A stretch of DNA of 64,000 nucleotides, from contig CAIRGJ010000023.1 of the NCBI GenBank assembly GCA_903878085.1, forward strand, positions 1 through 64,000, written 5' to 3'. The notes beneath the pieces were generated by a model. That model had not been told where the DNA came from, searched no databases, and was given only the letters and a program-made list of their open reading frames with translations. The translations under genes and the position numbers were made by a program. The stretch is from an uncultured Hyphomicrobiales bacterium. GTDB lineage: Bacteria; Pseudomonadota; Alphaproteobacteria; Rhizobiales; Xanthobacteraceae. The stretch's first letter is position 1. Each line of letters starts with the position of its first letter. This document shows, one piece after another, positions 1 to 64,000 of this stretch.

Positions 1-1
1 A

Positions 2-118
2 TTTCCCGGTATAGAAGCTGAAGAGCGTGGACAGGCAGAGGCAATTGCCAGGAACTTATTTGAAATGGCAAAGTTGACTGTTCCGGTAATCTGTGTCATT
101 ATCGGTGAAGGCGCGTCC
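2..118 (+). pseudogene. accA: Internal fragment of acetyl-CoA carboxylase carboxyltransferase subunit alpha, truncated at its 3' side (upstream part is off the window)
   Basis: Frame starting at nt 2 reads [39 protein letters not shown], matching the AccA core PGxxAEERGQSEAIARNLxEMxxLxVPVxCxVIGEG(G)S; the expected following GGAL is replaced by unrelated sequence next to the pioB 3' end. Confidence 0.7.
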
Positions 119-160
119 TCCGCCTCCCGCCGCCGCCCATTCAAATCTTCCGCGCTCTGG

Positions 161-2695
161 CTACCACTTCCAGGCAAGCGACGCGGTGATGATCTGCGCC
201 GTGTAGTTCGGGTTGTTATAGGCCAGGAACAAGGAGCGGCCACCGCTGGTAATGTCCGTGCCACCAGCATCGGCCGCCGACGGCGAGTACGGGCTGAAGT
301 TGTCGGTCGCCCAGTTGGTGTTGGCGTTACGCTCCCAAGTGTAACGCAGCTTGGCGGTCACGCTGCCGAACAAGCCCATCTGTTTCACGTAGCTCGGATC
401 GAAATAGTACTTCGCGAGGATGCTGAAGCGCTGGAAGATGTTGCGCTCATCCGGGAACTGGGTCGCCGTGGTCTGCCCGGTATTGAGGCCATTACAGCCG
501 GTGCCGTTGGACGTGCAGTACGCTGTCTGGTTGGCTTCGTTCGAGATCGCGGCGACGTAGTCCGCTTTGAAGTCGAGCTTGCCGGGGATCGCGTTCCATG
601 TGGTCGAGGCGCTAAAGGTGTCGTATTTCTGCGTGATATCGCTCGACCACTTGTCCGCGTCGTTGAACGGCACGGTGGCGGCACCGCCGCCGCAGCAGGA
701 TTGCAGCCGCAGATAGTGCTCTTCGTGATTATATCCGAATGTCATGCGCAGTTCGGGAGTGACGCGAACGTTCACATCGGTACCGAGATTCCACGACCGG
801 TCGTATTTCGTGCCGAGCGAATCTGTCAGCGGCAGAACCAATGCCGACGCCGCGTTTCCCGACATTACTTGTTGGCCGGGGTAGTTATCATAGCGCAGGC
901 CACCGTTCGGGCTGATGGTGACGTTCTTGAAGGCGGCGAGCTCGACCACGGTGTTCAATTTGGTGCGGTCGCGATTGGCCACGAAGAAGTAGCGCATCGC
1001 GGCGGCTGCCGGGTCGGTGGAAGTGGCGAGCCAGTTGTTGTAACGGCGCTGCGAATAATCCACCGAGGACCGCATGGTGGCCAATTTCCACGTCGCATTG
1101 ACGAAGGCCTTACCGCCGACCTCATTGGTTGAATCGACCTCGGCGTTCTGAAGGTTGAGGCGTTCCATGAAGGGACCGCCGCCAATCGCCCAGGTCCGGT
1201 TGATCTGCCATTTCAGCTGATCTTCGAGGTTCAGCCTGGTGCTGGAGGTCGGCAATCGGGTGATCGACGCGGTATTTGCGGTGCCGGCGTCTCCATAGAC
1301 GTAGTCCGTGAAGGCCAGCGTCGGCGTGTTGTCTTTGCGGTCGTAGTAACGCACGCGGGCGGTATTGCTCAGATCGTTGGTGATGTGAGACGTCAACACG
1401 TTATTGCTGAGGAAGGCATTCACCGCCCCGTTCAGGCTCCCCGCTGGATAGGGATTAAGCTGACTCGCGCCCGGCCCCACGGTAATACCATTTATGGCAT
1501 CATTGATGAACGCGTCATTCTGCCGGAACATGGTGTATTGCACCGTGCTGACGTAGCGGCTTTTCATGACCGGCAGATCGACCGCGGTATTCCAGGTCAC
1601 GCCATTGGCGGAATTGTCGGGGGCGAGGCCGTAGCGCATCAAATTGGGCCCGATTTGCGTCCCCGCGGCAACGGAGGCGCCAGTTTCAGCAACGCAGGTA
1701 ATACAGAACGGATTGTCGACGTCGATTGATTTGATGCTGTTGTTATAGAACGATCCCATATATTTGACCGAGGTGTTCCAGCGCGTGCCCCACGGGGTCG
1801 CGCCGGAATACTCGCCGGCGCCATTGACGTTCTGCGTGCGGTCGTCGAGCGGCTGAGGGACCTCGATCGCACCCGAACTAGGACGCGGTGAGTTTGCGGC
1901 CGGAACGCCGGCGGCGGTGGTCAGCGAGTAGCCATATCCGATGCCAAGCGGGCGCGTGCCAGTACGGTGCTCATTGGAATAATCGAAGTTGAAATCCCAG
2001 TTGTCCAGCATCGTGTTGCGATAGCCAATGGTGGCTTTTTCACGCAACGTCTTCAGCTCGATGTTGGACATCGGCGCAGTGTTGTCGATGTAGTTTTCGA
2101 TCGCGTTTCGCTGGGCCTGGGTTTGCGTCGCCGGGCCCAGGTTGGACTGCAAGAAGGTCCGTGACGCGGAGTCCACCGTCAGTCGGTTGGTGCCGACGCC
2201 GCCGAAGATGCTCTTGGCGCTGGTGCCCAGCAGATGCGGCGTCTGGTCCCAGCCCATGTTGAAGTACTGCCGGCCGGGCTCGTAGAGACCGAGGTAATAG
2301 CGCTGATTGTCCATGCCGACATTGTCGGCCCAGATATCGACGGCGTAGCGACCGTCCTTGCTGCCGGCGTTGACCGAGATTTCATTGAGAAACAGGCTAC
2401 GCGGCACCTTGCCGTATTCATCCATTTTAGCAGAGCTGGTGGTTGTCGACGGCGTCAGCCAGAAGGGGTCGGTGGAGGTCTTGCCGAAGCCGTTGCCAGG
2501 CTTCTGAATGAAGAAATTGGAGCCCGCTTCGATGCTGCCGTTCGAGTACCAGCCGGATATATCTTCCGTAGCCGCTGCCTTCACCGGCATTTGGTCGGCC
2601 GCCTTGGCCGTGACCGCTGGAAATATCGCTACCAGCATGGCTCCGCTAAGCAAGACTGCCTTGCGAGATACAAAAATGTTGCTTCGGACTTTCAT
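161..2695 (-). CDS. pioB: MtrB/PioB family decaheme-associated outer membrane beta-barrel protein
   Basis: 844 aa with signal peptide (AVTAKAADQ), beta-barrel-like repeats, C-terminal aromatic residue (LAWKW); directly downstream of a decaheme cytochrome gene. Confidence 0.88.
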
Positions 2696-2793
2696 GCCAC
2701 TCGCCCCTTAACAAACCTTGGTACGGTTCGCGCCTTACCCCAGTTTCAGCTTTGCGGCCGCCCGCATTTGGCAGGCGGCCGAACCACCGTCGT

Positions 2794-4233
2794 TTACCGC
2801 ATGAACCGCGCGCCAGCCGGATTGTTCGAACCATGGTGGTTCGAATGGCAGTTCTGGCACTCGCGACCTTGCGCATAGAGCGAGACCGACGGGTTGCGCG
2901 GATTGCTGTTGTGCTGGCCACCCGAGTGGCACTGCTGGCACAGACGCGGCCGCGAAACCTTCAGTAGGAAGTCATTGTTGGAGCCGTGCGGATCGTGACA
3001 GTTCAGGCAGCTCTCGGTCACCGGCGGGTGCTCCCACAGGAACGGTCCGCGCTTCTCGGCATGGCACTGGAAGCAGGCGTCGTTGACGGTCGCCGTCTTC
3101 AGCAAAGATTCCGAATAGCTGCCGTGCGGGTTGTGGCAGTCCGAGCATACGACCTTACCCTCGCGCACCGGGATATGGGACGAACGCCACATCTCCGCTC
3201 GCTTGTTCTTGTGGCACTGGAAGCAAGTGTCGGGCTGGAATTCCGTCTTCAATTGAGACTTACGCGACACGTTCTTCATCACCGTGTGGCAGTTTGTGCA
3301 CATAAGACCGCGCTCATCGTGCGTGCTGCCGTGCCAATTCGTTCGGTTGCCCTTTTCGTGGCAGCCGAGGCAGAGCGCGTTGTTTTCTTCCGCGGTCCGG
3401 CTCATATCGTCCGTGCGGAAGGAAACGATTCCGCCAACGCCGCGTCCGCCGCCGGCCTTGACGTGGGCCGATCCAGGACCGTGGCAGTTCTCACAGTCAA
3501 ATTTTCCTTTTTGGGTCTTGCCGATCTTGCCCATGAGCGTCTTTTCGAACGCCGCCGTCTGGCTCGCATGGCAAGTCAAGCAGGTCTTCGCGCCGACAAA
3601 GGTTGCGTCGACCGGGGCACTCTTATTTTTTGCCGCCGACGACTTCGAGGCCTTCGGTGCTTCGCCCGCGGGCGCAGATTGTCCCGAGCCCTTCATGCCT
3701 TCCATCAGCGAGTCGAAAATATTGTCGGCCTCGGCCACTTTCGGCAGAGCCTTGATCGATTGCGGCTGCGCCGTGCCCAACCGCTGCGCGAAGTCCTGCA
3801 GCGCGGCATAGGCTTGGTCGTCGAACTGGCGATCCGCATTAACTGCCGAAGCGGCAGGCCGTTTCGAATCACCGGCCGCAATCTGTTGCGCAAAAGCGCT
3901 TAGCGCCGACACGGCCTCATCGCCGGCATCCTGGCGGGTAGCCTGTCCGGATTGTTGGGAACTGACTGTCTGGGCCTCGCCGCGCAAGGCAGACTGGATG
4001 CCCGCGACAGTGAATGTGGCCTCTGCTTTGGCCGGCTGACTAAAATCAAGCGAGGCGCACAAGATTAGCGCTGACGCTGTGAAGAATAGAAATTTCTTAT
4101 TCAGCCTGAATTTTGATATTAGCGGAATTTTTGCTGATGATGTCTCGCTGGAAGCGAAATCAACTGCAATGCGACCACAGTTTTTCACGTAACCACCCCC
4201 GCTAACACACAGCCCCACGTCACGCGTCGACAC
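2794..4233 (-). CDS. pioA: DmsE/MtrA/PioA family decaheme c-type cytochrome with long N-terminal extension
   Basis: Ten CxxCH motifs counted (CLTCH, CENCH, CLGCH, CTNCH, CFQCH, CSDCH, CFQCH, CLNCH, CQQCH, CQNCH); signal peptide; ~190 aa non-heme N-terminal region as in PioA rather than MtrA. Confidence 0.92.
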   Translation of the reverse strand: MSTRDVGLCVSGGGYVKNCGRIAVDFASSETSSAKIPLISKFRLNKKFLFFTASALILCASLDFSQPAKAEATFTVAGIQSALRGEAQTVSSQQSGQATRQDAGDEAVSALSAFAQQIAAGDSKRPAASAVNADRQFDDQAYAALQDFAQRLGTAQPQSIKALPKVAEADNIFDSLMEGMKGSGQSAPAGEAPKASKSSAAKNKSAPVDATFVGAKTCLTCHASQTAAFEKTLMGKIGKTQKGKFDCENCHGPGSAHVKAGGGRGVGGIVSFRTDDMSRTAEENNALCLGCHEKGNRTNWHGSTHDERGLMCTNCHTVMKNVSRKSQLKTEFQPDTCFQCHKNKRAEMWRSSHIPVREGKVVCSDCHNPHGSYSESLLKTATVNDACFQCHAEKRGPFLWEHPPVTESCLNCHDPHGSNNDFLLKVSRPRLCQQCHSGGQHNSNPRNPSVSLYAQGRECQNCHSNHHGSNNPAGARFMR

Positions 4234-4393
4234 GACGCTGACTATAGAAGCGCATCAGTTTGGCGGGATGCTACGAAACGCAACTGCGATACTTCAAGTC
4301 TACTCTACTCGTTTAGCACACGCTTGATGCTCGTATGCTCAGCCCGCCCCCGAAAACATTAACAAAACGTAACCGTTAGCAAGTGCAAAAACC

Positions 4394-4407
4394 ATGATCT
4401 GGGTCAA
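4394..4407. promoter_or_regulatory. Candidate FixK/FNR-type box upstream of pioA
   Basis: ATGATCTGGGTCAA; keeps TGA-N6-TCA, two mismatches to TTGAT-N4-ATCAA. Confidence 0.35.
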
Positions 4408-4632
4408 ACTCGCCAACTAAAAATAAGCACGCGGCGAGCACGTTGATTGATTGATAAAAAGCAAGACGAAATCTGCGGCAAACGAATTATCACGTGTACA
4501 CAATTAAGTCCGGCGCCAGCGACGACCTCTATCCGGGCTGGCACAACGGCGGCCGCCGTCCTCCCATCCAATCCTACAACTCCGCAAGTTTTGTCATTGT
4601 ATTTGCGATCGGCAGATTGCGAGACAATCAAT

Positions 4633-5160
4633 TCAATCGCACTGTTTGTATTGCGATGTCTCACACTTGTGCGCCATCGTCAGCGCTTCGACGACCTGCG
4701 GATCAATGATATATTTTGAAACGGTGTCACGCAGGCGAACTGCATTAGGGTTGCCTTTTGCAGCAGCTATACTCAGCCACATATAAGCGCGAATAAAATC
4801 CTCAGGAACACCTTGTCCTTCGTAATACATCGCGCCGAGATTCAACTGCGCGCTTGCATACCCTTGCGCCGCCGCCAACCGATACCATTTTACTGCCGCT
4901 TTGAAGTCCTGAGCGACACCTTTTCCGTTATAATACATTGCGCCAAGACCATTCTGCGCTTGCGCATCCCCCTGTTCTGCTAGTGGACGCAATAGCCGCA
5001 TCGCGGTCGCATAATCACCGCCATCATAGGCGGCCATTGAATCTTCCATGGGACCTGCATGAATAACACCCGTGATCATGATGCAGCCCAGCACAAGCGT
5101 CGTAATCATTAGCGTACGAAAAAACTGTTGGTGCATTTCCTGCCTGCAGCAATTGCACAC
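4633..5160 (-). CDS. Sel1-repeat (tetratricopeptide-like) secreted protein
   Basis: Repeats AQNGLGAMYYNGKGVAQDFKAAVKWYRLAAAQGYASAQLNLGAMYYEGQGVPEDF; N-terminal signal sequence; start may be internal (MHQQFF). Confidence 0.85.
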   Translation of the reverse strand: MCNCCRQEMHQQFFRTLMITTLVLGCIMITGVIHAGPMEDSMAAYDGGDYATAMRLLRPLAEQGDAQAQNGLGAMYYNGKGVAQDFKAAVKWYRLAAAQGYASAQLNLGAMYYEGQGVPEDFIRAYMWLSIAAAKGNPNAVRLRDTVSKYIIDPQVVEALTMAHKCETSQYKQCD

Positions 5161-5211
5161 TGGCCTGTTTTGACCACCAGCGGCCTGATTTGGAATTGGG
5201 CGTGGCCTGCT

Positions 5212-5225
5212 TTGATCTAGATCAC
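5212..5225. promoter_or_regulatory. Candidate FixK/FNR-type box upstream of the Sel1-repeat gene
   Basis: TTGATCTAGATCAC, one mismatch to TTGAT-N4-ATCAA. Confidence 0.4.
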
Positions 5226-5568
5226 AGTTGTATCAGTTAGCGAACATATAGGCGACATAGAGAGGACATATACAAGGCGGGCTTCACTGGTTACCCGCCA
5301 ATGGCGGACGTTCATTAGCGCGAGTGGCATGTCCGCTTTAGGTCACTCACGACCAAATGGCGATGCCTTAGAATGTTCGCTTATCCCCCGTTAGCAACCA
5401 AAATCACCCTATAGCGACCGTGCGCCCCGGCTGAGTTATCCGAACCGAATGGATGCGATGCCAGTATTTTTGTTCGCTATCGGGTGAACAGCAGGCATTC
5501 GCTGCATTGCCGCGAACGGTAGCGATGGGCCATTAGCGAACGTGACAGCAAAGCCGCACGATGTCTGA

Positions 5569-5770
5569 TCATCTCACCGATGCGGACAATAGGTTGAAGC
5601 CGTCAAAATGAAGCTTCGTCAATGCTTCTTTCATTGCCTCACTTGAGGTGCCGTGCACATAAGCCCCGCCCGTTGAATTGTCAGCGTGACCGCATAAAAG
5701 CCGCTCGTTCGTTGGACGAGGTACCAAACGTTCTTTGCCAGTATCTGCCTAAAAGTGTGAAAGGAACTAT
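5569..5770 (-). pseudogene. Remnant of tyrosine recombinase/phage-type integrase C-terminus (frameshifted)
   Basis: Minus frame ends NERLLCGHADNSTGGAYVHGTSSEAMKEALTKLHFDGFNLLSASVR*, with GH-x8-Y spacing; another frame just upstream reads SSFHTFRQILAKNVWYLVQRT with an HxxR-like box at the expected ~25-residue distance. Confidence 0.55.
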
Positions 5771-5915
5771 CGCAAGAAAACGAGAAGAAATATTGATAGA
5801 TCAAATAGTTGTTGAAAAAAAAGCAGTAGAAATCGTTAGCGCGGCCTCCTTTTGGCCACCACTATAGAATTGCAGCGATCTCAGTGCCTTAACTGTGAGC
5901 GCGCCGGGGCGCGCG

Positions 5916-8900
5916 TCAGGCGAAGGCTTTTCGCTCGCCGGTCGCTGTCTTGCGGACCGCCGGCATCGTCAGCCGGGCAAAGATCGGAATCACCAGCAAG
6001 CTGCAGATCGGCGACAGCAACATGCCGCCGACGATCACGCAGGCCAGCGGCTGTTGAACCTGCGAACCGATGCCGGTGGATAGCGCCGCCGGCACCAGGC
6101 CGATGCAGGCCGAGAAACCGGTCATGAAAATCTGCCGCATGCGGGTTTGCGCCGCCTGGATGATGGCCTCGTCTTTGCCGAGGCCCTGGTCCATGGCGCG
6201 GCGAATGTAAGAGACCAGCAGGATGCCATCCATCGCCGACACGCCGAACAGCGAGATGAATCCGACGGCGGCCGACACGCTGGCGTTCAAACCGAAAACA
6301 TAAAGCCCGAGAATGCCGCCGCAGGCCGCGAACGGAATGCCGGACAGCGCCAGCAGACTGTCGCGCACGGAATTGAACAGGCTGTAGAGCAGCATCATGA
6401 TCAGGATCAGGCTGAGCGGGATGATGACGGCGAGCCGCTTCTTGGCTTCGACCAGCGCGCCGAACTCGCCCGACCACTCCAGGCGATAGCCTTCCTTGAG
6501 CACCACGTTCTTGGCGATACGCTCCTGCGCTTCGGCAACGGTCGAGCCCAGGTCGCGGCCGCGCACGCTGTATTTGATCGGAACGAAACGTTCGGTGTTT
6601 TCCCGGTAGATATAAGCGGCGCCCGTTTCGAGCCGCACGGTGGCGACGTCGCCCAGCGCGATATAGCTGGTCGGCGACTTCGGATCGGGATTCGGCAGAC
6701 CGACCGGTATTGAACGGATGGTGTCGATATTGTCCCGGTATTGCGAGGCGAGGCGAATGGTGAGGGGGGAAGTTCATTTCGCCCTCGTAGACGCGCGTGA
6801 TTTCCTGGCCGCCGATTGCCGCCTGCACCACGGTGTTGATATCGGTAACAGTGATGCCGTAGCGGGCGGCCTTGGCGCGATCCACCTGGATCAACAAGTT
6901 CGGCTGGCCGAGCAGGTTGAATGCAGCCGGATCGGTGATGCCCGGCACCTTGGCGAGTTCGTCCTTGACCGCCCTGGACAGACGTTCGAGCTCGTCCAAG
7001 CTGCGTCCGAAAATCTTGACCGAATTCTCGCCTTTCACGCCGGAGACGGCTTCTTCGATATTGTCCTGGATATATTGCGAGAAATTGAAGTCGATGCCGA
7101 TGAACTCGCTTTCCAGCCGCGCCGCCATCTCTTTGACCAATTTGGGTTTGGTCAGCCCGTCCGGCCATTCCTCGAACGGTTTGAGCGGCACGAAGAACTC
7201 GGCGATAAACGAGCCGTCGGGGTCGGTGCCGTCTTCGCCGCGGCCTTGCTCCGACACGACGGTGCGCACCGGCGCATAGCTCGCGATGATATTGCGAATC
7301 TTGTTTGTGGTTTCGCGGCCCGCCTCGAGCGTGATGGTCGGCGGCAGCAGCGCGCGAATCCAGAGATTGCCTTCTTCCAGCTTGGGCAGAAATTCGGTGC
7401 CGAGCCGCATGCCGAGGCCGCCGCAGACCACCAGAAATGCGACCGCAACCACCGCGGCCAGTCGTGCATTGCCTACTGCGGCCGAAAGAACGCGCTGGTA
7501 GACGGCGCGTAACTGCCGGACCAGAAAGGTTTCGACCTCACTCACTTTGTCGGGCAGCAGCAGCGACGACATCACCGGCGTCACCGTGAAAGTCGCGATC
7601 ACCGCTCCGAGCAGCGCATAAGCGTAAGTCCGCGACATCGGCCCAAAGATCTGGCCTTCCACGCCTTGCATGGTGAACAGTGGCAGGAAGGCGGCGATTG
7701 TAATGATCACCGAAAATAGGATCGCCTTGTCGACCTCCACGGCGGCATTGAGAATGCGGCGCAGCTTGTCCGTCAGCTTGCTGTCGCGGTCGGAGATTTC
7801 GCGGCCGACCTGATGGGCCAGATGCCGGAAAACGTTCTCGACCATGATCACGGTGCCGTCGACGATGATGCCGAGGTCGATCGCGCCGACCGACAGCAGA
7901 TTGGCTGAATCCCCGCGCAGCACGGTGATGATGACGGCAAGGAACAGCGCGACCGGAATGGTGGCGGCCACGATCAGCGCGCAGCGTAGATTGCCCAGGA
8001 ATATCCACTGGATCAGGAAGATCAGCACAATGCCGAACAGCATGTTGTGCATTACCGTGCGTACGGTGATGCCCACCAGGTCGCCGCGGTCGTAGAACGT
8101 GTCGATCCTCACACCCTGCGGCAGGCTGCCATCGGTGTTGATGCGCTCGATGGCGGCGCGCACCCGCGTCACCACATCCATGGTGCGCTCGTTCTTCTGC
8201 ATCAGCACGATGCCGAACAGGACGTCGTCCTGGCTGTCGCGGCCGGCGATGCCCATGCGCGGCGTAAAGCCGACTTGATCGCGGGCGATATCGCGGAGCA
8301 GGACCGGCAGCCCGCCTTGTTGGCTCAGAACAATACTGTCGATGTCGGTGAGCGAGCTGAGCGCCCCGATGCCGCGCACGTTGACGGCCTGCTCACCCAC
8401 CGCGATGTTGCGCCCGCCGACATTGGCGTTGCTGGTCGAAATCGCGCTGATGATCTGCGGCAAAGTGAGTCCATAGGCCCGCATGCGATCGAGATCGATC
8501 TCGGCTTGATATTCCTTGGTCTTGCCGCCCAGGGGCGAAATATCCGAGATACCCGGCACGATGCGGAGTTTCCGCTCCACCACCCAATCCTGCAGCGTTT
8601 TGAGCTCGATCAGGTCCATCCCCGGCGGACCCTTGAGTTGATAGCGGATGATTTCGCTGATGCCGCCGGCCGGCGAAATCACCGGCGTCACGGTGGCGGG
8701 GAGGGTGGCATCCTTGAGGCGGTTGGTGACCTGCTGGCGGACGAAATTGTAGTCGCGGCCATATTCGAATTGCAGGCGGATGAAGCCGAGCGCGAACACG
8801 GTGTTCGAGCGGATATAAGTGAGGCCGGGCGTGCTGGCGACGGCAATCTCCAGCGGCACGGTGACGTAGCGCTCGACTTCCTCCGGCGATTGGCCGGGAT

Positions 8901-9057
8901 ACTGCGCGATGATTTCAATGATCGGCGGCGAGGGATCGGGATAGGCCTCGACGTTGAGGGTCGTGAAAGCCGCGTAGCCAATGCCGAGAAATGCCGCAAA
9001 GCCGACCAGCGCCAACGGCCGCCGCGACAGGCAAAATGCGATCAGATGACGCAACAT
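5916..9057 (-). CDS. CzcA/CusA-type heavy-metal efflux RND inner-membrane pump; reading frame broken by an apparent 1-nt insertion in a G6 run at ~6764-6769
   Basis: N-terminal ~760 aa in the 5881..9057 ORF; correct C-terminus (GREDLGSTVAEAQERI-like ... RLTMPAVRK) in ORF 5916..6638 in another frame; TMH4 motif AIDLGIIVDGTVIMVEN. Confidence 0.9.
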
Positions 9058-9095
9058 GATTGTTTATCCCGCCGCCATCGGCATCGCCTGAACTG

Positions 9096-10376
9096 TCAGC
9101 TTCCGGCGGCGGCGCGATCGACGAACAGGCTGCCCTTGGAGACGACCTTTTCACCAAGACGCAGGCCGTCGAGCACCTGAACCATTTGCCCGTTGGAAAG
9201 TCCGGTTTTGATTTGCCGTGCTTCGACGGATTTATCGTCGCGCGCGATCCAGACCCGCGCGGTATTGCCGTCATAGATGATCGCTTCGTGCGACACCGCC
9301 GGCGAGTTTTCGCCTTCGCCGGTCTGGATGGTCACGCTTGCAAACATTTCGGGTCGCAGCAAACCCTCGGCGTTATCGATCGTCGCGCGCACGAGCAGAC
9401 GCCGCGTGCTTGGATCGAACGAGGTCGCCGCATAGCCGATGTTGGCCTTGAATGTGCGGTTCGGAAACGCGAGCACGGAGAAGCGTACGGTTTGCCCGAT
9501 CTTGACGTTCTGCGTCTCAGACTCGCGGACATAGGCCACCAGCCACACCGTGGACAAGTCGCCGATGACAAAGGTGGCATCGTTCGCGGCGGCATTGTTC
9601 GATGCGGAGTTGACGTACTGGCCGGGGCCCGCCTTGCGCTGCACGACGGTGCCTGCAATCGGCGAGTAGATCGTCATCTGCGGGCTGATCGTGCCGGTTT
9701 CGCTGAACTTGGTGATTTCCTCGTCGGTCTTGCCGAAAATCCGCAATCGGTTGCGAGCGGCTTCGAGTGCGATCTGAGCCGAACGCAAATCGTTTTGTGC
9801 CGCAAGAGAGTTCGCCTGGGCCTGCTGGAAATCGCGCAGCGGACCGGCCTTGGTCTCGTACAGAGACCTGCTCTGTTGTTCGACGATCTTGGCCAGATCA
9901 AGCGTCGAGTGCGCCTTGTTCAAGCCGGCGACGGCGGTGATGAAATCGTTCTGCGTCTGGACCATGTCCGACGATTCAACGGCGAACAAAGCCTGGCCGG
10001 CTGTGACAATATCCCCCGGCTTCGCCAGCAGCTTGATGACGCGGCCCGCATAAGGCGAATAGACCAGCGTCGCGCGATCTTCGTCGACCGCAATCTTGCC
10101 TTCGGTCAGATGCTCGGCGCGGAACATGACCTCACTGACCGGTTCGGTCGTGAGCGAGATCCATTGCTTCGGCGTCGGGTAATATAGCGCGCCGACGCGG
10201 CGGGCCTGGTTCGGCACGTCGGCTTCCGCAGTCGCGTCGGGTTTGCGCGAGACTCCCGCCGCAATCGCAAGCGATATGCAAACGGTCAAACCGATAGCGG
10301 CGAGCACGCCGTTGCGCGTATGCGTCAATGGTCCCAGATCGAACCGCGCCATGATTGTCCCAGATTGTCGATCCAA
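9096..10376 (-). CDS. HlyD/CzcB-type RND efflux periplasmic adaptor subunit
   Basis: MFP features (SPYAGRVIKLLAKPGDIVTAGQALFAVES; IYSPIAGTVVQRKAGPGQYV); adjacent to CzcA-like pump; start may be 10352. Confidence 0.9.
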   Translation of the reverse strand: MDRQSGTIMARFDLGPLTHTRNGVLAAIGLTVCISLAIAAGVSRKPDATAEADVPNQARRVGALYYPTPKQWISLTTEPVSEVMFRAEHLTEGKIAVDEDRATLVYSPYAGRVIKLLAKPGDIVTAGQALFAVESSDMVQTQNDFITAVAGLNKAHSTLDLAKIVEQQSRSLYETKAGPLRDFQQAQANSLAAQNDLRSAQIALEAARNRLRIFGKTDEEITKFSETGTISPQMTIYSPIAGTVVQRKAGPGQYVNSASNNAAANDATFVIGDLSTVWLVAYVRESETQNVKIGQTVRFSVLAFPNRTFKANIGYAATSFDPSTRRLLVRATIDNAEGLLRPEMFASVTIQTGEGENSPAVSHEAIIYDGNTARVWIARDDKSVEARQIKTGLSNGQMVQVLDGLRLGEKVVSKGSLFVDRAAAGS

Positions 10377-10664
10377 GAATCCCCCTTTCCCGGATCGCCC
10401 CCTTTGCGCAGCTTATAGGCGCTGGCGTTCTTCTATGGTGTTACTCTCGTATAAACATTTTTTCTGGCCGACGTTACAACCCGACAACATTTCAGTGTGC
10501 TGCAGCGCAATATCTATTAAGAATAACTTGCAACTAGAGTCGTGGTGCCTATGCTAATTACTGCATTGCCGCGACGGGTGGGTGTCATTCACTTGTTATC
10601 TGTCCCGGTTTAAGGCCAATAGGCCGCCTCGCAGTTCGCAGGGCTAAAGGCATACCGGAAAGTC

Positions 10665-12023
10665 ATGACGGTGCGGTGGTGGCGGGTTCTTTGTGTCGGG
10701 CTCTTGGTCTTTGGCGGTCTCCAGACCAATTCGCTGCGGGCGCAGGACGCTACGAGCGGCATGCCCTATGGATCGATCTCGACCAGCCTGCCGCAAAACG
10801 GCGACCCATCCGGCCTACGCCAGCGTCTGAGCGACCGCGGCTTCACCTACACGCTCATCTACACCAACGACGTGCTGAGCAACCTGTCGGGCGGCACCCG
10901 GCGCGGCACCATCGACCAGGGCAAACTCGAGGGCCAGTTCACTTTCGACCTGGAGAAGCTCGCCGGGTGGAAAGATTTCACGCTCTACGCCAACGGCTTT
11001 CAGACACACAATACCGGCCGGATCCGGCGCGACTATGTCGGCGGCATGAACACGATTGCGGCGATTGAGGCTGCACCGTCGACGCGGCTGTCCGAATTGT
11101 GGGTTGAGCGGAAATTTCTCAGCGGCGCCGCCACCGTCAGGGTCGGTCAACTCGTCGCCGATAATGAGTTCTTCTTCAGCGATCTTAGCAACATGTTCCT
11201 GCAGACGGATTGGCCGACCATCACGGCGGTCAACCTGCCGGGTGGCGCCCCGGCTTATCCACTGTCCACGCCCGGCGCGCGGGTAAAATTCGATGTCGGC
11301 CAAGAGGCGTCGTTCCTGCTGGCCGTCTTCAATGGCGATCCGGCCGGACCTTGCGCCGGCGATCCGGACACCTGCAATCGCTACGGTCTCAATTTTCGCC
11401 TACGCGATCCGGCATTCGTCATCGGCGAGGCGCAGTTCCGCACTAACCAGGGCAAGGCCGACACTGGGCTTGCCCGAACGCTGAAGCTTGGCGGTTGGAC
11501 TCATCTCGGGCAATTCGCCGATCAGCGTTTTGCCAATGACGGCACCTTGCTCGCCAACCCGGCCGGCAGCGGCGTGCCGGCGCTGCATCGCGGCGACTAC
11601 GGTTTCTACGGCATCATCGATCAGCAACTGTACCGGCCGCGTGGCGGCGCGGCGGACAGCGGCATATCGGTCTATGGCCTTGCTTCGATGACTCCGTCCG
11701 ACCGCAATCTGGTCGATGTCCAGCTCAATGGCGGAATCGTGTTTACCGGTTTTATTTTACACCGGCCGCAGGACCGGTTCGGCGCCAGCGTCGTCTATTC
11801 GCGCTTCTCCAGCCGCGTGCGGGCTGCCGATCAGGATCAGATCAATTTCAGTGGCGTGCCGGGAACGCCACGCGACTACGAAACCAACCTCGAGCTTTCC
11901 TATGTTGCTCAGATCGTTCCCGGCTGGACTTTGCAGCCGGACTTTCAATACATCTTTCATCCGAGCGGCTTTGCCGGCCGCGACGCCAAGGTTCTGGGCA
12001 TTCGCTCGATGGTGAGCTTCTAA
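10665..12023 (+). CDS. OprB-like carbohydrate porin
   Basis: Signal peptide; LSDRGFTYTLIYTNDVLSNLSGG...; LSELWVERKFLSGAATVRVGQLVADNEFFFS pattern typical of OprB family. Confidence 0.82.
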   Translation: MTVRWWRVLCVGLLVFGGLQTNSLRAQDATSGMPYGSISTSLPQNGDPSGLRQRLSDRGFTYTLIYTNDVLSNLSGGTRRGTIDQGKLEGQFTFDLEKLAGWKDFTLYANGFQTHNTGRIRRDYVGGMNTIAAIEAAPSTRLSELWVERKFLSGAATVRVGQLVADNEFFFSDLSNMFLQTDWPTITAVNLPGGAPAYPLSTPGARVKFDVGQEASFLLAVFNGDPAGPCAGDPDTCNRYGLNFRLRDPAFVIGEAQFRTNQGKADTGLARTLKLGGWTHLGQFADQRFANDGTLLANPAGSGVPALHRGDYGFYGIIDQQLYRPRGGAADSGISVYGLASMTPSDRNLVDVQLNGGIVFTGFILHRPQDRFGASVVYSRFSSRVRAADQDQINFSGVPGTPRDYETNLELSYVAQIVPGWTLQPDFQYIFHPSGFAGRDAKVLGIRSMVSF

Positions 12024-12035
12024 AATTGACGCGGG

Positions 12036-12764
12036 CTAGTGAGGCTGGATATTTGCGGTAAAGCCCAAGGTCAGCCAATTGGCATTTTCGCCGTTGATAT
12101 TGCGCCCGTAGATCACCGTCACATCCAGATTTGACAGCGGCGAGAACCGGACGCCGGTCTGAAACCGCGTTTGCGTGGTCGAAATGGTGTCGCCGCGCGG
12201 ACCGGCCTGGCCAAATATCTCGGCGACCAGGGCCACCTGCGGGCGGACGGTCCATTCCAGGCTGGTGCCCCAGGTGGCGTAATTGAATTTGTTGGGAGCG
12301 TCATAAAGATAACCGCCGTTCACGTTCAGTCTGAGGTGATGGCCGAGATCGAATGAGACCGGCACATTGATGTTGCCGCCGGTGCTGGCGCCGCTGAGCA
12401 AATTCCAGTTGGTCTGGCCGGACAGGCCGACGCCGACGCCATTGGTCATCGGCAATACTGTCACCTTGCCGCTGACGCCGCCGCTCGTTTTCCATTCGCC
12501 GTTTTCACGGCTGCGCTGATATTCGGTGCCAACTTCGATCGGCACGCCGATCTTGACCACGCAGGACGGCGACGTGGCCGCCATGAAATCTTTATTGCTT
12601 GCGAATGAGATCCAGCTTTCGACGCTGCATGAGCCGACCTCGTCGACTTCGTAATCGTCGACATAGAAGGCGCCATAAGTCGTGGAGGCAGGCAACAGCG
12701 CGATGCCGGCCAGCAACAGGACACAGGAGTACTTGAATTGAGTCCCGGTCCGCGCCGCGTGCAT
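12036..12764 (-). CDS. Conserved hypothetical outer-membrane/periplasmic beta-rich protein
   Basis: Signal peptide; alternating beta-strand pattern; no confident family. Confidence 0.6.
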   Translation of the reverse strand: MHAARTGTQFKYSCVLLLAGIALLPASTTYGAFYVDDYEVDEVGSCSVESWISFASNKDFMAATSPSCVVKIGVPIEVGTEYQRSRENGEWKTSGGVSGKVTVLPMTNGVGVGLSGQTNWNLLSGASTGGNINVPVSFDLGHHLRLNVNGGYLYDAPNKFNYATWGTSLEWTVRPQVALVAEIFGQAGPRGDTISTTQTRFQTGVRFSPLSNLDVTVIYGRNINGENANWLTLGFTANIQPH

Positions 12765-12903
12765 GTGATTCGCCCTGCGGAAAACGTAGCGGATTTAGAC
12801 TCCAAGTCTATTTCAAAAATGAAAATTGCAGCCACGACAGATGTCGCTGGCGTTGCGAAGCGATTCGCAGCGAGCGGCTAACGAAGCCGTTAATATTTTC
12901 GTA

Positions 12904-13767
12904 TTAGCCGACGCGCTGCGTTGTGCGTTTTTCGATCGCGAGCAGACGGGCCAGCCCCGTCGTCTCGTGCGCCCGTTTCATCTGCGCGACCGCGCCGCCG
13001 GGCCCTAGGAACGGATCGAGTTCGCCGCGCGCCAGGCATTCGTAGGATTGCCGGACGGCTTTGTACATCGCTGCAAAGGCGGAGCCGGACGATGCCGCCA
13101 GCCGGAACCCGAGCTTCGCCAGTTCGGCCGGCGTCATTTCGAAAGTGCTGAAACCGTCCTCAGGCGCGAACATCATCAGCGGGCCGGGCAGGCGCTCGCC
13201 GATCCGCCGCAGTTCGTCCGGCTTGCGCGAGTGGATGAACAGCATGTCGGCGCCGGCGCGATGATACATCTCGCCACGCCGCAAGGCCTCGTCCAGGCCA
13301 TGAAGCCTCTGGGCGTTGGTGCGCCCGATGATGATGAGATTGGGATCGGTGCGCGCCGCGACCGCTTCCTTGATCTTGTCGACCATCGATTCCGGCGGGA
13401 TCAGGTTCTCCTCGCCGATGTGATGCTGCACCCGCCGCGGCAGATACTGGTCCTCGATTTCGATCGCGGCAAAGCCGGCGACCTCAGACATCGCCACGGT
13501 GCGATGGATATGCACCGGCTCGCCCCAGCCGCCGCCGGCGTCGAGCACAATCGGAATCTTGGTCGCGCCGCGAATGTCGACCCCGACCTCGACCATGTCG
13601 GTCAGGCTGAGATTGGCCTCGGTCACGCATTTGAGCCAGCCGAGCGAGCCGCCGCTCAGATAGACCGCCTTGAAGCCGGCGTCTTCGGCGAGCCGCGCCA
13701 TCATCGGGTTGAGCGCGACAGGCGCGACGATCAACTCGCCGGTCTCGATTAAGGCCTTCAGTGTCAT
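12904..13767 (-). CDS. Isocitrate lyase/PEP mutase family protein (oxaloacetate decarboxylase-like)
   Basis: GFKAVYLSGGSLGW...DAGGGWGEPVHIHRTV...IEIEDQYLPRR...IIGRTNA. Confidence 0.87.
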   Translation of the reverse strand: MTLKALIETGELIVAPVALNPMMARLAEDAGFKAVYLSGGSLGWLKCVTEANLSLTDMVEVGVDIRGATKIPIVLDAGGGWGEPVHIHRTVAMSEVAGFAAIEIEDQYLPRRVQHHIGEENLIPPESMVDKIKEAVAARTDPNLIIIGRTNAQRLHGLDEALRRGEMYHRAGADMLFIHSRKPDELRRIGERLPGPLMMFAPEDGFSTFEMTPAELAKLGFRLAASSGSAFAAMYKAVRQSYECLARGELDPFLGPGGAVAQMKRAHETTGLARLLAIEKRTTQRVG

Positions 13768-13795
13768 CGCAACCTCTCGCCGCTTGCCGTACAGA

Positions 13796-14773
13796 CTACT
13801 CAGACATCTTCATGCCGGTCGCCGCGAATACGGCGCGCAGTTTTTCGATATCGACTTCCATGCGCCGGGTAAATGCGGCGGGACCCTGGCCGATGGCGGG
13901 CACGATGCCTTGTATTGCGAGCGCCTTGCGCACGTCGTCGCGAACGAGTGTCTTTTGCATCACCGCACCGAGCTTGGCGATCCGGTCGGGCGGCGTGCCT
14001 TTCGGCGCTACCAGCCCAAACCAGATCGACATGTCGAAATTCTTGATCCCGGCTTCGGCAAGCGTCGGAGTATTCGGCAGGTCGTCCAGGCGCTGCGGAT
14101 AGGTGACCGCAAGCGCAATGAGTTTACCGCTCCTGATATGCGGCAACGCGGTCGAGATCGGCGCGAACATGATGGGGACGCGGCCGGCGAGCACATCGGT
14201 CATGGCCGGCGGGCTGCCTTTGTAAGGCACGTGCGTCATCTTGACGTTCTGCTCATAGGCGAACAATTCGCCGGCCAGATGCGAGACGGCAGCGGCGCCG
14301 GCTGAGGCGTACATGATCTTGCCGGGATTGGCTTTGGCTTCGGCGACCAGATCGGCCACGGTTTTGAACCCGGAGTCCGGATGCGCGACCAAGACGCTCG
14401 GCGAGGTGACGGAGATACCGATCGGGGCAAAGTCGCGCAGCACATCGAACGGCAGCTTTGACTCGGCGACCGCGTTCACGGCATTGGCGTTGCCGGCCAT
14501 GAATAGCGTGTAGCCATCCGGGTCCGACTTCGCGACCGTCTCGCCGGCAATCGTGGTGCTGGCGCCGGGCCGGTTTTCGACAATCATCGTCTGTCCGAGC
14601 TCTTCCGACATTTTCGACGCGAGAATGCGCGCGGCAACGTCGGTGGCGCCGCCCGCGGCGAAGCCGACGACGATCCGGATCGGATGGGATGGGTATTCAC
14701 TTTGTGCAGAGGCCTGTCCGGAAATCGACAGCAGGGCGGCGCATGCCCATCCGAATGCGGTCAATCTTCTCAA
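13796..14773 (-). CDS. Tripartite tricarboxylate transporter (Bug family) substrate-binding protein
   Basis: YPSHPIRIVVGFAAGGATDVAARILASKMSEELGQTMIVENRPGA. Confidence 0.92.
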   Translation of the reverse strand: MRRLTAFGWACAALLSISGQASAQSEYPSHPIRIVVGFAAGGATDVAARILASKMSEELGQTMIVENRPGASTTIAGETVAKSDPDGYTLFMAGNANAVNAVAESKLPFDVLRDFAPIGISVTSPSVLVAHPDSGFKTVADLVAEAKANPGKIMYASAGAAAVSHLAGELFAYEQNVKMTHVPYKGSPPAMTDVLAGRVPIMFAPISTALPHIRSGKLIALAVTYPQRLDDLPNTPTLAEAGIKNFDMSIWFGLVAPKGTPPDRIAKLGAVMQKTLVRDDVRKALAIQGIVPAIGQGPAAFTRRMEVDIEKLRAVFAATGMKMSE

Positions 14774-14839
14774 CCAAGCCTCCCCACGGCGCTTAGGTGC
14801 GACGATAAGGCCGTTGATAGCCGCCAGAAGCCGTTGGCG

Positions 14840-15964
14840 CTAGCGCTGGAATAGGGTCCAGCCGGCGTCCGTCGCCGCAGTTTTGGCTTTTTGTTTTTTT
14901 CTGGAGATGCTGGCGGTGACGACCGGATCGCGGCCACGGTCGTGGCGCGCGAGCTTGTCACGCAGGTTGTGACGGGCGGTCTTGATCGTCCGGTCGGTAT
15001 TGCCGGGGCCGCTTTTGCCGGCTTTCGGCTTTAGCGCATCGGACTTATTAGGCGTCTTCGTCGCAGCGCTTGCCGTCGTCGTCACCAGCCGCGGCCAGCC
15101 GCCGGCGGCGTCGGCAACCATAGCCGGCTGCGGTTCGGGCAGCATTTTCGGCCGCTCGCCGGTCGGCACCGCCTGTACGATGCGATAGCCCTTGGCCTTG
15201 AGTTCGCGCAGCAGCACCGGTAGCGCCATGGCGGTGGCGGGATGGATGTCGTGCAACAGCAGGATGCCGCGATGACCCTTGGCCTCGATCCGGCTCATCG
15301 CCTTACGAACGATGTCCTTGGCGCTCACCTGCCGGAACCAGTCGTCGGCCACTTCATCGGCGCTCCACACCGCAATCGACTTTGTGGCAAGATAGCTTTC
15401 AACCTGCTTGCTGCGCAGCAGGCCGGGAACGCGGAAGAACGGCGCCACCGCGCGCGGATCGCCGGCCGCGGTCTGCACCGAGGCAATGCCGCCATCCACT
15501 TCACGCTCGACGCGCGTCAGCGCCATCTGGTCGAAGGTGAGGGGATGGTTCTGGCTGTGGGTGCCGAGCACGTGGCCGGCGCTATAGATGCGGCGCACCA
15601 GATCCGGATAGGCATTGGCTTGGCGGCCGACCAGGAAGTAGGTGACCTTCACGCATTCGGCGGCCAGCGTCTCGAGAATGCGGTTGGTATAGGGCGGCAG
15701 CGGGCCGTCATCGAAGGTGATCGCGACCTCGTGGTCCTCGAGCGCCAGTGTCGTCTTGTATTGCATGCTGCCGATCCGGGGCAGCGCCGACGGGTCGACG
15801 GTGATGGTCCGGCTGGTGCCGATGGCGTTCGGATTGCCGGGGCATGAGGCGGCAATAGCCGGGCTCACGGCGCCGAAAATACCGCCGGCCAGACAACAAA
15901 AAACAACCGCAACGCCGCGCATTATGCCCTCAACTCCGCCCTCGCGCCGTGTGGCGCCCCCCAT
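14840..15964 (-). CDS. Polysaccharide deacetylase (NodB domain) with basic C-terminal tail
   Basis: VAITFDDGPLPPYTNRILETLAAECVKVTYFLVGRQA...LGTHSQNHPL. Confidence 0.9.
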   Translation of the reverse strand: MGGATRREGGVEGIMRGVAVVFCCLAGGIFGAVSPAIAASCPGNPNAIGTSRTITVDPSALPRIGSMQYKTTLALEDHEVAITFDDGPLPPYTNRILETLAAECVKVTYFLVGRQANAYPDLVRRIYSAGHVLGTHSQNHPLTFDQMALTRVEREVDGGIASVQTAAGDPRAVAPFFRVPGLLRSKQVESYLATKSIAVWSADEVADDWFRQVSAKDIVRKAMSRIEAKGHRGILLLHDIHPATAMALPVLLRELKAKGYRIVQAVPTGERPKMLPEPQPAMVADAAGGWPRLVTTTASAATKTPNKSDALKPKAGKSGPGNTDRTIKTARHNLRDKLARHDRGRDPVVTASISRKKQKAKTAATDAGWTLFQR

Positions 15965-16000
15965 AGATGGCGGAACCCGACGGGACTAACGACCCTAATA

Positions 16001-16015
16001 TTAACCTTTCGTTAA
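16001..16015. promoter_or_regulatory. Candidate CtrA full site
   Basis: TTAACCTTTCGTTAA = TTAA-N7-TTAA, 37 bp upstream of the 14840..15964 ORF start. Confidence 0.4.
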
Positions 16016-16075
16016 CCATTACCAAAATATGGTTAACGTTCCACAGCTTTGTTTTTGGGGATTTTTCGGCGAAAC

Positions 16076-16095
16076 GCCCCGGAACGGGGCTTTTT
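16076..16095 (+). terminator. Rho-independent-like hairpin
   Basis: GCCCC-GGAAC-GGGGC-TTTTT, touching the stop codon of the downstream deacetylase gene. Confidence 0.45.
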
Positions 16096-16916
16096 CAGTT
16101 CAAAATGCCGCGGGCGCCGGCCGGAACCACATGGACAATGTGGAATCCGCGTTTTTTGAGCTCACGGAGGAAGGCCGGCAGCATCTGGGCGGTCTGCGCC
16201 TTGGTGTCGTGAAACAGCACGATGCCGTGGTCGACCTGCTCGATCCGGCCAAGGATCAATCGGAGTTCCTGCTCGGGCGACATCGGGTCCCAGTCGCTGG
16301 CCCAGACGTCGGCCCCGAACACGACAATGCCGCGCTCATTCAAGCGGTCGAGCAGCGGCTTGGTCGAGGCGAAACCCGGGAACCGGAAGAACGGCGTCAC
16401 CGGCGTGGCGCGGCGCTGGCCGAACACTGCGTATTCGTCTTCCTCGATGCCGTGATCGATTTCCGCTTCCGCCTTGGCGAACGGCATGTGGTCGAGCAGT
16501 GGATGCGCATAGGTGTGGTGACCGATGGTGTGGCCCTCGGCCAGCGTCCGCCGGGCGAGCGCCGCTGCTACCTCGGCGTTCTTGCCCAACAGAAAAAACG
16601 TGGCGCGTACGCATTCGGCTTTAAGCGCGTCGAGCACCTTGGGCGTGGTGCCGGGCCAGGGGCCGTCGTCGAAAGTCAGAACCAGTTCTTTGCGGCGCAG
16701 CGGCAGCGTGGTGGGGAAGTGCTTGCGCCCGACCCGTGGCGTGGTCTTGGCATCGACCTCGATGACACGCTCGGTACCGAGCGCCGGGCTGTTGCCCGGA
16801 CATGGCGCGGCTGCGACGGCCAAAGGAGCGATGGCCACGGCGAGCGCTAGGGCAATTGTTCGAATCATAAACGCCTCGGAAGCATGCAATTGACCGCAAC
16901 TTTGCGCGTCCGGCAA
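16095..16916 (-). CDS. Polysaccharide deacetylase (NodB domain)
   Basis: LVLTFDDGPWPGTTPKVLDALKAECVRATFFLLGKNAE...IGHHTYAHPL. Confidence 0.9.
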   Translation of the reverse strand: MPDAQSCGQLHASEAFMIRTIALALAVAIAPLAVAAAPCPGNSPALGTERVIEVDAKTTPRVGRKHFPTTLPLRRKELVLTFDDGPWPGTTPKVLDALKAECVRATFFLLGKNAEVAAALARRTLAEGHTIGHHTYAHPLLDHMPFAKAEAEIDHGIEEDEYAVFGQRRATPVTPFFRFPGFASTKPLLDRLNERGIVVFGADVWASDWDPMSPEQELRLILGRIEQVDHGIVLFHDTKAQTAQMLPAFLRELKKRGFHIVHVVPAGARGILN

Positions 16917-17009
16917 GCGCGTCTTGATGACAGAGTTTACGCGTTAATCATTTGGCGGAATTATGGACGCGGCGTACAAGCCCGCCAATCACAAAACGCC
17001 GAGGTCGGC

Positions 17010-18403
17010 ATGCCGCGAAAAAAGACCAAGACGCCGCCGCCGATGCGGGACGACAAGGGCGCGATCAACGCCAAATTCGTCGCACAGGTTGACCGCGCCA
17101 TCGATGCGGCCGATGTCGCGGCGCTGCGCGCCCTGGTTGGCGATCTGCATGAATCCGATCTTGGTGCGGTGCTGGAGGCGCTCGAGGCCGAAAAGCGCTC
17201 GCGTCTGGTTGAATTGCTCGGCATCCACTTCGATTTTACCGCACTGACCGAGGTCGACGACTCGGTGCGCGAGGAAATCCTCGAAGAGCTGCCGCCGCAG
17301 GCCGTCGCCCAAGGCGTCAGCGAGATGGAATCCGACGATGCCGTGGCGATCCTGGAGGATCTGCCGCAAGCCGAACGCGCCGAAATTCTCGAACAATTGC
17401 CGCAGCCGGAACGTATCTCGCTCGCCCGCAGCCTCGACTATCCCGAGGATTCGGCCGGCCGGCGTATGCAGACCGAAGTCATCGCGGTGCGCCGGAATGG
17501 GATGTCGGCAAGGCCATCGACTATATGCGTGAGACCGCCGAGTTGCCGGAGCACTTCTACGAGCTCTACGTGGTCGACGACGCCCAGCGTTTTCTCGGCG
17601 CCGTTTCGCTCGACCGGCTGTTGCGCAGCAAACGGCCGGTGCCGATTTCCGACCTGATGGATGCCGAACGCCGGCTGGTGCATGCCGATCAGGACCAGGA
17701 AGAAGTGGCGCGGCTGTTCCAGCGCTACGACTTGGTGGCGGCGCCGGTGGTCGATGCCAATGAGTGCCTGGTCGGCGCCATTACCTTCGACGACATCGCC
17801 GACGTCATCGTGGAAGAGGCCGAAGAAGACATCAAAGCGCTGGGCGGCGTCATCCGCGACGAAGAATTGTCGGATTCGGTGTGGTCGATTGCGCGCGGCC
17901 GCTTCAGCTGGCTGCTGGTCAATCTCGCCACTGCATTCCTGGCGTCCTCGGTGCTCGGCCTGTTCGAGGGCCAGTTGGAAAAGATGGTCGCGCTCGCCGT
18001 GCTGGCGCCGATCGTGGCCAGCCAGGGCGGCAATGCGACCACGCAGACCATGACGGTCGCGGTGCGCGCGCTGGCGACCCAGGCCTTGAGCGACGCCAAT
18101 GCCCGGCGCGTGATCTTCCGCGAGATTATGGTCGGCGTGCTCAACGGCGTGGCCTTTGCCGTGATCACCGGGGTCGCCGCCGTGGTCTGGTTCAAGGTGC
18201 CGGGCCTCGGGGTCGTGATCGGGCTCGCCATGATCTGCAACCTGATTGCGGCCGCCGCCGGCGGCATCCTGATCCCGCTGGCGCTGCACCGGCTCCGAGT
18301 CGATCCGGCGGTGGCGTCGAGCCCGTTCGTCACCACGGTCACCGACGTGGTCGGGTTTTTCTCGTTCCTATCCATTGCCACGCTGTGGTTTGGCCTGCGG
18401 TAA
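17010..18403 (+). CDS. mgtE: Magnesium transporter MgtE, reading frame broken by an apparent 1-nt deletion near 17488-17492
   Basis: N-terminal MgtE domain in ORF 16884..17657; CBS domains and TM domain (NLATAFLASSVLGLFE...) in ORF 17525..18403; DNA at 17491 on reads PEWDVGKAIDYMRETAELPEHFYELYVVDD in the second frame. Confidence 0.88.
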
Positions 18404-18487
18404 CGCGGTTACTTTCCGTTCACCTTATTTCCTGACCGGCCATTAATGCTGAATCCGTAAGCCTAGGCCGTAAACGCAGCGTAACGC

Positions 18488-20395
18488 GTGGGGCTTTCGG
18501 TGGACGGCGAAGTCAGTACAGCAACGGGGGCGGGCCCTGGCCGCGCGTGGTTTGCTGGGCGCCGCCCGGCGGCGAGCAGGCGCAGCGCCGTGCCGCGCGC
18601 GCGCGTGCGCCGCCGTTTCTCGGCATCCCGGCTGATCGTTGTGCTGGCGCTTCTCGCCATGGGTGCGACCGCGCTGAGCGTCGGCGTCGGCTACGAAGTG
18701 GCGCGGCGCAACGACGAACATTTGGCGGTCGACCAGCGCGCTTCGCTGCGCAATGCCGTCTCCGAATTCCGCGCATTGTTCGGCCAGAGCGGGCCGCTCG
18801 ATCCCCGCTTCGTGCGCATGGTCGAGCAGAGTACTGGCTTGAAAGACCTGAAATTCGAGACCGAGCCGGAAGCGAACAAACGCGAGTTGCAGCCGGTGAT
18901 CGACGCGCAGGGCCGCATCGCCGGATTCTTCACCTGGGACAAAACGCATCCGGCGACCGACGCCATGGAACGCCTGATGCCGATCATCGTCGGCATCAAC
19001 GCGCTGCTGATTTGCTTTGCCGGATTTTCCTTGTGGCAGCTTCGCCGGGCGCGGCGCGAACTCATCGCCAGCGAAGAGCAGGCAGAGCTGGCGGCCGACG
19101 CCGACAAGCTCACCGGCCTGCCCAATCACGCCAAGACGCTGGAACTGCTCGATCTAATCTTGGCCGAACGCGCCGACAATGAAGTAACGACCTTCGCGCT
19201 GATCGAGATCGACGGCATGTCCGACATCAACGCTGATCTCGGCGTGCTGGGCGGCGATGAACTGATCGTCTCGGTCGCCAAGCGGCTGAAGGACGCACTG
19301 CCGCCGCAGGGCCGCTGCGGCCGCATCGGCAGCAACGAGTTCGCGGTGACGTTTACCGGCGAGAACGCCGGCGATGCCGAGCCTGTCATGCGCGCCATCC
19401 TTGAATCGCTCCAGCGGCCGCATTGGGTCGATAGCGCGGTGCGGATCAGCGCCCATGCCGGCTATGCACAGACGCCGCAGCACGCCACCACCCGCGGCGA
19501 ACTGACGCGCCGCGCCGAGTTGGCCTTGCGCACCGCTGCCAAGAAGGGCCACGGCACCTTGGTCGGCTTCGATCCCGGGATCGACACCGTCTCGGCCGAC
19601 CAGAAATTCATCCAGCGCGAGTTGCCACGCGCGCTTAGCGCCGGCGATCTCGAATTGCACTATCAGCCGATCGTCGCCGCCCAAGGCGGCCGCATCGTCG
19701 GCGTCGAGGCCTTGCTGCGCTGGACCCATGCGACGCGCGGACCGATCGGTCCGGCGGTCTTCATTCCGGTCGCCGAACAGATGGGGCTGATGGATTCTCT
19801 CGGCGCCTTCGTGCTGCGCCGTGCGCTGAAAGAAGCCAAGCGCTGGCCGGAGCTCTACGTCGCGGTGAATCTGTCGCCGCTGCAAGTGCGCGATCGCGCC
19901 ATCGTCGATCTGGTGCGCTCGGCGCTGGCCGACAGCGGCGTGCCGCCGTCGCAATTGATGCTCGAAATCACCGAGGGCGTGCTGATCGACAACCCCGAAG
20001 AGATGGTCAAGCGGATCGAGGATCTGCACGCGCTCGGCGTGCGCATCGCGCTCGACGATTTCGGTTCGGGCTATTCGAACCTCGGCTATCTGCAGCGCTT
20101 TCCGCTCGACAAGCTCAAGATCGACCGTTGCTTTGTCACGGCACTGGGCAGTTCCGCCAATGGCGGCGTGATCATTCAGGCCATCGTGGCGCTGGGCCGC
20201 GCGCTCGGCCTGTCGGTTCTGGTCGAGGGCGTCGAGACCGAGCAACAGCGCGTGCTGCTGCGCCTTGCCGGTTGCGACGAGATGCAGGGCTTCCTGTTCG
20301 CCAAGCCGGCGCCGGCCTCAACCATCGACCGGCTGCTGGCGCAGGCCAAACGCTCGGCCCGCGCGCCGATGCCGGCCGAGGCGCTGACAGCCTGA
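18488..20395 (+). CDS. GGDEF/EAL domain protein with degenerate GGDEF (GSNEF) and intact EAL; predicted c-di-GMP phosphodiesterase
   Basis: GRIGSNEFAVTF; GVEALLRW; EITEGVLI; LDDFGSGYSNLGYLQRFPLDKLKIDR. Confidence 0.92.
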   Translation: MGLSVDGEVSTATGAGPGRAWFAGRRPAASRRSAVPRARVRRRFSASRLIVVLALLAMGATALSVGVGYEVARRNDEHLAVDQRASLRNAVSEFRALFGQSGPLDPRFVRMVEQSTGLKDLKFETEPEANKRELQPVIDAQGRIAGFFTWDKTHPATDAMERLMPIIVGINALLICFAGFSLWQLRRARRELIASEEQAELAADADKLTGLPNHAKTLELLDLILAERADNEVTTFALIEIDGMSDINADLGVLGGDELIVSVAKRLKDALPPQGRCGRIGSNEFAVTFTGENAGDAEPVMRAILESLQRPHWVDSAVRISAHAGYAQTPQHATTRGELTRRAELALRTAAKKGHGTLVGFDPGIDTVSADQKFIQRELPRALSAGDLELHYQPIVAAQGGRIVGVEALLRWTHATRGPIGPAVFIPVAEQMGLMDSLGAFVLRRALKEAKRWPELYVAVNLSPLQVRDRAIVDLVRSALADSGVPPSQLMLEITEGVLIDNPEEMVKRIEDLHALGVRIALDDFGSGYSNLGYLQRFPLDKLKIDRCFVTALGSSANGGVIIQAIVALGRALGLSVLVEGVETEQQRVLLRLAGCDEMQGFLFAKPAPASTIDRLLAQAKRSARAPMPAEALTA

Positions 20396-20458
20396 CCGGC
20401 AGGGGCTAGAGTTGTCTTTCATCTGACCGCGCCCACCGGGCGCGCGCGGGAGGACACG

Positions 20459-21631
20459 ATGATTCCCAATGCATGGGCGGGCTTCGATTTTGGTCTCGGT
20501 TCCGAGGTCGACATGCTGCGTCAGTCGGTCAACGGCTTTGCCCAGGACCGCATCGCGCCGCGCGCCGCGGCCATCGACCGCGACAACGAATTTCCACGCG
20601 ACCTGTGGCCGGAGATGGGCGCACTCGGGCTGCATGGCATCACCGTCGCAGAGGACGATGGCGGGGCGGGTTTGGGCTATCTCGCCCATTGCGTGGCGAT
20701 GGAGGAGATTTCGCGCGCCAGCGCCTCGGTCGGACTGTCCTACGGCGCGCATTCCAATCTCTGCGTCAACCAGCTCAACCGCAACGGCACGGCGGAACAG
20801 AAGCGCAAATATCTGCCGAAGCTGATTTCCGGTGCGCACGTCGGTGCGCTGGCGATGTCGGAGCCCGGCGCCGGTTCCGACGTGGTGTCGATGCGCACCC
20901 GCGCCGACAAAGTCGGCGACCGTTACGTCCTCAACGGTTCCAAGATGTGGATCACCAACGGGCCGGTCGCCGACACCTTGGTCATCTATGCCAAGACCGA
21001 CCGCACCGCCGGCGCACGCGGCATCACCGCCTTCATTGTCGAGAAGGGCATGAAGGGTTTCACGCCGGCGCAAAAGCTCGACAAGCTCGGCATGCGCGGC
21101 TCCGACACCAGCGAGTTGGTCTTTATCGACTGTGAAGTGCCGGAAGAAAACGTGCTCGGCGCAGTCGGCAACGGCGTCAACGTGCTGATGTCCGGCCTCG
21201 ACTATGAGCGCGTTGTGCTCGCCGCGGGTCCCTTGGGCATCATGCAGGCCTGCATGGACGTGGTGGTGCCCTATGTGCACGAACGCAAGCAGTTCGGGCA
21301 GGCCATCGGCCAGTTCCAACTGGTGCAGGCCAAGCTCGCCGACATGTATGTGACGATGAACGCCGCCAAGTCCTATGTGTACGCGGTGGCACGCGCCAGC
21401 GACGACGGCCGCACCACGCGCGAGGATGCCGCCGGCGCGATCCTGTTTGCCGCCGAGAAGGCGACCTGGATGGCGCTGGAGGCGATCCAGTGCCTCGGCG
21501 GCAATGGCTACATCAACGATTTCTCGACCGGGCGTCTGCTGCGCGATGCCAAGCTCTATGAGATCGGCGCTGGCACCTCGGAAATCCGTCGCATGCTGAT
21601 CGGGCGGGAGATCTTCGAGAAGACGCGGTGA
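20459..21631 (+). CDS. ivd: Isovaleryl-CoA dehydrogenase / acyl-CoA dehydrogenase
   Basis: [22 protein letters not shown]...[19 protein letters not shown]...[11 protein letters not shown]. Confidence 0.88.
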
Positions 21632-21819
21632 AACGCGCGCTGCAGGAACTGAGTTGGACCGGTCTGACGATCCTCGGCGTTTTCGTCGGCCTGTTCATCG
21701 GTCTGGCGATCGCGCCCGAATTGCCAAGCGAAGTGAGCTGGGCGCTGGGCGCCGCGGTCGTGGCGATTTTTGCGGTGTCCTGGTTCCTGAAGCGCCGCCG
21801 GCCGGGCAATCCCCGTTAA
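21628..21819 (+). CDS. Small membrane protein
   Basis: Two hydrophobic segments; GTGA overlap with upstream ivd stop. Confidence 0.5.
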
Positions 21820-21880
21820 CTTTTGGCCGCCCCGAATCAGCTAGTGCAGTGGCCTACCTCTTTTGAATGGGGACAGGGCC

Positions 21881-22168
21881 ATGATGCGGGTGCGGTTGAA
21901 GGCGGATGGGCGGATCGTCGAAATCATGCCCGACGGCAGCGAAAAGACCGTCGATCATAAGGATCCGGCTGCCTTCGTGCGACATGTGCGTTCGCGCTGT
22001 GGGCTCACGCAAGCAGCCTTCGCTGAAAAGATCGAAGTGCCGATCGAGACCGTACGCAACTGGGAGCAGGGCAAGCGTAGCCCGCAGGGACCGGCGCGCG
22101 CGCTGCTCAAGCTGATCGACAGCGCACCCGAGGCGGCCTTCGCCGCATTAGGCGGAAGACGGCGCTAG
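21881..22168 (+). CDS. XRE-type helix-turn-helix regulator
   Basis: RSRCGLTQAAFAEKIEVPIETVRNWEQGKRSPQGPARALLKLI. Confidence 0.8.
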   Translation: MMRVRLKADGRIVEIMPDGSEKTVDHKDPAAFVRHVRSRCGLTQAAFAEKIEVPIETVRNWEQGKRSPQGPARALLKLIDSAPEAAFAALGGRRR

Positions 22169-22206
22169 CGCGCCTTTTGGGCGGCGAAGGCGCTAGAATT
22201 TCTCGG

Positions 22207-23037
22207 TTACTCGGCGACAGCTGGAATAGGCTTGGGCGGCGAAGTGCGCGCGAGCCGCATCAACAGGAACATCGCAAATAGCGTGGCGATGTAGACGATC
22301 AGCTGCAATTCGGTCGGCCGCTCGGTGTAACCGATCAGCGTGTGCAGCAAGCGGCCCATGATGCTGCCATCCGACAGAATCCACGACGTGTCCCAGACCG
22401 TGCGGCCGAGCACTTCGGCAAATCCGGCATTGTTGAGGAACTGCACCGACTGTGCCGCCATGCCGGCGGCCAAGAGCGCGATCAGCCAGGTCGTGACCGT
22501 GAAGATGTGGCGGGTCGGGATCGCCACCAGGCCGATATAAGTCAGCCCGGTGAATGCCGCACCGGCCACGATGCCGAGCAGGCCGCCGATCAGCAGCGCC
22601 GAACCGGACGTGCCGGAAGCGAAAATTCCGTAGAGAAACAAGACCACTTCCGAGCCTTCGCGCAGTACCGCGAGGCCGACGACGATGGCGAGGGCGGTCA
22701 GCGGCTTGGCGCCTTCGCTCACCGCCGTGCCTATGGACTGCATCTCGGTGGCGATCTCGCGGCCGTGCCGCGCCATCCAAGCGTTGTGCCACATCAGCAT
22801 CACGACAGCGATGCCAAGTACGGCGGCGTTGAACAGCTCCTGGCCTGCGCCCTCGAACGCTTGTGAAATTGCGCCGGCGAACAGCGCCACGATCGCGGCG
22901 CCCAGCACGCCGCAGCCGACGCCGATATTGATCCAGCGGCCGCGCCCGAAGACGCCGCGCGTCGCTGCCATAACAATGCCGATGATGAGGCCGGCTTCGA
23001 TGACTTCGCGAAATACGATAATGAGTGCGCCAAGCAT
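22207..23037 (-). CDS. FTR1 family iron permease
   Basis: REVIEAGLIIGIV and REGSEVVLFLYGI motifs; seven TM pattern. Confidence 0.9.
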   Translation of the reverse strand: MLGALIIVFREVIEAGLIIGIVMAATRGVFGRGRWINIGVGCGVLGAAIVALFAGAISQAFEGAGQELFNAAVLGIAVVMLMWHNAWMARHGREIATEMQSIGTAVSEGAKPLTALAIVVGLAVLREGSEVVLFLYGIFASGTSGSALLIGGLLGIVAGAAFTGLTYIGLVAIPTRHIFTVTTWLIALLAAGMAAQSVQFLNNAGFAEVLGRTVWDTSWILSDGSIMGRLLHTLIGYTERPTELQLIVYIATLFAMFLLMRLARTSPPKPIPAVAE

Positions 23038-23040
23038 GAT

Positions 23041-23370
23041 TTATTCCGCGATGACCACGCCTTTGGCGGTGGCTTCATGAAACTCGCCGACGAATGGATA
23101 GCGGCCGGGCTTGAGCGGACCGATCCGCACCACACCCTTCGATTTGCCGGCAATAATCTTCTCGACTTTCAAAATCTTGCTTTCGAATTCCTCGGCCGTG
23201 GCGTCTTCATTGATTACGGTGATCGCCACCCGCTGGTTGGCGGGCACCTTGATGTCTTCCGGCGTGAACTTGTGGTCCTTGATGGTCAGGACATAGTCCT
23301 GGGCGCGGGCGGAGGCGGGCGCCAACGTCACCAGGGCGGCAAGGCCGAGCAGGATTAAAAAGCTGCGCAT
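23041..23370 (-). CDS. Periplasmic cupredoxin-domain protein paired with FTR1
   Basis: FTPEDIKVPANQRVAITVINEDATAEEFES...GRYPFVGEFHEATAKG. Confidence 0.85.
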   Translation of the reverse strand: MRSFLILLGLAALVTLAPASARAQDYVLTIKDHKFTPEDIKVPANQRVAITVINEDATAEEFESKILKVEKIIAGKSKGVVRIGPLKPGRYPFVGEFHEATAKGVVIAE

Positions 23371-23659
23371 TGGGTTTCCAGGCTAGGTCGCAGGCCTCAC
23401 AAAAGCATTAAAACCCATTGATGCAAGTGTTGTTTTTCAGTCTTGAATTATTCCAATGTAAGAAGCGAGCCAATGGACTGGCCGGCCAAGTAATGTCCCG
23501 CTTTGCGTTAGCGCAAAGCCCCGTGTTCTTTCGCCGCGCGCCGCGGAACGACGGCCGCAGGCCGGCTTCACCCCCGGAGCAGGCCGGGTTGGCAGCGCCC
23601 CGGCAAGCGGGCATTCTCCCGCCACGCCCTCATTCCAGCCGACCTCCCAGGAGCAAATA

Positions 23660-24499
23660 ATGCAGTTTGTTGAAGCCCATGGCGCCCGTATCCCCCAAAT
23701 CGGCCTCGGCACCATGACCTTGAAAGAGGACGTTTGCGTCCAGGCGGTCAAGACCGCGCTCCAGGTCGGTTACACCCACCTCGACACCGCGGCTTTCTAC
23801 GGCAACGAGAAGGAAGTCGGCGAGGGGCTGCGCGCCTCCGGCATCAAGCGCGAGGACGTGTTCATCTGCACCAAGGTACGCGAAAACAACCTGACGCCGG
23901 AAAACTTCGTCAAGTCGCTCGACCAGAGTCTGGCCAATCTGCAATTGCCTTATGTCGATCTGTTGCTGATCCACTGGAACAACAAAGACATTCCTTTCAG
24001 CGTCAGCATTCCGGCGCTGTGCAAGGCCAAGAAGGACGGCAAGGCCAAGCATATTGGCGTTGCGAACTTCACCACCAAGATGCTGGACGAGGCCTGGGCG
24101 GTGACCAGCGAGCCGCTAGTCTGCAATCAGATCGAGATGCATCCCTTCATCAACCAGGACAAGGTGGTCGCGGCGAGCAAGAAGCACGGCATGGCGGTGG
24201 TCGCCTATTGCCCGATCGCGCGCGGCAAGGTGCAAGGCTCTCAAGAGATTGGCGCCGACGCGCTTGAGCGCATCGGCAAGGCGCACAACAAGACCGTGGC
24301 GCAGGTCTCGCTGCGCTATCTGGTGCAGATGGGCGTCTGCGCCATTCCCCGCACCGCGACGCCGGACCATCTCAAAGCCAACATCGACGTGTTCGATTTC
24401 AAATTGTCGGATGCCGAGATGGCGGAACTCAAGAAGCTCAACGCCACCAATATGCGCGTGGTCAGTCCGCCGCACGCGCCGGTCTGGGACACGCCGTAG
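23660..24499 (+). CDS. Aldo/keto reductase
   Basis: IPQIGLGTMTLKED...HLDTAAFYGNEKEVGEGLR...LLIHWNN...VVAYCPIARG. Confidence 0.92.
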   Translation: MQFVEAHGARIPQIGLGTMTLKEDVCVQAVKTALQVGYTHLDTAAFYGNEKEVGEGLRASGIKREDVFICTKVRENNLTPENFVKSLDQSLANLQLPYVDLLLIHWNNKDIPFSVSIPALCKAKKDGKAKHIGVANFTTKMLDEAWAVTSEPLVCNQIEMHPFINQDKVVAASKKHGMAVVAYCPIARGKVQGSQEIGADALERIGKAHNKTVAQVSLRYLVQMGVCAIPRTATPDHLKANIDVFDFKLSDAEMAELKKLNATNMRVVSPPHAPVWDTP

Positions 24500-24530
24500 C
24501 GCCGGACAAGACTCTGCGCGGGGACCTGTG

Positions 24531-25346
24531 ATGCAAGCAATCGAGACCCATGGTTTCAAGATTCCGCTGATCGGGCTCGGCACCTGGGTCCTGCGCGGCC
24601 GCGACTGCACGCGCGTCGTGACGCAGGCGATCCGCATCGGCTACCGCTATATCGACACCGCGCAGATGTACGACAACGAGGCGGCGGTCGGCGAGGGCGT
24701 GCGCACGTCGGGGCTGCGGTCCGAAGTCATCGTCTGCACCAAGGTGGCGCCGGAGCGGCTGGCGCCGCACGACCTCGAACGGTCGGTGAAGGAAAGTCTG
24801 TCGCGGCTGCGGCTCGATGCCATCGACGTGCTGTTGATCCATTGGCCGAACCCGCGCGTGCCGCTCGCAGAAACGCTCGGTGCCATGGCCAAGCTGAAGC
24901 ATGACGGCTACGTCAAACAGATCGGGGTGTCGAACTTCACGGTGGCGCTGGTCGAGGAGGCGGTGAAAGCCACGACCGAGCCACTGGTCTGCAATCAGAT
25001 CGAATGCCATCCCTATCTCAACCAGGACAAGGTGATTGCGGCCTGCCGCAAAGCCGGCATGGCGGTGGTCGCCTATAGTCCGATCGCTCGCGGTTCCGCC
25101 AAAGGCGATGAACTACTCGAACGGATTGGCAAGGCCTATGGCAAGAGTGCGGCGCAGGTCTGCCTGCGCTGGCTCACGCAACAGGACATCGCGGTGATCC
25201 CGCGCACCAGCAAAGTCGAGCGGCTGCAAGAAAATTTTGCGCTGTTCGATTTCCATTTGTCCGACGCGGAGATGAAGGAAATCGCCACTCTCGCGCGCAA
25301 CGACGGCCGCCTTGTCGATTGGTCCTGGTCGCCGAAATGGGATTGA
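24531..25346 (+). CDS. Aldo/keto reductase
   Basis: [15 protein letters not shown]...[19 protein letters not shown]...LLIHWPNP; tandem paralog of 23660..24499. Confidence 0.92.
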
Positions 25347-25353
25347 TGCGGCT

Positions 25354-26070
25354 GTGACCGAAGGCAACGACACCGCGCTCGTCCTGTTCTCGGGAGGGCA
25401 GGACTCCACAGTCTGTCTGGCCTGGGCGCTCGAGCGTTACGCGCGCGTCGAGACCGTCGGCTTCGACTACGGCCAGCGCCATGCGGTCGAGTTGGAGGTG
25501 CGGGCGGGCCTGCGCGACAGCCTGAGCGCGATGCGGCCGCAATGGGCGGCGCGGCTTGGCGAGGATCATCTTGTCAAGCTCGATGCGCTGGCCGCGATCT
25601 CGGAGACCGCGCTGACGCGCGAAACCGCCATCGAAATCGCCGCCGACGGGCTGCCGACCACCTTCGTGCCGGGCCGCAATCTGATCTTCTTCTGCTTTGC
25701 CGGCGCGCTGGCCTATCGCCGCGGCGCCCGCCACATCGTCGCTGGCATGTGCGAGACCGATTATTCCGGCTACCCCGACTGCCGCGACGATACCGTGAAG
25801 GCGATGCAGGTGGCGCTCAGCCTCGGCCTCGACAAACGCGTCACCCTCCATACGCCGCTGATGTGGATCGATAAGGCCGGCACTTTCGCGATGGCAGAGC
25901 AGATCGGCGGAAATGCCTTGCTCGACCTCGTTGTCGCGGACACCCATAGCTGTTATTTGGGCGACCGCACTCATCGCCACGACTGGGGCTATGGCTGCGG
26001 CGAGTGCCCGGCCTGCAACCTGCGGGCTCAGGGCTATGCGAAATTCATACACTTACGAAAGACGACATGA
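25354..26070 (+). CDS. queC: 7-cyano-7-deazaguanine synthase QueC
   Basis: [20 protein letters not shown]-loop; GFDYGQRH; C-terminal [14 protein letters not shown] zinc site; GTG start. Confidence 0.93.
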
Positions 26071-26636
26071 CGATCGATAATGAAAAGCGGAAGAACATCG
26101 AAGGCGCGATTTTCCTCATTCTGTTCTGCCTGACGATCCCTGCCGCCAACTGGATGCTCGAGCATTTCGGCACGGTCTGTCCGCCGAACAGCCCGTGTCT
26201 GGTGCCGGTGGCGCCGGGGCTGATGGCGCCGTCGGGTGTGCTGTTGATCGGCGCGGCTTTGGTGCTGCGCGATCTGGTGCAACGGCGGCTGGGCGTCGAG
26301 TTCGGTATCGGCGCGATCGTTGTTGGCGCCGCGATCTCGGCCGCTTTGTCGCCGGCGTCGCTGGTGCTGGCCTCGGCGACCGCGTTCATGCTCTCGGAGC
26401 TCGCCGATTTCGCGGTCTATACGCCGCTGGCCCGCCGCCGCCTCGTGCTGGCGGTAGTCGCTTCGAGCTTCGCCGGGCTGGTGATCGATTCTATCATCTT
26501 TTTGTGGCTCGCTTTCGGTTCGCTCGACTTTCTCATGGGCCAAGTCGTCGGCAAGTTGTGGATGGTGCTGCTCGCCGTCCCGTTTGTCACTTACCTTCGC
26601 CGCCGCGATGAGCGGCTCGGCCTGATGCCGGCGTAA
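26067..26636 (+). CDS. VUT family (YhhQ-like) putative queuosine precursor transporter
   Basis: [13 protein letters not shown]...[25 protein letters not shown]; 4-bp ATGA overlap with queC. Confidence 0.82.
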
Positions 26637-26660
26637 CCAAACGCCAATACGGGGATTCCA

Positions 26661-27356
26661 ATGACATCGACGATCGAGAAGCTGAAGAACATCACCACCG
26701 GCACCATCACGACGATTTTGCTGAAAAAGGGCATTCGCCGCTCCTGGATGGCGGGCGCCATGCCGCTCGGTTTCTCCGGCAAGCGCGTCGTTGGCCCGGC
26801 CTTCACCTTGCGCTTCGTGCCGGTGCGCGAGGACCTGGCGACGCCGGCGAGCTGGTCGAACCCGATCTCGACACGTTCGGCCATTGAGGCCATGCCGGCG
26901 GATTGCATCGTGGTCACTGACGCCATGGGCGTCACAAGCGCCGGCATTTTCGGCGACATTTTGTGCATGCGCATGGTCAAGCGCGGCGTCACCGCGCTGA
27001 TCACCGATGGCGTGATGCGCGACAAGCACGGCGTCGTCGCCACCGGCCTGCCGGTCTGGTGCGCCGGCATGGCCGCGCCGGCGTCCGTCAATCAGTTGAC
27101 CTTCGTCGGCTGGGAAGAGCCGATCGGCTGCGGCGGCTGCGCGATTTTCCCCGGCGACATCATCGTGGCCGACGACGACGGCGCGGTGGTGATCCCGAAG
27201 GATCTCGCCGATTTCGTCGCCGAGGAAGGCGCCGAGCACGAACTGCTGGAAAGCTGGCTGGTGCTGGAAGTCGAGAAGGGCGAGAAGCTCCCCGGCCTTT
27301 ATCCGCCGAACGAAGAGAACAAGAAGCGTTACGAGGCGTGGAAGAAGTCGCGCTAG
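26661..27356 (+). CDS. RraA family protein / HMG aldolase-like
   Basis: GPAFTLRFVP...GDILCMRMVKRGVTALITDGVMRD...PGDIIVADDDGAVVIP. Confidence 0.87.
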   Translation: MTSTIEKLKNITTGTITTILLKKGIRRSWMAGAMPLGFSGKRVVGPAFTLRFVPVREDLATPASWSNPISTRSAIEAMPADCIVVTDAMGVTSAGIFGDILCMRMVKRGVTALITDGVMRDKHGVVATGLPVWCAGMAAPASVNQLTFVGWEEPIGCGGCAIFPGDIIVADDDGAVVIPKDLADFVAEEGAEHELLESWLVLEVEKGEKLPGLYPPNEENKKRYEAWKKSR

Positions 27357-27452
27357 CCCGATCGTCGGCTTTGCGAAAACGCCGGCGGCCGCGCTGGATA
27401 TTTGCTAGATTTAAGCTTCGGTCGGCAAGATCGGGCCATGATCGGGCGCTGA

Positions 27453-28244
27453 ATGTTTTTCATCCTTTCCAAGACCGTCGCGTTTCTGCTGCTGCCGTCG
27501 AATATATTGATCGCGCTTGGCCTCTTGGGCGTCGTGCTGCTGGCGACGCGATGGCGGCGCGCCGGGCTTGGCCTCGCCGTCGCAAGTCTGCTCATGCTGG
27601 CGATGCTCGGCTTCTCGCCGCTCGGCGGCATGCTGGCCGCGAAACTTGAAAGCCGGTTTCCGCCCTGGGATGCCGGGCGCGGGCCGCCGGACGGTATTGT
27701 GGTGCTTGGCGGCGGCATCGCCACGACGCTGTCGGCGGACTATGACGAGCCCGTGCTCACCGGCGATGGCGGGCGCATCACCGCGATCGCCAAGCTGGCG
27801 CGCGCTTTTCCGAAGGCGCGCATCGTCTACACGAATGGTGACGCCAGCCTGTTCGCTACCGGCGCGAGCGACGAGAAATATCTCTATTTGCTGCTCGACA
27901 GCTTCGGTGTCCCGCGCGATCGCGTGACGATGGAAACCAAAGCGCGCAACACTTCCGAAAATGCCATTTTCAGCAAAGAACTGGTGAAGCCGAAACCCGG
28001 CGAACGCTGGCTGCTGGTGACTTCGGCGCAGCATATGCCGCGCGCGGTCGGCTGTTTCCGGCAGGCTGGTTTCGAGGTCGAGGCCTATCCGGTGGCCTGG
28101 CGCACGCGCCCGCGCGGCAGCTTTACGCTCGGCGGCACGCTCAGCGGCGGGCTCAATACGCTGGATCTGGCCACACATGAATGGCTCGGCTTGATCTTTT
28201 ACCGCCTGACCGGCCGCACCGGCGCGTTGCTGCCCGCGCCTTAG
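27453..28244 (+). CDS. YdcF/ElyC/SanA family protein (DUF218)
   Basis: DGIVVLGGGI...VYTNGDASLF...NTSENAIFSKELV...LLVTSAQHMPRAVGCFRQAG. Confidence 0.88.
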   Translation: MFFILSKTVAFLLLPSNILIALGLLGVVLLATRWRRAGLGLAVASLLMLAMLGFSPLGGMLAAKLESRFPPWDAGRGPPDGIVVLGGGIATTLSADYDEPVLTGDGGRITAIAKLARAFPKARIVYTNGDASLFATGASDEKYLYLLLDSFGVPRDRVTMETKARNTSENAIFSKELVKPKPGERWLLVTSAQHMPRAVGCFRQAGFEVEAYPVAWRTRPRGSFTLGGTLSGGLNTLDLATHEWLGLIFYRLTGRTGALLPAP

Positions 28245-28363
28245 TTTGTGGAATCCGGAAGCGGCGTTATCCTTTCGTCATCAAGGGCGATTCGTGCGCC
28301 CGAGTCCGCGTCTGCGTGCTCGCGCACCATCCAGCGATGCTCTCTTAAATGAGGAATCCGCCC

Positions 28364-28522
28364 ATGTCGCTCGACACTCACTCCACAACTCCGTCGGAGT
28401 CCGCGCCTTATGCCGGCATCGGCTTTCGCGCCGACTGGAGCGAAAACGTCGTCGCCATCCTCGCCGCCGGTACCGGCGTGCTGGTGGTGGCGGTTATCGC
28501 GGTGCTGATGGGTCTGGCCTAG
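28364..28522 (+). CDS. Small single-TM protein (52 aa), not in the supplied ORF list
   Basis: MSLDTHSTTPSESAPYAGIGFRADWSENVVAILAAGTGVLVVAVIAVLMGLA*; GAGGA-like RBS upstream. Confidence 0.5.
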   Translation: MSLDTHSTTPSESAPYAGIGFRADWSENVVAILAAGTGVLVVAVIAVLMGLA

Positions 28523-29223
28523 GGCTTCGGCGCGGGATCGATATCCGCGGCGAAAGCCTTGGCTGACTCCGAGGAAAATTGCCGCCGCCACATCACGATC
28601 ACCACGCCGGTGGTGGTCAGCACCAGTGGCAGTGGACCCAGCAGCCAGCCGAGATAGCCGAGCGCGAAGAAGAACGCGCGCTGGCCGCGGTTGAAATGGC
28701 GGCCGGCATCCTCGCACAGCCGTGCGGCGCGGTGGGCGAAAGCTTTCGCGGCCGGTGTGTCTTTGGCTTCGGGCGGCGGCGCGGCGCCGACCATGATCGC
28801 GAAGTAATTGAACAGCCGGTACGACCAGGCGAACTTGAAGAACGCATAGACGAAGACGACGATCAGCCCCAGCATCTTCAATTCCCATAACTGCCGGGAT
28901 GGGATGGAGCCGAGGTTGAGCAGGGTGATCACCGGCAGGATGTCTTCGCTGGCCCGCATCATGGTCAGCGCGCCGCCGATCGCGATCAGGCTGGTGGAGG
29001 CGAAGAACGCCGTACCGTTCTGCAGCGCCGCGGTGACCTGGGCATCGACCATGCGTACGTCGCGTCCCAGCAGTTGCTCCATCCAGTTATCGCGGTAGCC
29101 GTTGACGCGCGCGTTGAGGCTGCGGCGTCCGGCGGCGGTTTTCTCGATGACGAGCGAATAGACGATCCAGGCGCCGGCGAAATAGGCGATAGCAAAAAGG
29201 TCAGGCAGGGTCAGCACCGGCAT
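28519..29223 (-). CDS. DUF599 family membrane protein
   Basis: RSLNARVNGYRDNWMEQLLGRDVRMVDAQVTAALQNGTAFFASTSLIAIGG. Confidence 0.85.
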   Translation of the reverse strand: MPVLTLPDLFAIAYFAGAWIVYSLVIEKTAAGRRSLNARVNGYRDNWMEQLLGRDVRMVDAQVTAALQNGTAFFASTSLIAIGGALTMMRASEDILPVITLLNLGSIPSRQLWELKMLGLIVVFVYAFFKFAWSYRLFNYFAIMVGAAPPPEAKDTPAAKAFAHRAARLCEDAGRHFNRGQRAFFFALGYLGWLLGPLPLVLTTTGVVIVMWRRQFSSESAKAFAADIDPAPKP

Positions 29224-29332
29224 CGAGTCGTTCCTCTGTTCCCATCGTGCCTGCTGACGCTCAAGGGTTCAACCGTCCTCACGCTTGAGCGGCGCTGCCG
29301 CCTCTGCCAAATAGGGGGGACAGGAGTTCGTC

Positions 29333-29758
29333 ATGCCGCAAACCATTACCGTTGGCTACAAGGCGCTGGTCGAGGCCGCCGAGCGCGAGATCGAGACGCT
29401 GCCGGTCGAGCAGGCGGTCGCCTTGGCCGGGCGTGACGACATTGTGCTGGTCGATATCCGCGATCCGCGCGAATTGACGCGGGACGGCAAGGTGCCGGGC
29501 GCCTTCCATTGTCCGCGCGGCATGCTGGAGTTCTGGATCGACCCGCAGAGCCCCTATCACAAGCCGGTGTTCGCGCAGGACAAGAAGTTCGTGTTCTTCT
29601 GCGCCGGCGGTTTGCGGTCGGCTTTGGCGGCGCAGACCGCGCAGCACATGGGGCTCAAACCGGTCGCGCATATTCGTGGCGGCTTTGGCGCCTGGAAAAA
29701 GGCCGGCGGCCCGGTCGAGACGCCGGAGGCCAAACACGCTGCGCCGAAGAAAGAGTAA
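29333..29758 (+). CDS. Rhodanese-like domain protein
   Basis: DIVLVDIRDPRELTRDGKVPGAFHCPRGMLEFW...FVFFCAGGLRSALAAQTAQHMG. Confidence 0.9.
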   Translation: MPQTITVGYKALVEAAEREIETLPVEQAVALAGRDDIVLVDIRDPRELTRDGKVPGAFHCPRGMLEFWIDPQSPYHKPVFAQDKKFVFFCAGGLRSALAAQTAQHMGLKPVAHIRGGFGAWKKAGGPVETPEAKHAAPKKE

Positions 29759-29764
29759 GCGGCC

Positions 29765-30439
29765 ATGATGCTGAAACTGCTCATCGGCAACAAGAACTAT
29801 TCGTCCTGGTCGTTGCGGCCCTGGATCGCGATGAAGGCTGCCGCCATCGCCTTCGACGAAGAGCTGATCCCGCTCTATGAGCCGGGCAGCCGGGAACAGG
29901 TTTTGAAAGTTTCGCCCGCCGGCAAGGTGCCGGTGCTGATCGACGGTGACACCGTCATCTGGGAATCGCTCGCCATCCTTGAATATCTGGCGGAGAAGTT
30001 TCCGATCGCCGAGCTGTGGCCGGCCGACATGCGCGCCCGCGGCCATGCCCGCGTCGTCGCCAACGAGATGCACGGCGGCTTCCAGGCGCTGCGCAAGGCG
30101 TGCCCGATGAACATGTGGCTGCCGCCGAAAACGCGGCCGCAGCCCGACGACGTCATGGAGAATGTCTGGCGCATCGACGCGCTGTGGCGCGACTGCCGCG
30201 CGCGCTTCGGTGACGGCGGCGATTTTCTGTTCGGCGGCTTCGGCGCGGCCGACGCGATGTATGCGCCGGTGGTGTCGCGGCTGCACAGCTACGGGCTGCC
30301 GGTCAGCGCCGAGTCGCGCCTCTACATGGACGCGGTGATGGCACTGCCGGCCTGGCGCGAATGGCACGACGCCGCGCTCAAGGAACCCTGGGTGATGCAG
30401 CACAACGAGCCGGACTGGCCGCTGGTGCGCGGAGTGTAG
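29765..30439 (+). CDS. Glutathione S-transferase family protein
   Basis: LLIGNKNYSSWSLRPWIAMKAA...KVPVLIDGDTVIWESLAILEYLAE. Confidence 0.9.
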   Translation: MMLKLLIGNKNYSSWSLRPWIAMKAAAIAFDEELIPLYEPGSREQVLKVSPAGKVPVLIDGDTVIWESLAILEYLAEKFPIAELWPADMRARGHARVVANEMHGGFQALRKACPMNMWLPPKTRPQPDDVMENVWRIDALWRDCRARFGDGGDFLFGGFGAADAMYAPVVSRLHSYGLPVSAESRLYMDAVMALPAWREWHDAALKEPWVMQHNEPDWPLVRGV

Positions 30440-30478
30440 TTACCACGGCTGCGATCGGGCAGGTCGCGTGCACAGGTA

Positions 30479-30826
30479 TCAACCTTGTGCGGCGGTGACC
30501 ACGATTTCGACCAGATGCGGAGGCTCGAGATCGACGCCGAGGCAGGCGCGCATCGGCGGATTGGCGCGGTCGACCCATTCGTCCCACGCTTGGTTCATCT
30601 CTTCCTTGTGCGCGATGTCGGCGATGTAGACGATCGCCGACAGGATGCGGCTCTTGTCGATGCCGGACATCGCCAGGCTCTCGTCGATCCGGCGCAGCGC
30701 TTTTCGGGTCTGCTCGTAGAAACCGGGGTCGGGATCGGGCGACACCGCCACCGTGAACACCAAGCCGTCGTGAACCACGGCACGGCTGCGGGTCGGCGTC
30801 AGACCGGGAAATCGCGTGATCATCAA
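30479..30826 (-). CDS. RidA (YjgF/YER057c/UK114) family protein
   Basis: VFTVAVSPDPDPGFYEQTRKALRRIDESLAMSGIDKSRILSAIVYIADI...NPPMRACLGVDL. Confidence 0.85.
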   Translation of the reverse strand: MMITRFPGLTPTRSRAVVHDGLVFTVAVSPDPDPGFYEQTRKALRRIDESLAMSGIDKSRILSAIVYIADIAHKEEMNQAWDEWVDRANPPMRACLGVDLEPPHLVEIVVTAAQG

Positions 30827-30948
30827 GGGGCTCCTTTCGGGCCGGAAGCGGCTGGATATCGGCCCATGCTAGCCCAGTGCGGAAGCATTTCCTTCCCTTT
30901 CCACCCGCGCCATAGTGGCGGTCTTAAAGATTCGGGGAGGGGCGAGGC

Positions 30949-32556
<1,608 letters not shown>

Positions 32557-32561
32557 CGATA

Positions 32562-32942
32562 ATGTCTGATCTTGTAAACTTTTTATTATCTCACACTGGA
32601 GCGCTAACGGCGCTGCTGACAGTCGCTGGCGGAATATTTGCTTTCATCAAATGGCTCGATGCAAGGGCATTGGAGCAAAAAGAAAAACGACGACAGCGAT
32701 ATGAACGGCTCATTGATATTATCATTGGTCAAGAAATTGATGGTCAGAAGCCTGTAGTGTTACAACAAATTGTTGCCGTTTGGATGTTGTCTGAGTTCGA
32801 AGAATTTGAACATATCACGCGCAAAATATTTATTGATCGGGATCCGAGAGGTTCCTCCACCGAGGCGTGGCTAACGCAGATTCATCCTGAGATATTGAAA
32901 ATGCTTGGTGAGAGCGAGCGTAGGGTGGGCAAAGGCGCGTAG
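32562..32942 (+). CDS. Hypothetical protein with N-terminal TM helix; C-terminus encoded by a palindromic repeat
   Basis: AT-rich ORF; one TM; last residues RVGKGA* fall in the 32920..33017 repeat. Confidence 0.5.
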   Translation: MSDLVNFLLSHTGALTALLTVAGGIFAFIKWLDARALEQKEKRRQRYERLIDIIIGQEIDGQKPVVLQQIVAVWMLSEFEEFEHITRKIFIDRDPRGSSTEAWLTQIHPEILKMLGESERRVGKGA

Positions 32943-33017
32943 CGCGCGTGCCCACGCGCTTGCGATTTCAAACACGCATAAAAAGTCGGTGGGCTCGCTT
33001 CGCTTAGCCCACCCTAC
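32920..33017. repeat. REP/MITE-like palindromic element, two hairpins
   Basis: Terminal 11-bp perfect inverted repeat GTAGGGTGGGC/GCCCACCCTAC; inner hairpins GTGGGCA...TGCCCAC and GTGGGCT...AGCCCAC. Confidence 0.75.
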
Positions 33018-33066
33018 AAGCAGTTCTTGGCCTATAATCGTCCCCTGACGCTCAAGGGGGCATCCG

Positions 33067-33552
33067 ATGCTGATGACATCTCGCTGCAGTCTCGCGCTCT
33101 GCGTTTCGCTTTTCCTGCTATCCGCCGCTTCTCCCGCCTTTGCCGCGATCGAGCTCGATCCGGGGATGTGGCAGGACACCGAGACCGGCGAAGAGGACGG
33201 CAAGCCAGTCAAGCCCGAGGTCACCAGCGATTGCATGGCGCCGGAAGAGGCTAAGGATCCGGTCAAGGCATTGTCCGTGATGAAGGACGGCGCCGGGCAG
33301 TGTAAGAAGCTCGAGGTCAAGGAGAAGGGCAATGTCGTGTCGATCGAGATGCAATGCGGCGACCCCAAGGAAATGTCGATCGAAATGATCGGCACCTACA
33401 CCTTCCTGGACCGGCGGCATTACATCGGCACCATGAAATCGACCATCATCCACGGCGGTCAGACCGCGACCTCCAATAAGACAGTGGATTCGAAATGGAT
33501 CGGACCGTGCACGGCCGCGCCGGCCGGCAAGACTGCGCCGGGCAAGAAGTGA
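33067..33552 (+). CDS. DUF3617 domain-containing protein
   Basis: IELDPGMWQDTETGEEDGKPV...TSDCMAPEEAKDPVKAL. Confidence 0.75.
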   Translation: MLMTSRCSLALCVSLFLLSAASPAFAAIELDPGMWQDTETGEEDGKPVKPEVTSDCMAPEEAKDPVKALSVMKDGAGQCKKLEVKEKGNVVSIEMQCGDPKEMSIEMIGTYTFLDRRHYIGTMKSTIIHGGQTATSNKTVDSKWIGPCTAAPAGKTAPGKK

Positions 33553-33571
33553 CAACAGCGGACCGGGCGCC

Positions 33572-34264
33572 ATGAATTACAAATCCGCCCTCATCGTCGG
33601 CGCCGGCTCCGGGCTGTCGGCCGCGCTGGCGCGCGCCTTCGCCAAGGCGGGCATGAGCGTCGCGCTGGCGGCGCGGTCCGCCGACAAGCTCAGTGAGTTC
33701 GTCAAGGCGACCGGCGCTAGGGCATACAATTGCGATGCCGCAAAGCGCGGTGAGGTCGAGAAGCTGTTCGCCGATCTCGATGCGGAGAAGCTCACGCCCG
33801 ACGTCGTCGTCTACAACGCCAGCTATCGCACGCGCGGGCCGCTGATCGATCTCGATCCGGTCGAGGTCGCCAAGGCGATCGAGATCACTGCCTTCGGCGG
33901 CTTTCTGGTCGCCCAGGCGGCGGTGCGCCGCATGCTGCCCAAGGGGCAGGGCGCGATCCTGTTCACCGGCGCCTCGGCATCTGTGAAGGGCTATGCGCAG
34001 TCGGCGCCGTTCGCGATGGGCAAGTTCGCACTGCGCGGCCTGGCGCAAAGCATGGCGCGCGAGCTAGCGCCGCAGGGCATCCACGTCGCGCATTTCGTCA
34101 TCGACGGCGGCATCAAGAGCCCGCGCCGCGCCGAACCCGCTTCCAGCCCGGACTCGCTACTCGATCCCGAGGCCATCGCCGCCAGTTATCTGCACGTGCT
34201 GCAACAGCCGCGCAGCGCCTGGACGCAAGAGCTGGAGCTGCGGCCTTTCGTCGAGAAGTTTTGA
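33572..34264 (+). CDS. SDR family oxidoreductase
   Basis: ALIVGAGSGLSAALARAFAKAGMSVALAARS; NASYRTRGPLIDLDP. Confidence 0.88.
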   Translation: MNYKSALIVGAGSGLSAALARAFAKAGMSVALAARSADKLSEFVKATGARAYNCDAAKRGEVEKLFADLDAEKLTPDVVVYNASYRTRGPLIDLDPVEVAKAIEITAFGGFLVAQAAVRRMLPKGQGAILFTGASASVKGYAQSAPFAMGKFALRGLAQSMARELAPQGIHVAHFVIDGGIKSPRRAEPASSPDSLLDPEAIAASYLHVLQQPRSAWTQELELRPFVEKF

Positions 34265-34363
34265 CGGCCTAATTTATTGCCGGCCGCGCCGCACAAAGAG
34301 CTCACGCAGCCGTGACCGGCCGATTCAGAGGCCGTTTACCCCCGGACGCCTAGCGTCACCGTC

Positions 34364-34693
34364 ATGGGGATTTTGGCGACTCCGGTGAAAATCAACGGCA
34401 CGGTGTGCCGCAATTGCTATGACGTCGACTGGGCGCGCAAAGCCGAGGCCGAGGCCACCAAGAAGCGCGACGCCGAAGCGGCAAAGAAAGCCAAAGAGAC
34501 GACTGCGCCGGATGGCTCGGCTCCGGATAAAGCCAGCCCGGCGTCCAGCTTCGATAACCAAGCGGTAACCACGTTCGGCGGCTCGCTCAAAGATGCGTCG
34601 CGCGCTGCGACCGTCGCGGCCGCTTCCGCCGACGCGCCGGTTGCCCCGCCGCCCACCGACACGCCCGGCCAGTCGGTCAACATCTACGCTTAG
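34364..34693 (+). CDS. Hypothetical protein (Cys-x2-Cys near N-terminus, low complexity C-terminus)
   Basis: MGILATPVKINGTVCRNCYDVD... Confidence 0.5.
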   Translation: MGILATPVKINGTVCRNCYDVDWARKAEAEATKKRDAEAAKKAKETTAPDGSAPDKASPASSFDNQAVTTFGGSLKDASRAATVAAASADAPVAPPPTDTPGQSVNIYA

Positions 34694-34733
34694 CCGGTAG
34701 CGCCGCCCGCGCCCCGCGTGGTAAACGCGGGCC

Positions 34734-35462
34734 ATGATCGATCCCACCGAACTCAAGCAACTCGCCCCCACCGGAAACCTGCGCGGCGGCATCGTGGTGT
34801 CGCCGGCGGCGTCGGCGTTCTTCGCCATCAGGGACGCCGGCGGCGCACCGCGCGGCGTCACCATCGACTTGCTGTACGCCTTTGCGGACAAGCTGAAGCT
34901 GCCGCTCGAATTGCAGATCTACGAGAATTCCGGGCAGGTGACCGATGCGGTTGCCTCCGGCGTTTGCGACGTCGCCTTCATGCCGCGCGACGTGACGCGC
35001 GAGGGCAAGGTCGATTTCGGCCCGGCCTATTACTTCATTTCCAGCACCTATCTGGTGCCGGCCGGCTCGACCATCAAAACCATCGATGAGGTCAACCGGC
35101 CCGGCGTGCGCATCGTCGGCATCTCCAACACCACGACGGTGCGCAGCGCGCGCCGCACCGCGCCTTTGGCCTCGGCCGAGGAAGTGGCGAGCGTCGATCT
35201 GATGACTGAGATGGCGGCCGCCGGCAACGGCGATGCCTTCGCGCTGTCGCATGACTCGTTTGCCGGCTTACTGCCGAAGCTGCCGGGCGCGCGCGTGCTG
35301 CCGGGCCATTTCCAGCAGACCGGGATTTCCGTCGCGGTGCCGAAGGGCCGGGGCGCGGCGTTGAAGATCGCCAGCGCGTTGCTGGAAGACGCCAAGAAAT
35401 CCGGCGCCGTGCGCCGCGCGCTCGATGCCGCCGGGTTCAAGGACGCCGAAGTCGCGCCCTGA
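34734..35462 (+). CDS. Transporter substrate-binding domain protein (ABC amino-acid type)
   Basis: GGAPRGVTIDLLYAFADKLKLPLELQIYENSGQVTDAVASGVCDVAFM. Confidence 0.85.
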   Translation: MIDPTELKQLAPTGNLRGGIVVSPAASAFFAIRDAGGAPRGVTIDLLYAFADKLKLPLELQIYENSGQVTDAVASGVCDVAFMPRDVTREGKVDFGPAYYFISSTYLVPAGSTIKTIDEVNRPGVRIVGISNTTTVRSARRTAPLASAEEVASVDLMTEMAAAGNGDAFALSHDSFAGLLPKLPGARVLPGHFQQTGISVAVPKGRGAALKIASALLEDAKKSGAVRRALDAAGFKDAEVAP

Positions 35463-36633
35463 CGGCCGTCACCGCCAGATACAACAATGCCGCGCCGGCC
35501 AGCGCCCAACATGCGATCGGCGTCCACTGCAGCGTAGCGTTGAGCACCGGATCGGCGTTGAAGCCGGTCGCCACCGTCGCCATGCGCGCCAAGGTCGCCA
35601 GCGCCAGCGCCGAGAACAGCAGCCCCGACATGCGGCCTTCGCCGCCATTGGCGCCAACGGCAAAGGCCACGGTGAAGGCGCTCATCAGGATCGCGCCCCA
35701 GGCGGCGCCAGCGGCGAATTGCGCGATCACCAGTTGCTCGAGGCCTTGCGCCAGATGCGCCGCGAGAATGGCGAGCGCGCCGATCAGCGCGGCGCCGCCC
35801 ATCACCGCATAACCGCCGAGCCGTTTGGTGACGACGCCGGCCGGGAACATGGAGATATTGAAGCCGATCCAGAACACCGGCATCAGCCATTGCAATTCGG
35901 CCGCCGGCGCAAAGCGCAGGAACAGCGGCGCGCTGTCGAGCGCGAAATGGATCTGGTAGCCGAGCGCCAGCACGATCATGCCGAGCGCGAAGACGATCGC
36001 CGGTTTTGTCATGGTGCCGAAGCTGCCGACCGGCGGGCTGGCGGGCTTCGGTACGCTCGCCAGCTTGCGCTCGGCCGAAATCATGCCCAACGTCGTCAGC
36101 ACCAGCACGATGCTCGCCACAGCGAACGGGATGCGCGGATCGACGTCGCGCAGGGTGATTGCCAGATAGGGCGCGACCGCCCCGGCGATGCCGGTGCCCA
36201 GCAAAGCAAGGCTCGCGAGAAACGGGATCGAAGGCTTGGCGGCATATTTGCCGAGCAGCATCAGCGGCGGCGACCGCAGTGCGGAGGAGGTGACGGTCCA
36301 CACCACCGTCACCGCGATCAGCGTGGCCGCGCCCGCGCCGGCGACGAAGGGCAGCGCCAGGAACGCGGCGCAGGACACCGCGGTGGCAATGGCAACCCAA
36401 ACGCCAAGCCGTCCCAGCACGCGCGTCATTTTGTCGGCGGCGATGCCGGTGATGAAATCGCTGACGGTGAAGATCGCCTGATCGAGCATCAGCAGCCAGA
36501 TCACCGCGCCGGGCGCGATGCCGGCGGCGGCCGCCAGCTTCGGCAGATAGATGACGTAAACCGTCCAGCACAGCGTGAAGAACAGCTGCAAGGCCGCAAG
36601 GTACCAGCCAAAGCGTTGCGACACGGTCCCCAT
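35437..36633 (-). CDS. MFS transporter
   Basis: ~12 TM pattern, GRLGVW loop; convergent overlap with preceding gene. Confidence 0.82.
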   Translation of the reverse strand: MGTVSQRFGWYLAALQLFFTLCWTVYVIYLPKLAAAAGIAPGAVIWLLMLDQAIFTVSDFITGIAADKMTRVLGRLGVWVAIATAVSCAAFLALPFVAGAGAATLIAVTVVWTVTSSALRSPPLMLLGKYAAKPSIPFLASLALLGTGIAGAVAPYLAITLRDVDPRIPFAVASIVLVLTTLGMISAERKLASVPKPASPPVGSFGTMTKPAIVFALGMIVLALGYQIHFALDSAPLFLRFAPAAELQWLMPVFWIGFNISMFPAGVVTKRLGGYAVMGGAALIGALAILAAHLAQGLEQLVIAQFAAGAAWGAILMSAFTVAFAVGANGGEGRMSGLLFSALALATLARMATVATGFNADPVLNATLQWTPIACWALAGAALLYLAVTAVRARLRRP

Positions 36634-36643
36634 CCCGCGTTGG

Positions 36644-37618
36644 TTACATCGTCACGATCACATTCCCCACCGTGCCGCGCTCGACCGCCTCGTGGGCGGC
36701 GACGATATCGGCCAGCGCATAAATCGGCTGCGCCACGCGGTTGACCAAGGTGCCTTGTGCCAGCGCGGCATTGATCGCGGCGACGGCGCGCGCGCGCTCG
36801 GTCGCGTCGAGCTCGTAGACCAGGAAGAACTGCAGCCGGATCGAATTGACCAGGCAGAACGACGCGGGGATGGCCGCTTCCGGCCCGCCGGTGCCGTAGA
36901 TGATGACGCTGCCTTTGGGCCGCAGCACGCTGGGCAGCAATCTGGCGTTGGCGGCGATGTCCATCTCGATCACCGCATCGACGCCGCGTTTTCCCGTCAA
37001 TTCCATCACCCGCTCGCCGACATTGTCGCGTTTGTAGTCGATGGTGTGGTCGGCACCGGCCTCGCGCGCGATCGCGGCTTTCTCGGGCGACGACACGGTG
37101 GTGAGAACGGTGCAGCCTGCCGCCTTGGCGAATTGGATGATGTATTGGCCCACCGACCCGGCGCCGCCGGCGACCAGCAGCGTGGTGCCTTTGCCCGCGC
37201 CGGCCAGAACGATGGCGTGATAGGCGGTCATGGCGGGAATGCCGAGGCAGGCGCCTGCCTCGAAGCTCACTTTATCCGGTAGCTTCACCGCCATGTCGGT
37301 GGGCAGCGCGATGTATTCGGCGGCGGTGCCGAACGGCCGCTTCCACTGGCCGTTCCAGACCCAGACGCGCTCGCCGATGCGCGATTTCGCCACGCCGTCG
37401 CCGACCTGGTCGATCACGCCGGCGCCATCGCTTTGCGGGATCAATTGCGGCCAGGCGATTTTGCGGCTGCCCTGACGGGCTTTGACGTCGGACGGGTTGA
37501 CCCCCGAGGTGGCGAGCTTGACCCGGACTTCGCCGGGGCCCGCCTGCGGGGTGGCGATGTCGCCGACGCGCAATACCGCGCGCGCCGCACCGTTCGCCTC
37601 GTAATAAGCCGCTCGCAT
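36644..37618 (-). CDS. Zinc-type alcohol dehydrogenase / NADPH:quinone reductase family
   Basis: GEVRVKLATSGVNPSDVKARQG...TTLLVAGGAGSVGQYIIQFAKAAGC. Confidence 0.92.
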   Translation of the reverse strand: MRAAYYEANGAARAVLRVGDIATPQAGPGEVRVKLATSGVNPSDVKARQGSRKIAWPQLIPQSDGAGVIDQVGDGVAKSRIGERVWVWNGQWKRPFGTAAEYIALPTDMAVKLPDKVSFEAGACLGIPAMTAYHAIVLAGAGKGTTLLVAGGAGSVGQYIIQFAKAAGCTVLTTVSSPEKAAIAREAGADHTIDYKRDNVGERVMELTGKRGVDAVIEMDIAANARLLPSVLRPKGSVIIYGTGGPEAAIPASFCLVNSIRLQFFLVYELDATERARAVAAINAALAQGTLVNRVAQPIYALADIVAAHEAVERGTVGNVIVTM

Positions 37619-37673
37619 CGACGCCCCCTCTCATGGAGGCGGTACGATATCATTAGACTGAGGTCAGAAGCGA

Positions 37674-37874
37674 TCAGCCGGCGAGGCGGGTCCACTCCGA
37701 CCGGGCCTTTTCGGTCAGGTGCTGCCACTGGGTGTTGACGATGTCCCAGTTGACCATCGGCCGCTGGGCGCTCGCCGGCGCGTTCACGGCGTCGAGCGCA
37801 TTATGCGAGTCATAAAGATAGGCGCCGCCGATCGTCAGACAGACGCCCAGGATGATTCCGAACAAGACGCGCAT
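37674..37874 (-). CDS. Small hypothetical membrane-anchored protein
   Basis: MRVLFGIILGVCLTIGGAYLYDSHNALDA... Confidence 0.5.
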   Translation of the reverse strand: MRVLFGIILGVCLTIGGAYLYDSHNALDAVNAPASAQRPMVNWDIVNTQWQHLTEKARSEWTRLAG

Positions 37875-38049
37875 GATGAATTCTCCACGTATCCCCGCAG
37901 CAGCAACGTCCCGCACGGGGCGAAGTTCCCCCGGCTGAACCGGTTACCGCGGGGACTGGGTGTCCTGTCACAGAAGCCGCCAGGCGCCAAAATAAATGTT
38001 GTAAGCTATTGAAATAACTAATGTTCTGCCTTCAAAAACTTCGCCCGAA

Positions 38050-38553
38050 ATGAAAATTAGCTGCTATATTGTCGTTATGGGTACACAAACAACCAAGAGC
38101 ACCAAGCGGCCCACCAAGGCTGCGGCGCGAACCGCCAAAAAACACACCAAGCCCACCAAGGGTGCGCGCAGCGCCGAGAAAAGCGCGCGCGGCGCCGACA
38201 AGAAGGCGTCCAAATCGGCGCGCAGCCCGGTCGGCAAGACCGCCGAGACCGCGCGCACGCTGATCGCGGCTGCCCGCACCTCCAAGGTCGCGGTCACGCC
38301 GGCGCCGGCCAAGATGATCGCGAGCCCGCCGGTGCAGCCGGCCGCGCCCGAGATCGCGCTCAAGAGCCACAGGTATCACGTCGGCGAGATAGTCTATTTC
38401 ACGTCGCCGACCTTCGGCCGCGCCGCCGCCTCGGGCACCTATACGGTGGTCAAGCTGCTGCCGTCCGAGAGCGACGATTACCAATACCGGATCAAGAGTT
38501 CCGGCGAGGCCTTCGAGCGCGTGGCCAAGGAAAGCCAGCTCGACAAGATGTGA
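38050..38553 (+). CDS. Histone-H1-like Lys/Ala-rich N-terminal tail fused to a small C-terminal domain
   Basis: TTKSTKRPTKAAARTAKKHTKPTKGARSAEKS... then HRYHVGEIVYFTSPTFGRAAASGTYTVVKLLPSESDDYQYRIKSSGEAFERVAKESQL. Confidence 0.65.
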   Translation: MKISCYIVVMGTQTTKSTKRPTKAAARTAKKHTKPTKGARSAEKSARGADKKASKSARSPVGKTAETARTLIAAARTSKVAVTPAPAKMIASPPVQPAAPEIALKSHRYHVGEIVYFTSPTFGRAAASGTYTVVKLLPSESDDYQYRIKSSGEAFERVAKESQLDKM

Positions 38554-38632
38554 GCGCTAGGCGCTCCCGCCCATTGCTAATTCGTCTCCGCCATTGCCTA
38601 CAATGCGCTAATGAAAAGCGGGGGGACAGCGC

Positions 38633-38968
38633 ATGCCGATTTACATCACTCAAGGCCGTTACACGCGGGATGCCATCAAAGGCATGCTGATCAAGCCGGA
38701 GGATCGCGCCGATCCGCTGGCGCGTATTTTGGCCAAAGTCGGCGGCAAGCTGATCGGCTATTACCTGACCTTCGGCGAATATGACTTCCTGTCGATTGCC
38801 GAGGTGCCGAACGACACCCAGATGGCCGCGGTGCTGCTGGCCGCCGGCAGCAGCGGCGGCGTCACCGATCTCAAGACCACCGTCGCCATGACCTCGATCG
38901 AGGCCAAGGGCGCCTTTGCCGCGGCCAGCGACCTCGCGCCCGGCTATAAAGCGCCTGGCGGAACCTGA
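38633..38968 (+). CDS. GYD domain-containing protein
   Basis: YITQGRYTRDAIKGMLIKPEDR...GKLIGYYLTFGEYDFLSIAEVPND. Confidence 0.85.
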   Translation: MPIYITQGRYTRDAIKGMLIKPEDRADPLARILAKVGGKLIGYYLTFGEYDFLSIAEVPNDTQMAAVLLAAGSSGGVTDLKTTVAMTSIEAKGAFAAASDLAPGYKAPGGT

Positions 38969-39044
38969 CGGAATAAACAAAAGCCCAGCGACCTTATAAA
39001 AAGTCTGAACAAAAGCACTCCGATCAAACGCTCCTGGAGGATTC

Positions 39045-40022
39045 ATGATCAAGTTTTCGCTAAAATTCTTGCGGACCGCCGCGCTGATGTTGTTTCCCAT
39101 CGTGCTGGCGCTGCCGGCCTCGGCGCAGAATTATCCGAGCCGGCCGGTGAAAATGATCGTGCCGTTCGGCGCCGGCGGCCCCGCCGACGTCTATGCGCGC
39201 ATCCTGGCGCAGCATCTCTCGGAAGAGACCAAGCAATCCTTCGTGGTGGAAGATCGCCCCGGCGCCGGCGCGCTGATCGGCACCGACGCGGTCGCGAAAG
39301 CTGCGCCCGATGGCTACACGCTGCTGGTGATGTCGAACACCCACACCACCAACGAGTCGCTGCTGGCGAACAAGCCCTACGAGTTGATGCGCGACTTCGT
39401 GCCGGTGGCGACCATCAATTACTCCGACCTGCTGATGGTGGTGCATCCCTCCGTCGAGGCCAAGACTGTCGCCGAGTTCATCGCGCTGGCGAAAAAGGAC
39501 CCGGGCAAGCTCAATTACGCCTCGTCCGGCCCCGGCACGCCGTACCACATGGCCGGCGAGCTGTTCAAAGCCATGGCCAAGGTCGACGTCGTGCACATTC
39601 CGCACAAGGCCTCGGGCGACGCCCGCAACAGCGTGCTGTCCGGCAATGTGCAGATGATGTTCGACGCCGTCACCACCATGTCGGCTTTGGCTAAAGCCGG
39701 ACAGGTGCGTGCGGTCGCCACCACCGGCCTGACGCGCAATCCGCTGACGCCGGATCTGCCGACGGTCGCCGAGACCGTGCCCGGTTACGAGGCGACGATC
39801 TGGCTCGGCGTCATGGCGCCGAAAAACACGCCGAAGGACGTCATCGCCTTCCTCAACACCGCGATCAACAAGGTCATCAACCTTCCGGACGTCAAGGAAG
39901 TCTGGCTCAAGCAGGGCGCGATTCCACTGGTCAAGACGCCTGCGGAATTCGAGGCCTACTTGAAGAAGGACATCGAGAAGTGGGCCGAAGTGGTCAAGGT
40001 GTCCGGCGCGAAGGTGCAATGA
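39045..40022 (+). CDS. Tripartite tricarboxylate transporter (Bug family) substrate-binding protein
   Basis: YPSRPVKMIVPFGAGGPADVYARILAQHLSEETKQSFVVEDRPGAGALIG. Confidence 0.92.
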   Translation: MIKFSLKFLRTAALMLFPIVLALPASAQNYPSRPVKMIVPFGAGGPADVYARILAQHLSEETKQSFVVEDRPGAGALIGTDAVAKAAPDGYTLLVMSNTHTTNESLLANKPYELMRDFVPVATINYSDLLMVVHPSVEAKTVAEFIALAKKDPGKLNYASSGPGTPYHMAGELFKAMAKVDVVHIPHKASGDARNSVLSGNVQMMFDAVTTMSALAKAGQVRAVATTGLTRNPLTPDLPTVAETVPGYEATIWLGVMAPKNTPKDVIAFLNTAINKVINLPDVKEVWLKQGAIPLVKTPAEFEAYLKKDIEKWAEVVKVSGAKVQ

Positions 40023-40029
40023 TCGCGAT

Positions 40030-40854
40030 ATGAATCTCGACCGCGCGTTGAACGGACTGCTCAAGCTGGCGATCGCAGGCGCCGTGATCGCCGGTGGCGC
40101 TTTGGGCGTCGTCGTCGTGCTCGACCGTATGACGCAAGAATACAAAATTGACCATCAGGCGGCGGAGCGGCGCACGCTCGTACAACGCAACGCCGAACTC
40201 AGCCTCAGCGCGATGGCGCCGGGCTCGGCGCTGGCCTGTCTCGACGGTGGCGCCGGCGAGGCGGTGGAGAATGCCTGCGAGAAACAGGTGTTCGCCGATC
40301 CGCAACGCGCCGCGAGCGCTGTCGCCTATATGGCGGCGCGTCTGGCGCTGCTGGCTGACGTGGCCGCGACCCAGCCCGCGATGGCCGAGAGCTTTGCCGC
40401 CACGCGCCGCGCCGTCGAACTCGACCGCTACGGCATCGCCGCCCATGTGCTGGCGGTGCGCGACGGCTGTACCGCCGAGCAATGCGCGGCCTTTGCCTGG
40501 CTGCACGACACCGCGGCGCTCAAGGCCAATCTCAAGGCCCAGGTCTACGACCAATATGTGTCGCGCCATGCCGCCGGCTGGAACAAGGAGCCGGACAAGC
40601 AGGCGCCGGTCGCCGCCGCCGCGCCGTCCGCGGCGGTTGCCGCAGCGTCGGAAGCGCCGTCCGGCCGTCCGGTCTCGGACAAATACGATTTCCCGTCGGC
40701 CGCCTCGATCCCGCCGGTCAGCATCATGAATGCCGAGCCGCCGCTGCCGAAAGCCGTAGCGCCAGCTGCTGCGCAGCCGAAGGGCGACGAGGAAGCCGCC
40801 GTCCCGGTGCCGCCGAAGCGTCCACAAGCCCAGGCCGCGACGCCCGCGCGCTAG
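40030..40854 (+). CDS. Hypothetical protein with N-terminal TM and Ala/Pro-rich C-terminus
   Basis: Single hydrophobic segment LAIAGAVIAGGALGVVVVL; no clear domain. Confidence 0.55.
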   Translation: MNLDRALNGLLKLAIAGAVIAGGALGVVVVLDRMTQEYKIDHQAAERRTLVQRNAELSLSAMAPGSALACLDGGAGEAVENACEKQVFADPQRAASAVAYMAARLALLADVAATQPAMAESFAATRRAVELDRYGIAAHVLAVRDGCTAEQCAAFAWLHDTAALKANLKAQVYDQYVSRHAAGWNKEPDKQAPVAAAAPSAAVAAASEAPSGRPVSDKYDFPSAASIPPVSIMNAEPPLPKAVAPAAAQPKGDEEAAVPVPPKRPQAQAATPAR

Positions 40855-40900
40855 CGCGCGACATGCTCTAGTATCCCGCCGACTTAAACGCCGGACCCCC

Positions 40901-42856
40901 ATGTTCAAATCCGTCCTGATCGCCAATCGCGGCGAAATCGCCTGCCGCATTGCCCGCACCGCCAAGCGGTTGGGGCTGCGCACCATTGCGGTCTATTCGC
41001 AGGCAGACAGCCACGCGCTGCACGTGCGGCTGTGCGACGAGGCGGTGGCCATCGGTCCTGCGCCGGCGGCGCAGAGCTATCTCGTCATCGACAAATTGAT
41101 CGCCGCCGCCAAGGCGTCGCATGCGGACTGCATCCATCCCGGCTACGGCTTTTTGTCGGAGAACGCCGCCTTCGCGCAGGCCTGTATCGATGCCGGCATT
41201 GCCTTCGTCGGTCCGCCGCCGTCGGCCATGCGGGCCATGGGCCTGAAAGACCGCGCCAAGGCGCTGATGGAAAAAGCCGGCGTTCCCGTGGTGCCGGGCT
41301 ATCACGGCGACCTGCAAGACCCGAAATTCCTCAGCCGCAAGGCCTACGAGATCGGCTATCCGGTGCTGATCAAGGCAGTCGCCGGCGGCGGCGGCAAGGG
41401 CATGCGCCGCGTCGACCGCCACGCCGATTTCGACGCCGCGCTGTCCGGCGCCATGCGCGAGGCCAAGGCCGCGTTCGGCGACGAGCGCGTGCTGATCGAG
41501 AAATACGTTACTGCGCCGCGCCACATTGAGATGCAGATTTTTGCCGACAGCCACGGCAACGCCATTCATCTCAACGAGCGCGACTGTTCGCTGCAACGCC
41601 GCCATCAGAAAGTGATCGAGGAGGCGCCCGCGCCCGGATTGAGCGCCGAGATGCGCGCCACGATGGGCGCTGCCGCTGTCGCCGCCGCCAAGGCCTGCGG
41701 CTATGTCGGCGCCGGCACCATCGAGTTCATTGCCGACGGCGCGGGCGGTCTTAAAAGCGACGGCTTCTGGTTCATGGAAATGAACACACGGCTGCAGGTC
41801 GAGCATCCGGTCACCGAAGCCATCACGGGGCTCGATTTGGTCGAGTGGCAATTCCGCATTGCATCGGGCGAGAAGCTGCCGCTCACGCAGGAACAGGTGC
41901 CGCTCACCGGCCACGCCGTCGAGGCGCGGCTTTATGCCGAGGATCCCGAGCGCGGCTTTCTGCCCTCCACCGGCAAGCTCATTGCGCTGGCGTTTCCGCA
42001 AGGCGAGGGTCTTCGCATCGACAGCGGCGTCGAGGCCGGCGACGAGGTGACGCCGTTCTACGATCCGATGATCGCCAAGGTGATTGCCTCCGCGCCGACG
42101 CGCGGCGCGGCGCTCGGCCGGCTGGCGGATGCGCTGGAAAAAACCATCGTCATCGGCCCGCGCAGCAATGCCGGGTTTCTGAGCCGCCTGTGCCGCTCGC
42201 AAGCCTTCCGCGACGGCGATTTCGACACCGGTTTCATCGACCGCAATCTCAGCGATCTCAAAGCCGAACCGCAGGGCCTCGATCGGGCCGCCGCCGCCGC
42301 CGGTGCGTTGGAATTGCTGGCGCAGGAACGCGCGCGCCTCGCCGCGCTGCGCGAGCCGGACGCGCCGCCGTCGCCCTGGGACAGTGAAGATGCTTTCCAA
42401 CTGGCGGGCGAGCGCCGTTTGGCGTTGCCGATCCTGGCCGATGGCGCGAACCTGGTGGCGCAGGTTGCAGGCGGCGCCGTCACCATCGACGGAACCGCGC
42501 CGGCCAATGACGCCGTGGCGGTGGCGGCGGGTACGGCGGTCTATGTGCTGCGCCACGGCCGCCAGACCAAAGTGTCGTTGCGCGATCTCGCGCTCGACGA
42601 GGCTGGGGATGGCAGCGCCGGCGGCCTTGTCCGCGCGCCGATGCATGGCAAGGTGTTGAGCATCCTGGTGGAGAACGGCGAGGCCGTCACGCGCGGCCAA
42701 CGTCTTGCCATCATCGAGGCGATGAAGATGGAGCATACGCTGGTGGCGCCGATCGACGGCACCGTGGCCGAGATCGCGGTGGCCAAGGACGCGCAGGTCG
42801 GCGAGGGCGCCAAGGTGATGATGATTGCGGCTGTGGGCGACAAGCCGGACAAGTAA
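40901..42856 (+). CDS. Methylcrotonoyl/acyl-CoA carboxylase biotin-containing alpha subunit
   Basis: KSVLIANRGEIACRIARTAKRLG biotin carboxylase; C-terminal biotin motif IIEAMKMEHTLVAP. Confidence 0.92.
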   Translation: MFKSVLIANRGEIACRIARTAKRLGLRTIAVYSQADSHALHVRLCDEAVAIGPAPAAQSYLVIDKLIAAAKASHADCIHPGYGFLSENAAFAQACIDAGIAFVGPPPSAMRAMGLKDRAKALMEKAGVPVVPGYHGDLQDPKFLSRKAYEIGYPVLIKAVAGGGGKGMRRVDRHADFDAALSGAMREAKAAFGDERVLIEKYVTAPRHIEMQIFADSHGNAIHLNERDCSLQRRHQKVIEEAPAPGLSAEMRATMGAAAVAAAKACGYVGAGTIEFIADGAGGLKSDGFWFMEMNTRLQVEHPVTEAITGLDLVEWQFRIASGEKLPLTQEQVPLTGHAVEARLYAEDPERGFLPSTGKLIALAFPQGEGLRIDSGVEAGDEVTPFYDPMIAKVIASAPTRGAALGRLADALEKTIVIGPRSNAGFLSRLCRSQAFRDGDFDTGFIDRNLSDLKAEPQGLDRAAAAAGALELLAQERARLAALREPDAPPSPWDSEDAFQLAGERRLALPILADGANLVAQVAGGAVTIDGTAPANDAVAVAAGTAVYVLRHGRQTKVSLRDLALDEAGDGSAGGLVRAPMHGKVLSILVENGEAVTRGQRLAIIEAMKMEHTLVAPIDGTVAEIAVAKDAQVGEGAKVMMIAAVGDKPDK

Positions 42857-42868
42857 GGACGTCAATTC

Positions 42869-43306
42869 GTGCCGCTGCATCTCATCAAGCTTTCGGTCGG
42901 AACCGACTCGGTCGCCGACCTCGAGGACTGGATCAAGCTCAAGCTCAAAGAGAAGAAGCGGCGCGGGCAAAAACCGGAGCGCATTCACATCACGCGCATG
43001 GTGCCCAAGCGCGCCGAAGAGCTCAAAAACGGCGGCTCGATCTTCTGGGTCATCAAGGGCCAGATCATGTGCCGCGAGCGCATCCTCGACATCCGGCCCT
43101 TCACCGACAAAGACGGTATCGGCCGCTGCCGCCTGGTGCTCGATCCGAAGTGCATCCTGGTCGAGCCGCGGCCGCGTAGCGCGTTCCAGGGCTGGCGCTA
43201 TCTGGAGGACAAGGAAGCGCCCCGCGACCTGTCGCGCGCGGCGCCCGGCGCGTCCAAGATGCCGGAGCAAATGCGCCGCGAATTGCGTGAACTCGGCTTG
43301 CTATAG
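42869..43306 (+). CDS. DUF1489 family protein
   Basis: LHLIKLSVGTDSVADLEDWIKLKLKEKKRRGQ...HITRMVPKRAEELKNGGSIFWVIKG. Confidence 0.87.
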   Translation: MPLHLIKLSVGTDSVADLEDWIKLKLKEKKRRGQKPERIHITRMVPKRAEELKNGGSIFWVIKGQIMCRERILDIRPFTDKDGIGRCRLVLDPKCILVEPRPRSAFQGWRYLEDKEAPRDLSRAAPGASKMPEQMRRELRELGLL

Positions 43307-43316
43307 ATTGTTTGTC

Positions 43317-43339
43317 ATCACCGGGCTTGTCCCGGTGAT
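43317..43339. repeat. Short hairpin repeat 10 nt after a stop codon
   Basis: ATCACCGGG-CTTGT-CCCGGTGAT, perfect 9-bp stem. Confidence 0.6.
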
Positions 43340-43530
43340 CTCGCTTAGGCGGGCACCAGCGACTCGCTGCTCTTAAAAAAACTTATCCCCGCGCGCAAAA
43401 CCGCACTTATATTGATCGCGCTTGTTCGCAGCGGCCGTCATCTCGAGGTGACGCCCAACGCAAACAAAGCCGGCGCGCCGACAATGCGTGCCGCGGTCAG
43501 GCCTGCGCAAAGCGCGCAAGCTTGATGTGG

Positions 43531-43656
43531 TGGAGCGCCGGGAGGCGCCGCCCCCTCCGTCATTGGGGGCGCGCGCCTTCGCAGGGCGCGCGGCGGGTCG
43601 CACCAACCCGTCAAAGGGCGGTTGCACCGCCGCCCTTGGCGCCTCCCGGCGCTCCA
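43531..43656. repeat. 126-bp inverted-repeat element with cloverleaf-like internal hairpins
   Basis: 19-bp perfect arms TGGAGCGCCGGGAGGCGCC / GGCGCCTCCCGGCGCTCCA with inner stems GCCCCC/GGGGGC, GCGCGCC/GGCGCGC and GGGCGG/CCGCC(C). Confidence 0.75.
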
Positions 43657-43737
43657 TTCCCTCGCGGAAAGGAAAAAGGGAACGACGGCGTACCTCGCGC
43701 CGCAAAGAACAGGGGCGATGACGCATGCCCGCGAAAA

Positions 43738-44589
43738 TCACACGCCCAAATTATCGATCAGCCGTGTCTTGCCGATCTTCGCCGCGACCAGCAGCCGGAT
43801 CGGTCCGTCCTTGACCGATGCGATCGGCGCCAGCGTCAGCGCGTGGCGCGCTTCCAGATAGTCGAGCGTGAACTCGGCGAGCGCGATCTGGGCGCGGCCT
43901 TCTTCCAGCACCATTTCGATCGGCTCGCCGGCCTTGATGCGCGCCGCGCACTCCTCAAGCGTGCGATACAACGCCGGCGCATGGCCGCGCTCAAGCTCGG
44001 ACAAATAGACGTTGCGCGACGACAGCGCCAAGCCGTCCTTCTCGCGCACGGTCTTCAGGCCGATCACCTTCAGCGGCAAATCGAGGTCCTTCGCCATCTG
44101 CGTGACGACGCGGAGCTGCTGGTAGTCCTTCTGGCCAAAGATCGCGACGTCGGGCGACACTTGCGTGAACAGCTTGGCCACCACGGTGGCGACGCCGCCG
44201 AAAAAGTGCGGACGGAATTTGTCCTCCAGTCCGGCCAACGCGGCGCCTTGCGGCGCGATGCGCGTGGCGAATCCGTCCGGATACATGACCTCGGCCGCAG
44301 GCGCCCAGACCATGTCAACCTTGGCCTCGGTCAGCACCTCGATGTCGGCCGCGAAACGGCGCGGATAGCTGCCGAAGTCCTCATGCGGGGCAAACTGGGT
44401 TGGATTAACGAAGATCGACACGACCACGCGGCGCGCCCGGCGTTGCGCTTCCTTGACCAGCGCCAGATGGCCGCGATGCAGCGCGCCCATGGTCGGCACC
44501 AGCGCGATGCTTTGGCCCCTGGCGCGATAGGGCGAAAGCAGGCTGCGAAGCTTGGCGACGGTGCGGGCGACGGTCGGGCGCTGTGCCAT
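43738..44589 (-). CDS. panC: Pantoate--beta-alanine ligase
   Basis: [48 protein letters not shown]. Confidence 0.95.
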
Positions 44590-44740
44590 GGAATGGGGCC
44601 TTGTTAGGTTCCTGTCACGGAACCCCGTTAGCCATTATCAGGAGCGGTTAATCCCGGCCATGCAGATTAATGGTTAAATTGGGATAAACTTGATTAAGTA
44701 CCGTAACTGATTGAGAATTACCGGATCAGAGGACGCGTTC

Positions 44741-45661
44741 ATGTTGGTCCAATCGATCCAAGAGTCGCCGCAGTCCGCGCACGTCGTCGTGCTCGGCAAC
44801 GAGAAGGGCGGCTCGGGCAAATCCACCACGGCTTTGCACATCGCGGTCGCCTTGCTCAAGGCCGGCCAGCGCGTCGCCACCATCGACCTCGACTCGCGCC
44901 AGAAGAGTTTCACCCACTATATCGAAAACCGCCGCGCCTGGGCCGAGCGCGCCCGCCTCAAACTCGAGCAGCCGACGCATTTCTGCGTGACGCGCGCCGA
45001 TGGCAATTCGGTCGAGGCCAACGAGGCCGAAGATTTCAACAGCTTCTCGCGCGCGATCAGCGCCATCGAGCACAGCCACGACGTGGTGGTGATCGATACG
45101 CCCGGCCATGACAGCTACCTGATGCGCCTGGCGCATTCGATGGCCGACACGCTGGTGACGCCGCTCAACGACAGCTTCGTCGATTTCGACGTGCTCGCCA
45201 CGCTCGACCCGACCAATTTCACCGTCACCGGCGAAAGCCACTACGCCAGCATGGTGCGCGAAGCGCGCCGCCAGCGCCGCCTGGTCGACGGCAAGCTCAC
45301 CGACTGGATCGTGGTGCGCAACCGTCTGGCCACGCTCGGCTCGCGCAACAAGCGGCTCGTCGGCGAGGGCATCACCGAGCTCGGCAAGCGCATGGGCTTT
45401 CGCAGCGTCGACGGCTTTGCCGAGCGCGTGGTCTATCGCGAATTCTTCCCGCGCGGGCTGACCGCGCTGGACGATCTCGACGAGCAGACGCTCGGCACCC
45501 GCCCGAATATGTCGCACGTCACCGCGCGCGAGGAAGTGATCGGCCTCTTGAATTCGCTGCGCCTGCCGATGTCGGAAAACGGCCGCCGCCGCGCCGCCGC
45601 CCGCGCCGAATGGTATTCGGTCATGGACCAGCCGCTCCAGGTCCACGATTTGCTGGCCTGA
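44741..45661 (+). CDS. mipZ: Division plane positioning ATPase MipZ
   Basis: VVLGNEKGGSGKSTTALHIAVALLKAGQRVATIDLDSRQKSFTHYIENR...DTPGHDSYLMRLAHSMADTLVTPLNDSFVDFD. Confidence 0.93.
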   Translation: MLVQSIQESPQSAHVVVLGNEKGGSGKSTTALHIAVALLKAGQRVATIDLDSRQKSFTHYIENRRAWAERARLKLEQPTHFCVTRADGNSVEANEAEDFNSFSRAISAIEHSHDVVVIDTPGHDSYLMRLAHSMADTLVTPLNDSFVDFDVLATLDPTNFTVTGESHYASMVREARRQRRLVDGKLTDWIVVRNRLATLGSRNKRLVGEGITELGKRMGFRSVDGFAERVVYREFFPRGLTALDDLDEQTLGTRPNMSHVTAREEVIGLLNSLRLPMSENGRRRAAARAEWYSVMDQPLQVHDLLA

Positions 45662-45746
45662 GCGGCTCTCTTGCACCCAATGCCAGTTATCGCCACCTAA
45701 AGCGCGCGCTCGCGCAGCGCGCTTTGAATCGGTGTAGACTGGCCGC

Positions 45747-46463
45747 ATGAGCAAAGACCGCTCCCAAACCCCGGCGCCGACCTCGTCGCGGCCCGAAATC
45801 GACGAATTCCTGGCGCGGGTAAAATCGCTCGGGCCCTCGACCAGCACGGCCGGCAAACGCGGGCGGCTGGTGTTCGCGCTCGACGCCACCATGAGCCGCC
45901 AGCCGACCTGGGACAGTGCCTGCGCGCTGCAGGCCGATATGTTCCGCGAAGCGGCCGGCATCGGCGGGCTCGATATCCAGCTTGTCTATTTCCGTGGCCT
46001 CAACGAATGCCGCGCCTCCGGCTGGGTCGCCGGCACCGAGAAACTCGCTGGCCTGATGTCGGCCATCGACTGCCGCGGCGGCCACACCCAGATCGGCAAA
46101 GTGCTGAGCCACGCCCGCCAGGAGCATGCCAAGCAACGGGTGCAGGCGCTGGTGTTCGTTGGCGACGCGATGGAAGAGGCGGTCGACGATCTTTGCGCGG
46201 CGGCCGGCGAACTCGGCCTTCTCGGCGTTCCCGTTTTCATGTTCCAGGAGGGCGGCGACCCGGTGGCGGAAAATGCCTATCGCGAGATCGCGCGACTGTC
46301 GCGCGGCGCCTATTGCCGCTTCGATACGGGTGCTGCGCGCGAACTCGGCGAATTGCTGCGCGCGGTCGCAGCCTATGCCGCCGGCGGCATCAAGGCGCTG
46401 AGCGATCTGTCGGCGCGCAAATCCGGCGCCGCGCGCATGCTGCTCACCCAATTGCGCGCATAG
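45747..46463 (+). CDS. VWA-domain protein
   Basis: RLVFALDATMSRQPTWDSACALQADMF...LVYFRGLNECRASGW. Confidence 0.8.
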   Translation: MSKDRSQTPAPTSSRPEIDEFLARVKSLGPSTSTAGKRGRLVFALDATMSRQPTWDSACALQADMFREAAGIGGLDIQLVYFRGLNECRASGWVAGTEKLAGLMSAIDCRGGHTQIGKVLSHARQEHAKQRVQALVFVGDAMEEAVDDLCAAAGELGLLGVPVFMFQEGGDPVAENAYREIARLSRGAYCRFDTGAARELGELLRAVAAYAAGGIKALSDLSARKSGAARMLLTQLRA

Positions 46464-46466
46464 CAC

Positions 46467-47168
46467 ATGCCAACCCTTATCTTCGGCGTTCTGATCCTGG
46501 TCGCGGCGCTGTGGGCGCTCGGCGTGATTTCCAAAATCGATCCCAAGATCGGTGCCCGCGTGCTCAAGGCCGGCGGCGGGCTGCTGGCGCTGGGCTTTGC
46601 TGTGTTCCTGGGGCTTCGCGGCGAGATCGGCGTCGCGCTGCCGCTCGGCGCGGTGGGTTTAGGGCTGCTCGGCTGGCTGCCGTTCGGGGCGGCGGGTTTT
46701 TCGGCACGCACGCAGAAGAGCAGCGGCAAGACCTCGCAGGTCCGCACGGCCTATTTCGTGATGGAGTTGGACCACGACAGCGGCCAGATGCGCGGCCGCG
46801 TCATTGCCGGCCGGCATCAGGGCGCCGCGCTTGAAAGCCTCGATGTCAAAACCTTGGCCGCCATGCTCGGCGACATCGACGACGAAAGCCGCGCGCTATT
46901 GGTGGCGTATCTTGACCGCCGGGATGCCGGTTGGAGTGAGCACGCGCAAGGTGACGCGGCAGCGGGGCGGAGCGCGGCGTCCAGCGGCAAAATGTCTGAA
47001 CAGGAGGCCTATCAGATCCTTGGCGTGGAAGCCGGGGCGAGCGCCGACGCCATCGCCCGCGCGCATCGCGCGTTGATGAAGAAATTCCATCCCGACCAAG
47101 GGGGATCGACGTACCTGGCGGCCCGGATTAACGAGGCCAAGGAAGTCCTTATGCGCAGCCATCGCTGA
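46467..47168 (+). CDS. DnaJ domain-containing membrane protein (C-terminal J domain)
   Basis: AYQILGVEAGASADAIARAHRALMKKFHPDQGGSTYLAARINEAKEVL; N-terminal TM segments. Confidence 0.87.
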   Translation: MPTLIFGVLILVAALWALGVISKIDPKIGARVLKAGGGLLALGFAVFLGLRGEIGVALPLGAVGLGLLGWLPFGAAGFSARTQKSSGKTSQVRTAYFVMELDHDSGQMRGRVIAGRHQGAALESLDVKTLAAMLGDIDDESRALLVAYLDRRDAGWSEHAQGDAAAGRSAASSGKMSEQEAYQILGVEAGASADAIARAHRALMKKFHPDQGGSTYLAARINEAKEVLMRSHR

Positions 47169-47297
47169 TGTACTCCGTACATAATCATCAGCGGCTCCTG
47201 GGTCTCTGATCTGACGTAAGTCCCGTATCGATCGTCTTATTCGCAAGGCTCGTTTCCGAAATCGCTTTCGGCGGCCCGCGTTGGTCTTTTTAGCGTT

Positions 47298-47344
47298 CGC
47301 GCAATCTTGTCCGAAAACCGGTTCCCACTTTTCGGGATTGCGCG
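47298..47344. repeat. Rhizobiales-type intergenic palindromic repeat
   Basis: CGCGCAATC/GATTGCGCG ends and CCGAAAA/TTTTCGG inner stem around ACCGGTT; 1 bp from a stop codon. Confidence 0.7.
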
Positions 47345-47345
47345 T

Positions 47346-48995
47346 CTAATTCTTCAACAGCATGCAGGGTATTTCGCTGCGCTTGAGATGCTTGCAGGCG
47401 TTTTCCGCCTGTTCCTTCTCAAGTCCGGCGAAGCGGGCGCGGTAGAGCGGCTTATCGCCCTTGGCGACCTTTTCGGTAAACGGATCGGCTTGGCCGAGTT
47501 GTTCCTTGGCTTTGCTTTGGGCCGCGCTCAAACGCAGCTTGGCCTCGTTCTCGTCCGGGAAGGCGCCGACCTGGATCATCCAGCCGCCGGCGCTTTTGGG
47601 CTTTGCCGCGGGCTCGGCAGCCGGGATCGGCACAATGTCACTGGCCGAGGCCACCTTGGCCGGCAGCGTGCCGAGTACGCCGGGCTTGGCGCCGGGCGGC
47701 GGCGGTAGCTGCGGCGTTTCGCCTTTGACGGTCACGATATTGGTAATGCTGGCCGCGCCAGACGTGGCCGGTGCCGGCGCAAGTTTGCGGCTGTCGGACG
47801 GCAGCGGCGACAGCGACGCGGTCCGCATGCTGCCGGCGTGGACGGTGACGGTCTTGACCGCGACCGGCTTGATCGGATCGGTCGAGCCAGGCGCCGGCGC
47901 TGCGGGCTCGGGCGCGGCCGTTGCGGCGACGCGCAGCGCCGCGACGGTCTGCTCTTTCTCTTTCGACTCCTTCGGCGCTTCCGCGACTTCGATGCCTTCG
48001 GCCACCGGCGGGATGGTGCGCTTGGCCGACGCAATATTGATGTTGCTCTCGATCAAGCTGACCACGCGGGCATCGCGCGCCGAGGCAGTGCGACCGCCGA
48101 ACACCACGGCGACGATATGACGGCCGCCGCGGTTGACCGAGGTGACGATGTTGAATCCGGACGCGTTGACGTAGCCGGTCTTGATGCCGTCGATGCCTTC
48201 GACCTGGCCCAGCAGGTGATTGTGGTTACGCATCGACTTGCCGCGGAAGTCGAAGGTCCGGGTCGAGAAGTAGCGATAGTAGTTCGGGAAGCGGTCGAAG
48301 ATGGCGCGGCCGAGCAGGGCCTGGTCGCGCGCGGTGGTCAACTGTTGATCGTGCGGCAGACCGGAGGCGTTGTAATAGGTCGTGCCCTTCATGCCGAGCG
48401 CGCGCGCCTTGGCGGTCATCAGCTTGGCGAAGCTGGGCTCGTCGCCGCCGAGCGCTTCGGCGACGATGACCGCGACGTCGTTGGCCGACTTGGTGACAAT
48501 GGCGCGGATCGCGGTTTCGACCTTGATGGTTTCGCCGGGCTGCAGGCCGAGCTTGGACGGCGCCTGCATGGCGGCGTGCGGCGACGCCGGCATCTCGGTC
48601 GTCATCTTGATCTTGCCGCTCTCCAGCCGTTCGAACAGCAGATAGAGCGTCATGATCTTGGTGAGCGAGGCGGGATGGCGCGGGCTGTCGGCCTCGGTGG
48701 CCTGCATCGTCTTGCCGGTGTTGGCGTCGACCACGATCGAGGCCGGCGGCGGCTGATAGGCTTGAGCGGCGGGGCTTGCGCCACGGCGATGACGGCGGCC
48801 GCGGGCATCCGCGTCACCGGCAATTGCAGTGACAGCGAGCACCACCGCCAGGCTGCAAAGCCCCCAGCGGACAACACGACAAACTTCGGCTCGCGCACGC
48901 AAAATCGGCTCTCCCCAACCCCTTCTTTGAGCGGTCCTTGGGCGGTGTAAAGCCGCCAAACCAGGCGAATTTATAGCGCCTTCGCGGCGCGACAA
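47346..48995 (-). CDS. D-alanyl-D-alanine carboxypeptidase (penicillin-binding) with C-terminal SPOR domain
   Basis: PASLTKIMTLYLLFERLE (SxxK), KSANDVAVIVAEAL (SxN), DGIKTGYVNASGFN (KTG); GGWMIQVGAFPDENEAKLRL SPOR. Confidence 0.93.
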   Translation of the reverse strand: MSRREGAINSPGLAALHRPRTAQRRGWGEPILRARAEVCRVVRWGLCSLAVVLAVTAIAGDADARGRRHRRGASPAAQAYQPPPASIVVDANTGKTMQATEADSPRHPASLTKIMTLYLLFERLESGKIKMTTEMPASPHAAMQAPSKLGLQPGETIKVETAIRAIVTKSANDVAVIVAEALGGDEPSFAKLMTAKARALGMKGTTYYNASGLPHDQQLTTARDQALLGRAIFDRFPNYYRYFSTRTFDFRGKSMRNHNHLLGQVEGIDGIKTGYVNASGFNIVTSVNRGGRHIVAVVFGGRTASARDARVVSLIESNINIASAKRTIPPVAEGIEVAEAPKESKEKEQTVAALRVAATAAPEPAAPAPGSTDPIKPVAVKTVTVHAGSMRTASLSPLPSDSRKLAPAPATSGAASITNIVTVKGETPQLPPPPGAKPGVLGTLPAKVASASDIVPIPAAEPAAKPKSAGGWMIQVGAFPDENEAKLRLSAAQSKAKEQLGQADPFTEKVAKGDKPLYRARFAGLEKEQAENACKHLKRSEIPCMLLKN

Positions 48996-49091
48996 TTTAT
49001 GACCGTATGAGTCTAGGGTTTACAAAATCTTAAGCCAATCCCCTGGATTTTAAAGCTTTTTTCGCATTGCAACATAGTGATTGACTTTATT

Positions 49092-49102
49092 GTGCAGTGC
49101 AC
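49092..49102. promoter_or_regulatory. Palindromic GTGCA-G-TGCAC motif upstream of phasin (PhaR-like candidate)
   Basis: GTGCAGTGCAC, with a second TGC-rich motif GCATTGCA at about 49074. Confidence 0.3.
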
Positions 49103-49163
49103 TATAAAGTTAATCATTCCCGGACGAGCCGGGACATGAAGATCGGCCGGGAGAGGATCCAAC

Positions 49164-49496
49164 ATGGCCAAGAATTTCGAGGACCTGCAGCAGGTCGGCA
49201 AAGAGAACGTTGAAGTTGCGATGAAGTCCGCCGAGTCGATGTCGAAGGGCGCCCAGGCCATTGCGGCCGAGGTCGCGGATTACTCCAAGAAGGCCTTCGA
49301 AGACGGTTCCGCGATGCTGGAGAAGCTGTTCGGCGTGAAGTCGCTTGAGAAGGCGATCGAGCTGCAGTCCGAATATGCCAAGACCAGCTACGAAGGCTTT
49401 GCCGCCAAGGCCACCAAGATCGGCGAGCTTTATACCGATCTCGCCAAGGAAAGCTACAAGCCGTTCGAGACCCTGATGGCGAAAGCCAAGGTCTAA
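49164..49496 (+). CDS. Phasin family protein
   Basis: VAMKSAESMSKGAQAIAAEVADYSKKAFEDGSAMLEKLFGVKSLEKAIELQSEYAKTSYEGFAAKATKIGELYTDLAKE. Confidence 0.92.
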   Translation: MAKNFEDLQQVGKENVEVAMKSAESMSKGAQAIAAEVADYSKKAFEDGSAMLEKLFGVKSLEKAIELQSEYAKTSYEGFAAKATKIGELYTDLAKESYKPFETLMAKAKV

Positions 49497-49550
49497 CGAA
49501 TACGTGTTGTAGCGTGCTCGTTTTGTAGCGTTGCGTCCTGCGTCAAATAC

Positions 49551-49579
49551 AAAGCCCGGCTGGTTGAAGCCGGGCTTTT
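49551..49579 (+). terminator. Rho-independent terminator after phasin gene, possibly bidirectional
   Basis: AAAGCCCGGC-TGGTTGAA-GCCGGGCTTTT. Confidence 0.85.
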
Positions 49580-49604
49580 CGTTGTCCGGACGGCGGCGGC
49601 GGCG

Positions 49605-51311
49605 TTATTTGGCGACGCGCAACTTGGTCAGGTTGGTGCCGATCGCGTTGAACACACTGCCCAGGCCGCTCGACGCCGTCACCATGTAGAATTTCGAGGG
49701 ATCGCTGAATTTGTCGGGGCCGCCGGCGCAGTTCTGCAGCAATGTCGAGAGCGGATCGCCGCCGGTATTGACCTGGATGGTGTAGAGCGTGACGCCGGAA
49801 TTCTTGATGTTGGCGCAAGTGCCGGCGCCGGTCGAAGAATTGTACATACGGCCGTCAACCGACGTGTTGATGGCTGAACCGTTGCCGTACCAGCGGTCCC
49901 ATGTATTCAAGCCGTCCGACAGCAGGATGATGACGTCCGAGTATGTGTAATTGGAATTCTTCGCCGGCGCAGTGAAGGGGCCGATGCCAACGAGCGAATG
50001 CCAGCCCGTGACAAGGCCGATCGGTTGATTTGTTCCGCCGTTGGGGTTGAGGGCATCGACCGCCGAGTTCATTGCCGTCCAACTGTAATTCAGCCCCATG
50101 GAAGCCGACGGGCAATAGGTATCCTGGCGCGCCGGATATCGCGTGGTGATGTCGGTGGTCGACGGCGCGGTCGCGGTCTGGTCGTTGCCGGCGTTTGTGC
50201 CGGGCGCTGTAGTCGAACCACGGTCGGCGACGCAGCCGGTCCAGGTGCTGCGTGCATTCGGAAGCCACGCGTGCTCGAAATACCCGTTGTTTGTCTTGCA
50301 GGTCTTGCTGCTGCCGCTGCCTGAGCAAGAGCAATTGCTATGGCCGGTGCAAGTCGCTGAGGTGCCCGTGCTGCTATAGGTCGTGCTGTTGTAGCAGCCG
50401 GGGTAGTCAAAGCCGCCTTTCGTCCCGTCTTTGTTGCCGCTGTCCACGCCCGGACAAATATATCCAGAGTAGCTGCCGCTTGACGGGATCGTATTCGTGC
50501 TCGACGCGCCGTCAACCGGGCTGTTGACGCATGTAAAGCCGGTCTGGGAACTGCTGAACGGGCAGGGGTCGCCGGGACCGGCTTGATCCCAGGTGCTCTT
50601 GTTCGTGCTGTTGGCCAACCAGGTGGCCATGTAAGCCGGCGCCGCTTCCCACTCGCTCCAATCAATCCAGCTTGCGGTGTAATTGGCCGCTCCGACGTTC
50701 ACGCTGCGGCTGAACGGGATGATCGATACGTAGACGTCGCCGTTGGTGCTGGCGGCGGACTTCAACTGCGTGAGCAGGTCCTTGGTCGCTGACTTGAGCG
50801 CCTCGATCTTGCCGTCGGCGGCCATCGACCCCGTGGTGTCGAGCACCAGAGCCACGCGCAGGCGCGAGGAGCCCCAGGCCGACGTGGACGACCCGTTTAC
50901 CGTGATGTCATTGTAGCCGATGATGCCGAGGAACGCGGTTGGGACGGTGGCCGAGCCGGTCACGACCACCGTGGATCCGCCTGTTGCTGAATAACTGGCG
51001 GCAATCACGATGTTCTTGGCTTCAGGCCGTGTGAACAGCGCGTTGAAATAGTTCAGCGCATTGGTCTGCAAGGCGCCGCTGCTCACGGTTGCGGCATCCT
51101 TCGACAGCATCAGCGCGGTCGAGTCGAGCGCAGCCTGCATCGAGGTCTTGACCGAGTTGGCTCGGCTAAAATCGATCGCCGCCCCGACCATGCCCAGGAT
51201 TGGAATTAGCGTAAGTGAAAAGGTGATCGCGACATTGCCGCGGCGCGCCCGTTTGAAGCCGGCGAGCGCACGCCTAACTTTACGAATGACGAATTTGAGA
51301 GCGCGCATCAC
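49605..51311 (-). CDS. TadE/TadG-family pilus-assembly-like protein with VWA domain and Cys/Ser-rich insertion
   Basis: RRGNVAITFSLTLIPILGMVGAAIDFSRANSVKTSMQAALDSTAL; VALVLDTTGSMAADGKIEALK. Confidence 0.9.
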   Translation of the reverse strand: MMRALKFVIRKVRRALAGFKRARRGNVAITFSLTLIPILGMVGAAIDFSRANSVKTSMQAALDSTALMLSKDAATVSSGALQTNALNYFNALFTRPEAKNIVIAASYSATGGSTVVVTGSATVPTAFLGIIGYNDITVNGSSTSAWGSSRLRVALVLDTTGSMAADGKIEALKSATKDLLTQLKSAASTNGDVYVSIIPFSRSVNVGAANYTASWIDWSEWEAAPAYMATWLANSTNKSTWDQAGPGDPCPFSSSQTGFTCVNSPVDGASSTNTIPSSGSYSGYICPGVDSGNKDGTKGGFDYPGCYNSTTYSSTGTSATCTGHSNCSCSGSGSSKTCKTNNGYFEHAWLPNARSTWTGCVADRGSTTAPGTNAGNDQTATAPSTTDITTRYPARQDTYCPSASMGLNYSWTAMNSAVDALNPNGGTNQPIGLVTGWHSLVGIGPFTAPAKNSNYTYSDVIILLSDGLNTWDRWYGNGSAINTSVDGRMYNSSTGAGTCANIKNSGVTLYTIQVNTGGDPLSTLLQNCAGGPDKFSDPSKFYMVTASSGLGSVFNAIGTNLTKLRVAK

Positions 51312-51619
51312 AGTTGCCCGACAATCGTTTGATTTCGATTGTGGTGTTAGGCCGCAGCCCTAAATGGGGTGTGTTGTCAATCGATGGAATGGCGCGGGTT
51401 ACGGTAAAGCTTGGCCCTTTTGCCAGCCAGATCGGCAATGGCGCCCGCGGTCTAAATGGTTAAATCCAATGGCGCCGAATACCGCAAACGCGGCTCACTA
51501 TTTCGGTGATGGCGTTAACACACGCTTGGCGTATTCGGAAAAAGGCGCTGGATATTTGATGGCAGGGCGGCAAGCGGACAATATGAATTCGAGCCCGCTT
51601 GCCATTTATATCCGAGCCG

Positions 51620-53047
51620 TTATTTGGCGACGCGCAACTGGGTCAGGTTGGTGCCGATGGTGTTGAACACGGTGCCAAGGCCGCTCGCGCTCGTGACCAT
51701 GTAGAACTTTGTCGGGTCGGCGAACTTGTCCGGGCCGCCGGCGCAGTTTTGCAGCAGGGTCGACAGCGGATCGCCGCCGGTATTGACCTGGATGGTGTAG
51801 AGCGTGACGCCGGAATTCTTGATGTTGGCGCAGGTGCCGGCGCCGCTGTTCGAGGAGTCGTACATCCGCTTGTCGATCGTGGCTTGGTCGCTCGACCAGC
51901 GGTTCTGCGTATTCAAGCCATCCGACATCAACACGATGACGTCGGTATATTTATAGTTGGAATCCTTGGCGGGCGCGGTCAGCGGTCCGCCGCCAACCAG
52001 AGACAACCAGCCCCAAACCAGGCCGATCGGCTGGTTCGTGTTGCCGTTCGGCTGCATCTGGTCGACCAAGCTGCTCATGGCGGTCCAGTTGTAACTGAGG
52101 CCCATCATGGCAAGCGGGCAACTGCTGTACTGGTCGGCGGGGTACAGCGTTGACGCGGATGCCGCCGGCAAGCTCGCGTCGGCCGGGTTCGCCGCGGTGA
52201 CAGTCTGATCGTAATTCTGGTCGCGATCGGTGATACAGCCGTTCCAGGTGCTGTAGCTGGCCGGCACCCAAGTCTGGTTACTACTGCAGCGGCTGCGACC
52301 GCGGCGTGAAGTGCCTGTACAAGTCGTCGTGGTTTGCCAACTGCCGTTTGCCGTTTCCCAATCGTCCCAATCGATCCAGGTGCCATTGTAATTGTTGGGG
52401 CCGACATTGACGTCGTGGTTGAACGGAATAATTGAGACATAGACGTCGCCATTGGTGCCGGCGGCATTCTGTAACTGGGTCAGCAGCGCCTTGGTCGATG
52501 ACTTGAGCGCGGCGATCTTGCCGTCGTCGGCCATCGATCCTGTGTTATCGAGCACCAGCGCGACGCGAAGCCGCGACGAGCCCCATGACGTGGTGGATGA
52601 GCCGTTCACGGTGATGTTGTTGTAGCCGATGATGCCAAGAAAGGCGGTCGGCACGTTAGCCGAACCGTTCACGACCACCTTGGATCCGCCGGTGGCTGTG
52701 TAGGTGGCGGTGATGGAAATGCTCGAGGCTTCGGGCCTGGTGAACAACGCATTGAAATAGTTCAAGGCGTCGGTCTGCAATTGCCCGGAGCTGACCGTTG
52801 CGGCTTCCTTCGACAGCATCAACGCGGTCGAGTCGAGCGCGGCTTGCATTGCGACCTTGACCGAATTGGCGTGGCTGTAGTCGACCGCAAAACCCACGGT
52901 GCCGACGATCGGCAACGTGGCGAGCGCGAAGGTGATCGCGACATTGCCGGCGCGCGCCTCGCGGAATGCGCCGAGGCTGCGGCGAAGGCTGGTCCAGAGG
53001 GTTGTCATGACGTCCACCCGAATACCGTTGAATTCCCTTGCACTCAT
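51620..53047 (-). CDS. TadE/TadG-family pilus-assembly-like protein with VWA domain
   Basis: RAGNVAITFALATLPIVGTVGFAVDYSHANSVKVAMQAALDSTAL; VALVLDNTGSMADDGKIAALK; paralog of 49605..51311. Confidence 0.9.
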   Translation of the reverse strand: MSAREFNGIRVDVMTTLWTSLRRSLGAFREARAGNVAITFALATLPIVGTVGFAVDYSHANSVKVAMQAALDSTALMLSKEAATVSSGQLQTDALNYFNALFTRPEASSISITATYTATGGSKVVVNGSANVPTAFLGIIGYNNITVNGSSTTSWGSSRLRVALVLDNTGSMADDGKIAALKSSTKALLTQLQNAAGTNGDVYVSIIPFNHDVNVGPNNYNGTWIDWDDWETANGSWQTTTTCTGTSRRGRSRCSSNQTWVPASYSTWNGCITDRDQNYDQTVTAANPADASLPAASASTLYPADQYSSCPLAMMGLSYNWTAMSSLVDQMQPNGNTNQPIGLVWGWLSLVGGGPLTAPAKDSNYKYTDVIVLMSDGLNTQNRWSSDQATIDKRMYDSSNSGAGTCANIKNSGVTLYTIQVNTGGDPLSTLLQNCAGGPDKFADPTKFYMVTSASGLGTVFNTIGTNLTQLRVAK

Positions 53048-53565
53048 AACCGCGGCTCTTAAACCGCTGGTATATGGCGAGGGCGAAAATCCGGGCCGGC
53101 CGGTAAGTGTCGGACCCGTGGTTGCGGCGGTAATTCCGTTCGGCCAAGGACTTGGCTGGTTAATGCAGCCTGCCTTCGATCATGCGAATGCCGAATAGTT
53201 CTTAGTCGACGTCGTTAACGCTTGGTTGGAGCGGCCGGCGAATGAGCGGCTGTTGCGCGGCTTTAGCGAGGGCCGGAGTTCCCAAGATTGCATCGTTATT
53301 CTTGCCGAACCGGCCTGGGACGATTCGAATCGGGAAAATTGGCGTCGAAACGCCCACGGGCGGCTTGTGATCGCGTAACCAGTGGATATCTGACTGTCTG
53401 GGACCGGAAACCGGGCGTTTTCTGTCCCGGATCGGGGCGATGCCCGCGAAATCGGCATTTTATGCAAATTGCTGGCTTGGAATGGCGGCGCTCAGGTCAT
53501 TAAGATGAGGATGGCCGCGTGCCGGCGCGGCCACCGGGACCTTCAAGAATGACGTCGGCCAAGCC

Positions 53566-53988
53566 ATGAGCTTCATTGCAAACGATATGTCCCGCACCCA
53601 AATGAAACCAAGCGATGGTGCGTTGCCCGCCGGTGCCCCCCGCATGGCGGACGACGATCGCAAGCGCAAAGGCGACACCGGCGGTCCGGGCGGCCCCGGC
53701 ACCGCGGTCATCACCAAGACCAAGACGCAGACCAAGCGGCCGAACCTGTACCGCGTGCTCATTCTCAACGACGACTACACGCCGATGGAATTCGTGACCC
53801 ACGTGCTGGAGCGGTTCTTCGGCAAGGATCACGAGGCCGCGACGCGAATTATGTTGCATGTGCATCACCACGGTATCGGCGAGTGCGGGATCTATACTTA
53901 TGAAGTGGCCGAGACCAAAGTGACGCAGGTTATGGACTTTGCCAGAAAACATCAGCATCCTTTGCAATGCGTGATGGAAAAAAAGTGA
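53566..53988 (+). CDS. clpS: ATP-dependent Clp protease adaptor ClpS
   Basis: [59 protein letters not shown]. Confidence 0.95.
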
Positions 53989-54027
53989 GATTCGGGGGAC
54001 GCTCAATACAATGAAGATCGGAAGCAA

Positions 54028-56460
54028 ATGCCAACGTTCTCGCGAAGCCTAGAGCAATCTCTTCACCGGGCCCTTGCCCTCGCCAATGAGCGGCACCACG
54101 AATACGCGACGCTTGAGCATCTGCTGCTTGCGCTGATCGACGACCAGGACGCCTCCGCGGTAATGCGGGCCTGTAATGTCGACCTCGATAAGTTAAAGCG
54201 CAGCCTGGTCGCCTATCTCGAATCCGAACTCGAAAACCTGATCACCGACGGCGCCGAAGATTCCAAGCCGACCGCCGGCTTCCAGCGCGTGATCCAGCGC
54301 GCGGTCATCCACGTGCAGTCGTCCGGCCGCGAGGAAGTCACCGGCGCCAATGTGCTGGTGGCGATTTTCGCCGAGCGCGAGAGCCACGCCGCCTATTTCC
54401 TGCAAGAGCAGGACATGACGCGCTACGACGCGGTCAATTACATCAGCCACGGCATCGCCAAGCGGCCGGGTCTGACCGAAACGCGTCCGGTGCGCGGCGC
54501 CGAAGAGGAGACCGACAGCAAGAGCAGCGGCGACGAGCCCAAGAAGAAGGGCGATGCGCTCGAGGCCTATTGCGTCAATCTCAACAAGAAAGCCAAAGAG
54601 GGCAAGATCGATCCGCTGATCGGCCGCGACAGCGAGATCAGCCGCACCATTCAGGTGCTGTGCCGCCGCCAGAAGAACAATCCGCTGTTCGTCGGTGAGG
54701 CCGGCGTCGGCAAGACCGCGATCGCCGAAGGCCTTGCCCGCCGGATCATTCATGGCGAAGTGCCGGAAGTGCTCAAGAACGCCACGGTGTTTGCGCTCGA
54801 CATGGGCACGCTGCTCGCCGGCACCCGCTACCGCGGCGACTTCGAGGAACGGCTCAAGCAGGTGATCAAGGAGATCGAGGCCTATCCGGGCGCGATCATG
54901 TTCATCGACGAGATCCACACCGTGATCGGCGCCGGCGCTACTTCCGGCGGCGCGATGGATGCGTCCAATCTGCTCAAGCCTGCACTGGCCGGCGGCGCAA
55001 TCCGCTGCATCGGTTCGACCACCTACAAGGAATACCGTCAGTATTTCGAGAAGGATCGCGCCCTGGTGCGGCGCTTCCAGAAAATCGACGTCAACGAGCC
55101 GTCGATCCCGGACGCCATCGAAATCCTCAAAGGCCTCAAGCCGTATTTCGAGGAATACCACAAGCTCAAATACACCAACGAAGCCATCAAGGCGGCGGTG
55201 GAGCTGTCGTCGCGCTACATCCATGACCGCAAGCTGCCGGACAAGGCGATTGACGTGATCGACGAGTCGGGCGCGGCGCAGATGCTGCTGCCGGAGAACC
55301 GGCGCAAGAAGACCATCGGCATCAAGGAAATCGAAGTCACGATCTCCACCATGGCTCGCATCCCGCCCAAGACCGTGTCGAAGGACGATGCCGCGGTGCT
55401 GCAGCATCTCGAACAGACGCTCAAGACCACGGTCTACGGTCAGGACAAGGCGATCGAGGCGCTGTCGTCATCGATCAAACTGGCGCGCGCCGGCTTGCGC
55501 GAACCGGAAAAGCCGATCGGTTGCTATCTGTTCTCCGGCCCGACCGGCGTCGGCAAGACCGAGGTCGCCAAGCAATTGGCGCTGTCGCTCGGTGTCGAGC
55601 TGATCCGCTTCGACATGTCGGAATACATGGAGCGGCATACCGTGTCGCGCCTGATCGGCGCGCCGCCGGGCTATGTCGGCTTCGATCAAGGCGGCCTGCT
55701 GACCGACGGGGTCGATCAGCATCCGCATTGCGTGCTGCTGCTCGACGAAATCGAGAAGGCGCATCCCGATCTGTTTAACGTGCTGCTGCAGATCATGGAT
55801 CACGGCAAGCTGACCGACCATAACGGCAAGCAAGTCGACTTCCGCAATATCGTGCTGATCATGACCACGAATGCGGGCGCGTCCGATATGGCGAAGGCGG
55901 CCTACGGCTTCACCCGCAGCAAGCGCGAAGGCGACGACACCGAGGCGCTCAACCGACTGTTCGCACCGGAATTCCGCAACCGTCTCGATGCCACCATCAC
56001 CTTCGCGCATCTGTCGCAAGAGGTGATTGCTAAGGTGGTCGAGAAGTTCGTGCTGCAGCTCGAAGCCCAGCTCGGCGACCGCAACGTCACCATCGAGCTG
56101 TCCGAGGAGGCGGCGCGCTGGCTGATCGCCAGTGGCTACGACGAGCTGATGGGCGCCCGCCCGATGGCGCGCGTGATCCAGGAGTACATCAAGAAGCCGC
56201 TGGCCGACGAGGTGCTGTTCGGCCACTTAAAGAATGGCGGCCACGTCCGCGTCATCGTCGACAAGGATGAGGTGGGCCGCGACAAGCTCGGCTTCGAATT
56301 CCTCGACGGCCCGATCACGCCGAAGCCGGAAAAGCTGCCGGCGGAAGCGCGGCCCAAAGCCAAGCGCCGCTCGCCGCGGCCAAAGCCGAAAGGCGAGGGC
56401 GGCAAAGACGGCGGCGGCAAAAAGGGCTCGGTGCCGAAGGTGCCGCTGGCCAAGGTCTAA
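54028..56460 (+). CDS. clpA: ATP-dependent Clp protease ATP-binding subunit ClpA
   Basis: Clp N domain; two AAA+ modules [15 protein letters not shown] and [16 protein letters not shown]; directly after clpS. Confidence 0.97.
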
Positions 56461-56480
56461 GGACCGCTCGTGTACGAAAC

Positions 56481-56509
56481 AAAAGGCCGGGCTCCATGCC
56501 CGGCCTTTT
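56481..56509 (+). terminator. Rho-independent terminator after clpSA
   Basis: AAAAGGCCGGGC-TCCAT-GCCCGGCCTTTT. Confidence 0.9.
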
Positions 56510-56599
56510 CTTTTGGGGCGTCACCTTTAGGCCTTGGCGTTTTTGCAGGCGGCTTATGCGGGCGGGCGGCGCCCGTTGCGAAGCAAGCGGCGCCATGAC

Positions 56600-57358
56600 A
56601 TGAGCGATGTTATGTCTGAGCCGCTCGCAAGCGCGTCGCCCGAAATAGAACCCTCCAGCACCGGCACCTTCTTTGCCGGGGTGCGGTCGGCGCTGACGTC
56701 GGTGTTCTTTCTGGTGCTGGCGGGCACCTATATCGGCATGGGCGCGCTGGCCCATGATTTCGGCTTTCCGTCGTGGTGGCTGGCGCTGTCGTCGATGCTG
56801 GTTTGGGCGGCGCCCGCGCAAGTGATCCTGATTTCCGCGCTCGGCACCGGCGCATCGCTGTTCGAGGCGGGGCTCGCGGTCTCCTTGAGCGCGATCCGGC
56901 TGTTTCCGATGGTGGTGGCGCTGCTGCCGCTGCTGCGCGGACCCGGCACACGGCTGCGCGATCTGCTGCTGCCGACCCATTTCACCTCGGTGAGCATGTG
57001 GGTAGAATCGCTGCGGCTGCTGCCGGGCATGCCGCCGGCGCGGCGCATCGCCTTCTGCAACGGCCTGTCTGTCGGCTACATGGGCACCGCGGTTACGTTC
57101 GGCTTTGTCGGCTATTACCTCGCCGCCGGTCTGCCGGTGCTGCTGGCGGCGACCTTGCTGTTCCTGACGCCGATGTCGTTCCTGATTTCGACGGCGAACA
57201 ATGCCCGCATGATGGTGGACAGGCTCGCCTTCGCGCTGGGTCTCGTGCTCGGGCCTTCGCTGGCTTATTTCGCAGTTGGGCTCGATTTGATGTGGACCGG
57301 GCTGATCGGCGGCACGCTGGCTTATCTGGTTCACCGCTTTCGCGAGGCGGCGCAATGA
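56600..57358 (+). CDS. AzlC family branched-chain amino acid exporter subunit
   Basis: FFAGVRSALTSVFFLVLAGTYIGMGALAHDFGFPSWWLALSSMLVWAAPAQVILISAL. Confidence 0.88.
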   Translation: MSDVMSEPLASASPEIEPSSTGTFFAGVRSALTSVFFLVLAGTYIGMGALAHDFGFPSWWLALSSMLVWAAPAQVILISALGTGASLFEAGLAVSLSAIRLFPMVVALLPLLRGPGTRLRDLLLPTHFTSVSMWVESLRLLPGMPPARRIAFCNGLSVGYMGTAVTFGFVGYYLAAGLPVLLAATLLFLTPMSFLISTANNARMMVDRLAFALGLVLGPSLAYFAVGLDLMWTGLIGGTLAYLVHRFREAAQ

Positions 57359-57702
57359 ACGCCGTGCTCGCAGACCTGTGGCCTTATCTGGTGCTGATCC
57401 TGGTCGGCTACCTGCCGAACGAGATATGGCGCGTGCTCGGGCTGGTGCTGGCGCGCGGCCTCAACGAGGATTCCGAAATCGTGGTGTGGTCGCGCGCGGT
57501 GGCGATCGCACTCCTGGCTGGCGTCATCGCCAAGCTTATTCTGTTTGCCAACGGCGCGCTGACCACGGTGCCGCTGTCGGTACGGGTCGGGGCGGCGGTC
57601 CTGGGCTTTGTCGCCTTTGTGCTGCTCAAACGCTCGGTGTTCGCCGGCGTCCTCGCCGGCGAAGCGGCGTTGCTGATCGGCGGTTATCTATTCAGCCACT
57701 AG
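57355..57702 (+). CDS. AzlD domain-containing protein
   Basis: LVGYLPNEIWRVLGLVLARGLNEDSEIVVWSRAVAIALLAGVIAKL; ATGA overlap with azlC. Confidence 0.82.
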   Translation: MNAVLADLWPYLVLILVGYLPNEIWRVLGLVLARGLNEDSEIVVWSRAVAIALLAGVIAKLILFANGALTTVPLSVRVGAAVLGFVAFVLLKRSVFAGVLAGEAALLIGGYLFSH

Positions 57703-58138
57703 CGATAGCCGCCGCGAGCTTCTTGGCTTGCTCGGCCAGCGCGTCGGGCTTTTCCTTTTCAGCCGCCGGCGGCTTCATGGCGGCGCCGGCTTTGCGCGGA
57801 ATGACATGGACGTGCAGGTGGAACACCACCTGGCCGCCGGCGCCCTCGTTGAACTGTTGGATGGTGATGCCGTCGGCGCCGAAGGCCGCCATGGCGCCTT
57901 TCGCGACTTTCTGCGCCACCGTCATGACATGCGCCAGATCGCTGGCGCTGACGTCGAGCAGATTGCGCGCCGGGGCCTTCGGTAGCACCAAGGTGTGGCC
58001 GGGCGCGCGCGGCATGATGTCGAGGAAGGCCAGCGCCTTGTCGTCTTCGTAGACCTTGTAACAGGGCAACTCGCCGCGCAGGATTTTGGCGAAAATGTTG
58101 TTGGGATCGTAGCTCGGCATCGTTCCCCCAAGACTCAC
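57692..58138 (-). CDS. HIT family protein
   Basis: NIFAKILRGELPCYKVYEDDKALAFLDIMPRAPGHTLVLPK...GGQVVFHLHVHVIPR. Confidence 0.95.
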   Translation of the reverse strand: MSLGGTMPSYDPNNIFAKILRGELPCYKVYEDDKALAFLDIMPRAPGHTLVLPKAPARNLLDVSASDLAHVMTVAQKVAKGAMAAFGADGITIQQFNEGAGGQVVFHLHVHVIPRKAGAAMKPPAAEKEKPDALAEQAKKLAAAIASG

Positions 58139-59367
58139 TCTTGTTCGATCAAATCCTTGCGGAATGGCGCGGCCGCCGCAAGCTCCTCGCCGGCGGCTTC
58201 AACATAAGCGCGCTCGCGGGCGAGATAGTCGGCGACCGCCCGCCGCAAGCCCGCATTGGCGATGAAATGGGCGGAATAGGTGGTGTGGGGCAGGTAGCCG
58301 CGCGCCAGCTTATGTTCCCCTTGCGCGCCGGCCTCGACCCGCTTGAGCTTGTGGGCGATGGCGTAGTCGATGGCCTGGTAGTAGCAGACCTCGAAATGCA
58401 GGAACGGGTGGTGCTCGACCGCGCCCCAATTGCGGCCGTACAGCGCCTCGGTGCCGATGAAGTTGATGGCGCCGGCGATCCAGCGCCCCGCGCGTTTGGC
58501 CATCACCAGCAGGACGCGGTCGGGCATGGTTTGGCCGATGAGCGAAAAGAATTCGCGGGTCAGATAAGGCCGCCCCCATTTGCGCGATCCGGTGTCCACG
58601 TAGAACGCAAAGAACGCGTCCCAGACCTCTTCCGTCAGGTCGGAGCCGGTGAGCCAGGCAATCTCGATGCCGGGGGATAGCGCCTCCTTGCGCTCGCGGC
58701 GGATGGTCTTGCGCTTGCGGGAGGAAAGCTGGCCGAGAAAGTCCTCGAAGGTCGCGTAGCCGGCATTCTGCCAGTGGAATTGCTGGTCGGTGCGTTGCAG
58801 GAAGCCGCGTTTTCCCAGCAGGTCCCATTCGGACTCGGGGAGGAAAGTGACGTGCGCCGACGACAGCTCGCTGGCATTGGTGATTTCCATCAGGGCATCG
58901 GCCAGCGCGCCGCGCACCGCCTCAGCCTGTGGACCGGGCCGCGCCAGCAGGCGGGGACCGGTGACGGGGGTGAAAGGCACGGAAACCTGGAGCTTGGGGT
59001 AGTAATCGCCGCCGGCGCGTTCGAAGGCTTCGGCCCAGCCCTGGTCGAAGACGTATTCGCCCTGCGAATGGGACTTCACGTAGCAGGGTGCGCAGCCCAG
59101 CAATGTGCCGTCAGCCTGCTCGACGAGCAGGTGGCGGGGTTGCCAACCGGTGCGGCCGCCGACCGAATGCGAGGCTTCTAGTGAATATAAAAAGGCATGT
59201 GAAACAAAAGGGTTATCGGCTTGTCCTCCTGTTGATAACACCGAGGATAAGTTATCCTCATGCATTGGTTTAACTGTCGATGAGCCGGCCGCGCAGGCGT
59301 CCCAGGCCGCGGCCGGGACGTCGGCGAGCGATTTGGCAAGGCGGATGCGGATGTCGAGGTCGGCCAT
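58135..59367 (-). CDS. GNAT/FemAB-like N-acyltransferase (peptidogalycan biosynthesis type, DUF482)
   Basis: NPFVSHAFLYSLEASHSVGGRTGWQPRHLLVEQ...VFDQGWAEAFERAGGDYYPKLQVSVPFTPVTGPRLL. Confidence 0.9.
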   Translation of the reverse strand: MADLDIRIRLAKSLADVPAAAWDACAAGSSTVKPMHEDNLSSVLSTGGQADNPFVSHAFLYSLEASHSVGGRTGWQPRHLLVEQADGTLLGCAPCYVKSHSQGEYVFDQGWAEAFERAGGDYYPKLQVSVPFTPVTGPRLLARPGPQAEAVRGALADALMEITNASELSSAHVTFLPESEWDLLGKRGFLQRTDQQFHWQNAGYATFEDFLGQLSSRKRKTIRRERKEALSPGIEIAWLTGSDLTEEVWDAFFAFYVDTGSRKWGRPYLTREFFSLIGQTMPDRVLLVMAKRAGRWIAGAINFIGTEALYGRNWGAVEHHPFLHFEVCYYQAIDYAIAHKLKRVEAGAQGEHKLARGYLPHTTYSAHFIANAGLRRAVADYLARERAYVEAAGEELAAAAPFRKDLIEQE

Positions 59368-59480
59368 CGGAAGTTTTCTAACCCGACTTTATCCCGGAAA
59401 GGGTGTGCGATTTACCCCGACTTTCGGTCTTGCTGGACGGGTGAATACCCCTGCACAGGTCTTGCCAGAGGGGTAATCGG

Positions 59481-60227
59481 TCAAGGCCGCCAGCCCTCGA
59501 AGATCATCTGGTCGGCCCAGCGCGCGGCGCTGCCGCGGTCGGCCTCGCTGCGCACGGTCCAGGTCAGCAGCGGCAGCCCGAACACCCAGCGCGCCACCAG
59601 GGGCGCGATCGCCGGCAAATCCTTGACGCCGTAGGCGACGAAGTGCGGCCGGGTGCGAAAGCCGTGCAGCAGGAACGCCAGGCGGCGTTTTTCGGCGGGC
59701 GTCATGCGATCCCACTCATGATGCGCGTAGTGCCGTTCGGCGACGATGCCACGTGGCAGCGTTGGCGCGATCTGCCGCGCCGCTTCCACCATACCTGGGT
59801 CGAACGACATCACCGCCGCCGGACCGCGATAGGCCGCCAGCACTTGCGCCACGCGCTGCACCAGGCGCCGGTCGCCGTCGAAATGGCTCTTGAGTTCGAT
59901 CACCAGCGCCGCGCGGCCGGCGACCAATTCGCATAATTCGCCGAGCATCAGAACGCGGTCGGCGGTCGCCTTGAACCGCACCGCCTTGATCTCCGTGGTG
60001 CTCAAGTCTGCGAGGCGGGCGCTGCCGTCGGTCAACCGGCCCAACGCATCGTCATGATGCACCATGGCCTCGCCATCGGCGCTGATCTGGACGTCGGTTT
60101 CGATGCCGTAGCCGCCGGCAATGGCGGCGGTAAAAGCCGACGCGGTGTTCTCAATCACGCCGCCGGCGGGATTATGCAGCCCTCGGTGCGCGATCGGTCG
60201 CGCGGTGAGCCAATCCAATTTTGACAT
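59481..60227 (-). CDS. Glycerophosphodiester phosphodiesterase family protein
   Basis: PIAHRGLHNPAGGVIENTASAFTAAIAGGYGIETDVQISADGEAMVHHDDALGRLT. Confidence 0.93.
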   Translation of the reverse strand: MSKLDWLTARPIAHRGLHNPAGGVIENTASAFTAAIAGGYGIETDVQISADGEAMVHHDDALGRLTDGSARLADLSTTEIKAVRFKATADRVLMLGELCELVAGRAALVIELKSHFDGDRRLVQRVAQVLAAYRGPAAVMSFDPGMVEAARQIAPTLPRGIVAERHYAHHEWDRMTPAEKRRLAFLLHGFRTRPHFVAYGVKDLPAIAPLVARWVFGLPLLTWTVRSEADRGSAARWADQMIFEGWRP

Positions 60228-60238
60228 TATAAATATCG

Positions 60239-60314
60239 GCGCATGATCTTATCCGGAAACCGGTTCCCTGACCCTCGGGTCAAGCCCGAGGGCATGCTTT
60301 TCGGGATCATGCGC
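60239..60314. repeat. Nested palindromic repeat: outer Rhizobiales-type element interrupted by a second hairpin
   Basis: Outer GCGCATGATC/GATCATGCGC; inner CCCTCGGG-TCAAG-CCCGAGGG at 60272-60292. Confidence 0.7.
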
Positions 60315-60782
60315 TTAGGACACCTCGAACATGCCTTCGACTTCGACCGCCGCATCGGCGGGCAGGGCGGAGACGCCGACCGTGGAGCGGGCATGGCGGC
60401 CTTTGTCGCCGAACACCTCGACCATCAGATCGGAGGCGCCGTTCATGACCTTCGGCCCATCGGTAAAGCCGGGTGCGGAATTGATGAAGCCGCCGAGCCG
60501 CACGACCCGGACCACCTTGTCGAGTTCGCCGATCTCGGCCTTGATCTGGGCCAGCAGGTTGACCGCGCAGGCGCGGGCCGCCTTCTGCCCGTCCTCGATC
60601 GAGACGCCGGCGCCGAGCTGGCCTTTGGCCGCGAGCTTGCCTTCGGCGCCGAAGCACAGTTGGCCGGAGACTACCAGGATGTTGCCGGTGCGCACGCAGG
60701 CCACGTAATTGGCGATCGGCTTGGCCGGGCTCGGTAGTTCGATACCGAGATCCGCGATTCTTTGCTCAGCCGTTCCGGCCAT
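60315..60782 (-). CDS. RidA family protein
   Basis: YVACVRTGNILVVSGQLCFGAEGKLAAKGQLGAGVSIEDGQKAARACAVNLLAQIKAEIG. Confidence 0.88.
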   Translation of the reverse strand: MAGTAEQRIADLGIELPSPAKPIANYVACVRTGNILVVSGQLCFGAEGKLAAKGQLGAGVSIEDGQKAARACAVNLLAQIKAEIGELDKVVRVVRLGGFINSAPGFTDGPKVMNGASDLMVEVFGDKGRHARSTVGVSALPADAAVEVEGMFEVS

Positions 60783-60964
60783 GAAATCCTCCCAAAATAC
60801 GACGGATGCTCTCTTGGCTGATCGGCGCGAAGCGCGCAAGCGGGGGTTCGGACGCCGAAAGGCTTGGTTGCCGGAATCCTTGGCGGCCTCTATCTTGCCG
60901 CTATCTTCGCATCTTTCTTGATCCGAACACGGCTCGAAACGCTGCCGCGGAGAGGCCCGACTTC

Positions 60965-61840
60965 ATGACGATAGCCGCCAACGCCCGATGGCTGGTTCCG
61001 GTGGTCTTGGCCATCGGCTTTGCCGCGGTTGCCACCCATCATCCCGCCTCGGCGGCGGCGCCGGCCGACAAGGTGACGCTGGCGCCGCACCGGGCGGTCT
61101 ACGACCTTAAACTGGCAAAATCCCAAAGCAGCCGCAGCGTCCAGGGCGTGCGCGGGCGCATCCTTTATGATTTCTCCGGCAATGCCTGCGACGGCTACGA
61201 GCTGCAGTTCCGCCAGGTTTCCGAGCTCGATTCCGGTGAGGGGAAGGCTGCGCTGAGCGACCTGCGCTCGACCACCTGGGAAGACGGCGCCGCCAAGAAA
61301 TTCCGCTTCAACTCGGAAAACATGGTCAACGACACGCGCACCGACGTCGTCAACGGCCGCGCCGACCGCAACGCCGATACGGTGGCGGTCAACCTGAGCA
61401 AGCCGAAGGAAAAGACGCTGACCGTTCCGTCCGGCTCGGTGTTTCCGATCGAGCACATGCGCCGCGTCATCGTTGCGGCGCGCGAGGGCAAAACCATTCT
61501 TGAGTTTCCGGTCTATGACGGCTCGGAAACCGGCGAGAAGCTCTACAACACGCTGACCGTCATCGGCCGCGCGATCGCCCCGGGCGCCAAGCCACCCGCC
61601 GATGCCGCGGCCAAAGTGCCCGCTTTGGCCAAGCTGACGCGGTGGCCGGTGACCATCAGCTATTTCGAGCAGCAGGACGCCAAAGACGAGCGCGGCGGCG
61701 AGCAGACCCCGGTCTATTCGATTTCGTTCGAGCTGTACGAGAACGGCATTTCCCGCGCGCTGGTGCTCAACTACAGCGACTTCAGCATTTCCGGTGAAAT
61801 GACGGCGCTGGAGATGAAGCAGGAAAAGGCCTGTCCGTGA
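60965..61840 (+). CDS. eipB: Cell envelope integrity EipB family protein (DUF1849)
   Basis: LAPHRAVYDLKLAKSQSSRSVQGVRGRILYDFSGNACDGYELQFRQVSEL. Confidence 0.88.
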   Translation: MTIAANARWLVPVVLAIGFAAVATHHPASAAAPADKVTLAPHRAVYDLKLAKSQSSRSVQGVRGRILYDFSGNACDGYELQFRQVSELDSGEGKAALSDLRSTTWEDGAAKKFRFNSENMVNDTRTDVVNGRADRNADTVAVNLSKPKEKTLTVPSGSVFPIEHMRRVIVAAREGKTILEFPVYDGSETGEKLYNTLTVIGRAIAPGAKPPADAAAKVPALAKLTRWPVTISYFEQQDAKDERGGEQTPVYSISFELYENGISRALVLNYSDFSISGEMTALEMKQEKACP

Positions 61841-61862
61841 TCGTGGCGGTCGGCAGAGCGCA

Positions 61863-62642
61863 TCAGCCGAAGGCGTGAGCCAAGGCATAAGCCGCCGCCG
61901 CGGCAAGGCCGCCGACAAGAAGCGTCTGGCCGGCCGATTTGGCTTTGTTGATGCCCGTGAAATGACCTTTTATGCCGCCGAATAGAATCAGCGCCACGCC
62001 CGTGAATCCGACCGAATAGGCGAAGGCCTCCGAAATGCTCGACATGAAAATGTAGGGTGCCAGCGGAATGAGACCGCCGACGAAATAGGACGCGGCAATT
62101 GTTCCGGCGCTGATCGGCGCGCGTGCCGGGTCCGGTTTCTCCAAGCCGAGTTCGAAGCGCATCATGAAGTCCAGCCAGCGCTTGCGGTCGGACGTTACCG
62201 CCGTGACAACGGTCGTCAGCCCTTCGCCCTTCAAGCCATAGCCGCGAAATATTTCCGTGACCTCCTGGACCTCTTTGTCGCGGAGGTTGTCGATTTCCCA
62301 GTTCTCCCGGCGCTGCTCCGACGCGTAGTGCTCCGCGTCGGTGCGGGCGGCAAGATAACCCCCGAGCCCCATCGCGATGGCGCCCGCGACGATCTCGGCG
62401 AGACCGGCGGTGACAATCACTTTCGTCGATGAGACGGCGGCCGCAAGCCCCGCCGCTAAAGCGAACGGAACGGTGAGGCCGTCAGCCATGCCGATGACGA
62501 CATCGCGAACTGTTTCTGTCGCCGTGAAGTGTTTTTCGACGTGGGGCGTTGCGGGCAAAACAGACTCCAAAGAAAAATTCCGGCTATCTTCAAGCGAACA
62601 GCACCGTGAACCGCGCGCCTTGGCCAGTGTCATTCCGGCCAA
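61863..62642 (-). CDS. VIT1/CCC1 family iron/manganese transporter
   Basis: VRDVVIGMADGLTVPFALAAGLAAAV...MGLGGYLAARTDAEHYASEQRRE; start uncertain. Confidence 0.9.
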   Translation of the reverse strand: MAGMTLAKARGSRCCSLEDSRNFSLESVLPATPHVEKHFTATETVRDVVIGMADGLTVPFALAAGLAAAVSSTKVIVTAGLAEIVAGAIAMGLGGYLAARTDAEHYASEQRRENWEIDNLRDKEVQEVTEIFRGYGLKGEGLTTVVTAVTSDRKRWLDFMMRFELGLEKPDPARAPISAGTIAASYFVGGLIPLAPYIFMSSISEAFAYSVGFTGVALILFGGIKGHFTGINKAKSAGQTLLVGGLAAAAAYALAHAFG

Positions 62643-63387
62643 ACAGCAACTGACCGTGAACCTGTTTGACCAGCGACGAAACGATCTTCATTCCAAGACC
62701 TTTGGACTTCGCCGGATCGAATTCTTCCGGCAAACCCGGTCCATCGTCGGAAACGGAAAGCTTGTATGTATTGTCGTTGGTCAGCCCCAAACTGATTGTT
62801 ATCTTGCCCTTGGCATACTTGGCGGCATTGGTGACCAGTTCGCTGACGATGAATCCAATCGGAATGCCCGTGGCGGTCGGAACCGTAAGTGCTATTCCTT
62901 CAACCGAAAGAGCGTTATCCGGACATTCGATCGGCAACATGCCGGCCATGTCCTGACAAAGAGCCTCCAGGTATTGTTTTAATTCAACGCTATCGAGCGT
63001 ATCCAAGCCATGAAGGCGGCGGTGGACGCCGCCGATTCTGATCACGCGGTTTGCCGCAATTCTCAATTGTGCCGCTGCTTCGGCGTCTTTGCTGAGGGCG
63101 CTTTGCGTCGAGAGTGGGCTTGCGACCAATTGCAGGCCGTTCAAGAACCGATGATTGGACTCGCGGCTCAACAACTCTTTCTCGCGGATGAGCTCGTCTT
63201 TTTGATTCAGCAACAGTTCTTCCCGGGCGAGGGCCTCCCTCAACTCGGTTTCCGTTCGCTTAAATCTTTCCAGCTCGGTCTTGCCGGTGGTGATTGCGGG
63301 ACATTGCACAAGCGGGCAATCCGCCGGCTGGTGAAATTCCGTATCCTGCACCAGGAAAGTTTCTAGCGGGGCTCGTTTGACGCACAT
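62590..63387 (-). CDS. Sensor histidine kinase, HisKA_2/HWE type
   Basis: LLSRESNHRFLNGLQLVASPL; IVSELVTNAAKYAKG; VSDDGPGLPEEFDPAKSKGLGMKIVSSLVKQVHG. Confidence 0.9.
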   Translation of the reverse strand: MCVKRAPLETFLVQDTEFHQPADCPLVQCPAITTGKTELERFKRTETELREALAREELLLNQKDELIREKELLSRESNHRFLNGLQLVASPLSTQSALSKDAEAAAQLRIAANRVIRIGGVHRRLHGLDTLDSVELKQYLEALCQDMAGMLPIECPDNALSVEGIALTVPTATGIPIGFIVSELVTNAAKYAKGKITISLGLTNDNTYKLSVSDDGPGLPEEFDPAKSKGLGMKIVSSLVKQVHGQLLFGRNDTGQGARFTVLFA

Positions 63388-63461
63388 GCGATTACCCCCT
63401 TGATAAATCGCTCGTCCGATAGCCGCTTGTATTTGGCGTACGACGTATGAGACGGCGTTTT

Positions 63462-63475
63462 TTGATCTGGATCAA
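63462..63475. promoter_or_regulatory. Canonical FixK/FNR-type box upstream of histidine kinase/VIT1 genes
   Basis: TTGATCTGGATCAA, exact TTGAT-N4-ATCAA, ~75-88 nt upstream of the HK start. Confidence 0.6.
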
Positions 63476-63537
63476 TTGGCCACGACCGCGCCAATTTTGC
63501 CAGATGGCCCTGGTTCAAGTGTCAGGAAACGCCGCAA

Positions 63538-63588
63538 ATTTCCGGCGAAATGACCTCGCCGAAGATCAAATGGGAAAAGACCTGCCCT
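63538..63588 (+). pseudogene. Degenerate copy of the eipB 3' end
   Basis: Encodes ISGEMTSPKIKWEKTCP versus ISGEMTALEMKQEKACP at the EipB C-terminus (61787-61837); 39/51 nt identical by hand alignment. Confidence 0.5.
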
Positions 63589-63643
63589 GAAAAAGGTGGA
63601 ACTTTCATCGCTGGGGGGCGTGGTTTCAGGGCGATTTGGCATC

Positions 63644-63707
63644 AAAGTCGGCCTTCCGACTTAACGGCCGATCTAAAAGTGCGCTTTGCGACTTAGTGGG
63701 CGATTTA
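63644..63707. repeat. Two contiguous 32-bp tandem repeats, each a hairpin
   Basis: AAAGTCGGCCTTCCGACTTAACGGCCGATCTA / AAAGTGCGCTTTGCGACTTAGTGGGCGATTTA, 24/32 identical. Confidence 0.6.
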
Positions 63708-63790
63708 ATGGCCCTGGCACCCGTATTTATCGCCAACTCATGAGGTAAGTCCTGTAAAGCTTGAAGCAGGGCCTTACATTCAAGAGCGTC

Positions 63791-64000
63791 ATGACAACCC
63801 ACACCGACAAAGAAGATGCTCTTGAGGCCGAGAATATCGGTCTGCGCGAACTCATAACGCAGGCCGGACTCGATGCGGCGCGGCTGCTGGCCCAGGCCGG
63901 CATCACCGCCTCCGACAACGAGACCGCTAAGCAACTGCAACGCCTGTTGCTGGAAGAATTGCATCACCGCGTGAAGAATACGCTGGCGACGGTGATTGCC
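63791..64000 (+). CDS. HWE-family sensor histidine kinase, N-terminal part (runs off right edge)
   Basis: MTTHTDKEDALEAENIGLRELITQAG...LLLEELHHRVKNTLATVIA. Confidence 0.75.
   Translation, partial: MTTHTDKEDALEAENIGLRELITQAGLDAARLLAQAGITASDNETAKQLQRLLLEELHHRVKNTLATVIA

Follow-up and report, generated by a model that had tools for sequence, protein, structure and literature searches.

The window, by which we mean the whole stretch of 64,000 nucleotides analysed here, comprises bases 1-64000 of contig C23 (153,854 bp) in a draft genome (G000; 4.41 Mb, 64 contigs, 99.3% complete, 1.6% contamination). Its first few kilobases hold a pioA-like and a pioB-like gene, with the following features:

1-160, no strand: contig end, comprising all assembled sequence 3' of pioB; a pioC or cytochrome gene could lie beyond it
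161-2695, reverse strand: pioB-like gene, an outer-membrane beta-barrel of the MtrB/PioB family, 844 aa
2794-4188, reverse strand: pioA-like gene, a periplasmic decaheme cytochrome c, 464 aa, with a revised GTG start
2797-3582, reverse strand: decaheme domain with ten CXXCH sites, from a motif scan and the match to MtrA 6r2q_A
3583-4023, reverse strand: PioA N-terminal extension with the pair SALSAFAQQIA / AALQDFAQRLG, from sequence and motif counts
4394-4407, no strand: FixK/FNR-like box TTGA-N6-TCAA with one mismatch; its centre lies 212 bp before the pioA start
4451-4464, no strand: second FixK/FNR-like box with one mismatch; its centre lies 269 bp before pioA

A pioAB pair at the end of a contig

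The PioAB pair is real, far above chance. In profile searches the barrel protein exceeded the cut-offs of both TIGR03509 (270 bits, 240 required) and PF11854 (291.6 bits), and the cytochrome scored 258.6 bits against TIGR03508 (cut-off 192.2), so the PioAB/MtrAB assignment made in a preliminary description of this DNA holds, as does its count of ten heme sites. Besides the ten CXXCH motifs, PioA has exactly ten other histidines when counted from ~30 residues upstream of the first heme, the number needed for bis-histidine ligation of ten hemes, which suggests that the hemes are ligated in this way. Among solved structures, PioA matches the MtrA chain 6r2q_A (E=5.9e-62); the PDB copy gives that chain a wrong molecule name. 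An AlphaFold2 model of PioB from 16 sequences (mean pLDDT 74, pTM 0.71) has MtrB 6r2q_B as its top PDB match (E 6.9e-36, TM 0.85 on the target), the runner-up standing at 3.9e-10. Together, the genes and the predicted fold point to a PioA-PioB complex that would move electrons across the outer membrane.

The pioA gene most likely begins at the GTG at 4188, because an RBS-like stretch, GGGGGTGG, precedes it and a relative (G041) starts at the same residue; the in-frame GTG at 4233 chosen earlier is probably too early. The resulting protein consists of a signal peptide (~1-55, boundary set by eye), an extension (~56-202) and the heme region. A long stretch separating the signal peptide from the first heme, the PioA-like trait of Gupta et al. 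2019, had been ascribed to this protein at the outset and is indeed present at ~147 residues; in TIE-1 PioA it spans ~200 residues (PMC6831781). We also looked for an internal hydrophobic region, but only the signal peptide exceeded threshold in the window PioA, and the same is true of most phototroph PioA proteins tested, so this feature is uninformative. A pair of SALxxFAxxIG-like motifs occurs in the extensions of the window protein, a second copy in this genome (below) and several non-phototroph relatives; the 13 matches against 0.03 in shuffles are a description and not a test, because the pattern was derived from the same sequences.

FixK-like boxes are overrepresented upstream of related pioA genes in phototrophs and non-phototrophs alike. 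Across 16 pioA loci (at most 400 bp each, compared with mononucleotide shuffles), we counted 19 boxes with no more than one mismatch where 1.9 were expected, and nine exact boxes against 0.06. In TIE-1, transcription of pioA starts 177 bp upstream of the start codon with a bound box at -44.5 (PMC3050613), a distance similar to that of the window boxes. Judging by these sites, PioAB expression is probably under FixK/FNR-type control and induced when oxygen is low. A hairpin in the pioA-pioB intergenic region was considered and set aside, as it is unexceptional (z -1.41) and not clearly conserved.

Several neighbouring features are recorded here for completeness. Positions 4400-5870, upstream of pioA, have 50% GC compared with 62.6% window-wide and contain a Sel1-repeat ORF (4633-5160). 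A CzcA/ACR_tran-type RND pump gene (5881-9057 and 5916-6638, reverse strand) seems frameshifted, by either a real mutation or an assembly error: its PF00873 match ends at residue 760, the frame apparently resumes in 5916-6638, and a G run lies at ~6760-6770. An FTR1-type iron permease adjoins a cupredoxin-like protein at 22207-23370 (reverse strand), and G019 apparently has an FTR1-like gene ~6 kb from its own pioAB (L024 3164-3997).

The preliminary description read homology as cut right after pioB. This is an artefact of assembly, as window base 1 is contig base 1. The last 164 bp at this end of C23 occur once in the assembly, which rules out a repeat as the reason for the break, and a unique end gives no hint of what comes after pioB.

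A second pioAB pair with cytochrome neighbours

Two things escaped the preliminary description because they lie outside the window: a related non-phototrophic lineage (below) and a second pioAB pair in the same genome, on contig C64:

L003 8638-19483 and L118 2811-3260 (contig C64): electron-transfer cluster with the second pioAB pair

The PioB encoded there (C64 272033-274480) is 38% identical to the window PioB, and its own ten-heme PioA shares 59% overall identity with the window PioA. Around them are encoded a protein with nine CXXCH motifs and a cytochrome-b-like half in the membrane (weakly similar to formate dehydrogenase gamma and NrfH), two PdsA-like tetraheme proteins that score under the PdsA cut-off, a conserved one-heme membrane protein that belongs to no family, and two one-heme proteins of 73 residues each. 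Directly 3' of pioB, in the place that pioC would occupy, stands a gene for a 149-residue monoheme cytochrome c with a PSCyt1 domain, followed by ccm genes. C64 carries two exact TTGAT-N4-ATCAA boxes: a CRP/FNR-type regulator gene adjoins one, and the other precedes the cytochrome-b/multiheme gene.

Some of these small proteins recur elsewhere. The one-heme membrane protein, which starts near PLHRxYxHYSELP (L003 13217-14005; also L021, L023, L024, L032 and L039), is common to many non-phototroph pioAB clusters, and the copies scanned have no Pfam or NCBIfam match. One-heme proteins of 73-104 residues with a CGxCHxNPxGGG-like context lie beside pioA in L003 (14706-14927 and 15002-15223, both without a Pfam match), L024, L031, L032 and L021. 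Genes of the 2-oxoacid:ferredoxin oxidoreductase type are found near the pioAB cluster in this genome (L035 1-2800, C64) and in G046 (L023 923-3857).

Partner genes of these kinds were seen only beside the C64 pair and in relatives; the window pair has none as a neighbour. Its isolation from other cytochrome genes, together with the apparent frameshift in the nearby RND pump gene, would fit a window pair that is decaying or redundant, a paralogue of the working conduit on C64. We regard this as unlikely, since both window genes are intact, with all ten hemes and the conserved columns retained, and FixK-like boxes stand upstream of pioA. It is also at odds with the nearest relative of both window genes, the uncultured Hyphomicrobiales nzgw528 (JAHFPN010000020.1, taken as G089; PioB 45%, PioA 75% over the heme domain), in which the window lineage is the sole pioB and lies within a full cluster. 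Like this genome, nzgw528 yielded neither a reaction centre nor RuBisCO; unlike the window pair, its own has a ccmI-like gene after it and is clustered with genes for NrfD and for cytochromes of the hexaheme, PdsA-like and PSCyt1 kinds.

Phylogeny and occurrence of pioAB with and without photosynthesis genes

In a tree of the PioA heme domain (77 rows), nine phototroph PioA proteins form a clade (100/100) and the window PioA lies outside it, paired with that of G089 (99/97), with the C64 copy and G021/G019 nearby (89/90). In this tree, whose rows include no Sideroxydans MtoA, it is likewise outside the branch of MtrA and betaproteobacterial MtoA-like proteins (97/93). The alphaproteobacterial rows fall on one side of a branch whose support (57/98) is not firm. 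By AU test, grouping the window PioA alone with the phototroph clade is marginally rejected (p=0.042), while grouping it there together with G089 is not (p=0.39). The PioB tree, with SH-aLRT supports only, is clearer: the 19 alphaproteobacterial rows, a phototroph subclade and the window-G089 pair each receive 100, and the window PioB is outside the phototroph subclade. The cytochrome, with its ten hemes, falls within the PioA/MtrA clade, where it had been placed at the start, though outside both the phototroph PioA subclade and the MtrA/MtoA branch. PioA of G088, a genome of the same family as this one, groups with Rhodopseudomonas.

The preliminary description saw no photosynthesis context in the window, and genome-wide searches bear this out. 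The 99.3% complete draft contains no PF00124 match for a photosynthetic reaction centre, and no PF00016 match for RuBisCO (the sole CO2-fixation route looked for); HiPIP searches with Pfam and with a pioC profile built from nine sequences came up empty too. This profile recovers pioC in five of five phototroph relatives as well as HiPIP-like proteins in other genomes; the Pfam HiPIP model, which found two of the five pioC genomes, proved too insensitive to serve as the sole search. The earlier statement that pioB is without an adjacent pioC stands for the genome, where no HiPIP was found outside the unassembled gap, and not for the contig itself, since C23 stops 160 bp past pioB and the adjoining position is unreadable. 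That gap is an obvious place where a pioC could be hidden, and absences from a draft genome are never complete. For a surface cytochrome, no TIGR03507 (MtrC/OmcA) match over cut-off was found in the genome, where one protein reached 21.6 against the required 209 bits.

We compared this genome with 150 relatives. Full or near-full pioB is present in 14 of the 151 genomes, and one more has a fragment match. In five carriers (G052, G086, G088, G118 and G120) a HiPIP gene follows pioB, and exactly these five have a reaction centre and a strong RuBisCO match. The other nine, this genome included, are without a reaction centre, and a single weak RuBisCO-like match (G055) was obtained among them; some of these nine assemblies fall short of completeness (G021 81%, G089 82%, G029 88%). 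The table of pioABC against reaction centre, 5/0 versus 0/9, gives a Fisher p of 5e-4, in which the events are non-independent because the phototroph pairs are one clade, and for which the gene downstream of the window's own pioB is unseen. HiPIP is not a strict sign of phototrophy: no reaction centre was found in an uncultured Rhizobiales MAG (L039) in which a single cluster (349-7718) combines pioAB with genes for a HiPIP, a tetraheme protein and the one-heme membrane protein.

Strong matches to the PSCyt1 cytochrome occur in eight of the 151 genomes, all of them among the 14 pioB carriers (hypergeometric P=5e-10); five of these eight supplied the sequences for the profile, so that G021, G052 and G055 form the independent part. 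The PSCyt1 gene is directly 3' of pioB in G041, G079 and on C64 of this genome, and near pioAB in G046, G055 and G089; in the phototroph G052 it is on a different contig from pioABC.

These results bear on true photoferrotrophy, in which the window pair would belong to a pioABC operon whose pioC, together with the reaction-centre genes, was lost in assembly gaps. The contig does stop just past pioB, and the FixK-like boxes and N-terminal extension are found with phototroph pioA too. We nevertheless consider this highly improbable: neither reaction centre nor RuBisCO nor HiPIP was found in a nearly complete genome, eight related pioB genomes are also without a reaction centre, and both window proteins lie outside the phototroph subclade.

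Candidate carriers and direction of electron flow

Because the genome shows neither reaction centre nor RuBisCO, a light-independent role for the conduit is indicated. On balance, and with modest confidence, we favour a PioAB conduit across the outer membrane that works without light in an alphaproteobacterial lineage lacking these genes, with carriers, low-oxygen control and electron uptake as follows. The decaheme PioA would sit inside the PioB barrel and pass electrons across the outer membrane. Periplasmic c-type cytochromes (the PSCyt1-type monoheme, PdsA-like tetrahemes and small monohemes) most likely take the carrier role that the HiPIP PioC has in phototrophs, and the window pair would use those encoded on C64. 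The carriers would link PioA to the respiratory chain through a quinone-linked membrane multiheme/cytochrome b protein and an oxidase. The genome encodes two heme-copper oxidases, one of aa3 type on C24 and one on C56 whose length and adjoining CcoO-like gene point to the cbb3 type, and no other COX1-family protein; either could serve. Under FixK/FNR-type control, expression would rise at low oxygen, and with Fe(II) or some other compound outside the cell as donor, electron uptake would provide a supplementary, light-independent source of energy.

The preliminary description left the direction of flow open, and we agree that it is not coded in the sequence. Uptake is our best explanation, held at even confidence. 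The affinity to PioAB, the lack of a detected surface cytochrome and an analogy with MtoD lean this way: the literature describes PioAB and MtoAB as conducting electrons inward with no surface cytochrome (PMC6831781, PMC5566968), and the monoheme MtoD of Sideroxydans has been proposed to supply a terminal oxidase (PMC13390432). MtrAB-type conduits, however, are able to run in both directions (PMC8805035). Electron export, in which a heterotroph short of oxygen would use the conduit as MtrAB is used, passing electrons from respiration out of the cell to Fe(III), Mn(IV) or humics, is a serious though less probable reading. The cytochrome-b/multiheme membrane protein and PdsA-like tetrahemes of the C64 cluster fit export as well as uptake, PdsA being a periplasmic shuttle in Mtr export pathways (PMC8805035). 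FNR-type boxes would suit anaerobic respiration, and no RuBisCO was found that would allow autotrophic growth on electron uptake. Against export stand the affinity of the window proteins to PioAB and not to MtrA, and the lack of an MtrC/OmcA family protein over cut-off, which Shewanella needs for export (PMC6831781).

The system described here is close to several known ones. With PioABC, the photoferrotrophy system of Rhodopseudomonas palustris TIE-1 and Rhodomicrobium, it shares the ten-heme extended PioA, the PioB barrel, the order pioA-pioB, the upstream FixK-type boxes and the lack of a surface cytochrome; it differs in having no HiPIP, reaction centre or RuBisCO, in the position of its proteins outside the phototroph subclade, in its ~147-aa extension with a motif of its own and in the second pioAB pair. 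The MtoAB(D)-CymA/ImoA system of Sideroxydans lithotrophicus (light-independent oxidation of Fe(II) or magnetite) likewise has no surface cytochrome and, like the C64 cluster, c-type cytochromes rather than a HiPIP as periplasmic carriers, whereas the window PioA bears an extension and falls outside the branch of MtrA and MtoA-like proteins, the putative carriers here are PSCyt1 and PdsA-like, and RuBisCO is lacking. MtrCAB of Shewanella has the same two-protein core of a decaheme in a barrel, and the window barrel model matches its MtrB, but this genome has no MtrC/OmcA over cut-off, and the window PioA, with its long extension, is outside the MtrA branch.

Homologues of PioAB and MtoAB outside phototrophs already appear in surveys (PMC10654088, PMC5566968), as do MtrAB/PioAB homologues of non-phototrophic Alphaproteobacteria (PMC10654088), so novelty is limited to a variant and not a new class; our literature search found no published naming of this PioAB lineage. 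PioAB has been proposed as a marker of photoferrotrophy (PMC6831781), and the occurrence of an extended PioA with PioB in a non-phototrophic lineage speaks against this. Since extended PioA, barrel and FixK-type boxes occur where no reaction centre is found, calls of photoferrotrophy from pioAB alone can err. The PioAB conduit may be older or broader than photoferrotrophy, and it is an evenly balanced proposition that this lineage, which has neither reaction centre nor RuBisCO, exchanges electrons with its surroundings through it independently of light, that a PSCyt1-type monoheme is the periplasmic counterpart of PioC, and that two divergent conduits run in parallel in this genome. If so, PioAB with a long PioA extension would be no signature of photoferrotrophy. 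These genomes also offer a natural comparison of how one conduit is coupled to metabolism, by HiPIP and reaction centre in one group and, in the other, by c-type cytochromes together with oxidases or quinones.
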